Source of the DNA: a virus | Length of the DNA: 34,061 nucleotides | Strand: one strand, 5' to 3' | IMG/VR virus record: IMGVR_UViG_3300048447_000174 | Span: 1-34,061 of that record | Part shown: positions 1 to 34,061 of the stretch, in pieces | Numbering within the stretch: position 1 is the stretch's first letter | Layout: every line of letters starts with the position of its first letter | The notes under the pieces: generated by a model | The model's input: the letters and a program-made list of their open reading frames with translations, nothing else | Database searches by the model: none | Told to the model about the DNA's origin: nothing | Translations under genes and position numbers: made by a program

Positions 1-723
1 ATTATTTCGTCTCGTTCTTCCACTAAACAATATGATATTCAATGTAAGAATATTTTTAGAGAAGTGTATGGCATGCTTTATTACTGTGCGTACAATCCCA
101 CACCTGGAATGGGACTATCAGGAACACCTTTGAATGAAGCTATTGTAGTGATGTCATCAGTTGTTTCTAAATTCAAAAAACAGACTGGATGCCAAAAGGT
201 AAATCTTTGCGTCCTTACTGATGGTGAAGCATGTATGTCATCCTATGGTGCTCGCATGTATCAAACGGCATACGATACTGAGACGATTCGTTCAAAACGT
301 ATCGATAGTTATAATGTGATCTTACGTGACACCACTACAGGTATGGTTTACAAAAAGAACCAGGAGTATACTAATGTTCTTATTCAGAATCTCAAAGATC
401 GTAACCCTGGTTGCAATGTCCTTGGGTTTCGTTACATAGGATCTGGTGGACTTTCTAATTTCTATAACAGTTACTGTAGCGGTGGTAAGTTTGATCTTGT
501 TCAAAAACAATGGAAGAAAGAAAAATCCGCTATACTCCCAGACCCCATTGCCTTCAGTTCCCTCTATGTAATTTCATGTAAAACTATTGAGATCGATGAA
601 AACGTAATGGATGTCACGCCTGGAGCATCTAAAGTCGCAGTTAAGTCAGCATTGAACAAGATGCTGAACAAGAAAAAATCCAGCAAAAAAATCCTTAGTT
701 CGTTCATTAAACACGTTTCTTGA
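1..723 (+). CDS. VWA-domain (MIDAS) protein, 3' part; CobT-like partner of the CobS-like ATPase
   Basis: The reading frame is open from base 1, so the gene starts upstream; the GTG at 64 is probably internal. About 240 residues are visible. Two parts of a von Willebrand A metal-ion-dependent adhesion site can be read: a GTPL-type segment (GLSGTPLNEA, about nt 115-144) and a later hydrophobic strand ending in LTDGEA (about nt 211-228), which match the MIDAS Thr and Asp motifs. VWA proteins of the CobT/ChlD/NorD type work with a MoxR-class AAA+ ATPase, and such an ATPase lies 635 bases downstream. The C-terminus is lysine-rich. The VWA fold is inferred from two motifs; the substrate is unknown. 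It could also have been annotated as a peptidase or hypothetical in relatives. Confidence 0.7.
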   Translation: MISSRSSTKQYDIQCKNIFREVYGMLYYCAYNPTPGMGLSGTPLNEAIVVMSSVVSKFKKQTGCQKVNLCVLTDGEACMSSYGARMYQTAYDTETIRSKRIDSYNVILRDTTTGMVYKKNQEYTNVLIQNLKDRNPGCNVLGFRYIGSGGLSNFYNSYCSGGKFDLVQKQWKKEKSAILPDPIAFSSLYVISCKTIEIDENVMDVTPGASKVAVKSALNKMLNKKKSSKKILSSFIKHVS

Positions 724-748
724 CTTTACGGACTATATACTGTATAAT
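720..748 (+). promoter_or_regulatory. sigma70-type early promoter
   Basis: TTGACT (720-725) and TATAAT (743-748) are separated by exactly 17 bases. The -35 box overlaps the stop codon of the VWA gene, and the start codon of the next gene (774) follows about 20 bases after the expected start site. Early cyanophage promoters resemble host sigma70 promoters, so early transcription by host polymerase is likely. Confidence 0.8.
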
Positions 749-773
749 TATACCAATCACGGACATCCTCAAA

Positions 774-1289
774 ATGAGCAACACAATCTCTAACATCCTC
801 AAAGAAACAAACAAAGACTTTTCAACTACAAAGAAAAAAAAGCAGACCTACATGAGAATTGTTACCGAAGCTTTGGATTCTCAAGTGAGAAGAAATGATG
901 AGTCAGTAAAACTGATGGGTGTTACTGATTTAGTCCAGAGAGACTACGGTGGTTACCTTTTGAGCATTACCAAAATGTATTCTCTAGAACAAGGTGTAGT
1001 TAAAAAGCGCATTCAGGATAACATTTCTGATTGGTTCTGTTCCCATAAAGATGACAAAGTATTTAACAAGTACAGAGCAAAACTTCCCATGCTTTTTAAA
1101 ACAGAATCTTCTGTAGGTGATGTGCCAGAAGTAGAACCAGTAGTGGAGCAAGTTGTGGAACCAGTAGTGGAGCAAGCAACTGTTTCTCCGTATGCTGCTG
1201 ATATTAATTTTGTTGCTGAACTAAAAGCAATGGGTGTCACTTCTTACAAGTCAGATCCATCGTCAAACAAACTAGAGATCCAGTTCTAG
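774..1289 (+). CDS. conserved phage protein of unknown function (171 aa), Glu/Val repeat
   Basis: The ATG at 774 is preferred over the upstream TTG at 720, because that TTG lies in the -35 box. The first 110 residues are rich in Lys, Asn and Ser. They are followed by an acidic linker holding a tandem 8-residue repeat of the type EPVVEQ(V/A), then a compact end (PYAADINFVAELKAMGVTSY...) that looks like a small folded domain. It is the first gene after the promoter at 720-748 and is closed by the terminator at 1301-1324, so it may form its own early transcript between the VWA and AAA+ genes. No family is recognised. Its position suggests, but does not show, a role with the two flanking genes. 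Confidence 0.75.
   Translation: MSNTISNILKETNKDFSTTKKKKQTYMRIVTEALDSQVRRNDESVKLMGVTDLVQRDYGGYLLSITKMYSLEQGVVKKRIQDNISDWFCSHKDDKVFNKYRAKLPMLFKTESSVGDVPEVEPVVEQVVEPVVEQATVSPYAADINFVAELKAMGVTSYKSDPSSNKLEIQF
1131..1178 (+). repeat. 24-bp tandem repeat, two copies
   Basis: Copies 1131-1154 and 1155-1178 share GAACCAGTAGTGGAGCAAG with few differences. They encode the repeated Glu-Pro-Val-Val-Glu-Gln linker of the 171-aa protein. The near-identity at DNA level suggests a recent duplication. Confidence 0.85.
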
Positions 1290-1300
1290 AACTGCACACT

Positions 1301-1326
1301 GACCTCCCTCACGGGGGGTTTTTTAG
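1301..1326 (+). terminator. rho-independent terminator
   Basis: ACCTCCC and GGGGGGT pair (one G-T wobble) around a TCAC loop and run into TTTTTT. It lies 12 bases after the stop of the 171-aa gene and about 32 bases before the CobS-like gene. Confidence 0.85.
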
Positions 1327-1357
1327 TATATAATAACTACATCAACACAAGGCACCG

Positions 1358-2434
1358 ATGAAGTCCGAACTTACTACAGACCAAATCGTTTCTTATCTTT
1401 CTGAAACTTATGGTAGTGACATCACGGCAGATCAAATTCGTTCTGCCGCAACACATTTCAATGTTTCTTACCCCACTGCAGTCAAGCGCATGTTGCAGTA
1501 CAAGTCTGGGTATGGCACTTGGAGTCTGACTGTTCAAGAAAAACTTGAAAAAACTTATGAGGCTCCTTCAGCACCTGAAGAAAAATTCTCCCTCATTCCA
1601 AAAAAAGATCTTAACTTTGTTCCGTTCGGTAACTTTACTGATGTAAAAAAGATTATTGCTTCTAAAATCTTTTACCCAACATTCGTTACTGGTCTTTCTG
1701 GTAACGGCAAAACCTTGTCTGTTGAACAAGCATGCGCCGTTCTAAATAGAGAATTGATTCGAGTAAACATTACTATTGAAACTGATGAAGACGATCTTAT
1801 TGGTGGTTTCCGTCTTGTCGATGGGGCAACTGTTTGGCATAACGGACCTGTCGTTGAAGCACTCGAACGCGGAGCAATCTTGCTACTCGATGAAGTTGAC
1901 CTTGCTAGCAATAAAATCCTCTGTCTCCAGTCCATCCTTGAAGGTAAGGGTGTGTTCCTGAAGAAAATTGGTAAGTATGTAGAACCTACGGATGGATTCA
2001 ATGTTATTGCAACTGCAAATACTAAAGGTAAAGGCAGCGATGACGGTCGTTTTATTGGAACTAACGTTCTCAATGAGGCATTCCTGGAACGCTTCGCTCT
2101 CACCTTTGAACAAGATTACCCTACTGTCAAAGTAGAAACAAAAATTCTGGAGAAACTTTCTGCTACACTTGGCGTGACAGATCCAGAATTCTGTGCTAAA
2201 CTAGCAGACTGGGCAGATGTCATTCGTAAAACATTTAATGACGGTGGCATTGATGAGGTAATTTCTACCCGTCGCCTATCCCATATCGTTCGTGCCTATT
2301 CTATTTGGGGCGATCGTGTGAAAGCACTCAAAGTTTGTACCAATCGTTTTGACGATGAAACTAAAACTTTGTTCATTGATCTCTATGGTAAACTAGATGC
2401 TGATGTCAACACCGAGGAGTCCGAAGATGCCTAA
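1358..2434 (+). CDS. cobS: CobS-like AAA+ ATPase (MoxR/CobS class)
   Basis: A 358-residue AAA+ ATPase. Walker A is GLSGNGKT (about residues 112-119), Walker B is ILLLDEVD (about 174-181), sensor 1 is the IATANTKG strand and a second arginine region is FLERFALTFEQDYP. The first 90 residues form a helical extension with an HTH-like segment. CobS is the ATPase subunit of aerobic cobaltochelatase and is common in T4-like cyanophages, where a role in cobalamin synthesis for nucleotide metabolism has been proposed. The upstream VWA gene suggests a CobS/CobT-like pair. No large CobN-type subunit is present, so the client could be another protein. The ATG has a weak AAGG ribosome site. Confident on family, less so on substrate. 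Confidence 0.9.
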   Translation: MKSELTTDQIVSYLSETYGSDITADQIRSAATHFNVSYPTAVKRMLQYKSGYGTWSLTVQEKLEKTYEAPSAPEEKFSLIPKKDLNFVPFGNFTDVKKIIASKIFYPTFVTGLSGNGKTLSVEQACAVLNRELIRVNITIETDEDDLIGGFRLVDGATVWHNGPVVEALERGAILLLDEVDLASNKILCLQSILEGKGVFLKKIGKYVEPTDGFNVIATANTKGKGSDDGRFIGTNVLNEAFLERFALTFEQDYPTVKVETKILEKLSATLGVTDPEFCAKLADWADVIRKTFNDGGIDEVISTRRLSHIVRAYSIWGDRVKALKVCTNRFDDETKTLFIDLYGKLDADVNTEESEDA

Positions 2435-2597
2435 ATTCCATGGATACATCGGACACATTGCTATTCTCCATTTGAATGGAGAATCTAAATCTGCTAAGAT
2501 TCTTGGCGGCAGTGGTTTAAAACTTAAGATGCAATCTATTGACGGAAACATCTTTGAGTGCTATCATGACAATATAAAGTACATTTGGAACTCATGA
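2427..2597 (+). CDS. small beta-rich protein, unknown (56 aa)
   Basis: The start ATG at 2427 has a good ribosome site (GAGGAG, 2414-2419) and overlaps the cobS stop by 8 bases, so translation is probably coupled. The protein (MPKFHGYIGHIAILHLNGES...) alternates hydrophobic residues with Gly and Lys and looks like a small SH3-like or OB-like barrel. No family is recognised. It opens the tightly spaced run into the clamp genes. Confidence 0.75.
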   Translation: MPKFHGYIGHIAILHLNGESKSAKILGGSGLKLKMQSIDGNIFECYHDNIKYIWNS

Positions 2598-2878
2598 CCA
2601 AATATAATGAAGACGCTCTATTAAAGGAGCTACGTGACTACATTTCTGGAACTTATGGACAACACTATTCTGCTGGTAATGACAGCATTCAAACGTTAGA
2701 CTTGATCGAAGCATGTGGAGATGCTGAAGCATTCTGTCGCAGTAACATTTTGAAGTATGCATCACGATATGATCGTAAAGGTACTGCCCGACGCGACATC
2801 ATCAAGATCCTTCATTATGCATTGCTGCTTCTCCACTTCTCCGATAAATCTGCTAACACTGAACCCTATCCTCAATGA
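2594..2878 (+). CDS. DUF3310-like small protein (94 aa)
   Basis: Starts at 2594 with an ATGA overlap to the previous stop and ends with an ATGA overlap to the clamp gene. The core (DLIEACGDAEAFCRS, then NILKYASRYDRKG, then DIIKILHYALLLL) follows the pattern of the DUF3310 family found in many phages: Glu/Cys helix, N-x-x-KY-x-x-R, basic turn, long amphipathic helix. The molecular function of that family is not settled. Placement just upstream of gp45 suggests expression with the replication proteins. Confidence 0.75.
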   Translation: MTKYNEDALLKELRDYISGTYGQHYSAGNDSIQTLDLIEACGDAEAFCRSNILKYASRYDRKGTARRDIIKILHYALLLLHFSDKSANTEPYPQ

Positions 2879-3540
2879 GTACAGTATTTCTTTCCAATGA
2901 TACAATGCAAGTTCTTAAGAACTATGCAACCATTAATAGTTCAATTCTTTTTAGAGAAGGAAATCAACTGAAGACAATTAGCGTTGGTGAAAATGCTATT
3001 GCTCAGTTCACCTGCGAAGAAACTTTCCCAGAAACATTTGGGATCTATGATCTCAATCAATTTCTTCTAGGACTTTCACTTTTTCAAAATCCTAGTCTAG
3101 AGTTTAACAACACTGACTATGTTAATATTCGTGGTCGTGGTCGCTCTGCTAGATACTATTTCTCAGATCCAGAGATCACTCTAAAGTCTGCACCTCAGAA
3201 AGATATTAATTTTCCTGGTGGTGACATTGAGTTTACTATCAGTTATGATGATCTAGTAGGTCTCCAGAAAGCAGCTGCTATCTATAGTCTTACAGATCTT
3301 CTGTTTTCTTCTAAAGATGGTAAGATCAGTCTGAAACTACTTGACTCAGAAAATGATACCAGTCATGACTATGAGCAAGATGTAAAGGGAGAGACCACAG
3401 GAAACTATGACTTGACAGTTAAGATCGATCACATTAGACTTCTTCCTGGAGACTACCAAGTCAAAGTCTCCAAACATCTAGTGTCTGAATGGCAGCACAC
3501 TAGTCTAGATCTCACCTACTACATTGCACTTGAACCTTGA
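2875..3540 (+). CDS. gp45: sliding clamp, DNA polymerase accessory protein gp45
   Basis: 221 residues, close to T4 gp45 (228). The order gp45-gp44 and the start-stop overlaps on both sides are those of the T4 replication cluster. The sequence has the alternating strand pattern of a clamp domain pair, with motifs typical of cyanophage clamps (GIYDLNQFLLGLSLF near residues 60-75; ARYYFSDPEIT near 100). The clamp encircles DNA, tethers gp43 and also serves as the mobile activator of late transcription in T4. No unusual feature is seen. Confidence 0.9.
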   Translation: MSTVFLSNDTMQVLKNYATINSSILFREGNQLKTISVGENAIAQFTCEETFPETFGIYDLNQFLLGLSLFQNPSLEFNNTDYVNIRGRGRSARYYFSDPEITLKSAPQKDINFPGGDIEFTISYDDLVGLQKAAAIYSLTDLLFSSKDGKISLKLLDSENDTSHDYEQDVKGETTGNYDLTVKIDHIRLLPGDYQVKVSKHLVSEWQHTSLDLTYYIALEP

Positions 3541-4484
3541 GCGATAAGAAATTTCTTTGGGTAGAGCAGTATCGTCCTAAGAAAATTGACGACTGCATTC
3601 TACCTCCTAATATTAAAAAATCATTCCAAGGTTTTGTTGAGAAGGGGGAGATACCTAATCTTCTCCTTTCTGGTACTGCTGGTGTCGGAAAGACCACGGT
3701 TGCTAAAGCAGTCTGTGATGAGATTGGTGCTTCCTATATCGTCATCAATGGATCCGATGAAGGACGTTTCCTTGACACAGTTCGCAACCGAGTCAAGACG
3801 TTTGCTACAACAGTCTCACTGACCTCAGGAGCGCCCCACAAGGTGGTCATTATCGATGAGGCAGACAACACCACTCATGACGTTCAACTGTCTCTACGAA
3901 CGTTTGTAGAGGAGTTTCATGGAAACTGTCGTTTCATCTTTACTTGCAACTTTGTCAATAAAATTATTGAACCGTTGCACTCGCGTTGTACTGTTATTGA
4001 TTTCCGAATCAATAAGGATCAAGAACAGCATCTACAGATGCAATTCTTTAGTCGCCTAAAAAACATTCTCGACGAAAACAAAGTTGAGTATGAAGATAAA
4101 GTTATTGCTAAACTAATCAAACGTTACTATCCAGACTGGCGTCGTTTGATTAATGAGGCACAACGCCATGCTGTAACTGGTAAGATTGATACTGATATCC
4201 TATGTGATATTGCTGATGTCAATCTAGATCAGTTGATGAGTGCTTTAAAAAATAAAGAATTCTCTACTGTTCGTAAGTGGGTGGTAGATAACATTGACAA
4301 TGATCCTAACATTGTCATGCGTCGTATCTATGACGCACTCTATAGTAATGTTAAATCCAAATACATTCCAGAAGCAGTCTTGGTGATAGGAAAGTACCAG
4401 TATCAAATTGCTTTTGTTGCTGACCAAGAAATTAATTTACTTGCTTGCCTTGTTGAAATTATGATGAGTTGTGAATTTAAATGA
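3537..4484 (+). CDS. gp44: clamp loader large subunit gp44 (AAA+)
   Basis: 315 residues. Walker A GTAGVGKT (46-53), Walker B VVIIDEAD (103-110) and the SRC arginine-finger motif (HSRC, 148-151) identify a clamp-loader AAA+ ATPase; the start (LWVEQYRPKKIDDC) is the standard loader N-terminus. The start is TTG at 3537, overlapping the gp45 stop (TTGA); no in-frame ATG lies nearby. This overlap should keep gp44 below gp45 in expression. With gp62 it opens and loads gp45. In T4 gp62 follows directly; here about 2 kb of other genes intervene. Confidence 0.95.
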   Translation: MSDKKFLWVEQYRPKKIDDCILPPNIKKSFQGFVEKGEIPNLLLSGTAGVGKTTVAKAVCDEIGASYIVINGSDEGRFLDTVRNRVKTFATTVSLTSGAPHKVVIIDEADNTTHDVQLSLRTFVEEFHGNCRFIFTCNFVNKIIEPLHSRCTVIDFRINKDQEQHLQMQFFSRLKNILDENKVEYEDKVIAKLIKRYYPDWRRLINEAQRHAVTGKIDTDILCDIADVNLDQLMSALKNKEFSTVRKWVVDNIDNDPNIVMRRIYDALYSNVKSKYIPEAVLVIGKYQYQIAFVADQEINLLACLVEIMMSCEFK

Positions 4485-4678
4485 AAGTACCTACTACAGA
4501 AGAACTAGTTCATCTCAAGATTCAAGCAGCAATGCGTGAACATAACTTTCCTAAAGATGAGATGATGTATCTTGGCGAACGTGCAGGTCATCACTGGTAT
4601 TTACTTGCAGGTGAGCATGAAGTATCTGCAAATCAAATTGAAGGTTTTGATAGAATAGATGAAGAAGACGACACCTGA
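4481..4678 (+). CDS. small acidic protein, unknown (65 aa)
   Basis: ATG at 4481 overlaps the gp44 stop (ATGA). The protein (MKVPTTEELVHLKIQAAMREHN...) has an N-terminal helix, a GERAGHHWYLLAGEH segment with two adjacent His, and an acidic end (DEEDDT). It is not gp62, which is recognisable later. Its end overlaps the next gene by 20 bases. Function unknown. Confidence 0.7.
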   Translation: MKVPTTEELVHLKIQAAMREHNFPKDEMMYLGERAGHHWYLLAGEHEVSANQIEGFDRIDEEDDT

Positions 4679-4871
4679 AAACGTAAAAGAAGCAAACGAA
4701 GCTCTCTTTTATGCTACAATGAATTTACCTAATGCTGCTGCTCATTGTGGTATGACGCAGCGTGAAATGAAACACATCTTTCGTGAGTACCTTAAATATC
4801 ATGACAAAAACTTTGAAGTCACTGAAGACACCATTGAGATATCCTGGGGGGAAGAGTCGTGCCCTGAGTAA
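4659..4871 (+). CDS. small HTH-like protein (70 aa)
   Basis: ATG at 4659, overlapping the previous gene by 20 bases. The middle (NLPNAAAHCGMTQREMKHIF) reads as a helix-turn-helix: helix, small residue turn C-G-M, then a polar recognition helix. Similar small proteins are common in cyanophages without known function. Its 3' end overlaps the methylase start by 71 bases if the ATG at 4801 is used. A DNA-binding role is an inference from the motif only. Confidence 0.7.
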   Translation: MKKTTPENVKEANEALFYATMNLPNAAAHCGMTQREMKHIFREYLKYHDKNFEVTEDTIEISWGEESCPE

Positions 4872-5640
4872 GTTGTTTCAGTACATTCCTAACCTCACCG
4901 AATATACTCACTATCGAGAACCATTCTTGGGTGGTGGTTCTGTGGCATTAGAAATTTGTAAACGATATCCACACTTAGATATCTGGGTGAATGATTTGTA
5001 TGAACCACTGTATAACTTCTGGCGAGTGGTTCAAGATACTCCAGATGAACTTACACAAATTCTATTACAACTAAAGCAGAAGCATCCAGATCAAGAATCT
5101 GCTAGAGGTTTGTTCTTAGATTCTAAAGATCATCTTGGTAAAGATACTGGAGATCTAGACCGTGCTGTAGCATTCTACATTGTCAATAAGTGTAGTTTTT
5201 CTGGTCTTACTGAATCATCTAGTTTTTCAAAACAAGCAAGTGATTCTAATTTTTCTGTAGCAGGTATTGAACGCTTGCCTGGATATGCAGAACTAATTCA
5301 ATCTTGGAAAATTACTAACTTATCATATGAAGAATTATTTTGCGATAGCAAGTCAACCTTCGTCTATCTCGATCCCCCTTACGAAATCGGATCAAATTTA
5401 TATGGTAAGCGTGGAGACATGCACAAAGGATTTGACCATGACCAGTTTGCTGGTGATTGTGATCGCTTTATCTCTCATCAACTTGTTAGTTACAATTCGT
5501 CGCAACTGATCCGAGACCGTTTCAAGAAGGGGTGGACAGCTGCTGAATTTGCACACACTTACACCATGAGGAGCGTGGGGAGTTATAATACAGATCAAGC
5601 GTCTCGCAAGGAACTGGTCCTTACTAACTATGAAATGTGA
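4801..5640 (+). CDS. dam: D12-class DNA adenine methyltransferase (Dam-like)
   Basis: About 279 residues. The N-terminal SAM-site motif is TPLRYPGGKS, followed by REPFLGGGSVALE and the catalytic DPPY motif in FVYLDPPYE, in the order of the D12 (Dam/DpnM) family. These enzymes transfer a methyl group from SAM to N6 of adenine, often in GATC. Likely roles are protection from host nucleases or marking of phage DNA. The start is uncertain: an in-frame GTG (4783), ATG (4801) and TTG (4813, 4834) all precede the first motif, and none has a clear ribosome site. All overlap the HTH-like gene. It sits inside the gp44-gp62 interval, which suggests insertion into the replication cluster. Confidence 0.92.
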   Translation: MTKTLKSLKTPLRYPGGKSRALSKLFQYIPNLTEYTHYREPFLGGGSVALEICKRYPHLDIWVNDLYEPLYNFWRVVQDTPDELTQILLQLKQKHPDQESARGLFLDSKDHLGKDTGDLDRAVAFYIVNKCSFSGLTESSSFSKQASDSNFSVAGIERLPGYAELIQSWKITNLSYEELFCDSKSTFVYLDPPYEIGSNLYGKRGDMHKGFDHDQFAGDCDRFISHQLVSYNSSQLIRDRFKKGWTAAEFAHTYTMRSVGSYNTDQASRKELVLTNYEM

Positions 5641-5770
5641 AGTCACCCTCTACGTAGCAGGCAACGTCTTCAAGGAGCAGGTCATTGCTCGTAACTACGA
5701 AGAAGCAAAGCAAACTGCTGTTGCTAGAAATCCTACTGCTAAGATTGTTAGTGTAACTACTAAGTTTTAA
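5630..5770 (+). CDS. conserved small protein, unknown (46 aa)
   Basis: ATG at 5630 overlaps the methylase stop by 11 bases; stop TAA at 5768-5770. The product begins MKCEVTLYVAGNVFKEQVIA and continues with an NYEEAKQTAVARNPTAKIV helix and a final strand. This beta-alpha-beta pattern with a Y-x-x-A-x-x-T-A-x-x-R-N-P segment is familiar from many cyanophage genomes. Function unknown. Confidence 0.8.
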   Translation: MKCEVTLYVAGNVFKEQVIARNYEEAKQTAVARNPTAKIVSVTTKF

Positions 5771-5771
5771 T

Positions 5772-5975
5772 ATGATTGTCCCTATGAGAGTATTAGGCAG
5801 TGGTCTTGTGATCATTGCTTACTTTATTATCCTGCATATGAATACAACATTTGGTGTCTTATTGCAGATGCTGGGTGATAGTATTTCAATTCCTTACTTC
5901 ATAAGGACAAAATCATGGGATGTAGTTATCATGATTACATTCCTACTAGTGATCTCTATATCGCATTTGTTATGA
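5772..5975 (+). CDS. small membrane protein (67 aa)
   Basis: Begins one base after the previous stop and ends with ATGA overlap to the next gene. Two hydrophobic segments, GSGLVIIAYFIILHM (about residues 9-23) and VVIMITFLLVISISHLL at the end, suggest two membrane helices joined by a short polar loop. No family is recognised. Confidence 0.7.
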   Translation: MIVPMRVLGSGLVIIAYFIILHMNTTFGVLLQMLGDSISIPYFIRTKSWDVVIMITFLLVISISHLL

Positions 5976-6484
5976 ATATCTTTGTCACCGATGAGTCTCC
6001 ATGGAAATCTGCTTATGTCCTACCCGATAAGCACATCGTCAAGATGCCTCTGGAGACTTGTCAGATGCTTTCTATCGTTGCATCAGACAAGTGGGGTCAT
6101 GGTTATGGCACACTGCCTAAGGCAGACGGCAACCCATACGCTACAGAGAAAGGAGCGTTTCGTAATCACCCATGTACCAAGTGGGCGAATGAGACTGTAT
6201 CAAATTCTAGATGGTTGCTCTCTCATGGTTTTGCTCTATGCGGGGAGTATGCAGCACGATATGGTAAAGTACATACCTGCTTCCTGACTTTACTTGCTGC
6301 TGACAAAATCATTCCTGATGTATCATTGGATGATCACACTCCTTTTGTTCGTGCAATGCCAGATGAATATAAGTTTGATGATAGTATCTCTACCATCGAA
6401 GCATACAAAATGTACATAGCATCTAAACCTTGGGTATCTGACAACTACCTACGACTACCACACCGCAAACCAGACTGGATATGA
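5972..6484 (+). CDS. conserved phage protein, unknown (170 aa)
   Basis: The start at 5972 (MNIFVTDESPWKSAYVLPDK) is chosen because it couples to the previous stop (ATGA) and matches the N-terminus of a family seen in many large phages. Conserved features are DKHIVKMPLETCQML, NHPCTKWA near the middle, and ALCGEYAARYGKVH, giving several invariant His, Cys, Trp and Tyr. The pattern of H, E and R residues would suit an enzyme, but I do not know its activity. It ends with ATGA overlap to gp62. Confidence 0.8.
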   Translation: MNIFVTDESPWKSAYVLPDKHIVKMPLETCQMLSIVASDKWGHGYGTLPKADGNPYATEKGAFRNHPCTKWANETVSNSRWLLSHGFALCGEYAARYGKVHTCFLTLLAADKIIPDVSLDDHTPFVRAMPDEYKFDDSISTIEAYKMYIASKPWVSDNYLRLPHRKPDWI

Positions 6485-6864
6485 AATACGAATTAAAAGA
6501 TTACTTGTACAGCATCAACCAATCCAAGCAATCAGTGATGGATGATGCAGCAGCAGAAAAAGGATACCCACCTTTTATTGTGAATAAATGTTTGTCATCT
6601 TTTACTGATAGTATTTTGTACTCAAATGAAATGAACATGAATAGTCATCTTGACAATAAGTTGCAATATGACTTTTACATAAATAGTTTGAAGCCAAGGA
6701 AAAGATTCTCCCCTTGGTTGCGTAAAGATACAGTTGAGAATATTGATTTGGTTAAACGTTATTATGGATACAACCATAGTAAAGCTATTGCCGCTCTCAG
6801 AATCCTCACTAATGCTGATCTTGAGCAGATCAAAAAATTATTAGATAAAGGCGGTATGAGATGA
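6481..6864 (+). CDS. gp62: clamp loader small subunit gp62
   Basis: 127 residues. The start (MKYELKDYLYSINQSKQ), FIVNKCLSSF, LDNKLQYDFYINSLKPRKRF, PWLR and the VKRYYGYN...A repeat match what I know of cyanophage gp62. It lacks an ATPase domain, as expected for the subunit that completes the gp44 ring. Start and stop overlap both neighbours by ATGA. It lies about 2 kb from gp44. Confidence 0.88.
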   Translation: MKYELKDYLYSINQSKQSVMDDAAAEKGYPPFIVNKCLSSFTDSILYSNEMNMNSHLDNKLQYDFYINSLKPRKRFSPWLRKDTVENIDLVKRYYGYNHSKAIAALRILTNADLEQIKKLLDKGGMR

Positions 6865-7283
6865 CAACTGAGATTATAATTGATTGGAAACCTTCTGATA
6901 TGGTCGAGGTTGTTCTTAATGAACCCGACGATTTCTTAAAGGTACGCGAAACATTAACACGTATTGGTGTAGCATCTAGGAAAGATAGAAAACTATATCA
7001 ATCTTGCCATATTTTGCATAAGCAAGGAAAGTATTATATTGTACACTTCAAGGAACTGTTTGCCTTGGATGGTAAGAATACCAACATGTCATTGAATGAC
7101 ATTCAACGTCGTAATCGTATTGCACAACTTCTATCCGACTGGGGACTGATTGCAGTATGTAACAAAGAATTTATTGAAGACGTTGCCCCACTAAATCAGA
7201 TTAAAGTTCTGTCCTATAAAGATAAAGGCGAGTGGATTCTAGAGTCCAAGTATAACATTGGGCGTAAAAAACCTGAGGCATAA
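6861..7283 (+). CDS. regA: RegA-like translational repressor
   Basis: 140 residues (T4 RegA is 122). Position after gp62 and before gp43 is that of T4 regA. Recognisable pieces are the N-terminal strand-helix (FLKVRETLTRIGVAS), a QSCHILHKQGKYYIVHFKELFALDGK core matching the RegA RNA-binding fold, and a helix with RRNRIAQLLSDWGL. RegA binds translation start regions of early mRNAs, including its own operon, and blocks initiation. It is the last gene before the hairpin/terminator region. Confidence 0.9.
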   Translation: MTTEIIIDWKPSDMVEVVLNEPDDFLKVRETLTRIGVASRKDRKLYQSCHILHKQGKYYIVHFKELFALDGKNTNMSLNDIQRRNRIAQLLSDWGLIAVCNKEFIEDVAPLNQIKVLSYKDKGEWILESKYNIGRKKPEA

Positions 7284-7291
7284 ATAGACTT

Positions 7292-7312
7292 GAGACCTTT
7301 TCGTGCGGTCTC
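7292..7312 (+). terminator. hairpin downstream of regA
   Basis: GAGACC (7292-7297) and GGTCTC (7307-7312) form a perfect 6-bp stem with a 9-base loop. No T run follows, so it is more likely an mRNA-end or stability structure than a terminator by itself. A CATAAATA box (7279-7286) overlaps the regA stop. Confidence 0.5.
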
Positions 7313-7334
7313 TACAAAAGTCGGAACACCACAC

Positions 7335-7368
7335 AAACTGTTACGGTATTCACTGTAGCAGTTTTTTT
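7335..7368 (+). terminator. rho-independent terminator after regA
   Basis: A 13-bp stem (7335-7347 with 7352-7364, two G-T pairs) with an ATTC loop runs into a seven-T tract (7362-7368). It closes the gp45-to-regA operon. Confidence 0.85.
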
Positions 7369-7439
7369 ATGACTTTATTAAATACCAGTGGATGCCTTCG
7401 GGGTCCATTACACCTCTCGCTTATACAAGGAGACAAACA

Positions 7440-7847
7440 ATGACACATACATGGGACTTATATTTACCGCATGCCGTAGGTTTGAATGATATGTTTCATC
7501 GATTAGATTCGATGACCAATCATAACAAAAACTACCCCCCGTACAACTTAATCAAACATGACGCCAGTAATTACGAAATTCAAATTGCTCTCGCAGGATT
7601 TAAAAGAGAGGAGATTGAAGTATCTACTGAATCAAACATTCTCAAGGTTACCAGTAACACTACAAGACAGGATACTGAAACAGAATACTTACACAAAGGA
7701 GTCTCGCGAAGATCATTTGCGAACACTTGGCAACTCGGTGACGATGTTAGAGTTGTGGACGTAACATTTGAGGATGGTATGCTGGTGGTTAGTTTGGAAA
7801 AAATTATTCCAGACCACATGAGACGAACCACTTACGAAGTCAAATAA
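7440..7847 (+). CDS. hsp20: small heat-shock protein Hsp20
   Basis: 135 residues. The ATG at 7440 is preceded by AAGGAG (7427-7432), which decides against the earlier ATG at 7392. The alpha-crystallin domain runs from NYEIQIALAGFKREEIEVS to DGMLVVSLEKIIP, with the usual A-L-A-G-F and G-x-L-x-V type motifs, here DGMLVVSLE. Small heat-shock proteins hold unfolded proteins in a refoldable state; in cyanophages the gene is part of the common set and may protect photosystem or virion proteins. It stands between terminators 7335-7368 and 7859-7876, so it can be regulated independently. Confidence 0.93.
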   Translation: MTHTWDLYLPHAVGLNDMFHRLDSMTNHNKNYPPYNLIKHDASNYEIQIALAGFKREEIEVSTESNILKVTSNTTRQDTETEYLHKGVSRRSFANTWQLGDDVRVVDVTFEDGMLVVSLEKIIPDHMRRTTYEVK

Positions 7848-7858
7848 ATATCTGTCAC

Positions 7859-7878
7859 AGGGGGTCATTGCCCCCTTT
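7859..7878 (+). terminator. hairpin after hsp20, weak terminator
   Basis: AGGGGG and CCCCCT form a 6-bp GC stem around TCATTG, followed by TTTGTAATTTT. The right arm overlaps the -35 region of the next promoter candidate. Confidence 0.6.
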
Positions 7879-7896
7879 GTAATTTTATGCTATACT
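7868..7896 (+). promoter_or_regulatory. candidate sigma70 promoter upstream of the gp43 operon
   Basis: TTGCCC (7868-7873), 17-base spacer, TATACT (7891-7896), about 20 bases before the ATG at 7917. The -35 box matches 4 of 6 positions. It would restart transcription for the gene pair before gp43. Confidence 0.5.
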
Positions 7897-7916
7897 AGTA
7901 GAAACGTTGGAGTATT

Positions 7917-8372
7917 ATGTCCGAACAGATTATTGTTTTCAAGAATGGCGAGCGTGTCATCACTGAGTTGCAAGAAGTATTTGAGGGTGAAGGCGATGAC
8001 CGTAAAGGCATTTGCTTAATGATGAACAACCCATACATCTTGGAACTCATTGAGATTGAAGAAGGTGCTCTTCGCGACCTTCAAGTTAAGTTCAGTAAGT
8101 GGTGTCCTTACTCGGTTGACTTCCAATTCCGAGTGCCTTATGACACTGTGCTTGCTTTGGGTGAACCCGATCAAGGTCTTGCTGAAGCATACCGCCAGAA
8201 GGTTGATGCCATCACAGGCAACCCAGACGCCCCTGAAGGCGTTCCTGATCTTCCTGAGTGGACAGATGGTGCAGAGAACCCTAACATCGCAGCACAGCAG
8301 GCAGACATCGATGCAGTCGTAAATGGATTTGAAGGCAACGGTGCTCCAGAAGATGTAAGCGTTGGATCATGA
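7917..8372 (+). CDS. conserved cyanophage protein, unknown (151 aa)
   Basis: ATG at 7917 behind GGAG; ends with ATGA overlap. The first 90 residues alternate charged and hydrophobic strands (IIVFKNGERVITELQEV, GICLMMNNPYILELIE, FQFRVPYDTVLALGEPD), suggesting a small beta barrel of Sm/SH3 type. The C-terminal 60 residues are acidic and Asn/Ala/Pro-rich, probably disordered. Position just before gp43 is usual for cyanophages. Function unknown. Confidence 0.8.
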   Translation: MSEQIIVFKNGERVITELQEVFEGEGDDRKGICLMMNNPYILELIEIEEGALRDLQVKFSKWCPYSVDFQFRVPYDTVLALGEPDQGLAEAYRQKVDAITGNPDAPEGVPDLPEWTDGAENPNIAAQQADIDAVVNGFEGNGAPEDVSVGS

Positions 8373-8623
8373 TCAAACTTGTTAAGTATGATGGTCACTG
8401 GCTCGTGGCAGAAATTGAAGAAATTCCTGGAACTGAGTTGGGTGACCCCGATTGTGTGCTAAAATATCCATGCGAAGTCAATGAGGATGGGGCAGTGCCC
8501 TTTCCTCCCTTCAGTGAGGATAGAGAACTAGTTGTTCGTTCAGAAAACCTTACCATTGTTGCTGAACCTAGTGCTATGTACATGTCCCTTTATTATGATC
8601 TGAAAGACAAAGAAACAGAATGA
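8369..8623 (+). CDS. small beta-rich protein, unknown (84 aa)
   Basis: Overlaps both neighbours by ATGA. Strand pattern (IKLVKYDGHWLVAEIEEI, CVLKYPCEV, RELVVRSENLTIVAEP, SMYMSLYYD) resembles that of the preceding protein, so the two could be diverged copies of one fold; this is inference from pattern only. It immediately precedes the polymerase and is probably translated with it. Confidence 0.75.
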   Translation: MIKLVKYDGHWLVAEIEEIPGTELGDPDCVLKYPCEVNEDGAVPFPPFSEDRELVVRSENLTIVAEPSAMYMSLYYDLKDKETE

Positions 8624-11109
8624 AGTTTTACACCAGCGTACAACAAGCAGGTAATAACATCCACGTTCGTGGATATCAAAACGGAATACAATTCAGTCAC
8701 AGAGTTCCTTTCAACCCTACACTGTATCTTCCTACACCCCAACCTTCACGCTGGAAAACCTTAGATGGTGACAACGTTCGTCCTGTTAAGCAGGGAACAA
8801 TTCGTGATGCTAGAAAGTTTGTTGATGATCATAAAGAAATTCCAGACTTTGAGATCTGTGGTCAAACTAGATATCTGAACCAGTATATTTCTGAGGAATA
8901 TCCTGAAGATGAAATCAAGTTTGACTCCAGTCACATTCGAGTGTTCACTCTTGACATTGAGACTGCTGCTGAGAATGGTTTCCCAGACATCGAAACTGCT
9001 GACCAAGAGATTCTTCTTATCTCATTAAAAGATAGTAAGACTGGACGTATCCAAGTCTTTGGTCGTTATGCATTTGACAACAGTCATAAAGATGTTGATT
9101 ACATGCATTTCTCAACTGAAGATGGTATGCTCAAGGCATTCCTACACTACTGGGTGTCTAACTTTCCTGATGTAATTACAGGATGGAATGTCCAGTTGTT
9201 TGATATGACGTACATTAGTAAGCGTATTGAACGTGTGCTTGGTGAGCGTGAAGCAAAGATGTTGTCTCCATGGAAGTCAACTTTATGCCGAGAGATTTAT
9301 ATTAAAGGTCGCAAGCAAATTGCATACGACATCTCAGGCATCGCAACGCTTGACTATCTTGAGTTGTATCGTAAGTTTACGTATACAAATCAATCATCCT
9401 ATCGTCTAGATCATATTGCTAGTGTAGAACTAGATACAAAGAAACTAGATCATAGTGAGTACGACACCTTCAAAGAGTTCTATACTAAAGACTGGCAGAA
9501 GTTTGTAGAGTACAACATCATTGACGTTCGCCTGGTAGATCAACTAGACGATAAGATGAAGTTGCTAGAACTTGCCTTCACCATGGCATATGATGCTAAG
9601 GTAAACTACGAAGACATATTCTCGCAGGTTCGTATGTGGGATAACTACATCTACATCGAACTAAACAAAAGAAAGATTGCAATTCCACCTAAGAAGGAGG
9701 CACGTAAAGATGCTAAGTATGCTGGGGCATATGTCAAAGAACCTAATCCAGGATTTTATGACTGGATTGTATCTTTTGACCTCAACTCCCTATACCCTCA
9801 CCTCATTATGCAATACAACCTCTCGCCAGAGACGTTATTGCCTAATAGACACCCAACCGCAACAGTTGACAAGTTACTTGACAAAGCAATCGACACGTCA
9901 GGTATAGAAGAATGTCTTGCTGCTAATGGGACCTTGTATAGCAAGTCTGAGCAAGGTTTCCTGCCCATGATGATGCAAAAGATGTATGACTCACGTGTCG
10001 TATATAAGAAGCGCATGATCGAGGCAAAGAAAGCATACGAAAAAAATCCTACAGTAGCATTGAAGAAAGAAATTGCTAGATGTAATAACATCCAGATGGC
10101 AAAGAAGATTTCTCTCAACTCTGCTTATGGTGCCATTGGTAATGAACACTTTCGATACTTTCGATTAGAGATTGCTGAAGCAATTACTTTGTCTGGTCAA
10201 CTTTCTATTCGATGGATTAGTAATAAGACCAATGCATACCTAAACAAAATTCTTAAAACTAATAATGTTGATTATGTTATTGCTTGTGATACCGACTCTA
10301 TGTATCTCAATCTGGGTCCTTTGGTTGAAACTGTATTCGCCAACCGAGAGAAAACTGATGAGAGTATTGTTGGGTTCCTTGACAAGGTGTGTGAAGTGGA
10401 ATTTGAAAAGTTTATTGAAAGTTCTTACCAAGAGCTCGCCACATATATGAATGCATATGACCAGAAGATGGTCATGAAGCGAGAGAACATTGCTAACCGT
10501 GGTTTTTGGACTGCCAAGAAACGCTATGTTCTTAATGTATGGGATAGTGAGGGTGTCAGATACAAAGAACCCAAGATGAAAATCTGTGGTATGGAAACTG
10601 CTAGATCTTCCACACCTCAATACTATCGTGATAAACTATATCATGCGTTTGAAATTATTCTCACGAAAACTAATGAAGATCTCATTGAGTTTATTGAGCA
10701 TGTAAAATCAGACACACGTAAACAAGATTATGTGAACATAGCATTCCCTCGCGGATGTAATGGTATGACAAAATACAAATCTCCATATGAGATTTACATG
10801 AAAGGAACACCTATTCATGTACGTGGATCATTGCTCTACAATTATCATATCAATAAACATAAGATAACTAATAAGTATCCTATCATCCAAGAAGGTGAAA
10901 AGATTAAATTCATTTACTTAAAAACTCCGAACCCACTACAAGAAAACTGTATTAGTTTCTTCAGTGATATACCTAAAGAATTTAACCTAGATAAGTATAT
11001 TGATTATCAAACCCAGTTTGAGAAATCTTTTCTTGAACCACTTAAAAAAGTTCTAGGATGTATTTCCTGGGACTATGAAAAGAAAATTTCCCTATTATCA
11101 TTTTTCTAA
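8620..11109 (+). CDS. gp43: family B DNA polymerase gp43
   Basis: 829 residues, shorter than T4 gp43 (898) and in the cyanophage range. Exonuclease motifs: Exo I FTLDIETA (Asp112, Glu114), Exo II region [10 protein letters not shown], Exo [13 protein letters not shown]. Polymerase motifs: [11 protein letters not shown] (about residue 385), [15 protein letters not shown] (about 500), [10 protein letters not shown] (about 555) with both catalytic Asp. The exonuclease and palm are therefore intact. It works with gp45, gp44/gp62, gp41 and gp61 encoded nearby. The C-terminal tail after residue 800 would contain the clamp-binding peptide. Confidence 0.97.
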
Positions 11110-11111
11110 TT

Positions 11112-12134
11112 ATGAGTTTCCTAAATTCTGTCATTAAGGACAGTAAGAATGAGTATGCTAGTCTTGTTAGTGACGGGGTTGCTGCTGGCGACATTGAATC
11201 TTTCGTTGATACTGGCAGTTATATTATTAACGCCGTCGTTAGCGGTTCTATTTTTGGAGGTATTCCTTCCAATAAGATTACTGCCCTGGCAGGAGAATCA
11301 GGCACGGGTAAGACTTTCTTTTGTCTTAGTATCGTTAAGCATTTTCTCGATACTGATCCTGACGCTGGAGTCATTTATTTTGAAACTGAGTCTGCCATTA
11401 GTAAGCAGATGATTGAGAGTCGTGGCATTGATTCTAATCGTATGGTAATTTTTCCTGTGGATACGATCGAAGAATTCCGAACCCAAGCAGTTCGCATCAT
11501 CGACAAATTCATGGAACAACCTAAAGAAACACGCAAACCGCTCATGTTTGTGCTAGACTCTTTGGGTATGCTAGCCACGAACAAAGAAGTTCAAGATGCC
11601 ACGGACGACAAGAACGTTCGTGACATGACAAAAGCACAATTGATTAAGTCATGTTTTCGCATCTTGACATTGAAGATGGGCAAGGCTAATATACCAATGA
11701 TCGTTACCAACCACACCTATGAAGTCATCGGCGCTTATCACCCTTCAAAAGAAATGGGGGGAGGCAGTGGACTCAAGTATTCTGCTAGCACAATCGTTTA
11801 TCTCGGAAAGAAAAAAGAAAAAGATGGAACGACTCTCATCGGAAACATTATCAAATGCGAGGCTAAGAAGTCTCGTCTGACCAAGGAAGGATCTAAGGTT
11901 GAGACCAGATTGTTTTTTGACCAACGCGGTCTAGACAAATACTATGGTATGCTAGAGTTGGGAGAGCGAGCAGGGATGTGGAAAAACGTTGCTGGTCGCT
12001 ACGAAATCAATGGCAAAAAAGTCTATGCAAAAGCAATTCTCAAAGAACCAGGGGAATACTTTACTCAAGAAGTATTGGAGAAGTTAGATTCCCAAGCAAA
12101 TAAAGAATTTTTATATGGAGTAGAAGATGAGTGA
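11112..12134 (+). CDS. uvsX: UvsX recombinase (RecA family)
   Basis: 340 residues. Walker A GESGTGKT (61-68), Walker B in [11 protein letters not shown] (about 146-156), L2-like region [15 protein letters not shown] and the [11 protein letters not shown] segment typical of phage UvsX. It coats single-stranded DNA and drives strand exchange in repair and recombination-dependent replication. Two bases separate it from gp43, and its 3' end overlaps gp41 by 8 bases, so the three are one unit. Confidence 0.95.
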
Positions 12135-13512
12135 GAAAATTGAAACTACTATTTTGCGAAATCTTCTCGCGAGTGAAGATTTCTATCGCAAGGTAGTTCC
12201 TTTTCTCAAACCAGAATACTTTGAAAGTATTTCTGAAAGAGTAGTCTATGAAGAAATTGAGGACTTCTCTGTTAAGTATGATAAGATGCCTACAGCAGAA
12301 GTTTTAATTATACAACTGCAGGGACGTAGTGATCTCACTGAAGAAATTTATCAAGAATCTGTTAAGCAGATTAAACAATTCTCAGACGAATGGGTTGACA
12401 TTGATTGGCTCGTTGACGCATCAGAAACATGGTGTCAACAGCGAGCAATCTATAATGCCCTACTACACTCTATCAAAATTGCAGATGGTGGTGATAAGGA
12501 ACTATCGCCAGATGCGATTCCAGGTATTCTACAAGAAGCACTTGCAGTTTCTTTTGATGAACACATCGGTCACGACTACCTAGAAAATGTAAATGAACGA
12601 TATGAATTCTATCATTGTGAAGAAGAAAAAGTTCCATTCGATCTAGATAAATTCAACATGATTACTAAGGGTGGTCTCTCTCGCAAGAGTCTGAACATTG
12701 CCCTCGCAGGTACTGGTGTTGGTAAGTCATTGTTTATGTGTCACTGTGCTGCGGCAGCATTGCAGGAAGGAAAGAATGTTTTATACATTACTGCTGAGAT
12801 GGCAGAAGAAAAGATTGCAGAAAGAATTGATGCTAATCTGTTAAACGTTAACATCCGTGATATTGCTACTCTCCCTGAGCAAATTTTTACATCTAGAGTT
12901 GCTGAGATTGCTCGCAAGACACAGGGTAAACTTATTATTAAAGAATACCCTACAGCATCTGCCCATGCTGGACACTTCAAGTCTTTGCTCAATGAACTTT
13001 CATTGAAGAAAGCATTCAAACCAGACATCATCTATATTGATTACTTGAATATCTGTGCATCCTCACGATATAAAGGACATATTGTAAACTCATATACATA
13101 TGTAAAATCGATTGCTGAAGAGCTCCGTGGTCTAGCATGTGAGCATGATGTTCCAATTGTATCTGCTACTCAGACTACTCGTTCTGGTTATGGATCAACA
13201 GATGTAGAACTTACTGATACATCTGAATCCTTTGGTTTGCCTGCTACTGCTGACCTTATGTTTGCTCTAATTTCTACAGAAGAATTAGAACAGTCAGGTC
13301 GCATTATGGTAAAGCAACTAAAGAACAGATACAACGATGCTGCATCTAATCGCAGATTTACCGTTGGTATTGACAGATCCAAGATGAAGCTGTATAATGT
13401 TGAGGATGATTCCATCCAAGATGTTACAGTGTCTGAGGACACTATGGATGCATTGGAAGATGTATCAAAACGCCAGAATCGTCTGGACAAATTCAATCAA
13501 TTTATTATCTAA
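12127..13512 (+). CDS. gp41: replicative DNA helicase gp41 (DnaB-like)
   Basis: 461 residues (T4 gp41 is 475). A helical N-terminal domain of about 140 residues precedes a RecA-like core with Walker A AGTGVGKS (about 194-201), an acidic-rich [21 protein letters not shown] segment typical of the DnaB family, Walker [11 protein letters not shown] and a [11 protein letters not shown] sensor. It is a 5'-3' hexameric helicase that recruits primase gp61, encoded at 21499. The start overlaps uvsX. Confidence 0.95.
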
Positions 13513-13514
13513 AC

Positions 13515-13922
13515 ATGTCTAAGGTTAATTTTGAACGTTATCAAGAATTTGTGGCAGAAGTCACTTCAGATTGTTCTACAAACTTTGTTGATTTCGCTGA
13601 CCGTATTGGTGATCTGGATCGACAAGGTGCCAATATTGAGAGACTGCTTACTGCTGGTGTTGGAATTAATGCTGAGGGTGGTGAGTTTCTTGAAATCATT
13701 AAGAAGATGGTGTTCCAAGGAAAACCGTGGAACGAAGATAATCGTGAGCATCTTATCATTGAGTTGGGTGATATTATGTGGTACGTTGCTCAAGCTACAA
13801 TGGCACTTGATATATCCTTCGATGAGTTGATCGGAACTAATGTCAACAAACTCAAGAAGCGTTATCCAGGTGGTGAGTTTGATGTATTTAAATCAGAAAA
13901 TCGCGCAGCAGGCGACAGATAA
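13515..13922 (+). CDS. mazG: MazG-like nucleotide pyrophosphohydrolase
   Basis: 135 residues. The all-alpha NTP-pyrophosphatase motif is present: GGEFLEIIKKMVFQGKPW (E-x-x-E-type pair), then LIIELGDIMWYVAQ (E-x-x-D), then a conserved KLKKRYPGGEFD helix. Members hydrolyse non-canonical or canonical NTPs, and cyanophage MazG has been discussed as acting on (d)GTP/dCTP or ppGpp; the substrate cannot be read from sequence. It starts two bases after gp41 and overlaps the next start (TAATG). Confidence 0.92.
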   Translation: MSKVNFERYQEFVAEVTSDCSTNFVDFADRIGDLDRQGANIERLLTAGVGINAEGGEFLEIIKKMVFQGKPWNEDNREHLIIELGDIMWYVAQATMALDISFDELIGTNVNKLKKRYPGGEFDVFKSENRAAGDR

Positions 13923-14113
13923 TGTTTAGTCTCTGGATCCACCTACGAGCATTCTTTTCTGTTGTAGTGGTGAGTTGTGCTCACCCTGTCAACTGGGAGC
14001 ATTGTGTTCGTGTGGACCAGTGGCTCTTGCCAGAAGTCAAGGAAGGATATAATTTATGGACAGGTAAAACAAAACCTTATCAACGTGAGAAAGATTTTTT
14101 AGATGGCATTTGA
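13922..14113 (+). CDS. small membrane-anchored protein or lipoprotein (63 aa)
   Basis: Starts inside the mazG stop (TAATG). The first 20 residues are hydrophobic (HLRAFFSVVVVSC) and end in VVSC, which fits a lipobox, with Cys about residue 19. The rest is a short polar tail with two Trp. Its end overlaps the next gene by 11 bases. Either a lipoprotein or a single-helix inner-membrane protein; role unknown. Confidence 0.65.
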   Translation: MFSLWIHLRAFFSVVVVSCAHPVNWEHCVRVDQWLLPEVKEGYNLWTGKTKPYQREKDFLDGI

Positions 14114-14753
14114 TTATAACGGATTGATACGTAAACCTGCTCAATATATTGCTGGAGCATTTGAACCTGATCTTGTTAGTATAGAAGACATCGAAAACTA
14201 TCTGAATGAACATAAGTACATCAAGAAAGAATTAGAATTAATTCATCCAGATACTGGACAGAAATTACCTTATGAGACGCACGATGGACCATGGAGAGGA
14301 ACCTATGACGCAGATGTCATAGAGAATCTATGGAACATCGGAGCGTCTTTTATTTTGCAAACACCTTATATCAATTTTAAGGTTAGAGACATGGTGCAGG
14401 CAATCGAAGAAGCAAACCATGTCTCATGTGATGCACACATATATCATGGTAAGAAAAACAGTTCGTCCTTCATGCCACACTGTGACAGTAGTATCAACCT
14501 AGTCGTGCAGTGCAAAGGTCAGTGTGCTTGGAACGTATGGAATCAGATGAACCCTGTGCCATCTACGTTTCCTAACATTGCAGAACGCCCTGCAATATCT
14601 GTTGTCATGAGTCCAGGAGATGCTATGATAGTTCCGAAAGGACAAATTCATCATGCACAACCACTCACAGACAGAATCAGTGTCAGTTTCGCTTTCTTCC
14701 CTGGACCCAAAACAATCCAAAGAGACATTAGTCTCGACTGGAACACTAAATAG
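14103..14753 (+). CDS. JmjC/cupin-like 2-oxoglutarate-Fe(II) oxygenase candidate
   Basis: 216 residues. A metal-binding His-x-Asp is seen at PHCD (His126, Asp128) with a distal His in GQIHH (His183/184), and Arg191 lies where 2-oxoglutarate could bind. Between them are strands INLVVQCKGQCAWNVW and VVMSPGDAMIVP, the Gly-Asp turn being characteristic of JmjC-like cupins. Such enzymes hydroxylate proteins or small molecules; the substrate is unknown. The gene overlaps the previous one by 11 bases and ends the replication operon. Confidence 0.75.
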   Translation: MAFDYNGLIRKPAQYIAGAFEPDLVSIEDIENYLNEHKYIKKELELIHPDTGQKLPYETHDGPWRGTYDADVIENLWNIGASFILQTPYINFKVRDMVQAIEEANHVSCDAHIYHGKKNSSSFMPHCDSSINLVVQCKGQCAWNVWNQMNPVPSTFPNIAERPAISVVMSPGDAMIVPKGQIHHAQPLTDRISVSFAFFPGPKTIQRDISLDWNTK

Positions 14754-14772
14754 TTAGGCGGAGGTTTTTTTC

Positions 14773-16272
14773 ATGATAACAATACCATCAGCAGTAAGAG
14801 ACGCATGGGAAGACCTAGTTTATAAGTCTCTTGCCACAGAAGATTATAGTTACTTGGTTTTTGATATCAAGAAAGCAGAAACCGATCCGAAGAAAAAAGT
14901 TCAGGTCTACATGAAAGTGTATGTGCCTGAAGCAAAAAGAAGAACTGCCACTACCAATGTAAAGGCAGCAATGGAGTCCGAAGGACATATCGTAGAGATC
15001 TTAAAGAAGAAAGGTTCTGAGATTCCATCGCTAGACATACAGGTAGGGTCAGAAAATAATAAAGTAAAAGTAATTCGCGTTGAATTCAAACCATCCAAGT
15101 CTGCAGGGTCAGGCGGTGGCGCAGCAAAGACTAAGATACAAGAGAGTGCTGCTTGTCTATACAATGCACTTCGTTTCCATGTCTTCAATACAGATATGGA
15201 ACCTGGTATGATGATTACTGAGGATGATCTTGCTAAAGCATCTCAGTATATTGATACTCCAGATGCTACCATGGAAGAAATGATGGGGTTTGATCCTGAT
15301 TGGCAGCAGGTCTTTATGGATGGTGCCAACAAACTTCATGCGAAAGTAAGTGGAGGTGATTACTTATTTGTTCGTGGTGATAAAGAAATTGATGATGGTG
15401 TAATTAAAAAAGCATTTGCCAAATGTAAAACATCTTTGGAATCAAATCTACAGAACGAAGATAAATGGAATCCATCAGACATATGGATGGTTAAAAGATC
15501 TAGCAAAGCAGCGGTAATTGCTGAACTAACCCCATTCACAAAGAAGGTGTCAGCAACTTCTATTGAAGTATTGAATACCAAACTAGCAGAACTATTTGTA
15601 TCTAAAGATTTGATGGGAGTGTCTTTGAAAAAGACAGGTGCCACTGGCACAGTAAAAGTTATTAATGGTGAGACACCAGCACAACGTAAAGCACAACTTG
15701 AAGTTGCCTTTGATAAAAATAAATCAATAGGTGAGTTGGTTTACGATAGTGGTAGAAACTATACAGGTTCGGAAATAGATAAAAGATATCCCATGGATGT
15801 TTACATCTACTACGGACCTAAACCCCACGACAGAATTCAACTAAGAAACTTTGGTGGTGATACTACTGGCGACTGGAAGTTAGAACTTAAAGGTGAGTAT
15901 GCTGCCATGGGTAAAGTCCAGGGTAGTGTTGCTAGATTTATCTTACAGAAGACTGGATTCTCTCACATCCCACAAGAACCAACGTGGGTAGAGAGTGATC
16001 CAAAGCACACTCAATCAGATAAAATATCAAAAGAAATATATAATTTACTTAAAGAATTCAGCGCAAAAGGATTCGACAAGACAGACAAAGATCAGATGAT
16101 GGGTGAGATTGAGGGTAAGCGTCAATCGTGGAGATACAGTAAACTATCAGGACTTCGCTTCTTAAAATTTTTGAAAGACCTGAATGGTGAAGCAGATAAG
16201 GCAGTGAAAGAATTATATCTTTTTGCTGGATCAGCATCAGATCATTCATCAATTTACTTCAAGTATTCCTAA
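14773..16272 (+). CDS. unknown protein with PD-(D/E)XK-nuclease-like N-terminus (499 aa)
   Basis: A GGCGGAGG ribosome site lies 9 bases before the ATG. In the first 130 residues there is a strand-turn-strand with Asp88 (LDIQV), Glu104 and Lys106 (RVEFKPSK), then a Gly-rich turn and KIQESAACLY with Gln123-Glu124. This spacing (D...ExK...Q) suggests the PD-(D/E)XK nuclease fold, but two other folds could show it by chance. The remaining 370 residues have no recognised domain. It begins the three-gene run with the ligase-like and nucleotidyltransferase genes; start and stop overlap by TAATG with the next gene. Confidence 0.6.
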   Translation: MITIPSAVRDAWEDLVYKSLATEDYSYLVFDIKKAETDPKKKVQVYMKVYVPEAKRRTATTNVKAAMESEGHIVEILKKKGSEIPSLDIQVGSENNKVKVIRVEFKPSKSAGSGGGAAKTKIQESAACLYNALRFHVFNTDMEPGMMITEDDLAKASQYIDTPDATMEEMMGFDPDWQQVFMDGANKLHAKVSGGDYLFVRGDKEIDDGVIKKAFAKCKTSLESNLQNEDKWNPSDIWMVKRSSKAAVIAELTPFTKKVSATSIEVLNTKLAELFVSKDLMGVSLKKTGATGTVKVINGETPAQRKAQLEVAFDKNKSIGELVYDSGRNYTGSEIDKRYPMDVYIYYGPKPHDRIQLRNFGGDTTGDWKLELKGEYAAMGKVQGSVARFILQKTGFSHIPQEPTWVESDPKHTQSDKISKEIYNLLKEFSAKGFDKTDKDQMMGEIEGKRQSWRYSKLSGLRFLKFLKDLNGEADKAVKELYLFAGSASDHSSIYFKYS

Positions 16273-17468
16273 TGTCAAACGTAAAACAACTAAAGCATTT
16301 GGAGCATTTAGAGGATGAGATGCTGAACTATGGCATCGAAGGATGCAAGGCAGCAGTATCATTCCTCAAAGAACTTCGTAACATGTTGGGGCACCAAGAA
16401 AGTAGTGGTTTCATGCAGACTAAGTGGGATGGTGCTCCTTCTGTTATCTGTGGCGAACATCCTGCATCTGGTAGGTTCTTTGTCGGCACAAAGTCTGTCT
16501 TCAATAAGGTAGAACCTAAGATATGCTATAGTGAAAAAGCAATTGATAAATTATATGATGGAGATCTAGCAGAGAAACTTAAGTTTGCTCTACGATACTT
16601 CAGTGAACTGGGTATCAAGGGAGTCATCCAGGGTGACCTCATGTTTACTGACAGTACATTAAAAGCAGAGACTGTTAACGGTGAGAGACTGTATACATTC
16701 AGACCTAACACTATTACCTATGCTATCCCAGTAGATCATCCTATTGGTAAGGCAGCAGGTACTGCAAAAATTGGTGTAGTATTTCATACTCACTATACTG
16801 GAGATGATCTACCTACCATGCAAGCAAGAGCTGGTGCTGATATAACAGGATCTAGAAATGCATTGGTGATTAAAAATGATACCCCAATGCATAGAGTTGG
16901 ATTTTCTAAAGCAGAGATGCAGAAGTTTGACAATCACGTCACCAAGATCGAACGTATGTGTCAGGTATGTGGACCATTCTTAGATGACCTTGTAGAAAAC
17001 TTTGGCAACACAGGGGATAAAAAGTTTCACATTTCATCATATATTAAACAGTTTTTTAATGCTGAGATTAGAGAACGTCGGAACGTTGGAAACATTGATG
17101 AGACTATCCATGCTCTGGTAAACTTCTATGATGCTAAGATGCAGAAAGAGTTGGAAAAAATAAAGACACCTGCCAACAGAGTGAAGAAAGCAAACTTAGT
17201 ATATCAAAGTGAGAACTATTTGATTGATAATGTGTATAAGTTTAAGGCAATGCTTGCCTTATATAAAGAGATACAAACTGTCAAGCAAATGGTTATAGAT
17301 AAGTTAGATCACCTTGAAACATTCAGAACTTTTGTGGAGACTGACAAAGGATATAAGGTCACAACTCCCGAAGGTTATGTTCTACATAAAGATGGTAGTA
17401 TGATCAAATTTGTTAATCGTCTTGAGTTTGCTTACAACAACTTCACCCTCCAGAAAAAATGGCGTTAA
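16272..17468 (+). CDS. protein with nucleotidyltransferase/ligase-type KxDG motif (398 aa; DUF6267-like)
   Basis: Residues 51-54 read KWDG followed by APSVICG, the pattern of motif I (lysine that receives AMP) in ATP-dependent DNA/RNA ligases and capping enzymes. Further ligase-like motifs in order are FFVGTKSVFNK (69-79), GVIQGDLMF (117-125, like motif III), VVFHTHYTG (169-177) and ALVIKND (197-203, like motif V). The C-terminal half is helical and unrecognised. No ligase activity is claimed: the assignment rests on motif order. Related cyanophage proteins are usually called hypothetical. It overlaps the next gene by 10 bases. Confidence 0.65.
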   Translation: MSNVKQLKHLEHLEDEMLNYGIEGCKAAVSFLKELRNMLGHQESSGFMQTKWDGAPSVICGEHPASGRFFVGTKSVFNKVEPKICYSEKAIDKLYDGDLAEKLKFALRYFSELGIKGVIQGDLMFTDSTLKAETVNGERLYTFRPNTITYAIPVDHPIGKAAGTAKIGVVFHTHYTGDDLPTMQARAGADITGSRNALVIKNDTPMHRVGFSKAEMQKFDNHVTKIERMCQVCGPFLDDLVENFGNTGDKKFHISSYIKQFFNAEIRERRNVGNIDETIHALVNFYDAKMQKELEKIKTPANRVKKANLVYQSENYLIDNVYKFKAMLALYKEIQTVKQMVIDKLDHLETFRTFVETDKGYKVTTPEGYVLHKDGSMIKFVNRLEFAYNNFTLQKKWR

Positions 17469-18022
17469 ATTGCATCAAATGCTACTTTACTTTTGGTAGG
17501 TTTCAACCACCTACTACAGGTCATAAAGAAAATTTCGATGGGGTGAAACGCATCGCAGGTGGTCATGACTATAGGATCTATATCTCACAGACATTTGACA
17601 CTAAAGGAAAGAACCCACTACCACCTGATCGTAAACTACATTACATGAATAAGATGTTTCCAGAACATCGTGGTAAAATAATGTCAGGACCAAAAGATCC
17701 TGTTGCTATCATGCAAGACTTGATGATGGCAGGATATAATGAGGTTATATTTCTAGTGGGATCTGATAGGGTAAGCGCCATGCAGTTCCTCCATAAATAT
17801 AATGGCAAAGATTTTTCGTTTAGAAAAATTGAGATACAATCTTCAGGTAGTAGAGATGCTGATGGAGATACCTTTGCTATTTCTGGAACTAAAATGAGAC
17901 GTGCAGCACATGCTAACGACTTTAAAACATTTCGTTCTGGTATTCCTAAAGCATTAAATGATAAAGACTGTGAGACTATGATGAATGAGATTAGATCAAA
18001 TCTACCCGCAAACTTTAAATGA
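17459..18022 (+). CDS. nucleotidylyltransferase of the TxGH/HxGH superfamily (187 aa)
   Basis: FGRFQPPTTGHKENF (residues 12-26) contains the T-x-G-H nucleotide-binding motif and DTFAISGTKMR (about 138-148) matches the ISxTxxR signature of adenylyl/cytidylyl-transferases such as NadM. VIFLVGSDR is the expected middle strand. These enzymes join a nucleotide to a phosphorylated substrate; NMN adenylylation or cytidylyl transfer is possible. It overlaps the ligase-like gene, so the two are coexpressed. Confidence 0.82.
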   Translation: MALNCIKCYFTFGRFQPPTTGHKENFDGVKRIAGGHDYRIYISQTFDTKGKNPLPPDRKLHYMNKMFPEHRGKIMSGPKDPVAIMQDLMMAGYNEVIFLVGSDRVSAMQFLHKYNGKDFSFRKIEIQSSGSRDADGDTFAISGTKMRRAAHANDFKTFRSGIPKALNDKDCETMMNEIRSNLPANFK

Positions 18023-18309
18023 AAAATTTTAAAGATCTGAAGAAGAGAGCAACGCAAGAAAGTTTTCGTCAGAAAAAATCACTTAGGGAAGGTGATGTTG
18101 TAATGTCAGCAGTGACAGGTGATAAAGGCAAAATATACAGAGCAGGTGTTAACTATGCTATCTGTGTAACTGAGTCTGGAGAAATGTTTCGTGCGTGGGT
18201 AAAAGACCTGAGAGAAGTTGCGGCAATTGATTCCATAAATAAAGAAAGGAAAAGTAGTATCTTTACAAATAATGGAAAGACAAAAACCAACGACAAGCGT
18301 TCAACATGA
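18019..18309 (+). CDS. small basic protein, unknown (96 aa)
   Basis: ATGA overlap with the nucleotidyltransferase. The basic N-terminus (MKNFKDLKKRATQESFRQKK) is followed by strand-like segments (GDVVMSAVTGDKGKIYRAG, YAICVTESGEMFRAWVKDL) of KOW or SH3-like pattern. The last 13 codons overlap the next gene in another frame. Function unknown. Confidence 0.75.
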   Translation: MKNFKDLKKRATQESFRQKKSLREGDVVMSAVTGDKGKIYRAGVNYAICVTESGEMFRAWVKDLREVAAIDSINKERKSSIFTNNGKTKTNDKRST

Positions 18310-19051
18310 TGATGACTTCTCTAAGGCGCTAATCGAATCCTACGGTAAGTGGGTAAATGGTGCTGGATTTGGGTGGCATCTTCATGAAGATAGTATTCCT
18401 GCTGAGCAGAAGCAAGGTGAAGAACAACCTACACGTGCAGGTGGCGCAGATGCCTCTACATCAATTCCTGATCTTTCCGATAAGGAAGAAAAGGGTGATG
18501 AAGGTGCTAAAGATATTAAAGTAAACGCTGGCGCACCTGATCCTGCTCCTAATGTGCGTACAGGTCAAGGTATGAAGTATTCTTTGGGAGCACAAATCAG
18601 GGATACTACTAAAGTAGTTGCTGCAGAATCCTGTGGAGATTGTTCTAACTGTGGTGGTAAAGGTTGCTCCAAGTGCAAGAAAGAAGAAAAGCAATACGTG
18701 AAGAAAGAGTCAGTTTCTTTTGAACTGGATGGAGAAACATACATCTTTGAAGTCAAGATGGATGGTAAAGATGATAATGGTAATACCTCATGCTGGAAAG
18801 GGTATAAGAAACAGGGCACCAAGAAGAAGGGTGGCAAGGAAGTTAACAACTGTGTTAAAGCAGGTTACGAACCCACTGGTTCTGAAATTACTGAGAAAAA
18901 GAAACTTGATGCAGTAGGTAAGGAAGACAAGGACATCGATAACGACGGTGACCACGATAAGTCTGATAAGTATCTGCTTGCACGTCGCAAAAAAGTTTCT
19001 AAGATCATTGGAACTAAAAAGAAGATGAAGGAGGAAGCTGAAAAAAAGTAA
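18272..19051 (+). CDS. Cys-rich phage protein ending on a slippery sequence (259 aa, possibly extended by -1 frameshift)
   Basis: The ATG at 18272 overlaps the previous gene by 38 bases. An acidic first 110 residues precede a cysteine knuckle C121-x2-C124-x2-C127-x4-C132-x2-C135, able to bind zinc. Then come CWKGYKKQGT...NNCV (a Cys/Trp/Gly module known from marine T4-like phages) and DIDNDGDHDKSD (about 221-232), an EF-hand-like calcium loop pattern. Translation stops at 19049 directly after A AAA AAG (19042-19048). A -1 slip would add about 30 Lys/Pro-rich residues, ending at 19146. Virion or head-core protein is possible but not shown. Confidence 0.75.
   Translation: MERQKPTTSVQHDDDFSKALIESYGKWVNGAGFGWHLHEDSIPAEQKQGEEQPTRAGGADASTSIPDLSDKEEKGDEGAKDIKVNAGAPDPAPNVRTGQGMKYSLGAQIRDTTKVVAAESCGDCSNCGGKGCSKCKKEEKQYVKKESVSFELDGETYIFEVKMDGKDDNGNTSCWKGYKKQGTKKKGGKEVNNCVKAGYEPTGSEITEKKKLDAVGKEDKDIDNDGDHDKSDKYLLARRKKVSKIIGTKKKMKEEAEKK
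19029..19048 (+). other. candidate programmed -1 frameshift site (A AAA AAG with upstream SD)
   Basis: The heptamer A AAA AAG (19042-19048) is in the correct phase with the zero-frame codons AAA AAG and the next codon is TAA. AGGAGG (19029-19034) lies 7 bases upstream, as an internal ribosome-binding element that can stimulate slippage. This is the slippery sequence of E. coli dnaX. After a -1 slip the frame stays open to TAA at 19144-19146. A one-base deletion in the A tract (natural or from sequencing) would give the same picture. Confidence 0.55.
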
Positions 19052-19137
19052 AGAAGCCAGTGGTTGAAGTTATGCCTGAAATTGATGACGGCGAACCTGA
19101 ACCCAAACCAGCAAAACCTGGCAAAAAAACAAAGAAG

Positions 19138-19145
19138 GATAAATA
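19138..19145 (+). promoter_or_regulatory. late-type promoter box GATAAATA
   Basis: Seven of eight positions match the T4 late consensus TATAAATA, 22 bases before the ATG at 19168. It overlaps the TAA that would end the frameshifted extension. Confidence 0.4.
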
Positions 19146-19167
19146 AAATAGTCCTTGCTATAAGATA

Positions 19168-19374
19168 ATGCTTTCATTTTTACTACCATTTGCATCTAAA
19201 ATTATTTCCGATGCTGTTAATAAAATTCCAGAAAATGAAGAACTGGGTGAGAAACTTGTTGAGATCTGTCTTGCTATTCTTGCTAAGGCAGTTAAGTTAA
19301 CTAAAACTGATATGGATGATCAACTTCTCGAAGTTGTAACCAAAGCAATTCTCACCAGAGAAGCATCCGAATAG
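19168..19374 (+). CDS. small helical protein, unknown (68 aa)
   Basis: MLSFLLPFASKIISDAVNKI is a short amphipathic start followed by a helix (LGEKLVEICLAILAKAVKL) and a polar end. It is too short and too charged for a clear membrane helix. Closed by the terminator at 19384. No family is recognised. Confidence 0.7.
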   Translation: MLSFLLPFASKIISDAVNKIPENEELGEKLVEICLAILAKAVKLTKTDMDDQLLEVVTKAILTREASE

Positions 19375-19383
19375 TGAATTGAG

Positions 19384-19409
19384 TAGGGACCTTTACGGTC
19401 CCTATTTTT
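19384..19409 (+). terminator. rho-independent terminator
   Basis: A perfect 8-bp stem TAGGGACC/GGTCCCTA (19384-19391, 19397-19404) with a TTTAC loop and five T. Confidence 0.92.
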
Positions 19410-19416
19410 ATAAATA
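19409..19416 (+). promoter_or_regulatory. T4-type late promoter TATAAATA
   Basis: All eight positions match the T4 late promoter, which is recognised by the late sigma factor gp55 with gp33 and the gp45 clamp. It starts at the T tract of the preceding terminator and lies 32 bases before the ATG of the Ig-domain protein. Confidence 0.85.
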
Positions 19417-19447
19417 CAATATAGAAAAGTAATCTACTGGAGATCCA

Positions 19448-20026
19448 ATGTCCCTTTACGGAAGAACGGACAGCAACGCTAACAAAGCCAAAGCAGGCAT
19501 TGGAGTTGCTGCATCCGCACAAGCAAAGCAAACAATTTTTATTGACGACACCGAAGCAGCACTTGCTGAGAACAAAGCACGTGGTCTGAATGCTCCTGGT
19601 TGGTGGTCCTACTATACTTTCACTGATTGTGAAGGTAACACCCGTCATAAGGCAGAGATGCTGGTAACCATTGCTGGTCCTGATCTTAATGCTAACGAGA
19701 CTCAGGCAGATGATGCTGCAGCAGCAGACGTAAGTGTATTGATTGACATCCAGACACAACCAGCAGATACTGCTGTTGCTGTTGGTGCTGCTCTACAACT
19801 TGTTCTTGCCGCTACCGCTACTCCTCCTGCTGATGCCTCTGTGCTCACCTATCAGTGGCAGAAGAAGTCTGGTAAGAAATGGGCAAACGTTTCTGGTGCT
19901 ACCAATACAACGTTTGATGTTGCTACCTATGCTGCTACTGACGCTGGTTCCTACCGTGTCAAGATCAACTCTACTAACGGTGCTACAGAGAAAATCTCTG
20001 CTGTTGCTGTTGTAACTACTGCCTGA
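19448..20026 (+). CDS. Ig-like domain virion-type protein (192 aa)
   Basis: GGAG lies 8 bases before the ATG, and an exact late promoter box precedes it. The N-terminal 80 residues (MSLYGRTDSNANKAKAGIGV..., then WWSYYTFTDCEGNTRHKAE) form a conserved cyanophage domain, and the C-terminal 95 residues are an Ig-like domain: the QPADTAVAVGAALQLVL strand, YQWQKKSGKKW, then YAATDAGSYRVKINS (the D-x-G-x-Y motif). Ig-like domains decorate phage capsids and tails and help adsorption. Late-stage expression and this domain support a structural role. The protein is Ala/Thr-rich and lacks a signal peptide. Confidence 0.85.
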   Translation: MSLYGRTDSNANKAKAGIGVAASAQAKQTIFIDDTEAALAENKARGLNAPGWWSYYTFTDCEGNTRHKAEMLVTIAGPDLNANETQADDAAAADVSVLIDIQTQPADTAVAVGAALQLVLAATATPPADASVLTYQWQKKSGKKWANVSGATNTTFDVATYAATDAGSYRVKINSTNGATEKISAVAVVTTA

Positions 20027-20032
20027 TAAGGA

Positions 20033-20389
20033 ATGATCTTCGATGAATTGACGCCAGAAAATTGGTTGTTCTTTGCTATTAAACATTATGATAACCCTCA
20101 GTCTGTTACATACGCTGACTTTGAGGAAGATCTAAATAGAATCAGATATATAAAAAGATTACTTAAAAGATTTGAGACAACAGGTGAGCTCAAAACTCAC
20201 CTGATTCTCAACCATATAATAGTAATGTATAATGTATTTGGTGATGCAGCAACTCCATTGCTGTTCTATAAAACTGAAGCAACACACTGGTCTTACTTAA
20301 AAGCATTCATGCTTTTTTTAGATAGACTTCCACTTACTTTAAATAAGGACGTAAATCAAGAATGTCTGAAGCAGCTAAATCTAATCTAA
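20033..20389 (+). CDS. conserved cyanophage protein, unknown (118 aa)
   Basis: Begins 6 bases after the previous stop. MIFDELTPENWLFFAIKHYDNP is followed by a helical body (EEDLNRIRYIKRLLKRFETTGE, HLILNHIIVMYNVFG, YLKAFMLFLDRLP). The helix content and the conserved ENW...FAI.HYDNP start are typical of a cyanophage late-gene neighbour. Overlaps the next gene by 28 bases. Function unknown. Confidence 0.8.
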   Translation: MIFDELTPENWLFFAIKHYDNPQSVTYADFEEDLNRIRYIKRLLKRFETTGELKTHLILNHIIVMYNVFGDAATPLLFYKTEATHWSYLKAFMLFLDRLPLTLNKDVNQECLKQLNLI

Positions 20390-21066
20390 AAGAAATGATG
20401 GCGGGAGACGGTTCAGGTCTTTCTATGCCTCCTGCTTTTGTCTTTGTTAATACAAAGAGTAGAAAGACTAAGAAGAAAACTGATAAAATAGACGGACGCA
20501 CTAGTGGCGCAAAACAGATGCTCTCTCGTATCACAAATAAGAATAAAATGAAAGAAGAACTAGAAACAAATATTTCTGAAGCTGCCCCCTCAGAAACTGA
20601 GAGAGCACAGAAACAGATTCAGCAAGGAAAGAAACTGAATCGCTCAAAGGATCTGCAAAAGAAACGCGAAGAAGCGAAGAAAAAAATGCAGAGCAAAACT
20701 AAGGAAATGGATACCTTAATGAAGGCACGTCTTTCTGATTTTAAAAAGAAAGCAAGTGATCAAACAAAGAAACTTAAAAAAGAACAAACTGAATTGGAAA
20801 CTGAAATGATTCGTGAAAATAGTGATGCACTAGACGTTGCACTTGAAGTTGCAACGCAGGAACTAAATCCTCAGGGAGAAACTTCCTTTGCTAAGATTAC
20901 TTTCTCTAATGGAACACAACAAAACCTAGATAATTTTTCTGCTAAAAGAATTGCTGCAGCATATGCTCAGTTGGATGCACCTAAGCAGACACAATATCGT
21001 TACATGCTGAATAAGGATGCAGCTTCATTCCAATCAGCACTTGATTTCGCAATCAAAAACGTATAG
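20362..21066 (+). CDS. coiled-coil protein, Lys/Glu-rich (234 aa)
   Basis: A long charged central region (about residues 70-150, KLNRSKDLQKKREEAKKKMQ and following) predicts coiled coil. The C-terminal 80 residues (DVALEVATQELNP, FAKITFSNGTQQNLDNFSAKRI) form a compact domain. No enzyme motif is seen. Co-transcription with the Ig-domain protein suggests a virion or assembly role, unproven. Confidence 0.75.
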   Translation: MSEAAKSNLKEMMAGDGSGLSMPPAFVFVNTKSRKTKKKTDKIDGRTSGAKQMLSRITNKNKMKEELETNISEAAPSETERAQKQIQQGKKLNRSKDLQKKREEAKKKMQSKTKEMDTLMKARLSDFKKKASDQTKKLKKEQTELETEMIRENSDALDVALEVATQELNPQGETSFAKITFSNGTQQNLDNFSAKRIAAAYAQLDAPKQTQYRYMLNKDAASFQSALDFAIKNV

Positions 21067-21077
21067 CAATAAAGTAT

Positions 21078-21512
21078 ATGGCATTCGGTCTTGGTAAATT
21101 GGCAGTACTCGAATCGAAACTATCGATTTATGAAGATCTGTCAAAAGAAATGCTCGACAAACTTGAGAGAGCAGTAGGAACTATTTCTGATAATAGTAAT
21201 AAAATTGCTATCATTCTCGAACGCCATGAGAATCGATTAGATGAATCTGCTCGCGCAGATACATTAATCATTAAAATGATTGAAGAATTAAAAGAACAAA
21301 GTGAAAAGGATGACGAAGTAATCGAGACTAAGATCAGTAAGATTCAGAAAAAGGTAGATCAAAACGCTAAATTTGTTGTAGGCGTCACTGCTGTTCTGAC
21401 CACGCTTGTGGCAGTGTTACAACTGGCACCACCTATCATAAAGGTCTTGACGGATTCGTCTGCTTCTGCTAAAGTGGATGCAGTGAGACCGATGCACAGT
21501 GAGTTATCTTGA
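21078..21512 (+). CDS. coiled-coil protein with C-terminal membrane helix (144 aa)
   Basis: Residues 10-95 predict coiled coil (repeating LE, KI, EEL heptads). FVVGVTAVLTTLVAVLQLAP (about residues 99-118) is a hydrophobic segment followed by a short polar tail. The arrangement would place a long coiled coil on one side of a membrane; a role in lysis or assembly is possible. Overlaps the primase GTG start by 14 bases. Confidence 0.75.
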   Translation: MAFGLGKLAVLESKLSIYEDLSKEMLDKLERAVGTISDNSNKIAIILERHENRLDESARADTLIIKMIEELKEQSEKDDEVIETKISKIQKKVDQNAKFVVGVTAVLTTLVAVLQLAPPIIKVLTDSSASAKVDAVRPMHSELS

Positions 21513-22488
21513 TACTAAGTACATTCAACTAGTATCACCGCAACTAAATAAATTTTCTCGAAAGAATGATAAAACATATAACTTTCGATGTCCATATTGT
21601 GGTGACTCAAAAAAACATACTAACAAATGTCGTGGGTATTTCTTTAAGATAAAGAACGACTTTGTGTACAAGTGTCATAACTGTGGGATCGGTAGAACGT
21701 TCACCAATTTTTTAAAAGATCAGAATCTTTTATTGCATGATCAGTATGTGATGGAAAGATATCGTGAGGGTCTTACTGGTAAAGGTAGTCAGACTAAGAA
21801 TCCAGACTTTGGTTTTAAACCACCTGTATTTAAAACCTCAAAAGCAGTAGATCTTGAACCTATCTCGACGCTAAATAAAGAACATCCAGCAAGGCATTAC
21901 TTAGAAAATAGAAAAATTGAAGACTTAAGCAGTTTTTACTACTGCCCCAAATTTAAAGATTGGACAAATAAAAAAAAGAAAACGTTTGACACTTTACGAC
22001 AAGATAGTCCACGTATTATAATACCATTAAAGGACACCGATGGAATCATGTTTGGATTCCAAGGGAGATCTCTTGCCCCTAAAGCAAAGATCAGATATAT
22101 TACTATTATGTTAGATGATTCTAAACCTAAAGTATATGGTTTAGATAGAGTTGACCCAACGCTACCTGTTTATGTCACAGAAGGACCCTTCGACAGTCAT
22201 TTCATTACCAATGCTATTGCTATGTGTGGTAGCGATGTTGACCTTAGCACTTTCGATTATAAATTTATATTCGTCTTCGACAACGAACCAAGAAACAGAC
22301 AGATTGTTGATAGAATTCAGAAAACTATCAACAAAGGAAACCAGGTAGTCATCTTTCCTAAAGAAATTAAAGAAAAGGACCTAAACGATATGGTTCTTAG
22401 TGGACATAATGTCCAAAACCTGGTAGAATGTAACACTTACCAGGGACTCAAAGCAACCCTTAAACTGAACGAATGGAAAAAAGTATGA
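21499..22488 (+). CDS. gp61: DNA primase gp61 (DnaG-type)
   Basis: 329 residues (T4 gp61 is 342). The zinc ribbon is C31-x2-C34 and C59-x2-C62 (RCPYCGDS and YKCHNCG). The Toprim-like core reads YVTEGPFDSHFI (catalytic Glu) and FIFVFDNEPRN (Asp pair). Primase makes RNA primers at the fork with gp41. The start is GTG at 21499, overlapping the preceding stop; no better start lies downstream before the zinc site. ATGA overlap with nrdA. Confidence 0.93.
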   Translation: MSYLDTKYIQLVSPQLNKFSRKNDKTYNFRCPYCGDSKKHTNKCRGYFFKIKNDFVYKCHNCGIGRTFTNFLKDQNLLLHDQYVMERYREGLTGKGSQTKNPDFGFKPPVFKTSKAVDLEPISTLNKEHPARHYLENRKIEDLSSFYYCPKFKDWTNKKKKTFDTLRQDSPRIIIPLKDTDGIMFGFQGRSLAPKAKIRYITIMLDDSKPKVYGLDRVDPTLPVYVTEGPFDSHFITNAIAMCGSDVDLSTFDYKFIFVFDNEPRNRQIVDRIQKTINKGNQVVIFPKEIKEKDLNDMVLSGHNVQNLVECNTYQGLKATLKLNEWKKV

Positions 22489-24791
22489 GCAATGGTATCA
22501 ACGTAGTCAAGCGTGACAATTCGATTGAACATCTTGACTTGGATAAGATGCATAAGATGGTAGAGGAAGCGTGTGAGGGTCTCTCAGGCGTCTCTGCTTC
22601 CCAAGTTGAAATGAGTTCAGGTATCCAATTCCATGATGGAATTACTACAGATCAAATTCAGGAAATTCTAATTCGTTCTGCTTCTGATTTGATTAGTTTG
22701 GATGCTCCTAACTACCAATACGTTGCTGCTCGTTTGCTTCTGTTCAGTCTTCGTAAGTCAGTATTCAATAAGAATGTATGGAAAGATGGTATGCCTAGTG
22801 CATACGATGTTGCTTTGTACAATGTAACTATCAATAAAGTCTATGACGAAGAAATTCTGGACAAGTATAGTGATGAAGATTGGGTAAGTATTAATAACTG
22901 GATTGATCATGGTCGTGATTTTCTGTTTACCTATGCTGGTCTAAGACAAGTTGTAGATAAATATTTGGTACAAGATCGCAGTACTAATGAGATTTACGAA
23001 ACTCCTCAGTACATGTACATGTTCATTGCGATGACCTTGTTTGCGGACTACCCACTTGCTACTAGATTAGAATATGTCAGACGATACTACAACGCAATCA
23101 GCAAACACAAAATCAACATTCCCACACCTATCATGGGAGGGGTGCGAACTCCACTTCGACAGTTTGCTAGCTGTGTTCTTATTGATGCTAATGACACCCT
23201 CGATAGCATCTTTTCTAGTGACATGGCGATTGGCAAGTATGTTGCTCAACGTGCAGGAATCGGTATCAACGCAGGCAGAATCCGTGGGATCAATTCTAAG
23301 ATCCGAGGCGGAGAAGTACAGCACACAGGTGTTATTCCATTCCTCAAAAAATTTGAAAGCACTGTCAGATGTTGTACTCAAAATGGCATTCGCGGTGGAT
23401 CAGCTACAGTACACTTCCCAATCTGGCACCAAGAAATCGAAGACATCCTAGTTCTTAAAAATAATAAAGGAACAGAGGACAACCGAGTTCGTAAACTAGA
23501 TTATTCTATTCAAATATCTAAGTTATTCTATGAACGTTTCATCAAGAATGGAGAAATTAGCCTATTCTCACCGCATGACGTACCAGGTTTGTATGACGCT
23601 TTTGGTACTGATTCATTTGACGCTCGCTATGTGGACTATGAATCAGATCAGTCTATTCCAAGAAAAACTGTCGGAGCACAAGATCTGGTTCTTTCGTTAC
23701 TGAAAGAGAGAGCAGAAACAGGTCGTGTTTATATCATGAACATCGATCATTGCAATTCTCATTCGTCTTTTAAAGACAAAGTGAACATGAGTAACCTATG
23801 TCAGGAAATTACTCTACCAACTGATCCTCTAGAGCATATTGATGGTGATGGAGAAATTGCACTTTGTATTTTGTCTGCTATTAATGTAGGTAAAATCAAT
23901 AAACTAGATGAGATGGAAGAACTATGTGACTTGGCAGTTCGTGGTCTTGAAGAATTGATTGATTATCAAAACTATCCTATTAAAGCAGCAGAAGTTAGTA
24001 CAAAAAATCGACGTTCACTTGGAGTTGGTTACATCGGACTAGCACACTACCTAGCAAAACAAGGAGAACACTATGATGACCCAGGAGCATGGAGACTTGT
24101 CCATGAACTTACTGAATCTTTCCAATACTATCTACTCAGAGCCAGCAACGAATTGGCAAAAGAAAAAGGGAAGTGTGGATATTTCAATCGCACCAAGTAT
24201 GCAGACGGTCTACTCCCAATCGACACTTACAAGCGTGAAGTTGATCAAATCCACAACGCAGACTTGAACTATGATTGGGAAAGTCTTAGAGTATCTATCG
24301 CCAACCACGGGTTACGACACAGCACACTGTCCGCACAGATGCCTAGCGAGAGCAGTTCCATTGTGTCAAACGAAACTAATGGAATCGAACCCCCACGTGC
24401 CTATCTGTCCACTAAAAAGTCAAAGAAAGGACCTCTTAAGCAAATTGTACCGTCTTTTTCAACTTTGAAAAACAACTATACATTGCTATGGGAAATGAAA
24501 AACAATACTGGATACATCAATATTGTTTCTATCATGCAAAAGTTCTTTGACCAGGCAATCTCAGGTAACTGGAGTTATAATCCAGAAAATTATCCTAACA
24601 ATGAGGTTCCTGTATCTGAGATGGCAAACGATCTTCTTACTACATACAAACTTGGTTGGAAGACATCATATTATCAGAATACATATGATAGCAAAGATGA
24701 TGAAGAAGAAGATGCACCACAAAATCTAGACCAATTACTATCCAACATCACCAACGCCGAGGAAGAACCCTGTGACAGCTGCACAATTTAG
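22485..24791 (+). CDS. nrdA: ribonucleotide reductase class Ia alpha subunit NrdA
   Basis: 768 residues from the ATG at 22485, which makes an ATGA overlap with gp61; an in-frame ATG at 22473 is possible. An N-terminal ATP-cone-like region (VVKRDNSIEHLDLDKMHKMV) matches E. coli NrdA closely. The active-site Cys region is FASCVLID (about residue 230), the radical-site NMSNLCQEITLP (about 434) carries N, C and E, and the C-terminal CDSC is the redox-relay pair. It reduces ribonucleotides to deoxyribonucleotides for phage DNA. The CDSC tail overlaps the nrdB start by 20 bases. Confidence 0.96.
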   Translation: MSNGINVVKRDNSIEHLDLDKMHKMVEEACEGLSGVSASQVEMSSGIQFHDGITTDQIQEILIRSASDLISLDAPNYQYVAARLLLFSLRKSVFNKNVWKDGMPSAYDVALYNVTINKVYDEEILDKYSDEDWVSINNWIDHGRDFLFTYAGLRQVVDKYLVQDRSTNEIYETPQYMYMFIAMTLFADYPLATRLEYVRRYYNAISKHKINIPTPIMGGVRTPLRQFASCVLIDANDTLDSIFSSDMAIGKYVAQRAGIGINAGRIRGINSKIRGGEVQHTGVIPFLKKFESTVRCCTQNGIRGGSATVHFPIWHQEIEDILVLKNNKGTEDNRVRKLDYSIQISKLFYERFIKNGEISLFSPHDVPGLYDAFGTDSFDARYVDYESDQSIPRKTVGAQDLVLSLLKERAETGRVYIMNIDHCNSHSSFKDKVNMSNLCQEITLPTDPLEHIDGDGEIALCILSAINVGKINKLDEMEELCDLAVRGLEELIDYQNYPIKAAEVSTKNRRSLGVGYIGLAHYLAKQGEHYDDPGAWRLVHELTESFQYYLLRASNELAKEKGKCGYFNRTKYADGLLPIDTYKREVDQIHNADLNYDWESLRVSIANHGLRHSTLSAQMPSESSSIVSNETNGIEPPRAYLSTKKSKKGPLKQIVPSFSTLKNNYTLLWEMKNNTGYINIVSIMQKFFDQAISGNWSYNPENYPNNEVPVSEMANDLLTTYKLGWKTSYYQNTYDSKDDEEEDAPQNLDQLLSNITNAEEEPCDSCTI

Positions 24792-25956
24792 AGTCAACGA
24801 AAACAAGCAATCAAAAATTGAAGGCATGACTGTCTTTAATACCAACCAGGTAGATACATCAAAGCAAACTATGTTCTTTGGTGCTCCTTTGGGAGTCCAG
24901 AGATATGATGAGTTTAAATATCCTGTATTTGATAAACTAACTCAACGACAGTTGGGTTATTTTTGGAGACCAGAAGAAGTTTCACTACAAAATGATCGTG
25001 CAGACTACCAAAAACTACGTCCAGAACAGAAACACATCTTTACGTCGAACCTCAAGTATCAGATCATGCTTGACTCCGTACAAGGTCGTGGTCCTGGTAT
25101 GGCTTTCATGCCTTATTGCAGCCTACCCGAACTTGAGTCAGCAATGAGTATCTGGCAAACCATGGAAATGGTGCATAGCAGATCCTATACTCACATCATT
25201 AAGAACATCTACCCAGACCCCTCTGTGGTCTTTGATGCCATCATTACTGATGATCGTATCCTAGAACGTGCAGCAACGGTTACAGGGGCATATGATGAGT
25301 TCTTACAGGCAGCACAAGAATGGGGTGCAGGTAATCAATGGGAACATGCTTTGGATGACGTTCCTACTGCTAAATGGGAACTTAAAGAACTAAAACGTAA
25401 ACTATATCGTGCCGTTGCCAACGTCTATATACTAGAGGGTATACGTTTTTACGTATCATTTGCATGTTCCTTTGCTTTTGGTGAAAATAAACTGATGGAA
25501 GGCAATGCCAAGATCATTTCTCTCATCGCGAGAGATGAATCTCAGCATATGACTATCACCCAAAACATTCTTAACAAGTGGAAGCAAGGTGATGATCCAG
25601 ATATCGTTGATATCATCAAGGAAGAAGAGCAGAACGTCTATGGGATGTTCAAAAAATGTGTGGAAGAAGAAGTAATCTGGGCTGATTATCTTTTTAAAGA
25701 TGGTTCCATGATTGGACTCAACGCAAAACTATTGCAGAAATATGTTGAGTGGACTGCTAACAAACGCATGAAGTCTATTGGTCTGACACCTATTTTTGAT
25801 GCTCCTATAAGCAATAATCCTTTACCATGGACACAACATTGGTTGTCTTCCAAAGGATTGCAAGTGGCACCCCAAGAAACCGAAGTCGAATCATACGTTA
25901 TTGGGGGAATCAAGCAGGATGTTGAGGAAAATACTTTCGCAGGTTTTCAATTGTAA
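24772..25956 (+). CDS. nrdB: ribonucleotide reductase class Ia beta subunit NrdB
   Basis: The GTG at 24772 is chosen because GAGGA (24759-24763) stands 8 bases before it; the alternative ATG at 24826 has AAGG too close to the codon. From the GTG the protein has 394 residues. Iron ligands and tyrosyl radical site can be read: LDSVQGRG (Asp), EMVHSRSYTH (Glu, His, and the radical Tyr), GENKLMEGN (Glu), and ARDESQHMT (Glu and His). The C-terminal ENTFAGFQL matches the NrdA-binding tail. It supplies the radical for NrdA. The nrdAB order is that of an operon. Confidence 0.95.
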   Translation: MTAAQFRVNENKQSKIEGMTVFNTNQVDTSKQTMFFGAPLGVQRYDEFKYPVFDKLTQRQLGYFWRPEEVSLQNDRADYQKLRPEQKHIFTSNLKYQIMLDSVQGRGPGMAFMPYCSLPELESAMSIWQTMEMVHSRSYTHIIKNIYPDPSVVFDAIITDDRILERAATVTGAYDEFLQAAQEWGAGNQWEHALDDVPTAKWELKELKRKLYRAVANVYILEGIRFYVSFACSFAFGENKLMEGNAKIISLIARDESQHMTITQNILNKWKQGDDPDIVDIIKEEEQNVYGMFKKCVEEEVIWADYLFKDGSMIGLNAKLLQKYVEWTANKRMKSIGLTPIFDAPISNNPLPWTQHWLSSKGLQVAPQETEVESYVIGGIKQDVEENTFAGFQL

Positions 25957-26129
25957 TGACAAATCTTCCAGAATGGAAACAAAAACTTCTAGCAGATCCG
26001 AAACTGTCCGACCGACAGTATCATCTGCTGAGGTTGGGAGCAACGAATCTGGGGGATGTAATAATGATGCAGTGGATCAAGTTCCAGTATTTCCAGACCC
26101 ATGGGAAGGAGACTGGAACGACGCAGTAA
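25956..26129 (+). CDS. small conserved protein, unknown (57 aa)
   Basis: ATG at 25956 overlaps the nrdB stop (TAATG), and TAA is at 26127-26129. The protein reads MTNLPEWKQKLLADPKLSDR, then LLRLGATNLGDVIMMQWIKF and a short tail. A hydrophobic Asn-Leu-Gly-Asp-Val-Ile core and W residues look like a small helical domain. It is coupled to nrdB and its position upstream of the nuclease gene is common in cyanophages. No function known. Another frame over the same DNA is open (25973-26230). Confidence 0.65.
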   Translation: MTNLPEWKQKLLADPKLSDRQYHLLRLGATNLGDVIMMQWIKFQYFQTHGKETGTTQ

Positions 26130-26230
26130 TCAATTGGGCATATTGGAATAGTTATGAAAACAAGCAGCGCAAAAGCAAAGGGAAGGAATCTCCAGAAATG
26201 GGTCCGACAAATGTTAATCGAGATACTTGA
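25973..26230 (+). CDS. possible overlapping frame (85 aa), doubtful
   Basis: From ATG 25973 the frame gives METKTSSRSETVRPT, then a Trp-rich stretch FPDPWEGDWNDAVINWAYWN and a basic tail. It covers almost all of the 57-aa gene in a different frame and the 5' end of the nuclease gene. The Trp-rich part resembles real protein, but with no ribosome site and dual coding it remains doubtful. Confidence 0.3.
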   Translation: METKTSSRSETVRPTVSSAEVGSNESGGCNNDAVDQVPVFPDPWEGDWNDAVINWAYWNSYENKQRKSKGKESPEMGPTNVNRDT

Positions 26231-26486
26231 TGTCCATCCTGAGGATATTGAGTCTCGATCTATGGGTGCAGGTGGTGAAGATCTCATCATGGCACGTGCC
26301 GCTAGGGAAAAATTTCCTCATTCAATTGAATGTAAGAATGTAGAAAGGTTGAACGTCTGGGATGCTTATGAGCAAGCATCTGTAAACTCAGGCAAGTATG
26401 AACCCATCGTAGTTATGAAGAAAAATAGAAAAAAACCACTGGTAGTGGTTGATGCTGAATATTTTATTGAACTTTTTAATAAATAA
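26154..26486 (+). CDS. PD-(D/E)XK-type small nuclease (110 aa)
   Basis: A 110-residue protein with AKAKGRNLQKWVRQMLIEIL (basic helix), GGEDLIM (Glu42, Asp43), SIECKN (Glu59, Lys61) and AYEQA (Gln74). This is the D...ExK...Q arrangement of PD-(D/E)XK resolvase/VRR-like nucleases, in a size typical of resolvase-like enzymes. It may help to resolve or trim replication intermediates. The start ATG at 26154 overlaps the doubtful frame above. Exact substrate unknown. Confidence 0.8.
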   Translation: MKTSSAKAKGRNLQKWVRQMLIEILDVHPEDIESRSMGAGGEDLIMARAAREKFPHSIECKNVERLNVWDAYEQASVNSGKYEPIVVMKKNRKKPLVVVDAEYFIELFNK

Positions 26487-26502
26487 AAGAGCCTTGCTCT
26501 TT
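26478..26502 (+). promoter_or_regulatory. late-type box AATAAATA and adjoining hairpin
   Basis: AATAAATA (26478-26485) lies 22 bases before the next ATG. It abuts a perfect 7-bp stem AAAGAGC/GCTCTTT (26486-26492, 26496-26502) with a CTT loop, placed just ahead of the ATG, with no T run. The hairpin may end the upstream mRNA weakly or control the start. Confidence 0.4.
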
Positions 26503-26506
26503 GCTT

Positions 26507-26788
26507 ATGGAAAGCCCAAAGAAAGAGGAAGCCAAGAAGGACAACAAATTTGAGTGGGCGGATGAGGGTGTATCAACTCTCGTTCGAGTTATTATTCTTG
26601 GATGGTCAGCAGCAATTCTGACCCTTAATTATGTAACTGTCCCTGGTATTCCTCAAAAAAATATCGATCCAACTTTTATCGCCAGTGTGTTCACTGGAAC
26701 CTTAGCAACTTTTGGAGTGATGCCCTCCAAGAAGAAGGATGAAGATAAAACGCCTACATTACCAAAAAATAATGACAAAATTTCTTAG
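26507..26788 (+). CDS. two-helix membrane protein, holin-like size (93 aa)
   Basis: ATG at 26507. A charged N-terminus (KKEEAKKDNKFEWADEG) leads to helix 1 (RVIILGWSAAILTLNYVTV), a Pro/Asn loop and helix 2 (PTFIASVFTGTLATFGVM), then a charged Lys/Asp-rich tail. Size and two-helix layout fit class II holins, but no motif proves it. It overlaps plastocyanin by 17 bases, and a late-type box precedes it. Confidence 0.65.
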   Translation: MESPKKEEAKKDNKFEWADEGVSTLVRVIILGWSAAILTLNYVTVPGIPQKNIDPTFIASVFTGTLATFGVMPSKKKDEDKTPTLPKNNDKIS

Positions 26789-27104
26789 TTTGATTTGTTT
26801 GCTGGGTGTCATGCTTATGGCAGCACCAGTATTTGCAGTTGATGTTGTAATGGGTGCGGGGGGAAACCTAGCATTTGAACCTAATGAGATTACAATCTCG
26901 GCAGGTGACACACTACACTTCGTAAATGAGGCACTACCTCCTCACAATATTATTGTTGAAGCACGTCCCGATCTTTCGAGAGAGGCACTGCTCTTTGCAC
27001 CTGGTGAGTCACAAGATATTCTATTCGCTGACGCTGGCGACTATAATTTCTTCTGTGGTCCACATCAGGGTGCAGGTATGACAGGTACTATTCACGTCGA
27101 ATGA
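26772..27104 (+). CDS. petE: plastocyanin PetE
   Basis: 110 residues. The start is ATG 26772, because MTKFLSLICLLGVMLMAAPV is a signal peptide with cleavage after VFA (about residue 22). All four type-1 copper ligands are present: His58 (PPHN), Cys95 (FFCGPH), His98 and Met103 (GAGMTG). It carries electrons from cytochrome b6f to photosystem I in the thylakoid lumen, and phage copies are thought to maintain electron flow during infection. It overlaps the membrane protein by 17 bases. Confidence 0.97.
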   Translation: MTKFLSLICLLGVMLMAAPVFAVDVVMGAGGNLAFEPNEITISAGDTLHFVNEALPPHNIIVEARPDLSREALLFAPGESQDILFADAGDYNFFCGPHQGAGMTGTIHVE

Positions 27105-27111
27105 GGACACA

Positions 27112-27393
27112 ATGCAAAAAGTAATTAATGGAATTGCTTTGCTTTCAGGTCTAGTTTCTTTGAGTGTTTTGGGTGGAGGAGCATACCTTTATCTAAATGC
27201 TGACAGTCTTCTAGATCAAGGTAAAGAACAACTAACTAAACTAGTCGCAGGTGCTGCTACAGATGCAGTTTCTGGTGCCCTTCCAGGCATGCTAGACTCA
27301 TCTATGCCTGCTTTGCCTAAAACAACTGGTCCTGCAGTTCCTGTAGGTGTTCCAGCTGGTGGCATGGCACTACCTAAAGGTCTAGGTTTCTGA
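27112..27393 (+). CDS. small exported/anchored protein (93 aa)
   Basis: ATG at 27112, 7 bases after petE. An N-terminal hydrophobic helix (INGIALLSGLVSLSVLGGGAY) precedes an amphipathic stretch (QGKEQLTKLVAGAATDAV) and a Pro/Gly/Met-rich tail. It looks anchored to the membrane, with the tail on the outer side. It overlaps the next gene (TGATG). Function unknown; probably works with the following protein. Confidence 0.75.
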   Translation: MQKVINGIALLSGLVSLSVLGGGAYLYLNADSLLDQGKEQLTKLVAGAATDAVSGALPGMLDSSMPALPKTTGPAVPVGVPAGGMALPKGLGF

Positions 27394-28136
27394 TGAATTG
27401 GATCCCGAACATAGGGACCAATGAGATTAGGATATCGGATGTTTCTATTCCTAGTATTTCTGATTCTTTAATTCAAACGCCGATACAAGTATTCACCGTG
27501 CCTCCTGTAATCCAGGGGGTAGGTGTACCTGTTATTGATATGCCTGGTTGTGTGGAAGCACATGAACTTAGTGCAACGAATCGTAATCTCACGTCTGATG
27601 ACCCTAAAGGTACTATGACATTTTGTGATGCAGGTGTGCCATCATTTAATCCACTTGATTATAACAAAGAAAAATTAAAATTTCAATCTGAAGCACCTAT
27701 ACCAGTAGTTCCTGGACCAAAAGATGAACAACCATCACCTAAAATAGAAACAAAAACACCAAAAATTGACACTGTTAATTGCTTACCAACAGAGATATTT
27801 GATAAGGAAACAAACAAGTGTATTACTAGAGAAACTGCAGCAGTTGTGGAAGAAGTTGAAATTCCATGGACAGAACAATATCTACCTGCTCCTGGTACAG
27901 TAACTACGACAGCATCTATTGCTTTTGTTGCTACAACTTCAGCACTAATGGCAAAACCTTTAGCAGATCTTCTATTAAAGTTGGTGAAACCTACAGTAAA
28001 AAAAGTTGTGAAAAAGATTGCTAAAATTAGGGGGAAGGTGAGTAAGGTTGAATCTCTATCGGAGCGAAGAATTTCTCAGCGTCAGAGGAATCTTGCTGTT
28101 CGGACACTTCGCGAGGCGTTGAAACCGAAGGGATAG
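27393..28136 (+). CDS. Cys-containing membrane-associated protein (247 aa)
   Basis: The ATG at 27393 overlaps the previous stop. The N-terminal 150 residues are beta and Pro-rich, with paired Cys (PGCVEAH, FCDAG, NCLPTEIFDKETNKCIT), suggesting disulfides outside the cytoplasm. TVTTTASIAFVATTSALMAK (about residues 169-188) could be a membrane helix, and the last 50 residues are strongly basic. The gene runs 110 bases into the antisense gene. No signal peptide is visible; topology uncertain. Confidence 0.7.
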   Translation: MNWIPNIGTNEIRISDVSIPSISDSLIQTPIQVFTVPPVIQGVGVPVIDMPGCVEAHELSATNRNLTSDDPKGTMTFCDAGVPSFNPLDYNKEKLKFQSEAPIPVVPGPKDEQPSPKIETKTPKIDTVNCLPTEIFDKETNKCITRETAAVVEEVEIPWTEQYLPAPGTVTTTASIAFVATTSALMAKPLADLLLKLVKPTVKKVVKKIAKIRGKVSKVESLSERRISQRQRNLAVRTLREALKPKG

Positions 28137-28911
28137 CATGAACATGTGGATGCTCATGTCCAGGTATATTATTAACTACAACATCAGCACAAACTTTATA
28201 CATTGGACTTTTGGGATGAAAACGTATACCTTGTTTCATTAAAGTACCACAATTTTTAAGTCTAGCAATCTCAAAATCTAATCTTTTATTGGCAGTTGTC
28301 TGTTGCATCATTGCGATGTTAGCAGCAGCTGCCTCTTTGCATTGTGCTTGTAATTTTTTATCTAGAGGCGTAGACCATGTAGCAGAAAATCCTACGCTTA
28401 CGTTGTAATTATCTTTTTGTCCAGTTCTTGTAGGAACTTGATAGAGAATGGCACCAGGATTATCGGGAGCACCATCTTCGTCCATGTCTCTCATATCATA
28501 TACAGGTGAGTCATAAAAATCTTCATATGGTTTAGAAGCAGATGCGCTACCTGTCACATATGGTGTGAAATTCATGGTGGGACCTTGACATTGAATACCT
28601 CCACCGTAGGTATTAGTAATGTATGGTCCTTGTAAAACCTGAATAGCTTGATTGGTAACTGAGCCCGAACTATTAGCTACAGGAGCTGCAGTAGCAGACA
28701 CACCACCAACAGTTTCAGCATAAGAAGGATTAGCAAGCAGTAGTGTTACTGCGAGAAAATACTTGTTGTGTCGGTTACGCTTGTTATGTCTGTCTCTCTT
28801 TGGATAATTGTATGATTTTGTAATCCAGGTCCAGAGTAAGTTTCTGTGAACTGGAACGCTTGTCCTGGTGTTGTTTGTGTGAATTGAGGTTTGCTTGTTA
28901 CACCTGTCCAT
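28027..28911 (-). CDS. exported conserved cyanophage protein (about 240 aa mature), start unclear
   Basis: A clear signal peptide NKYFLAVTLLLANPSYA precedes ETVGGVSATAAPVANSSGSV and a long body with GGGIQCQGPTMNFTPY, VYDMRDMDEDGAPDNPG, NYNVSVGFSATWSTPLD and a Cys-containing helix ARLKNCGTLMKQGIRFHPKS. The same order of segments is known from cyanophage exported proteins without function. No ATG, GTG or TTG is found in frame near the signal peptide. The only in-frame start is ATG 28911, giving a 50-residue leader that overlaps the previous gene by 166 bases in another frame. Ends inside the plus-strand gene. Confidence 0.7.
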   Translation of the reverse strand: MDRCNKQTSIHTNNTRTSVPVHRNLLWTWITKSYNYPKRDRHNKRNRHNKYFLAVTLLLANPSYAETVGGVSATAAPVANSSGSVTNQAIQVLQGPYITNTYGGGIQCQGPTMNFTPYVTGSASASKPYEDFYDSPVYDMRDMDEDGAPDNPGAILYQVPTRTGQKDNYNVSVGFSATWSTPLDKKLQAQCKEAAAANIAMMQQTTANKRLDFEIARLKNCGTLMKQGIRFHPKSPMYKVCADVVVNNIPGHEHPHVHAIPSVSTPREVSEQQDSSDAEKFFAPIEIQPYSPSP

Positions 28912-29192
28912 GATGATGTCACTCCATCTATAGTTACATTATTAGTACCTGTCCCTGGAGACAGACTTCCATTTGATGTTATGCCTGAACCAGTAGCAGA
29001 ATACTGATATCCAGTGCTATAATCCATCGAGTTTATAGTTTCAGTTATCTTTTGAGTCGTTTCTGTGTGACTCGTCATGCTTCCTTGAGTGAAGTTGGGG
29101 ACCACGGGGACCGCCAGGGCAGGAACAAGTGTGACACTTGCACCCACCACAGATATCACAGACCAAAGTATAGTCTTTCCAAAAAGGGTCAT
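28746..29192 (-). CDS. exported Thr/Ser-rich protein (148 aa)
   Basis: AGGAG (plus-strand 29201-29205) lies before the ATG at 29192. MTLFGKTILWSVISVVGASV and ALAVPVVPN form a signal peptide. The mature part is rich in Thr, Ser, Gly and Gln with strand-like repeats (TTQKITETINS, GQAFQFTETYSGPG, TDITSVTDTTS), lacks Cys and resembles a secreted beta protein. Its end overlaps the exported protein above. Confidence 0.72.
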   Translation of the reverse strand: MTLFGKTILWSVISVVGASVTLVPALAVPVVPNFTQGSMTSHTETTQKITETINSMDYSTGYQYSATGSGITSNGSLSPGTGTNNVTIDGVTSSWTGVTSKPQFTQTTPGQAFQFTETYSGPGLQNHTIIQRETDITSVTDTTSIFSQ

Positions 29193-29203
29193 CTCTAATA
29201 CTC

Positions 29204-29698
29204 CTAGTCAATTACAGTAATCTCAGAAACAAATTGTCCTGTTGCACTAGTACCAGCACCACCAGCTGTCACGGTAAGTACACCAGCAGAAGTAACTGTA
29301 CCTGCTAATGTACCAGCAGATCCAGCAGTGTAAGAAAGAACTGATCCATAGTTAGGTACTTCACCTACGGTAGGAGCTCCTGTTGGGATAGCATCAGCTT
29401 GATTGTAAGATTGACTGAAACTAAATGCTGATCCAGCAGTATCTTGAGTAGCAGTAATAGTGCCAGGTGAATATACACCAGAGGTGATAGTACCAGCAGA
29501 TACAGCACCAGCAGTTGAACCATCGGTGGTATCAATATTAGAACCACTAATGCTAAATGAGGAACCAATTCTGGTTGCCTGAGTTCGGGCAGAATCAACT
29601 GTCAGTTGGACAGATGAAGCATGTTTTGATACAATTCCACCAGCGTTAGCAGCAGTAGCGGTCATCAGTAGCATAACGATAGGAAGAAGTTTCTTCAT
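29204..29698 (-). CDS. exported Gly/Ala/Thr-rich beta-type protein (164 aa)
   Basis: MKKLLPIVMLLMTATAANAG is a classic signal peptide (cleavage after ANA). The mature protein is low in charge, with short repeats (AGTITSGVYSPGTITAT, TAGSAGTLAGTVTSAG, TVTAGGAGTSATG) pointing to a beta-helix or extended beta structure. It is followed by the other two exported genes, and a late-type box AATAAATA lies 24 bases upstream of its ATG. Role unknown; cell-surface or virion-associated is possible. Confidence 0.75.
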   Translation of the reverse strand: MKKLLPIVMLLMTATAANAGGIVSKHASSVQLTVDSARTQATRIGSSFSISGSNIDTTDGSTAGAVSAGTITSGVYSPGTITATQDTAGSAFSFSQSYNQADAIPTGAPTVGEVPNYGSVLSYTAGSAGTLAGTVTSAGVLTVTAGGAGTSATGQFVSEITVID

Positions 29699-29721
29699 AA
29701 CGTAAAAATTTGGATCTAATA

Positions 29722-29729
29722 TATTTATT
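29722..29729 (-). promoter_or_regulatory. late-type box AATAAATA (minus strand)
   Basis: Complement of TATTTATT, 24 bases before the ATG of the 164-aa exported protein, matching TATAAATA at 7 of 8 positions. Confidence 0.45.
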
Positions 29730-30186
29730 CTACTAGTGTTCCATGTTGCCTACGAATGACTCGAAGTGCTTCAAGGTTCATATCTTTTGTGCCACCATCA
29801 TAGGCATGAGCATAACCTTCAGTGATCATTTGCTCATTCAATGATACTTCTGCATCTCCAATATATAACCAACCAAGAAGGCGACCATACTTACCCATAC
29901 CGCCAACCAATTCAGTTCTAACAGAGAGTTCATCGTCACCAGCAATAGCACCTTCTAGTTTTTCTTTCATCCAGTTAGTAGCATCTAGTCCCAGAGCTTT
30001 CTCCTCAAGGTTTCTAGTTCTTTTCTCTGGCGTATCAACTCCTGCAACTCTAACTCTTTCTTTCTTGTATAAGTCAAACCCAAGGTCGATAGTAACATCA
30101 ATAGTATCACCATCAAGGACACGATTGATCTCCGTCACTCGAAAGTTGTAGCAGCTCTTCCTGCTCGGTGGTGTCATTGCTCCCAT
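29725..30186 (-). CDS. SNase-like (thermonuclease-type) nuclease (153 aa)
   Basis: An OB-fold nuclease of the staphylococcal type: RVLDGDTIDV (metal Asp), RVRVAGVDTPEKR (Arg, Asp and Glu of the active site) and GKYGRLLGWL (second Arg) are all present, so it should be active. Such enzymes need calcium and cut DNA and RNA; a role in degrading host DNA is plausible. The N-terminus is uncertain: ATG at 30186 or 30177, or GTG at 30138. It overlaps the upstream membrane protein by up to 74 bases. Last gene of the minus-strand polycistron. Confidence 0.85.
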   Translation of the reverse strand: MGAMTPPSRKSCYNFRVTEINRVLDGDTIDVTIDLGFDLYKKERVRVAGVDTPEKRTRNLEEKALGLDATNWMKEKLEGAIAGDDELSVRTELVGGMGKYGRLLGWLYIGDAEVSLNEQMITEGYAHAYDGGTKDMNLEALRVIRRQHGTLVE

Positions 30187-30322
30187 CTTCTAACTCTGCA
30201 AATGCTTGTCTTAGTATGTATACGACTACAAACAGTGCCATTGCAACTGCAAGTATCACACAGATAATCACCGACCACACAGGATCGTTAGCGTTATCTA
30301 AAGGACGTAATATTAAATTCAT
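30113..30322 (-). CDS. single-helix membrane protein (69 aa)
   Basis: ATG at 30322 overlaps the 25-aa ORF stop. DPVWSVIICVILAVAMALFV and following VVYILRQ form one membrane helix, followed by an acidic tail (ELEDGSNDTTEQEE). Its 3' part overlaps the nuclease start. Confidence 0.6.
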   Translation of the reverse strand: MNLILRPLDNANDPVWSVIICVILAVAMALFVVVYILRQAFAELEDGSNDTTEQEELLQLSSDGDQSCP

Positions 30323-30396
30323 TTCTTAACTGACCAAGTAAGTTCCATTCCTATAGTAAGTAGGATAATAAATCCAAATACGAATACAGTACTCAC
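30319..30396 (-). CDS. membrane micropeptide (25 aa)
   Basis: GTG at 30396 overlaps the stop of the 58-aa gene; the stop overlaps the next ATG (ATGA). The peptide STVFVFGFIILLTIGMELTW is almost entirely a membrane helix. Coupled overlaps on both sides support expression, though the size makes this uncertain. Confidence 0.45.
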   Translation of the reverse strand: MSTVFVFGFIILLTIGMELTWSVKK

Positions 30397-30569
30397 AATC
30401 TATTACCACTATCTGCAGAAGGAATCAGTTGATATGCCATTTTGTCTCTCAACTTATTGACACGTTCTTCATTATATTGCTTAAAGTTTCCACGCTTCTC
30501 AACTTTTTTATAGTAATGTAATGCGTTGAGGATGATTGCATAATCATCCATATCTAATTCAAAATTCAT
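30393..30569 (-). CDS. small protein, unknown (58 aa)
   Basis: ATG 30569 overlaps the previous gene by 11 bases. It begins MNFELDMDDYAIILNALHYY and continues with basic helices (KKVEKRGNFKQYNEERVNKL, RDKMAYQLIP). No family is recognised. Confidence 0.6.
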   Translation of the reverse strand: MNFELDMDDYAIILNALHYYKKVEKRGNFKQYNEERVNKLRDKMAYQLIPSADSGNRL

Positions 30570-30747
30570 AAGTATGTTCCAATATTATTCGATATAAAGA
30601 GTCTCTCATAATCCAGAGATGTTCTTGTTCTTGTGCTGGTCTTGCTGGATAACCTTCCCACCTTTCCAATCTTTTAATCACACATTGGTACAACAATCTT
30701 ACATCTTCTATTGTTAAATCTACTGTGTAATCAGGATCTCTGTTCAT
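30559..30747 (-). CDS. small protein, unknown (62 aa)
   Basis: ATG at 30747 overlaps the previous stop (ATGA). The protein (MNRDPDYTVDLTIEDVRLLY, CVIKRLERWEGYPARPAQEQ, HLWIMRDSLYRIILEHTYEF) is helical and charged, with a W-rich turn. No family recognised. Confidence 0.65.
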   Translation of the reverse strand: MNRDPDYTVDLTIEDVRLLYQCVIKRLERWEGYPARPAQEQEHLWIMRDSLYRIILEHTYEF

Positions 30748-30914
30748 AGGTAGTCTGTGCGATCTCCATATTCTTCTTCATCTGCATCGACATCTGTGTA
30801 TGCATTGTATGCAGTACCTTTATCGTTAACAGTATTTACCCAAGCAAACAATTTCAATACTATAAAAAAGATTATCAAAGGCGTAGCACACCCGAATAAA
30901 ATTAAAGGATTCAT
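30744..30914 (-). CDS. small membrane protein with acidic tail (56 aa)
   Basis: Start at 30914, ATGA overlap with the gene before it. MNPLILFGCATPLIIFFIVL and following KLFAWV form one membrane helix; the tail is acidic (TDVDADEEEYGD). An alternative upstream start at 30950 lies inside the previous gene. Confidence 0.6.
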   Translation of the reverse strand: MNPLILFGCATPLIIFFIVLKLFAWVNTVNDKGTAYNAYTDVDADEEEYGDRTDYL

Positions 30915-31069
30915 TTGTGTTTTTTTACGAAAGGTTCCCAGTGCTCCCAACCATATTTATGAACTGCCCACATTCCAATGACAGGAATGAAGACTAAAAT
31001 AGTTGAGAGAAATCCTAATCCATATGGGTTGTTTAATACTGTCCCACAAAATCTAGCAAACTGTAACAT
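30911..31069 (-). CDS. small membrane protein (52 aa)
   Basis: ATG at 31069 overlaps the stop of the 27-aa peptide (TAATG). MLQFARFCGTVLNNPYGLGF is followed by LSTILVFIPVIGMWAVHKYG, a membrane helix ending in aromatic and basic residues. No family recognised. Confidence 0.6.
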   Translation of the reverse strand: MLQFARFCGTVLNNPYGLGFLSTILVFIPVIGMWAVHKYGWEHWEPFVKKHK

Positions 31070-31152
31070 TATTCTTGTAAAATTGATAAGATGAATAGAA
31101 ATAATCCGAACAAGCAATACACTGCTATGAAAGTTATGACCATGTGTTCCAT
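31069..31152 (-). CDS. membrane micropeptide (27 aa)
   Basis: ATG at 31152, stop at 31069. The sequence VITFIAVYCLFGLFLFILSI is one hydrophobic helix. It lies between and overlaps the neighbouring genes, which suggests translation, but the size makes this uncertain. Confidence 0.45.
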   Translation of the reverse strand: MEHMVITFIAVYCLFGLFLFILSILQE

Positions 31153-31346
31153 AGATCTCTAAAATAAAAATCAACTGATGTTAAAGTGCCATTTGGTGGT
31201 AGTGCTTTTGACTCTGCCCATTTGACACAGAATTTATGCACGTTAACATTAGACTGAATACTTTTGACACCATACATTCTAGAGAATGATGACATAGCAA
31301 AGTTATATGATTGAAGTACGTCTGGACTTGGTAGTGGGTACGTCAT
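31134..31346 (-). CDS. small protein, unknown (70 aa)
   Basis: ATG at 31346, overlapping the previous gene by 44 bases; a second ATG at 31295 would remove the overlap. The protein includes NVHKFCVKWAESKALPP and TSVDFYFRDLWNTWS, rich in aromatic residues. No family recognised. Confidence 0.55.
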   Translation of the reverse strand: MTYPLPSPDVLQSYNFAMSSFSRMYGVKSIQSNVNVHKFCVKWAESKALPPNGTLTSVDFYFRDLWNTWS

Positions 31347-31491
31347 CTAGTTTATTTTCGTAAATTTTAATCAATTTCATTACTTGTTTTTTAACGCAAC
31401 CTTCGGGAGCATTTTTTAAACAAAGCAAAATTAATTCATCATCATTAATTTCTGGTTTCTTTGTCCATCCTTGGAAATCTGTAGTACTCAT
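31303..31491 (-). CDS. small protein, unknown (62 aa)
   Basis: ATG at 31491 overlaps the Gnd-like stop (ATGA). MSTTDFQGWTKKPEINDDEL is followed by ILLCLKNAPEGCVKKQVMKL, with two Cys, and a basic end. No family recognised. Confidence 0.6.
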   Translation of the reverse strand: MSTTDFQGWTKKPEINDDELILLCLKNAPEGCVKKQVMKLIKIYENKLDDVPTTKSRRTSII

Positions 31492-31943
31492 TTAAAATTA
31501 CCTGGTGATAAAGATTGAAAAATTCTGGAGCAACTAGCAACAGCATAACTTGCACCATATACACCAGAAAATAGATATGATACTCCTAATTTGGTGCAGT
31601 ATTGTTGTCTTTCCATGCAGTCTTCGGGACTACTATCACTGTAATCAATAATGATATCGCCATCAACGCAGTGTTCTATCAGATTGTCTAGAGTTTTTTC
31701 TATTTTAGACGACGGAACAACTAACATAAAAACTCCAGGTGTTGTGCCAGTAGTTTTATTTGAATGAACTACTTGAGCAAGAACTTCAATGGAAGTGGTG
31801 CATCCACTGATGTATCCTGCATCATATTGTGCATTTGCTTTTGCATAGTCATCACGATATCCCCAGACTTCAATACCATTGTCTATTAGGCGTCGTGACA
31901 TGCCTTCGCCCATAGGTTCTAATCCGATAATACCTACTTTCAT
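31488..31943 (-). CDS. gnd: truncated 6-phosphogluconate dehydrogenase-like protein
   Basis: 151 residues. The N-terminus KVGIIGLEPMGEGMSRRLID matches the NAD(P)-binding start of Gnd (GIIGLGxMGxxM), but the second glycine position of the Rossmann motif reads Glu (GLEPMG). GVFMLVVPSSKIEKTLDNLI and VDGDIIIDYSDSSPEDC follow the Gnd order; the catalytic Lys-bearing helical domain (about 150-300 further residues) is absent and the frame stops at 31488. Gnd supplies NADPH in the oxidative pentose-phosphate pathway and occurs in some cyanophages. This copy is either a relic or a Rossmann-only protein with a new role. TalC at the window end belongs to the same pathway. Confidence 0.7.
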   Translation of the reverse strand: MKVGIIGLEPMGEGMSRRLIDNGIEVWGYRDDYAKANAQYDAGYISGCTTSIEVLAQVVHSNKTTGTTPGVFMLVVPSSKIEKTLDNLIEHCVDGDIIIDYSDSSPEDCMERQQYCTKLGVSYLFSGVYGASYAVASCSRIFQSLSPGNFK

Positions 31944-31944
31944 A

Positions 31945-32085
31945 TCACTTTTCGTTCATATTAGTTTTAAAGGTGTCTATAAGTTTCCCATATTCTCTGT
32001 ACATTTTGTCTCCTGCAACAAAAGATCTTTGTCTTTTTGATAATGCTTCAATAACTAACTGATGCTCAGATTGATTTAGATTCAT
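31945..32085 (-). CDS. small helical protein, unknown (46 aa)
   Basis: ATG at 32085 overlaps the stop of the 33-aa peptide (ATGA), and its TGA is followed one base later by the Gnd-like ATG. MNLNQSEHQLVIEALSKRQR and the remainder are helical and charged. No family recognised. Confidence 0.55.
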   Translation of the reverse strand: MNLNQSEHQLVIEALSKRQRSFVAGDKMYREYGKLIDTFKTNMNEK

Positions 32086-32183
32086 GACACTAAGGAGTTG
32101 GTTGTGTAAGCTGTACAGATAGACCATACAACTAATGTACTTATACTACCAAGTAATAGCAAAGCGGGGAGTACTGTTTTCAT
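32082..32183 (-). CDS. membrane micropeptide (33 aa)
   Basis: ATG at 32183, stop at 32082. MKTVLPALLLLGSISTLVVW is a membrane helix or signal-like segment, with a short polar tail. The promoter at 32210-32237 lies just upstream, so it is likely the first gene of its transcript. Confidence 0.5.
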   Translation of the reverse strand: MKTVLPALLLLGSISTLVVWSICTAYTTNSLVS

Positions 32184-32209
32184 TGCTATGACAGTATATC
32201 TACTTACTA

Positions 32210-32237
32210 ATTATAGCAAGTGATCTTTTGCTGTCAC
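32210..32237 (-). promoter_or_regulatory. sigma70 promoter with extended -10, minus strand
   Basis: On the minus strand, GTGACA (plus 32232-32237), a 16-base spacer and TATAAT (plus 32210-32215), preceded by TGC as an extended -10. It lies 26 bases before the first ATG of the micropeptide operon. Confidence 0.7.
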
Positions 32238-32239
32238 TT
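32218..32239. repeat. inverted repeat AAGTGA-N10-TCACTT
   Basis: Arms at 32218-32223 and 32234-32239 lie within the minus promoter, covering its -35 box and the spacer. This is the position of an operator. The same half-sites occur in the palindrome before talC. Confidence 0.5.
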
Positions 32240-32419
32240 TATGTCAGGTCTTCTAGACACAGTATCCTCATGGACATCTAGGTTCTGCTCTCTGTAAATT
32301 CTTAATTTATTCTGAAGATCTGTGTAAACATCCCACATATATTCAGATCCTGTGCTATCTTTATAAGACTCGCATGCTTTCTGTAGTCTAACAATGTCGT
32401 CGTCATTAAGGTGGAACAT
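32234..32419 (-). CDS. small helical protein, unknown (61 aa)
   Basis: ATG at 32419 is chosen over the upstream ATG at 32440. The product (MFHLNDDDIVRLQKACESYK, DSTGSEYMWDVYTDLQNKLR, IYREQNLDVHED) is helical and charged, with a single Cys. The gene ends over the -35 region of the promoter at 32210-32237. Confidence 0.6.
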   Translation of the reverse strand: MFHLNDDDIVRLQKACESYKDSTGSEYMWDVYTDLQNKLRIYREQNLDVHEDTVSRRPDIK

Positions 32420-32446
32420 AATTATGGTGCTCAATGCCATCCAATT

Positions 32447-32454
32447 TATTTATT
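32447..32454 (-). promoter_or_regulatory. late-type box AATAAATA (minus strand)
   Basis: Complement of TATTTATT; 28 bases upstream of the ATG at 32419. Seven of eight positions match TATAAATA. It sits in an imperfect palindrome (32441-32456). Confidence 0.4.
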
Positions 32455-32466
32455 GGCACACGGCAG

Positions 32467-32495
32467 TTGACAGATCACCAGTGTGGTGATATACT
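32467..32495 (+). promoter_or_regulatory. strong sigma70 promoter for the lysozyme gene
   Basis: TTGACA (32467-32472), exactly 17 bases, TATACT (32490-32495). The ATG at 32525 follows 30 bases later. The spacer is filled by a palindrome. Confidence 0.85.
32474..32490. repeat. 17-bp inverted repeat within the promoter spacer (operator candidate)
   Basis: ATCACCA (32474-32480), GTG, TGGTGAT (32484-32490): perfect 7-bp arms around 3 bases, filling the space between -35 and -10. A dimeric repressor bound here would block polymerase. Confidence 0.6.
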
Positions 32496-32524
32496 AGTAT
32501 AGTACAGTCATTTGAGAAATCTTA

Positions 32525-33016
32525 ATGATCTTATCTGAATTGCCTCCTGTTCCTGTGGAGCAGATTGTATGCAAAGATTGTAATAGCAATGAAAAATACA
32601 CTCTGCAGTTCCTTCAAAGCAGAGGTATTAATAACAAGTATGCTATTGCTACCGTGATGGGTAACATCAAACAAGAATCTAAATTCCTTACCAATATATG
32701 TGAAGGTGGCGCTCGCGTGTCGTATAATAACTGTCTTAGTGGTGGGTTTGGACTCATTCAATGGACTACTTCTAACCGTTATTATGGTCTAGGTTCTTTC
32801 TGTTCAAAGTATGGTCTTGATCCTAATAGTATTAGTGGTCAACTACGCTATATGGTCAACGAATCCCAGTGGACTAAATATGAAATGGTATTGAAGGGGC
32901 ATGGTTATTCTGTGGATCATTTCATGAACCATGCATACTACTGGTTAGGTTGGGGAATCCATGGTAATCGCACTGTGTATTCCCACCAGTATCTTGACAA
33001 ATTTTCTTTCGTCTAG
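32525..33016 (+). CDS. phage lysozyme-like muralytic protein (163 aa)
   Basis: The protein has the pattern of phage tail-lysozyme/lysozyme-2 domains: ATVMGNIKQESKF (catalytic-type Glu in helix), GFGLIQWT with following aromatic SNRYYGLGSFCSKYG, and YWLGWGIHGNR. It would cut peptidoglycan of the host wall during lysis or entry. No signal peptide is seen. Behind a single strong promoter and alone on its transcript, with a tRNA promoter embedded in its 3' end (32994-33022). Confidence 0.8.
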   Translation: MILSELPPVPVEQIVCKDCNSNEKYTLQFLQSRGINNKYAIATVMGNIKQESKFLTNICEGGARVSYNNCLSGGFGLIQWTTSNRYYGLGSFCSKYGLDPNSISGQLRYMVNESQWTKYEMVLKGHGYSVDHFMNHAYYWLGWGIHGNRTVYSHQYLDKFSFV

Positions 33017-33022
33017 TATAAT
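32994..33022 (+). promoter_or_regulatory. consensus sigma70 promoter for the tRNA cluster
   Basis: TTGACA (32994-32999), 17 bases, TATAAT (33017-33022), a full-consensus promoter. The -35 lies in the last codons of the lysozyme gene. It leads into the hairpin leader and three tRNAs. Confidence 0.88.
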
Positions 33023-33027
33023 GCATA

Positions 33028-33089
33028 AGTCCTAAGGGACTGCGGTGACCCCCTTGGTAGTTCAGGGTTAGCGGCGATAGGAACTACCA
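33028..33089 (+). other. structured leader between promoter and tRNAs
   Basis: Two hairpins: AGTCC/GGACT (33028-33041) and a perfect 9-bp stem TGGTAGTTC/GAACTACCA (33055-33063, 33081-33089) with a 17-base loop. No T run. The TAGTTCAGGGTTAG segment resembles a tRNA D-arm; it may be a processing signal or a degraded tRNA. Confidence 0.5.
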
Positions 33090-33092
33090 TAC

Positions 33093-33165
33093 GACTCAGT
33101 AGCTCAGTGGACAGAGCAACTGCCTTCTAAGCAGTCGGTCGTTGGTTCGACCCCAACCTGAGTCG
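33093..33165 (+). tRNA. tRNA-Arg(UCU)
   Basis: 73 bases. Acceptor arm GACTCAG with CTGAGTC, D-arm AGCTCAGTGGACAGAGC, anticodon loop CTTCTAA in an ACTGC/GCAGT stem (anticodon TCT), T-arm GTTGG-TTCGACC-CCAAC. No encoded CCA. Confidence 0.93.
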
Positions 33166-33170
33166 TTCAA

Positions 33171-33247
33171 TCCCCTGTAGCTCAATCAGGCAGAGCGCCA
33201 AACTGTTAATTTGGATGTTACTGGTTCGATTCCAGTCGGGGGAGCCA
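33171..33247 (+). tRNA. tRNA-Asn(GUU), with encoded CCA
   Basis: Acceptor TCCCCTG with CGGGGGA, anticodon loop CTGTTAA in a CCAAA/TTTGG stem (anticodon GTT), T-loop TTCGATT. CCA is encoded at 33245-33247 after discriminator G. The Asn(GUU) identity is clear from the loop. Confidence 0.92.
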
Positions 33248-33248
33248 C

Positions 33249-33320
33249 GCTCGAATAGTTCAGCGGTAGAACACTTGATTTACATTCAAGTTGTCGGGGG
33301 TTCAAATCCCTCTTCGAGCA
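33249..33320 (+). tRNA. tRNA-Val(UAC)
   Basis: 72 bases. Acceptor GCTCGAA with TTCGAGC, anticodon loop TTTACAT in a CTTGA/TCAAG stem (anticodon TAC), T-arm GGGGG-TTCAAAT-CCCTC with one mismatch. It begins one base after the CCA of tRNA-Asn. Confidence 0.93.
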
Positions 33321-33335
33321 TTGTCACTATTAACT

Positions 33336-33581
33336 ATGGACAAGCAAAAAATTAAAGATCAATTACAAGAAATCAAAACAGAACTTGCATATATGCGAGG
33401 AATGCTTACAAATATTTGTAGTCAGTTACAAGAGTTGAAAGATTTTAATGCAGAGTCATCTAAATCTCCAGCAAAAGAATTATATGAGCATCCATGGTAT
33501 AAGTATAAGCGTGAACAAATTCTCGCTGAAGAAGAATCACTTAAAATTTTAAGTGATCACTTAAAAACTAACATTATATAA
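33336..33581 (+). CDS. small coiled-coil protein (81 aa)
   Basis: ATG at 33336, 15 bases after tRNA-Val. KIKDQLQEIKTELAYMRGML and following (ICSQLQELKDF) form a heptad coiled coil; the tail contains EHPWYKYKREQILAEEES. The last codons lie within the 22-bp palindrome. Function unknown. Confidence 0.7.
   Translation: MDKQKIKDQLQEIKTELAYMRGMLTNICSQLQELKDFNAESSKSPAKELYEHPWYKYKREQILAEEESLKILSDHLKTNII
33536..33566. repeat. 22-bp perfect palindrome plus third arm, before talC
   Basis: ATCACTTAAAA (33536-33546), its complement TTTTAAGTGAT (33547-33557), and ATCACTTAAAA again (33556-33566). The central 22 bases are a perfect palindrome, and a third copy of the arm allows two alternative hairpins 20 bases upstream of the talC ATG (33586). 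Confidence 0.85.
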
Positions 33582-33585
33582 ATCA

Positions 33586-34061
33586 ATGAAAATTTTCCTA
33601 GACACTGCTGACTACGAAGCAATTGCTGAACGCTATACGACTGGTCTAGTTGATGGTATCACTACAAATCCTACACTAGTTCGCAAGTCTGGTGTAGACT
33701 ATGTGGAGTTCATTAAAACACTAGCAACCAACTTTGCTTTTGAAAGCATCTCTGCTGAAGTAGAAGGTGACTCCTGCTTTGAGATGCTTACCAATGCTAT
33801 TAAGTATCGTGATATTGCTGACAACGTTACGATCAAACTGCCCCTCACTGTAGAGGGTCTGAAGGCATGTAAAGAACTCACTGCTCAAGGTGTCGAAACT
33901 AACGTTACCTTGTGCTTCAGCGCCGCTCAGGCATTGATGGCAGCGAAGGCAGGTGCCACATACATCTCACCTTTCGTGGGTCGTATGAATGATAATTCTC
34001 TCAGTGGTGTTGAACTTGTTCGTGCTATCTCTGGTCTGTACTGTGCTCATGGTGTTCGCAC
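33586..34061 (+). CDS. talC: transaldolase TalC, 5' part
   Basis: 158 residues of a single-domain transaldolase/fructose-6-phosphate aldolase-like enzyme; the gene runs off the window. Features in order: KIFLDTAD (start, Asp), LVDGITTNPTLV (Thr-Thr-Asn-Pro), EVEGDS, VTIKLPLT (Schiff-base Lys), TNVTLCFSAAQALMAAKAGA, and YISPFVGRMND. TalC moves dihydroxyacetone units between pentose-phosphate intermediates; phage copies divert carbon from the Calvin cycle to NADPH and nucleotide synthesis. Its 5' leader holds the 22-bp palindrome. Confidence 0.95.
   Translation, partial: MKIFLDTADYEAIAERYTTGLVDGITTNPTLVRKSGVDYVEFIKTLATNFAFESISAEVEGDSCFEMLTNAIKYRDIADNVTIKLPLTVEGLKACKELTAQGVETNVTLCFSAAQALMAAKAGATYISPFVGRMNDNSLSGVELVRAISGLYCAHGVR

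Follow-up and report, generated by a model that had tools for sequence, protein, structure and literature searches.

An exchangeable cassette of T4-like phages with predicted cutting, joining and NAD-related enzymes that may be delivered in part by the phage head

Nucleases of the PD-(D/E)xK type are recognised by a helix glutamate, followed by an aspartate and then an xxK motif. In the capsid targeting peptide, targeting depends on residues 4 and 7 and processing on residues 8 and 10 (PMC9026906), and in jumbo phages Rnl2 ligases fused to HNH nucleases have been described (PMC7824862). We analysed a window of 34,061 nucleotides, a fragment of a T4-like cyanomyovirus in which a DNA polymerase, uvsX, gp41 and mazG lie upstream of a set of three genes, with locus DNA about 89% identical to that of Prochlorococcus phage Syn1 and cyanophage S-RIM44. 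The three genes belong to the known cyanophage gene clusters T4-GC533, T4-GC71 and T4-GC190 (PMC3037559), an identity missed by an earlier reading of the letters (the sequence-only reading). That reading also missed that the T4-GC190 product, encoded by a cyanophage core gene, has been reported since 2010 as a virion protein, one left unexplained (PMC3037559). We put at about even the prospect that the locus is an exchangeable cut, join and NAD cassette of T4-like phages, partly head-delivered, whose activities are as predicted below.

The three overlapping genes proposed by the sequence-only reading lie where it placed them (Table 1). The 499-aa and 398-aa ORFs overlap by 1 base, the 398-aa and 187-aa ORFs by 10 bases, and the 187-aa ORF overlaps a 96-aa gene by 4 bases. 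Because the three match known families (E 1e-152 to 1e-72), they are conserved families and not chance ORFs. With tblastn, 468 phage records gave hits to DUF6267 and 527 to the 187-aa family, cyanophages for the most part, and the idea that the genes are expressed as one unit is supported by a conserved operon. Promoter-like sites in the region showed no excess over shuffles. Some NMNAT-type relatives include a C-terminal region that is the separate 96-aa gene in the window, and this gene is probably a fourth member of the cassette.

Table 1. Features of the cassette and its upstream flank, in window coordinates.
Feature	Position	Strand	Family and remarks
mazG	13515..13922	+	conserved upstream flank of slot; outside cassette itself
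slot gene, 499 aa	14773..16272	+	phrog_1462 / T4-GC533; probable PD-(D/E)xK-like nuclease
DUF6267, 398 aa	16272..17468	+	PF19782/phrog_455; T4-GC71; probable Rnl-like ligase
HIGH-superfamily nucleotidyltransferase, 187 aa, NMNAT-like	17459..18022	+	phrog_3041 / T4-GC190; TTGH, ISGTKMR
96-aa gene	18019..18309	+	matches C-terminal region of longer NMNAT-type proteins

The gene directly upstream of DUF6267 varies among phages. Across 75 loci whose DUF6267 was at least 76% identical to that of the window, this slot held the window's own type in 24 loci, U0 in 30, U2 in 12, U3 in 8 and U10 in 1, and BLAST between the five types found no similarity (best E 0.48). DUF6267 was up to 92.7% identical between phages of different slot types. 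In the cleanest pair (loci L027 and L014), an 88% DNA identity persisted until the slot start codon and was regained 4 bases ahead of the start of DUF6267, the DNA outside the swapped slot being 84-88% identical; identity in further locus pairs broke at or near the slot. The first gene is a swap slot in which proteins are exchanged whole, almost codon to codon, between near-identical phages, a property that the sequence-only reading had overlooked.

We examined slot families for shared residues and profile matches. A D-x(n)-SxK pattern recurs in many of them, for example PKTDILFVKGGKKYKCSMK in S-SM1 and NPTDVLVKF...LGLSAK in family U2, and a stricter form of the motif was modestly enriched in held-out loci, occurring in 10/27 slot families and 15/118 other families (p ~0.008). 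In family U3, which is not the slot family of the window, E110, K167-x-D169, S184-H-K186 and Q196 are invariant, and two members match the PADLOC type II restriction enzyme profile PDLC03459 (E 3e-11 and 5e-9) over a span that includes D169 and S184-H-K186. For most slot families no convincing hit came from Pfam, NCBIfam or PADLOC, and the window's slot protein matched no profile. Profiles of families A9/A10 gave no convincing match to solved chains, and profile-profile comparison among slot families detected no significant kinship. Based on the motif enrichment and the U3 match to type II restriction profiles, exchangeable restriction-type nucleases are the most likely occupants of the slot. 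No methylase gene was seen adjoining the slot in the loci viewed. A few loci hold other kinds of genes in this position.

The window's own slot protein was aligned with 70 homologues. Invariant or nearly invariant positions were E124 (69/70), W177, K231-W-N-P-A-D236-I, G282-x-S284-L-K286, N298, D342, E371 and G380, with W232, P234, D236, S284, L285, K286 and N298 present in all 70. E124, D236 and S284-x-K286 follow the PD-(D/E)xK order, with Ser replacing the usual Asp/Glu. The sequence-only reading had also called this protein a nuclease, from a D...ExK...Q pattern centred on E104 and K106, and had named loss of Glu104 in homologues as grounds for dropping the idea. The call survives through E124, D236 and S284-L-K286, and the proposed site does not: position 104 is Glu in 22/70 and Asp in 12/70 homologues (K106 is Lys in 58/70, D88 is Asp in 48/70), and we rejected it because E104 is not conserved. 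Structural matches identified residues 3-116 as an RsfS/nucleotidyltransferase-like domain (Z up to 9.7). Despite the resemblance of this region to RsfS and terminal nucleotidyltransferases, polymerase activity is not proposed for it, as no conserved catalytic acid pair was seen. No restriction-enzyme fold appeared among the matches listed for the model, which cover mainly residues 3-116; Foldseek against the PDB gave no E below 0.001, comparison of the family profile with solved chains gave no convincing match, and the viral models that it matched strongly belong to phage proteins with no name or no characterisation. The 499-aa protein is probably a nuclease, a prediction that draws on its other conserved residues and the company of the slot and not on a fold match; it is kept at probable because the fold matches cover mainly residues 3-116 and barely test the core.

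In DUF6267, as the sequence-only reading had noticed, a KWDG motif is followed by later ligase motifs, and these occur in the order I (K51-W-D-G), III (QGD122), IV (E367-G-x-V370) and V (K379-x-V-x-R383). Across 91 diverse homologues K51, W52, D53, G54, Q120, D122, E367, G368 and K379 were invariant, with V370 in 90/91 and R383 in 88/91, so that Lys51, whose variation would have counted against the idea, is fully conserved. The KxDG...EGxV...motif V order is the signature of the covalent nucleotidyltransferase (ligase) superfamily. An AlphaFold model (pLDDT 89.5) and structural alignment supported the ligase-type nucleotidyltransferase fold: the ten best VIA-align matches were all RNA ligases (Z 8.1-6.3 over 162-182 residues), among them Naegleria RNA ligase (8.1), T4 Rnl1 (7.1), T4 Rnl2 (6.8) and RNA ligases of archaea; DNA ligases, of which there were many, ranked lower. 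A Z near 8 is weak by itself and is made firmer here because every one of the ten leading matches is an RNA ligase and the expected residues are conserved; support for the fold is moderate, since Foldseek of the model against the PDB gave no E below 0.001.

We then compared DUF6267 with established ligase families. PF19782 was its sole Pfam match, with no ligase family found, PF09414 included, and the DUF6267 profile gave no convincing match to solved chains. The chain has a long helical insert of its own and ends about 15 residues past motif V, and the model has neither an OB-fold domain after motif V, as expected of a DNA ligase, nor a C-terminal Rnl domain. Because its best matches are RNA ligases and yet the C-terminal domain is absent, DUF6267 is probably a new Rnl-like ligase family, as predicted from its motifs and model.

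DUF6267 could instead be the replication and repair DNA ligase otherwise missing in Kyanoviridae, sealing Okazaki fragments, with its neighbours as unrelated passengers. All 13 Kyanoviridae genomes examined carry DUF6267 and gave no match to PF01068, PF09414 or PF01653, and the cassette is located in the replication cluster beside gp43, uvsX, gp41 and gp61. However, DUF6267 is not simply a replicative ligase, because Stenotrophomonas phage DLP6 and Vibrio phage 2.275 carry a DNA ligase as well; it lies distant from replication genes in S-SCSM1 and S-CREM2, lacks the DNA-ligase OB-fold domain and in many phages starts with a T4-type capsid-targeting peptide. We regard this explanation as unlikely. 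A different possibility, in line with the RNA-ligase structural matches, is an RNA-repair kit in which DUF6267 rejoins RNAs (tRNAs, for instance) after host antiviral nucleases have cut them and works with end-healing partners, as T4 Rnl1 does with PnkP. HAD proteins with weak polynucleotide-kinase matches occur near DUF6267 in some phages, and phage RNA ligases linked to nucleases have been described (PMC7824862). Such a HAD partner is rare, though, the cyanophages shown have no adjoining kinase or phosphatase, and most slot genes resemble D...SxK or restriction-type nucleases and not end-healing enzymes, which makes an RNA-repair kit quite unlikely.

In the 187-aa protein the motifs GRFQPPTTGH and ISGTKMR carry the HIGH-superfamily signature, and T19, G21, H22, S142, K145 and R147 were conserved in 11/11 homologues. 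The TxGH and ISxTxxR signatures pointed out by the sequence-only reading were thus present and conserved, in a nucleotidyltransferase whose best NCBIfam matches were NMNAT models, all weak and far below their cut-offs (TIGR01526 gave 17.2 bits where its cut-off is 341, short of an NMNAT equivalog assignment). The NMNAT family profile gave no convincing match to solved chains. This protein is a nucleotidyltransferase of the HIGH superfamily, NMNAT-like, for which NMNAT activity is predicted. Relatives are fused to DUF6267 in S-PM2 and at locus L172, and one is fused to a P-loop kinase (locus L249), which is the NadR arrangement. The weak NMNAT-like matches and this kinase fusion would also fit a purely metabolic set, in which the job of the NMNAT-like protein is to boost NAD in infected cells or to offset a defence that depletes it, and in which the order of the genes has no meaning; a role in NAD metabolism was proposed earlier (PMC9602691). 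Against this, the NMNAT gene tightly adjoins DUF6267 and sometimes fuses with it, the scores are under cut-off and the metabolic reading leaves the slot unexplained, so that we consider it very unlikely.

Many ligase and NMNAT relatives start with a peptide like MKKFSAFLTEA. A targeting pattern was built on the peptide positions given above after a few examples had been viewed and was then applied to held-out loci; T4 ipII and ipIII, which start MKTYQEFIAEA, both match it. Targeting-like starts in the first set were present in 28/132 DUF6267 proteins, 26/111 NMNAT proteins and 6/937 other ORFs. In the held-out loci they were present in 21/121 DUF6267 (p 3e-7), 20/104 NMNAT (p 1e-7) and 10/94 slot proteins (p 0.006), compared to 22/614 other ORFs, where the Fisher p-values are overstated because related homologues are not independent. 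In syn9 and in 140 kb of Melnitz-1 the pattern picked out one ORF each, both within the cassette. None of the window's own three proteins carries an N-terminal capsid-targeting peptide, one whose final Glu is followed by a small residue.

Virion data published by others bear on these peptides. NMNAT-like proteins from S-SM1, S-SCSM1, S-SZBM1 and S-CREM2 were found in virions by mass spectrometry (PMC3037559, PMC9602691, PMC9146016, PMC10665884), and all four match the targeting pattern. In S-SCSM1 the slot homologue is annotated as a virion protein. The virion protein lists of S-SZBM1 and S-CREM2 do not include DUF6267, and it carries no such flag in S-SCSM1. Head packaging of the NMNAT-like protein is supported in several relatives, that of the tagged ligases is predicted from their starts, and in the window's own phage it is conjectural. 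The slot and NMNAT-type proteins might alternatively be structural or carried-over virion components with no enzymatic role in infection. Both are annotated as virion proteins in S-SCSM1, and carry-over after CsCl purification is possible according to the authors of one study (PMC10665884). We find this highly improbable, given that active-site residues are strongly conserved in all three families and that, as would not be expected of a structural part, whole slot proteins give way to unrelated ones.

In the cut, join and NAD cassette that we favour, all three catalytic activities and their targets are what we infer. The slot nuclease, restriction-enzyme-like, would cut nucleic acid, possibly host or rival DNA, with the phage's own nucleic acid as another candidate; DUF6267 would adenylate its own Lys51 and seal or modify nucleic-acid ends; and the NMNAT-like enzyme would make NAD or recycle NMN. 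Because relatives carry a T4-type capsid-targeting peptide, part of the kit may be packed in the head and delivered with the DNA: the tagged NMNAT-like protein in relatives, and the ligase or slot protein in many phages, would enter the cell with the DNA and act before new protein synthesis. A bolder version, which we offer only tentatively, is a head-delivered weapon-and-repair cassette, in which interchangeable restriction-type nucleases are injected with the DNA and destroy host or rival genomes while the ligase and NAD enzyme mend or protect the phage's own nucleic acid, and in which recombination between the conserved sequences on either side exchanges the slot, as in a restriction locus that lacks a methylase.

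DUF6267, which hundreds of sequenced cyanomyoviruses carry and to which no function is assigned, can now be tested as a new ligase family, the role of GC190 as that of a head-targeted NMNAT-like enzyme, and the locus as a site where near-identical phages trade restriction-type nucleases in their entirety. Should this hold, marine T4-like phages would have a general means of delivering enzymes as soon as infection begins, and new nucleases and ligases could be drawn from the locus.

Each part of the cassette is of a known kind; in the passages covered of the open-access papers searched, nothing described the parts in combination, the exchange at the slot or the head tags. DUF6267 shares the I, III, IV, V motif order, catalytic lysine and nucleotidyltransferase-domain fold of T4 Rnl1/Rnl2 and Naegleria RNA ligase, but its sequence matches neither the ligase families of Pfam nor any solved chain, and it differs from known RNA ligases in its Asp in motif III, its own helical insert and the lack of a C-terminal domain past motif V. 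The slot resembles type II restriction endonucleases and other PD-(D/E)xK enzymes in the PADLOC matches of U3 and in the E...D...xxK order of several families, whereas its third motif has Ser for Asp/Glu, unlike the classical enzymes, and the loci viewed showed no adjoining methylase. TxGH and ISxTxxR are common to the 187-aa protein and the NMN adenylyltransferases NadM/NadR/NadD, and NMNAT models are its best weak NCBIfam matches, although it scores far under curated cut-offs and its relatives have extra N- and C-terminal regions. The NAD-salvage/RNA-repair sets of jumbo phages include HIGH nucleotidyltransferases fused to kinases, as in a cassette relative, whereas the sections covered of that work mention neither DUF6267 nor an exchange slot nor head targeting (PMC7824862). 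Finally, cassette relatives share with T4 IPII/IPIII the hydrophobic residues at T4 positions 4, 7 and 8 and the Glu at 10; in contrast to those proteins, the tag is missing in many lineages, including the window's, and the cassette cargo looks enzymatic.

A peptide resembling the N-terminal capsid-targeting start of the T4 internal head proteins ipII and ipIII precedes the NMNAT-type/P-loop kinase fusion of one related locus; this product is a NadR-like protein and may be delivered from the head. The HAD-like proteins encoded in three other loci also start with capsid-targeting-like peptides and match phrog_415 (polynucleotide-kinase) weakly, with E-values of 4e-5 to 6e-4. One gene in the slot, the position just before DUF6267, matches an HNH endonuclease weakly, and unrelated nuclease folds may be present there. 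The short DUF6267 proteins of S-CREM2 and S-SCSM1 are encoded apart from the cassette, and neither has slot or NMNAT partners.

Features in the window and in loci of other phages (L-numbers; coordinates within each locus)
Feature	Position	Detail
Short DUF6267, about 295 aa	L442:3986-4873; L441:3907-4791	S-CREM2 and S-SCSM1
NMNAT-type domain + P-loop kinase fusion	L249:1425-2702	kinase part: AAA_33/Zeta_toxin profiles
HAD-like proteins near DUF6267	L257:3384-4001; L263:5525-6241; L220:5785-6534	weak polynucleotide-kinase matches
Slot gene	L253:82-1944	weak HNH endonuclease match, E 0.08
JmjC_2-type oxygenase gene	window 14103-14753	profile match E 2e-12
96-aa gene	window 18019-18309	
Three-tRNA-gene cluster	window 33092-33320	Arg-TCT, Asn-GTT, Val-TAC

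The 96-aa product matches phrog_395 (E 6e-11), and the similarity is to the C-terminal part of NMNAT-type proteins that are longer than it. For the 96-aa family, public annotations give the names 'ribonucleotide reductase alpha subunit', 'NrdB' or 'possible cytitidyltransferase', which, because of this match, look like annotation errors. The JmjC_2-type oxygenase gene is flanked by mazG and the slot gene, and 2OG-oxygenases are found repeatedly near the same place in other cyanophages.

Follow-up and report, generated by a model that had tools for sequence, protein, structure and literature searches.

A comparison of related genomes points to a programmed -1 ribosomal frameshift in T4-like cyanophages, at a heptamer A AAA AAG that immediately precedes the stop codon of a gene in the head region, and we assign this reading a probability of about 0.93. 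The window analysed is the whole of IMG/VR record IMGVR_UViG_3300048447_000174 (34,061 bases), in which T4-like cyanophage genes are present, and the predicted carriers of the frameshift would be T4-like cyanophages (Kyanoviridae, Eurybiavirus). An earlier note, made from the letters of the window alone, had proposed such a shift, and the proposal is strongly supported by the comparison, through the heptamer, an upstream GGAG, the frame of the tail and, in relatives, a hairpin. The features concerned are the following.

18272-19051, + strand: 0-frame ORF for a Cys-rich protein of 259 aa, the predicted short product (phrog_4359; 54 relatives aligned)
19029-19034, + strand: AGGAGG, putative internal Shine-Dalgarno-like stimulator, 7 nt 5' of the heptamer (GGAG enrichment in relatives)
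19042-19048, + strand: candidate heptamer for slippage, A AAA AAG, in phase for a -1 shift (AAA AAG at 110/110 junctions against 9.1% of internal Lys-Lys pairs)
19049-19051, + strand: 0-frame stop TAA, in relatives TGA or TAG (read from the sequence)
19048-19146, + strand: -1 frame tail VKKPVVEVMPEIDDGEPEPKPAKPGKKTKKDK plus stop, the predicted extended product (phrog_11051 match)
19056-19092, + strand: possible hairpin whose outer stem is GCC...GGC; it is strong in related groups and weak in the window

In the proposed mechanism, a ribosome with its Lys-tRNAs on AAA AAG would be restrained from behind by the Shine-Dalgarno-like site and from the front, in most relatives, by a hairpin. In some ribosomes both tRNAs would re-pair on AAA AAA (tandem slippage) and reading would go on in the -1 frame, appending a conserved VEVMP...DG segment and a variable, mostly basic module. 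Slippage would compete with termination at the adjacent stop, where the remaining ribosomes would end, and the outcome would be two proteins in a fixed ratio, one short and one extended at its C-terminus. From sequence comparison we infer the slippage itself and the role of the tail, as well as the production of two protein forms.

The candidate slip site and its gene

The ORF at 18272-19051 terminates in AAGGAGGAAGCTGA-AAAAAAG-TAA, its 3' end reading ATG AAG GAG GAA GCT GAA AAA AAG TAA, and the -1 frame is open to 19146. Counted from the start at 18272, the phase is GAA AAA AAG TAA, and the heptamer fits X_XXY_YYZ; the exact phase and the directly following TAA, both claimed in the earlier note, thus agree with the frame, and the AGGAGG that it had placed 7 bases upstream of the heptamer was located at 19029-19034. 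The -1 frame runs from GTA (19048) to AAA (19143) with the stop TAA at 19144-19146, as the note had given its end, although it holds 32 codons and not 31.

The product matches phrog_4359 over its full length and also DUF7201. No dnaX-type family is found among its family matches, and an Rfam search of the region gave nothing above the gathering score. The gene is preceded by a cytidyltransferase (17459-18022) and followed by a member of a head-protein family (19448-20026, phrog_613). Because of this neighbourhood, and because the neighbouring cytidyltransferase T4-GC190 was reported in S-SM1 virions (PMC3037559), a role of the protein in the virion or in head assembly is plausible.

Conservation of the heptamer and its flanking signals

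AAAAAAG is not rare in the A-rich sequence of the window (17 observed, 13 expected), and the case therefore depends on conservation. Four copies stand in slip phase in the ten main ORFs that were checked; the heptamer at 19042 is the only one among these copies to combine an abutting stop, a GGAG-type site and conservation. A second copy in the same ORF, at 18989, is out of phase and was rejected.

Sequence similarity searches of cultured phages and IMG/VR supplied 92 relatives. At 44 of 59 distinct junctions the tail lies in the -1 frame without an ATG start of its own, and 43 of these 44 carry A AAA AAG immediately 5' of the stop; the remaining one (L062) has it one codon further 5', so that a sense codon, CAG or CAA, separates it from the stop. 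A DNA pattern that permits AAA or AAG at both codons, GAA AAR AAR TRA followed by VE-x-MP, gave AAA AAG only at the sites with a -1-frame tail. Neither the homology set nor this pattern required AAA AAG; in the pool, which contains a minority of seven sites from a pattern that did require the heptamer, and in which the IMG/VR contigs are kin and the junctions hence not independent counts, AAA AAG is found at 110 of 110 distinct junctions, against 9.1% of the internal Lys-Lys pairs of the same ORFs. One site of the pool, L215, matched by chance, its phage having the tail as a separate gene, and the 109 left without it comprise 13 cultured phages that were checked and, for the rest, IMG/VR contigs. 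The heptamer is invariant while the identity and distance of the stop vary, since in P-HM1 and MED4-213 it is followed at once by TAG, and in P-HM2 (L265) a single sense codon, CAG or CAA, intervenes before TAG and the tail remains in the -1 frame. The earlier note had looked to conservation of the heptamer and of both frames in related phages as a check, and these are present in many, together with an upstream GGAG. Two relatives of the C-terminal part without the conserved -1 tail (L087, L088) end in AAG AAG and not in AAA AAG.

The same run of A could act at another level, if RNA polymerase lengthened the A7 tract by one A and the edited mRNA thereby carried the tail in frame; A7 stands at 101 of the 109 sites, and one extra A yields the same peptide. 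However, eight of the 109 sites have A6 only and none has A8 or longer, while known sites of transcriptional slippage use longer homopolymers (n > 7 cited in PMC3711429) than the A6 or A7 seen at all 109. The phase of the heptamer, the GGAG and the covarying hairpin are moreover ribosomal signals, and we consider transcriptional slippage very improbable.

Homopolymers are also generally error-prone, and a sequencing or assembly error, or an in-frame gene that has decayed, could in principle mimic the site. Yet the window, L013 and L014, which are separate IMG/VR records, share an identical A7 tract, the heptamer is common to 13 cultured phages, and an A8 counterpart is absent from our IMG/VR search, which leaves this explanation a negligible chance. 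The earlier note had named eight A in the tract, or a tail simply in frame with no slippery sequence, as grounds for abandoning the frameshift; a search of IMG/VR with the pattern GAA AAR AAR GTN...VE(V/I)MP found no in-frame fusion or A8 form, what it did match were ATG-started genes of the separate type and, by chance, a few unrelated sequences.

The ribosomal frameshift reading draws further on the upstream signal. GGAG occurs 11-30 bases 5' of the stop at 97 of 110 sites, against 23.6 +/- 4.2 of 110 (maximum 39) when synonymous codons are redrawn according to the ORFs' own usage. It is encoded variously by group, in KEEAEKK, KEIEEEKK, FRSIAEKK (AGG AGT) and EWRKL; that different amino acids encode the same motif argues for selection on the RNA as what maintains it. 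The distance from GGAG to the heptamer is mostly 8-12 bases in relatives, and 12 sites are without an upstream GGAG.

Downstream, folding of the 50 bases that follow the slip site is more stable than that of dinucleotide-shuffled sequences, with a mean z of -2.8. By tail type, z is -3.15 in group B, -2.37 in group C and -1.41 in group A, to which the window belongs, against a control value of -0.76 in 32 phages that have the VEVMP segment as a separate gene. RNAalifold recovered almost no structure from the mixed groups because A and B use distinct pairings, and the hairpin was analysed after splitting the groups, with RIBOSUM scoring. In group B, changes on both sides of a pair are seen in 29 cells, where shuffling gives 10.7, a signal that declines when the arms are slid, and in group C there are 10 such cells against 4.0. 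In group A, 94.5% of cells are paired, with no covariation. By these measures a downstream hairpin can be regarded as established for groups B and C; the window's own is weak (z -0.7 to -1.4), and that of S-PM2 is absent by the z measure (+0.14). In most relatives the predicted hairpin lies 6-7 nt ahead of the slip site, and it would complete the dnaX set of signals.

The tail as extension or as separate gene

The tail begins with the conserved V(K/T/N)...VE(V/I)MP...DG, and its length changes preserve the frame. In groups A, B and C, pN/pS is 0.38, 0.44 and 0.33 over the whole tail and 0.18, 0.42 and 0.19 from the stop to the VEVMP methionine, values that indicate purifying selection on the -1 tail; since pN/pS is low 5' of that methionine, residues ahead of any likely start are selected as well. 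What follows VEVMP differs among phages: the window has no module at all, S-PM2 carries DUF3008, others have either a KKHKKYVLKT segment or a GKKYERMVKHIKK...AYATAWKHK module, which the Sf-CH11 annotation calls DUF6321, and group C has CNHT..GV.CP.HG, a Cys/His motif. PHROGs treats the tails as separate families (phrog_11051, 30268, 11250 and 32143). A tblastn search with the 32-aa tail alone, too short a query, gave no match.

The tail might instead be encoded as a small gene of its own, with termination-reinitiation starting its translation at GTGA, GTG or the ATG inside VEVMP. GenBank annotators do treat it so in S-PM2, Syn1, S-CAM1 and others, and at the 43 sites with a TGA stop, GTGA is in principle usable as the start of such a gene. 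At 65 of 109 sites, however, the stop is TAA and the overlapping codon GTA, which is no start; 31 of 108 sites have no start codon ahead of the VEVMP ATG, and at 0 of 108 does a Shine-Dalgarno-like site stand in front of that ATG. The conserved residues ahead of the ATG and the frame-keeping length changes also speak against reinitiation, which does not account for the invariant heptamer either, and we judge it improbable. As annotated, tails are GTG- or ATG-started mini-genes in some genomes (S-PM2p146, Syn1_164, S-RIM32 gp084) and lack any annotation in Sf-CH3 and MED4-213.

A VEVMP protein with its own ATG, in an ATGA that overlaps the stop, is found in S-RSM4, S-WAM2, S-H9-1, Sf-CH1b, ACG-2014j and S-CAM4, and the real separate genes of S-RSM4, S-WAM2 and ACG-2014j lend support to reinitiation. 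These separate-gene phages are without the heptamer and show weak folding and no hairpin. S-RSM4, S-WAM2, S-H9-1, ACG-2014j and S-CAM4 share the locus, the two protein parts and the C-terminal modules with the frameshift phages, but the S-RSM4-type layout differs in lacking the heptamer, in its weak folding and in a tail gene that starts at the stop-overlapping ATGA. Either layout would bring the two protein parts together, one by fusing and the other by coupling them, and the contrast between frameshift and coupled genes is an unusual one in evolution. A tree of the neighbouring cytidyltransferase, with long branches and probably mixed paralogues, gives 7 layout changes, at least 5 of them forced by starred branches, and hints at several switches between layouts. 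Tentatively, and at somewhat less than even odds, cyanophages may have switched more than once between frameshift fusion and ATGA-coupled genes and have exchanged the C-terminal module at the same time (none, DUF3008, GKKYERMVKHIKK...AYATAWKHK or Cys/His). If so, the frameshift would be an exchangeable dose controller for the add-on share of a head-region protein.

Known recoding systems and neighbouring genes

The cyanophage site would be a widespread new case of dnaX-like -1 frameshifting, and not dnaX itself. The heptamer A AAA AAG, the upstream Shine-Dalgarno-like site and, in most relatives, the downstream hairpin are all found in E. coli dnaX, a gene that is unrelated and whose shift shortens the product, whereas the cyanophage shift would lengthen it. 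Unlike in dnaX, the cyanophage heptamer touches the stop codon, and the hairpin of the window's group is weak. In Bacillus subtilis cdd, the shift takes place near the end of the gene and adds a short C-terminal extension, helped by a Shine-Dalgarno-like stimulator. The end-of-gene extension and the stimulator would be shared with the cyanophage site, but cdd is an unrelated gene and shifts at CGA AAG. This -1 frameshift is named in PMC5009743, and frameshifting of the dnaX and IS911/IS3 kind is treated there and in PMC4066793. The IS911/IS3-family transposases likewise combine A AAA AAG, a GGAG Shine-Dalgarno-like site, a stem-loop or pseudoknot and a longer product (PMC4066793); these are transposase genes, while the cyanophage case concerns a head-region protein with a short exchangeable tail. 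A minority form, C-terminally extended by frameshifting, is similarly made by the coat proteins of phages T3 and T7 and of Lactobacillus phage A2 (PMC5009743), which are coat proteins with other shift sites, in contrast to a cyanophage protein without known virion role. No report of frameshifting at this locus was found in the open-access journal papers searched.

T4-like cyanophages are among the most abundant viruses of the ocean, and many would carry this recoding site, although its tail is currently listed as free-standing tiny genes or left unannotated. More than 100 natural dnaX-like signals, varied in Shine-Dalgarno spacing, hairpin strength and stop codon, would be useful for learning the trade-offs among them, and the specific extended proteins predicted could be searched for in existing proteomic data of S-PM2, P-HM1 or P-HM2.

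At its other end, the ORF at 18272 starts within the ORF at 18019-18309 (96 aa), with an overlap of 38 nt here and of about 26 nt in most relatives, and there is no good Shine-Dalgarno sequence near its ATG; in P-HM1 and P-HM2 a single long ORF covers the counterparts of both, and the overlap possibly involves coupled or recoded translation. In GenBank and PHROGs (phrog_4808) the family of the smaller ORF carries the name 'ribonucleotide reductase alpha subunit', which is probably an error that has been propagated; the large NrdA-like ORF of the window appears to lie elsewhere, at 22473-24791. Genes for tRNA-Arg(TCT), tRNA-Asn(GTT) and tRNA-Val(TAC) are clustered at 33092-33320 of the window.

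Follow-up and report, generated by a model that had tools for sequence, protein, structure and literature searches.

A coupled run of small membrane-peptide genes in a viral genome fragment, a putative relocated and reduced form of the cyanomyovirus gnd/zwf/petE/PTOX cassette

The gnd/zwf/petE/PTOX cassette of cyanomyoviruses is a standard example of how ocean viruses reprogram metabolism, and its small genes have so far been listed as unknown or left unannotated. Passages of the original description dealing with the cassette (Sullivan et al., 2010; PMC3037559) include degraded cassettes and degraded zwf, propose endonuclease-driven mobility and call genes of 276-306 nt zwf remnants, with a similarity running along the protein. 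Little research has been devoted to cyanophage zwf and gnd, according to the part of a 2023 review concerned with them (PMC10452541), and a table in another review gives zwf and gnd of Syn9 as co-expressed in early infection (PMC6359870). A second related system is the hypervariable region between g15 and g18 of cyanomyoviruses (Millard et al., 2009, excerpted via PMC2984593).

The stretch of viral DNA analysed here (34,061 nt, referred to as the window) carries a minus-strand gene run which, judged from gene content and order, represents a relocated, reduced copy of this cassette. The window and the cassette as excerpted from PMC3037559 have in common an SNase gene (phrog_452/T4-GC228, the latter being the label of the Syn1 homologue), a gnd-derived gene and a nearby petE; moreover, f70 is a relative of T4-GC1021, and the same small genes occur in related phages. 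In contrast to the cassette in those excerpts, the window copy lies at another genome place and on the other strand, its petE-like gene stands on the opposite strand at 2.6 kb from the SNase gene, gnd is cut to its N-terminal half, and zwf was not found (no phage Zwf match at E 10 in the record, which is a fragment). The micropeptides of the window copy are not described in the cassette passages of PMC3037559. The gene pool of the g15-g18 region, in the excerpt available, is the same as that of the window, but the window copy lies outside this structural module, beside tRNA genes (Arg, Asn, Val), a phage tail lysozyme gene and phrog_564, phrog_650 and phrog_848 genes. The features, named by a letter and the product length, are as follows.

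32447-32453, minus strand: late-promoter-like ATAAATA upstream of a68 (motif match)
32234-32440, minus strand: a68 (phrog_5190, E 3.5e-21; match begins at residue 9)
32210-32237, minus strand: sigma70-type extended -10 promoter, GTGACA-16-TATAAT with TG (consensus match 11/12)
32082-32183, minus strand: b33, predicted single-TM peptide of a W-x-x-x-A-Y family (dN/dS 0.26, 12 distinct sequences)
31945-32085, minus strand: c46 (phrog_2064, E 3.3e-15), small, no membrane helix
31488-31943, minus strand: d151, "short Gnd" (phrog_3646, E 1.8e-60), N-terminal half of 6-phosphogluconate dehydrogenase (6PGDH)
31303-31491, minus strand: e62 (phrog_1201, E 1.2e-18; dN/dS 0.14), small, no membrane helix
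31134-31346, minus strand: f70 (phrog_593, E 6.3e-21), predicted helical, the so-called zwf remnant in a leaderless form
31069-31152, minus strand: g27, predicted single-TM peptide with a GLFLFxLS motif, no PHROG (dN/dS 0.20)
30911-31069, minus strand: h52 (phrog_1184, E 9.5e-30), predicted single-TM, TAATG coupling to g27
30744-30914, minus strand: i56 (phrog_2832, E 1.2e-15), single-TM by hydropathy, acidic tail
30559-30747, minus strand: j62 (phrog_628, E 3.8e-29), no membrane helix
30393-30569, minus strand: k58 (phrog_835, E 1.4e-36), no membrane helix
30319-30396, minus strand: l25, predicted single-TM peptide, MSxLFVFGF...TWPxK, no PHROG or Pfam (dN/dS 0.17)
30113-30322, minus strand: m69 (phrog_814, E 4.1e-39), predicted single-TM, acidic tail, 74-nt overlap with the SNase gene
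29725-30186, minus strand: n153, staphylococcal-nuclease-like (phrog_452, E 1.2e-75; Pfam SNase, E 1.6e-11)
29722-29728, minus strand: late promoter motif ATAAATA (conserved) before a separate unit (o164, p148)
26739-27104, plus strand: petE-like plastocyanin gene, the cassette's electron-transport member (Pfam Copper-bind, E 1.2e-19)

Dozens of loci, many of them between gp16 and gp17, show the order petE-gnd-(f70)-h52-(i56/j62)-k58-l25-m69-n153 with some members absent or exchanged; the gene order of the window is close to that of Syn1 and S-RIM44. In Sf-CH3, c46 likewise lies between a68 and gnd.

The coupled run is genuine and conserved. In the ORF list of the window, 13 minus-strand ORFs form an unbroken chain from 32183 down to 29725, with products of 33, 46, 151, 62, 70, 27, 52, 56, 62, 58, 25, 69 and 153 aa (an inner ATG being taken as the start of the 46-aa ORF, at 32085, and of the 52-aa ORF, at 31069). 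Eleven of the 12 junctions are overlaps, six of 4 nt and one each of 1, 11, 19, 44 and 74 nt, and the remaining one is a 1-nt gap. By eye, a clear Shine-Dalgarno sequence is missing before most starts, as is expected under start/stop coupling. Counting ORFs of at least 25 aa with any ATG or GTG start, linked by an overlap of up to 45 nt or a gap of up to 3 nt, the longest chain reached 13 on the real strand versus 2 on the opposite one, and a mean of 2.2 with a maximum of 5 in 300 dinucleotide shuffles; when overlaps were capped at 11 nt, the real chain still held 8 ORFs versus a shuffle maximum of 4. The dense antisense polycistron of about thirteen tiny genes proposed in a preliminary description of this DNA is thus borne out, as are its SNase-like terminal gene and its six products dominated by one membrane helix (33, 27, 52, 56, 25 and 69 aa), the same six that hydropathy marks. 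For ten of the 13 products a PHROG family matches at E 1e-14 or better, and hardly any of these families has an assigned function. Pooled dN/dS across 14 families was 0.08-0.35 (0 for c46, from one pair), which indicates purifying selection on the micro-ORFs, including the 25- and 27-aa ones without a PHROG. The preliminary description had made its reading depend on conservation of these micro-ORFs, and at 0.17 for l25 and 0.20 for g27 they are conserved.

The transcription unit probably extends one gene further upstream, to a68 (32440-32234), whose true start is likely near M8 (32419); in many relatives a68 stands ahead of petE, coupled to it by ATGA. The good extended -10 promoter noted earlier was recovered with a score of 11/12, for which 0.003 sites are expected per 120 bp, and at a 9/12 cut-off the promoter-like sites of the region equal chance (17 versus 16.9 in shuffles). 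A promoter of this sigma70 type would be compatible with early transcription. Of 30 distinct regions preceding a68 (the window type counted), 7 have the motif NATAAATA just before this gene; the motif is not enriched across the whole window (12 versus 9.1 expected). A late-type motif at this place means that late transcription is possible. The genes that follow the SNase, from 29698 downward, resemble a late unit of their own. Among homologues of o164 whose match begins at the N-terminus, [A/C]TAAATA was present in all 15 distinct upstream regions (shuffled mean 0.5, maximum 3) and exact ATAAATA in 11 of them. This stricter set leaves out L048, where the match starts inside the protein and the motif is absent; in a looser set, exact NATAAATA occurred in 10 of 16 regions.

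The half-length gnd appears to define a family of its own. The product d151 matches Pfam NAD_binding_2 (E 1.3e-16) and was the only one with NCBIfam matches, all under the curated cut-offs; its AF2 model (pLDDT 88.3) is predicted to superpose on 6PGDH N-domains with Z 21.3 and an rmsd of 1.8 over 144 residues. The N-terminal Rossmann fold is therefore common to d151 and the enzyme, but d151 has about half the length and no catalytic domain: its ORF stops at 151 aa, and a search of the record for the Gnd C-terminal domain at E 10 came back empty. The GNS and SGG stretches are catalytic motifs of the 6PGDH N-domain. Both are lost in d151, where SDS stands in the place of GNS and 15 columns are deleted at SGG. 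The P-loop GLEPMG deviates from GxGxxG, which makes nucleotide binding doubtful. Short forms are split from the rest by a branch with UFBoot/SH-aLRT 100/100, have a near-constant length in 88 of 136 gnd-bearing loci (redundant loci included) and show a dN/dS of 0.16. The family thus apparently has one origin and, as read from its sequences, is under purifying selection while being without the catalytic domain or motifs. Only three loci on viral contigs matched the window's short gnd, all identical to the query, and the next-nearest relatives were below 60% identity. As far as our searches went, the family is new; screened by title or abstract, the literature yielded no treatment of truncated or short cyanophage 6PGDH. 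The short forms of ACG-2014a and b carry a 6-phosphogluconate dehydrogenase annotation, and such forms would be miscounted in surveys. Cyanophage records matching Gnd numbered 233 for the N-domain versus 173 for the C-domain (187 minus 14 without a cyanophage name), so that, if the 173 are all among the 233, roughly one in four "gnd" carriers may be without the enzyme. The half-6PGDH, one of the soluble proteins of the operon, was absent from the preliminary description.

At least three families of membrane micropeptides of about 25-36 aa appear to fill exchangeable, coupled slots: l25, b33 and g27 types replace one another with the ATGA or TAATG coupling preserved. Matches to l25 were obtained in 174 cyanophage records (E up to 1) and 287 viral contigs, and g27 was found on 67 viral contigs in a motif-limited scan. 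In 80 of 111 loci h52 begins on the final base of g27, and gnd lies within 2.5 kb upstream of g27 in 67 of 91 testable loci. The window g27 gave no tblastn match among phages at E 1, and a relative from locus L009 retrieved 81 records at E 5, of which the weaker lack significance. Similarly, the window b33, which matches phrog_2253 weakly (E 0.0023), retrieved 19 records at E 5, all with a coverage under 80% and one of them a Streptococcus phage, and a b33 relative retrieved 70 at E 1, 50 of them below 60% identity. GenBank annotation was absent for l25 in all nine regions inspected and for g27 in all four, PDB profile searches with both gave no match at E 10, and no treatment of cyanophage small membrane proteins was found in the literature, judged by title or abstract; within these searches the families and their slot exchange are new. 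A scan of one genome per species (84,980 species) with one exact N-terminal l25 motif, which divergent host relatives would escape, returned two MAG contigs only. Both look like misbinned phage contigs, since they carry phage-cassette genes: short gnd, i56, j62, l25 and m69 in Euryarchaeota TMED129, and m69, SNase, l25 and p148 in Formosa NAT248. Photosynthetic subunits of 29-50 aa exist in cyanobacteria (PMC5126843, as excerpted). PetN (29 aa), PsbT and PsaM are like the phage peptides in size, in having one helix and in their cyanobacterial membrane context, but no sequence similarity emerged in the searches made.

m69 and the SNase form a coupled pair: m69 is present in 366 phage records, and in 146 of 169 loci its start precedes that of the SNase by 130-139 nt. 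A search for a membrane-helix fusion to the SNase gave one candidate among the 169 loci, a 33-aa hydrophobic in-frame extension in L060.

The zwf-remnant status of the f70 relatives is in doubt and, as it stands, unproven, a doubt that is new as far as our searches went. Longer relatives have an N-terminal leader in common with phage Zwf; the leaderless part reached a probability of 0.2% against Zwf in profile-profile comparison. Several relatives match one 24-aa Zwf stretch (E 0.001-0.04 in a 3-sequence database); the matches of leaderless ones, to Zwf residues 59-82, are weak (23.5 bits at best) and are equalled by 4 of 30 shuffled sets. AF2 predicts helices (pLDDT 85.6). A PDB fold search gave E 5.3 at best, Pfam gave nothing at E 0.1 for 26 relatives, and a profile match to REV1 (E 0.39-0.75) was judged chance.

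We suggest that the run is a relocated, reduced cassette probably transcribed early as one mRNA from the host-type sigma70 promoter and translated via start/stop coupling. In this record gnd is a stand-alone Rossmann half, zwf was not found and the small genes have been retained. The six single-helix peptides would most likely be inserted into a host membrane, thylakoid or plasma, and serve electron-transport complexes as small subunits with an accessory or regulatory role, while electrons and NADPH are diverted by the phage into nucleotide synthesis; the half-Gnd would probably be a nucleotide-fold partner or a regulator that does no catalysis, and m69 would probably tether or restrain the SNase encoded with it up to the point at which host nucleic acid is broken down. 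These roles are suggested by gene association and by the precedent of the 29-50 aa photosynthetic subunits, and we hold the explanation as a whole with middling confidence. A bolder version, a shared cyanomyovirus toolkit in which at least three families of single-helix peptides of about 25-36 aa fit interchangeably into coupled slots of the electron-transport and pentose-phosphate cassette and retune host photosynthetic or respiratory complexes as phage-made small subunits, and a catalytically dead half-Gnd senses or regulates NADP(H) flow, seems unlikely to us.

Alternatively, the run might be a general early host-takeover operon whose peptides disturb membranes, block superinfection or counter defences, photosynthesis being uninvolved. 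The sigma70-type promoter and the many small unknown proteins with a nuclease would fit, and so would the four of 18 petE-bearing records in which l25 lies about 12, 57, 108 and 108 kb from petE, both ~108-kb cases being the related S-RIM44 and Syn1, the closest matches of the window. However, petE, gnd, f70 or PTOX are often nearby, in several genome places: l25 follows PTOX in S-SM2, precedes gnd in S-CAM22 and follows zwf in Sf-CH3, and in S-RIM14 petE, gnd, an f70-type gene, l25 and h52 stand together, with m69 some 68 kb away in a sister isolate. Of the 18 petE-bearing records (21 searched, some near-duplicates, such as two of ACG-2014b), 14 had l25 within about 5 kb of petE, an association biased upward because records were chosen partly by similarity to the region. 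PADLOC matched none of the ten products scanned at E 0.01 (b33, g27, l25 and the SNase lay outside the scan), which says little about counter-defence. The preliminary description had favoured an early takeover operon; its polycistron, membrane micropeptides and sigma70-like promoter stand, and early timing is suggested only by analogy with zwf and gnd of Syn9, but takeover as such is not supported, as content and order are those of the published carbon-metabolism and electron-transport cassette, soluble proteins included. We regard takeover as somewhat improbable.

Still less probable is selfish shuffling, with the SNase/m69 pair and micro-genes as mobile passengers that recombine at start/stop overlaps and have no common function; slot exchange with intact coupling, the different genome places and the endonuclease mobility suggested in the excerpts of PMC3037559 agree with it, whereas the amino-acid constraint on 25-27 aa peptides and the proximity of l25 to petE speak against it. 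That gnd and zwf are being lost, with short Gnd, f70 and the micro-ORFs as their remnants, as the remnant label in PMC3037559, the missing catalytic parts and the common 24-aa Zwf match could imply, is very unlikely, given that every family has a dN/dS well under 1, the short gnd forms are near-constant in length and one old branch, the Zwf match recurs in shuffled sets beside a negligible profile-profile probability, and f70 is predicted to be helical.

If the peptides of the relocated, reduced cassette act on membrane complexes, they would constitute a missing membrane arm of a pathway known mainly via its soluble enzymes.

On the minus strand of the window, thirteen serial ORFs follow one another from 32183 down to 29725 (b33, c46, d151, e62, f70, g27, h52, i56, j62, k58, l25, m69 and n153, each named by a letter and its length in amino acids). 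Their genes overlap and are conserved, and their cassette identity is plain: the operon is a variant form of a metabolic cassette already known. Its main landmarks are:

32234-32440, minus strand: a68, the gene upstream of b33
32237-32210: sigma70 site upstream of b33
32082-32183, minus strand: b33, head of the operon
31488-31943, minus strand: d151, the short Gnd
31134-31346, minus strand: f70, a relative of the so-called zwf remnant
29725-30186, minus strand: n153, the SNase gene

Overlaps were found at 11 of the 12 junctions, six of them of four bases (ATGA or GTGA), while g27 and h52 have a single base in common (TAATG) and one junction is a 1-nt gap. This chain of 13 ORFs compares with 2 on the opposite strand and a maximum of 5 in 300 dinucleotide shuffles, which bears out the dense antisense run of about thirteen tiny coupled genes reported in the preliminary description. 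Hydropathy marks as one-helix membrane peptides the same six products named there (b33, g27, h52, i56, l25 and m69), and both the extended -10 promoter upstream and the SNase-like nuclease at the end of the run were recovered. The same description took the run for a likely early host-takeover operon; a conserved operon of membrane micropeptides it is, but "host takeover" is too strong a term for what is a metabolic cassette of a known kind.

The window, a 34,061-base IMG/VR virus record, has the gene content of a marine T4-like cyanophage. In the phage records searched, among which very near records may be missing, its DNA matches Cyanophage S-RIM44 and phage Syn1 best (genus Vellamovirus, Kyanoviridae). 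In other parts of the window, Pfam identified a D12-class adenine methyltransferase (4783-5640, plus strand) and an Hsp20 gene (7392-7847, plus strand). Two convergent genes (27393-28136, plus strand; 28027-28911, minus strand) overlap by 110 nt; in the annotation of Syn1 and S-RIM44, genes at the equivalent position also converge, with an overlap of 101 nt.

Ten of the 13 operon products matched PHROGs at E 1e-14 or better, all of unknown function save the Gnd-like and nuclease families; the match of b33 was weak (E 0.0023), and g27 and l25 had none among the PHROGs. The conservation check proposed for the micro-ORFs was run and found them conserved. Matches to l25 (E up to 1) were obtained in 174 phage records, all named cyanophage, Synechococcus or Prochlorococcus phage, with at least 60% identity in 155 of them. 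Scans with one exact motif each matched 287 viral contigs for l25 (consensus MSxLFVFGFIxLLxxGMExTWPxK) and 67 for g27 (YCLFGLFLFILSxxxE). Both peptides were unannotated in the GenBank regions inspected (9/9 for l25, 4/4 for g27). Pooled Nei-Gojobori dN/dS, from pairs below 25% divergence, was 0.08-0.35 in 13 families and 0 for c46 (one pair only), these values being descriptive because the pairs are not independent; the highest belonged to m69, the gene that overlaps the SNase gene. In the larger locus set, dN/dS was 0.17 for l25 (88 distinct sequences), 0.20 for g27 (42), 0.26 for b33 (12), 0.10 for h52 (102), 0.16 for the short Gnd (51) and 0.26 for the N-domain of longer Gnd (33). Two MAG contigs, one archaeal (L094) and one assigned to Formosa (L095), also bear cyanophage cassette genes and are probably binning errors in public genomes.

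The micropeptides occupy exchangeable slots, which are counted here in loci and not in independent viruses, since loci from different scans can share a contig. Where f70 and h52 lie close together, 28 of the 36 distinct ORFs just before h52 are hydrophobic peptides of 27-41 aa whose stop overlaps the h52 start or lies near it. Two of these belong to the l25 type and the others to the g27 type or the b33 type (W-x-x-x-A-Y); no such peptide was found in the remaining 8. The b33-type peptide of the window stands at the operon head and not in this slot, and in Sf-CH3 a b33-like peptide was also seen by eye, from the DNA, between a68 and c46. The last base of g27 is the first base of h52 in 80 of 111 loci, and a g27-like peptide lies elsewhere, before l25, in 13. 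The start of l25 lies exactly 74 nt ahead of m69 in 93 of 135 loci and 92 nt ahead in three more; l25 directly follows SNase in 18, and the remainder have it in other places, such as after PTOX (S-SM2), before gnd (S-CAM22), after zwf (Sf-CH3) or after an f70-type gene (S-RIM14). Among 21 records searched whole, petE was present in 21, l25 in 18 and the Gnd N-domain in 15, and the distance between l25 and petE was no more than about 5 kb in 14 of these 18 records and ranged from about 12 to 108 kb in the other four.

By its Pfam match (E 1.6e-11), the terminal product n153 is an SNase; by eye, it keeps the catalytic residues of staphylococcal nuclease (Arg before VDTPE, Glu of DTPE, Arg of KYGR). 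Of 169 loci, 146 have the m69 start 130-139 nt ahead of the SNase start and 8 have no m69 match. The m69 product may be a membrane partner of the SNase. One of the 169 SNase genes (L060, SNase at 5852) has a 33-aa hydrophobic in-frame upstream extension and could possibly encode a membrane-anchored nuclease.

The product d151 is the N-terminal half of 6PGDH. Its AlphaFold2 model (pLDDT 88.3) finds 6PGDH N-domains as best PDB partners (Z 21.3, rmsd 1.8 over 144 residues). Aligned with full-length phage Gnd, the short Gnd is without the GNS triplet, 15 columns surrounding the SGG motif and the entire C-terminal domain; both motifs have catalytic roles. In a tree of 46 N-domains, 26 short forms make up one side of a branch (support 100/100) and another six, 183-193 aa long, cluster together (97/100), the window row and L057 having long branches. 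The tree omits L058 and L061 (cut on the right by a contig end), the partial rows L048, L068 and L087, and rows that duplicate another over the first 180 aa. The only loci found to match the short gnd of the window (L091-L093) are identical to the window over the operon proteins. Of 136 redundant gnd-bearing loci, 88 were short, 40 full, 6 of N-domain length and 2 cut, counts that are no unbiased frequency because SNase, l25, g27 or short gnd served to select the loci. Among GenBank phages, 233 records matched the N-domain and 173 cyanophage records, assumed to lie within the 233, the C-domain. The short Gnd would act as a non-catalytic partner or regulator.

Genes of 276-306 nt (T4-GC1021) are interpreted in a passage of PMC3037559 as zwf remnants whose similarity persists along the protein. 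The f70 relatives of about 100 aa do have a leader of 37-49 aa in common with phage Zwf (MSYFxDHYPLYVPP..., about 45-70% identity), and alignment continued past it in 2 of 42 (L048 and L052; 68-74 residues including the leader). Several leaderless relatives, that of the window included, match one common Zwf segment of about 25 residues (E 0.001-0.04, three-sequence database), but these scores were equalled by 4 of 30 shuffled sets. When f70 and Zwf, each without its leader, were compared as profiles, the probability on this segment was 0.2%. The AlphaFold2 model of f70 is helical (pLDDT 85.6). We lean to a shared leader fused to two different proteins.

The sigma70 site upstream of b33 scores 11/12 with TG before the -10 hexamer, where 0.003 such sites are expected per 120 bp. 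In relatives, a68 commonly stands before petE and overlaps it by ATGA, so the unit in the window probably extends as far as 32440. Of 30 distinct regions preceding a68, 18 contain a sigma70-like site scoring 10/12 or more and seven, the window type among them, contain NATAAATA. A new transcription unit seems to start after the SNase gene: [A/C]TAAATA precedes homologues of o164, a gene after n153, in 15 of 15 distinct regions whose match begins at the N-terminus (against a mean of 0.5 and a maximum of 3 in shuffles), and exact NATAAATA, the late motif reported for S-PM2 in a section of PMC2984593, in 10 of 16 of a wider set. Two genes with hydrophobic N-termini (phrog_564 and phrog_650/DUF6322; 28746-29698, minus strand) directly follow SNase under this conserved late motif. 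In Syn1 the homologues bear the labels T4-GC237 and GC236, of which GC237 belongs to a second published gene cluster. The operon itself may be early, given its sigma70-type promoter and the co-expression of Syn9 zwf and gnd in early infection stated in a review table (PMC6359870).

The operon fits the "possible mobile gene cassette" of PMC3037559, which comprises gnd, zwf, petE and PTOX together with an endonuclease and a hypothetical protein, occurs at varied genome places and also has degraded forms; a part of PMC2984593 refers, after Millard 2009, to a hypervariable g15-g18 region. The window copy has moved beside tRNAs and a tail-lysozyme gene. The window record, a fragment, gave no match to Zwf or to the Gnd C-domain. 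Short gnd, leader-bearing f70, g27 and h52 form a compact set in L204 (2243-3245) and L183-L213. No petE or SNase match was seen near these sets, and the L204 set adjoins apparent nucleotide-sugar genes (by eye); the core of the cassette may therefore be able to move independently.

The literature searches found no paper on a micropeptide toolkit, a short-Gnd family or the f70 question, and the toolkit with its slot exchange, the family and the question all appear to be new. The micropeptides mostly accompany genes for plastocyanin, PTOX and the pentose-phosphate pathway, and small subunits down to the 29 aa of PetN occur in cyanobacterial complexes (a passage of PMC5126843); for these two reasons they may act in photosynthetic or respiratory membranes.
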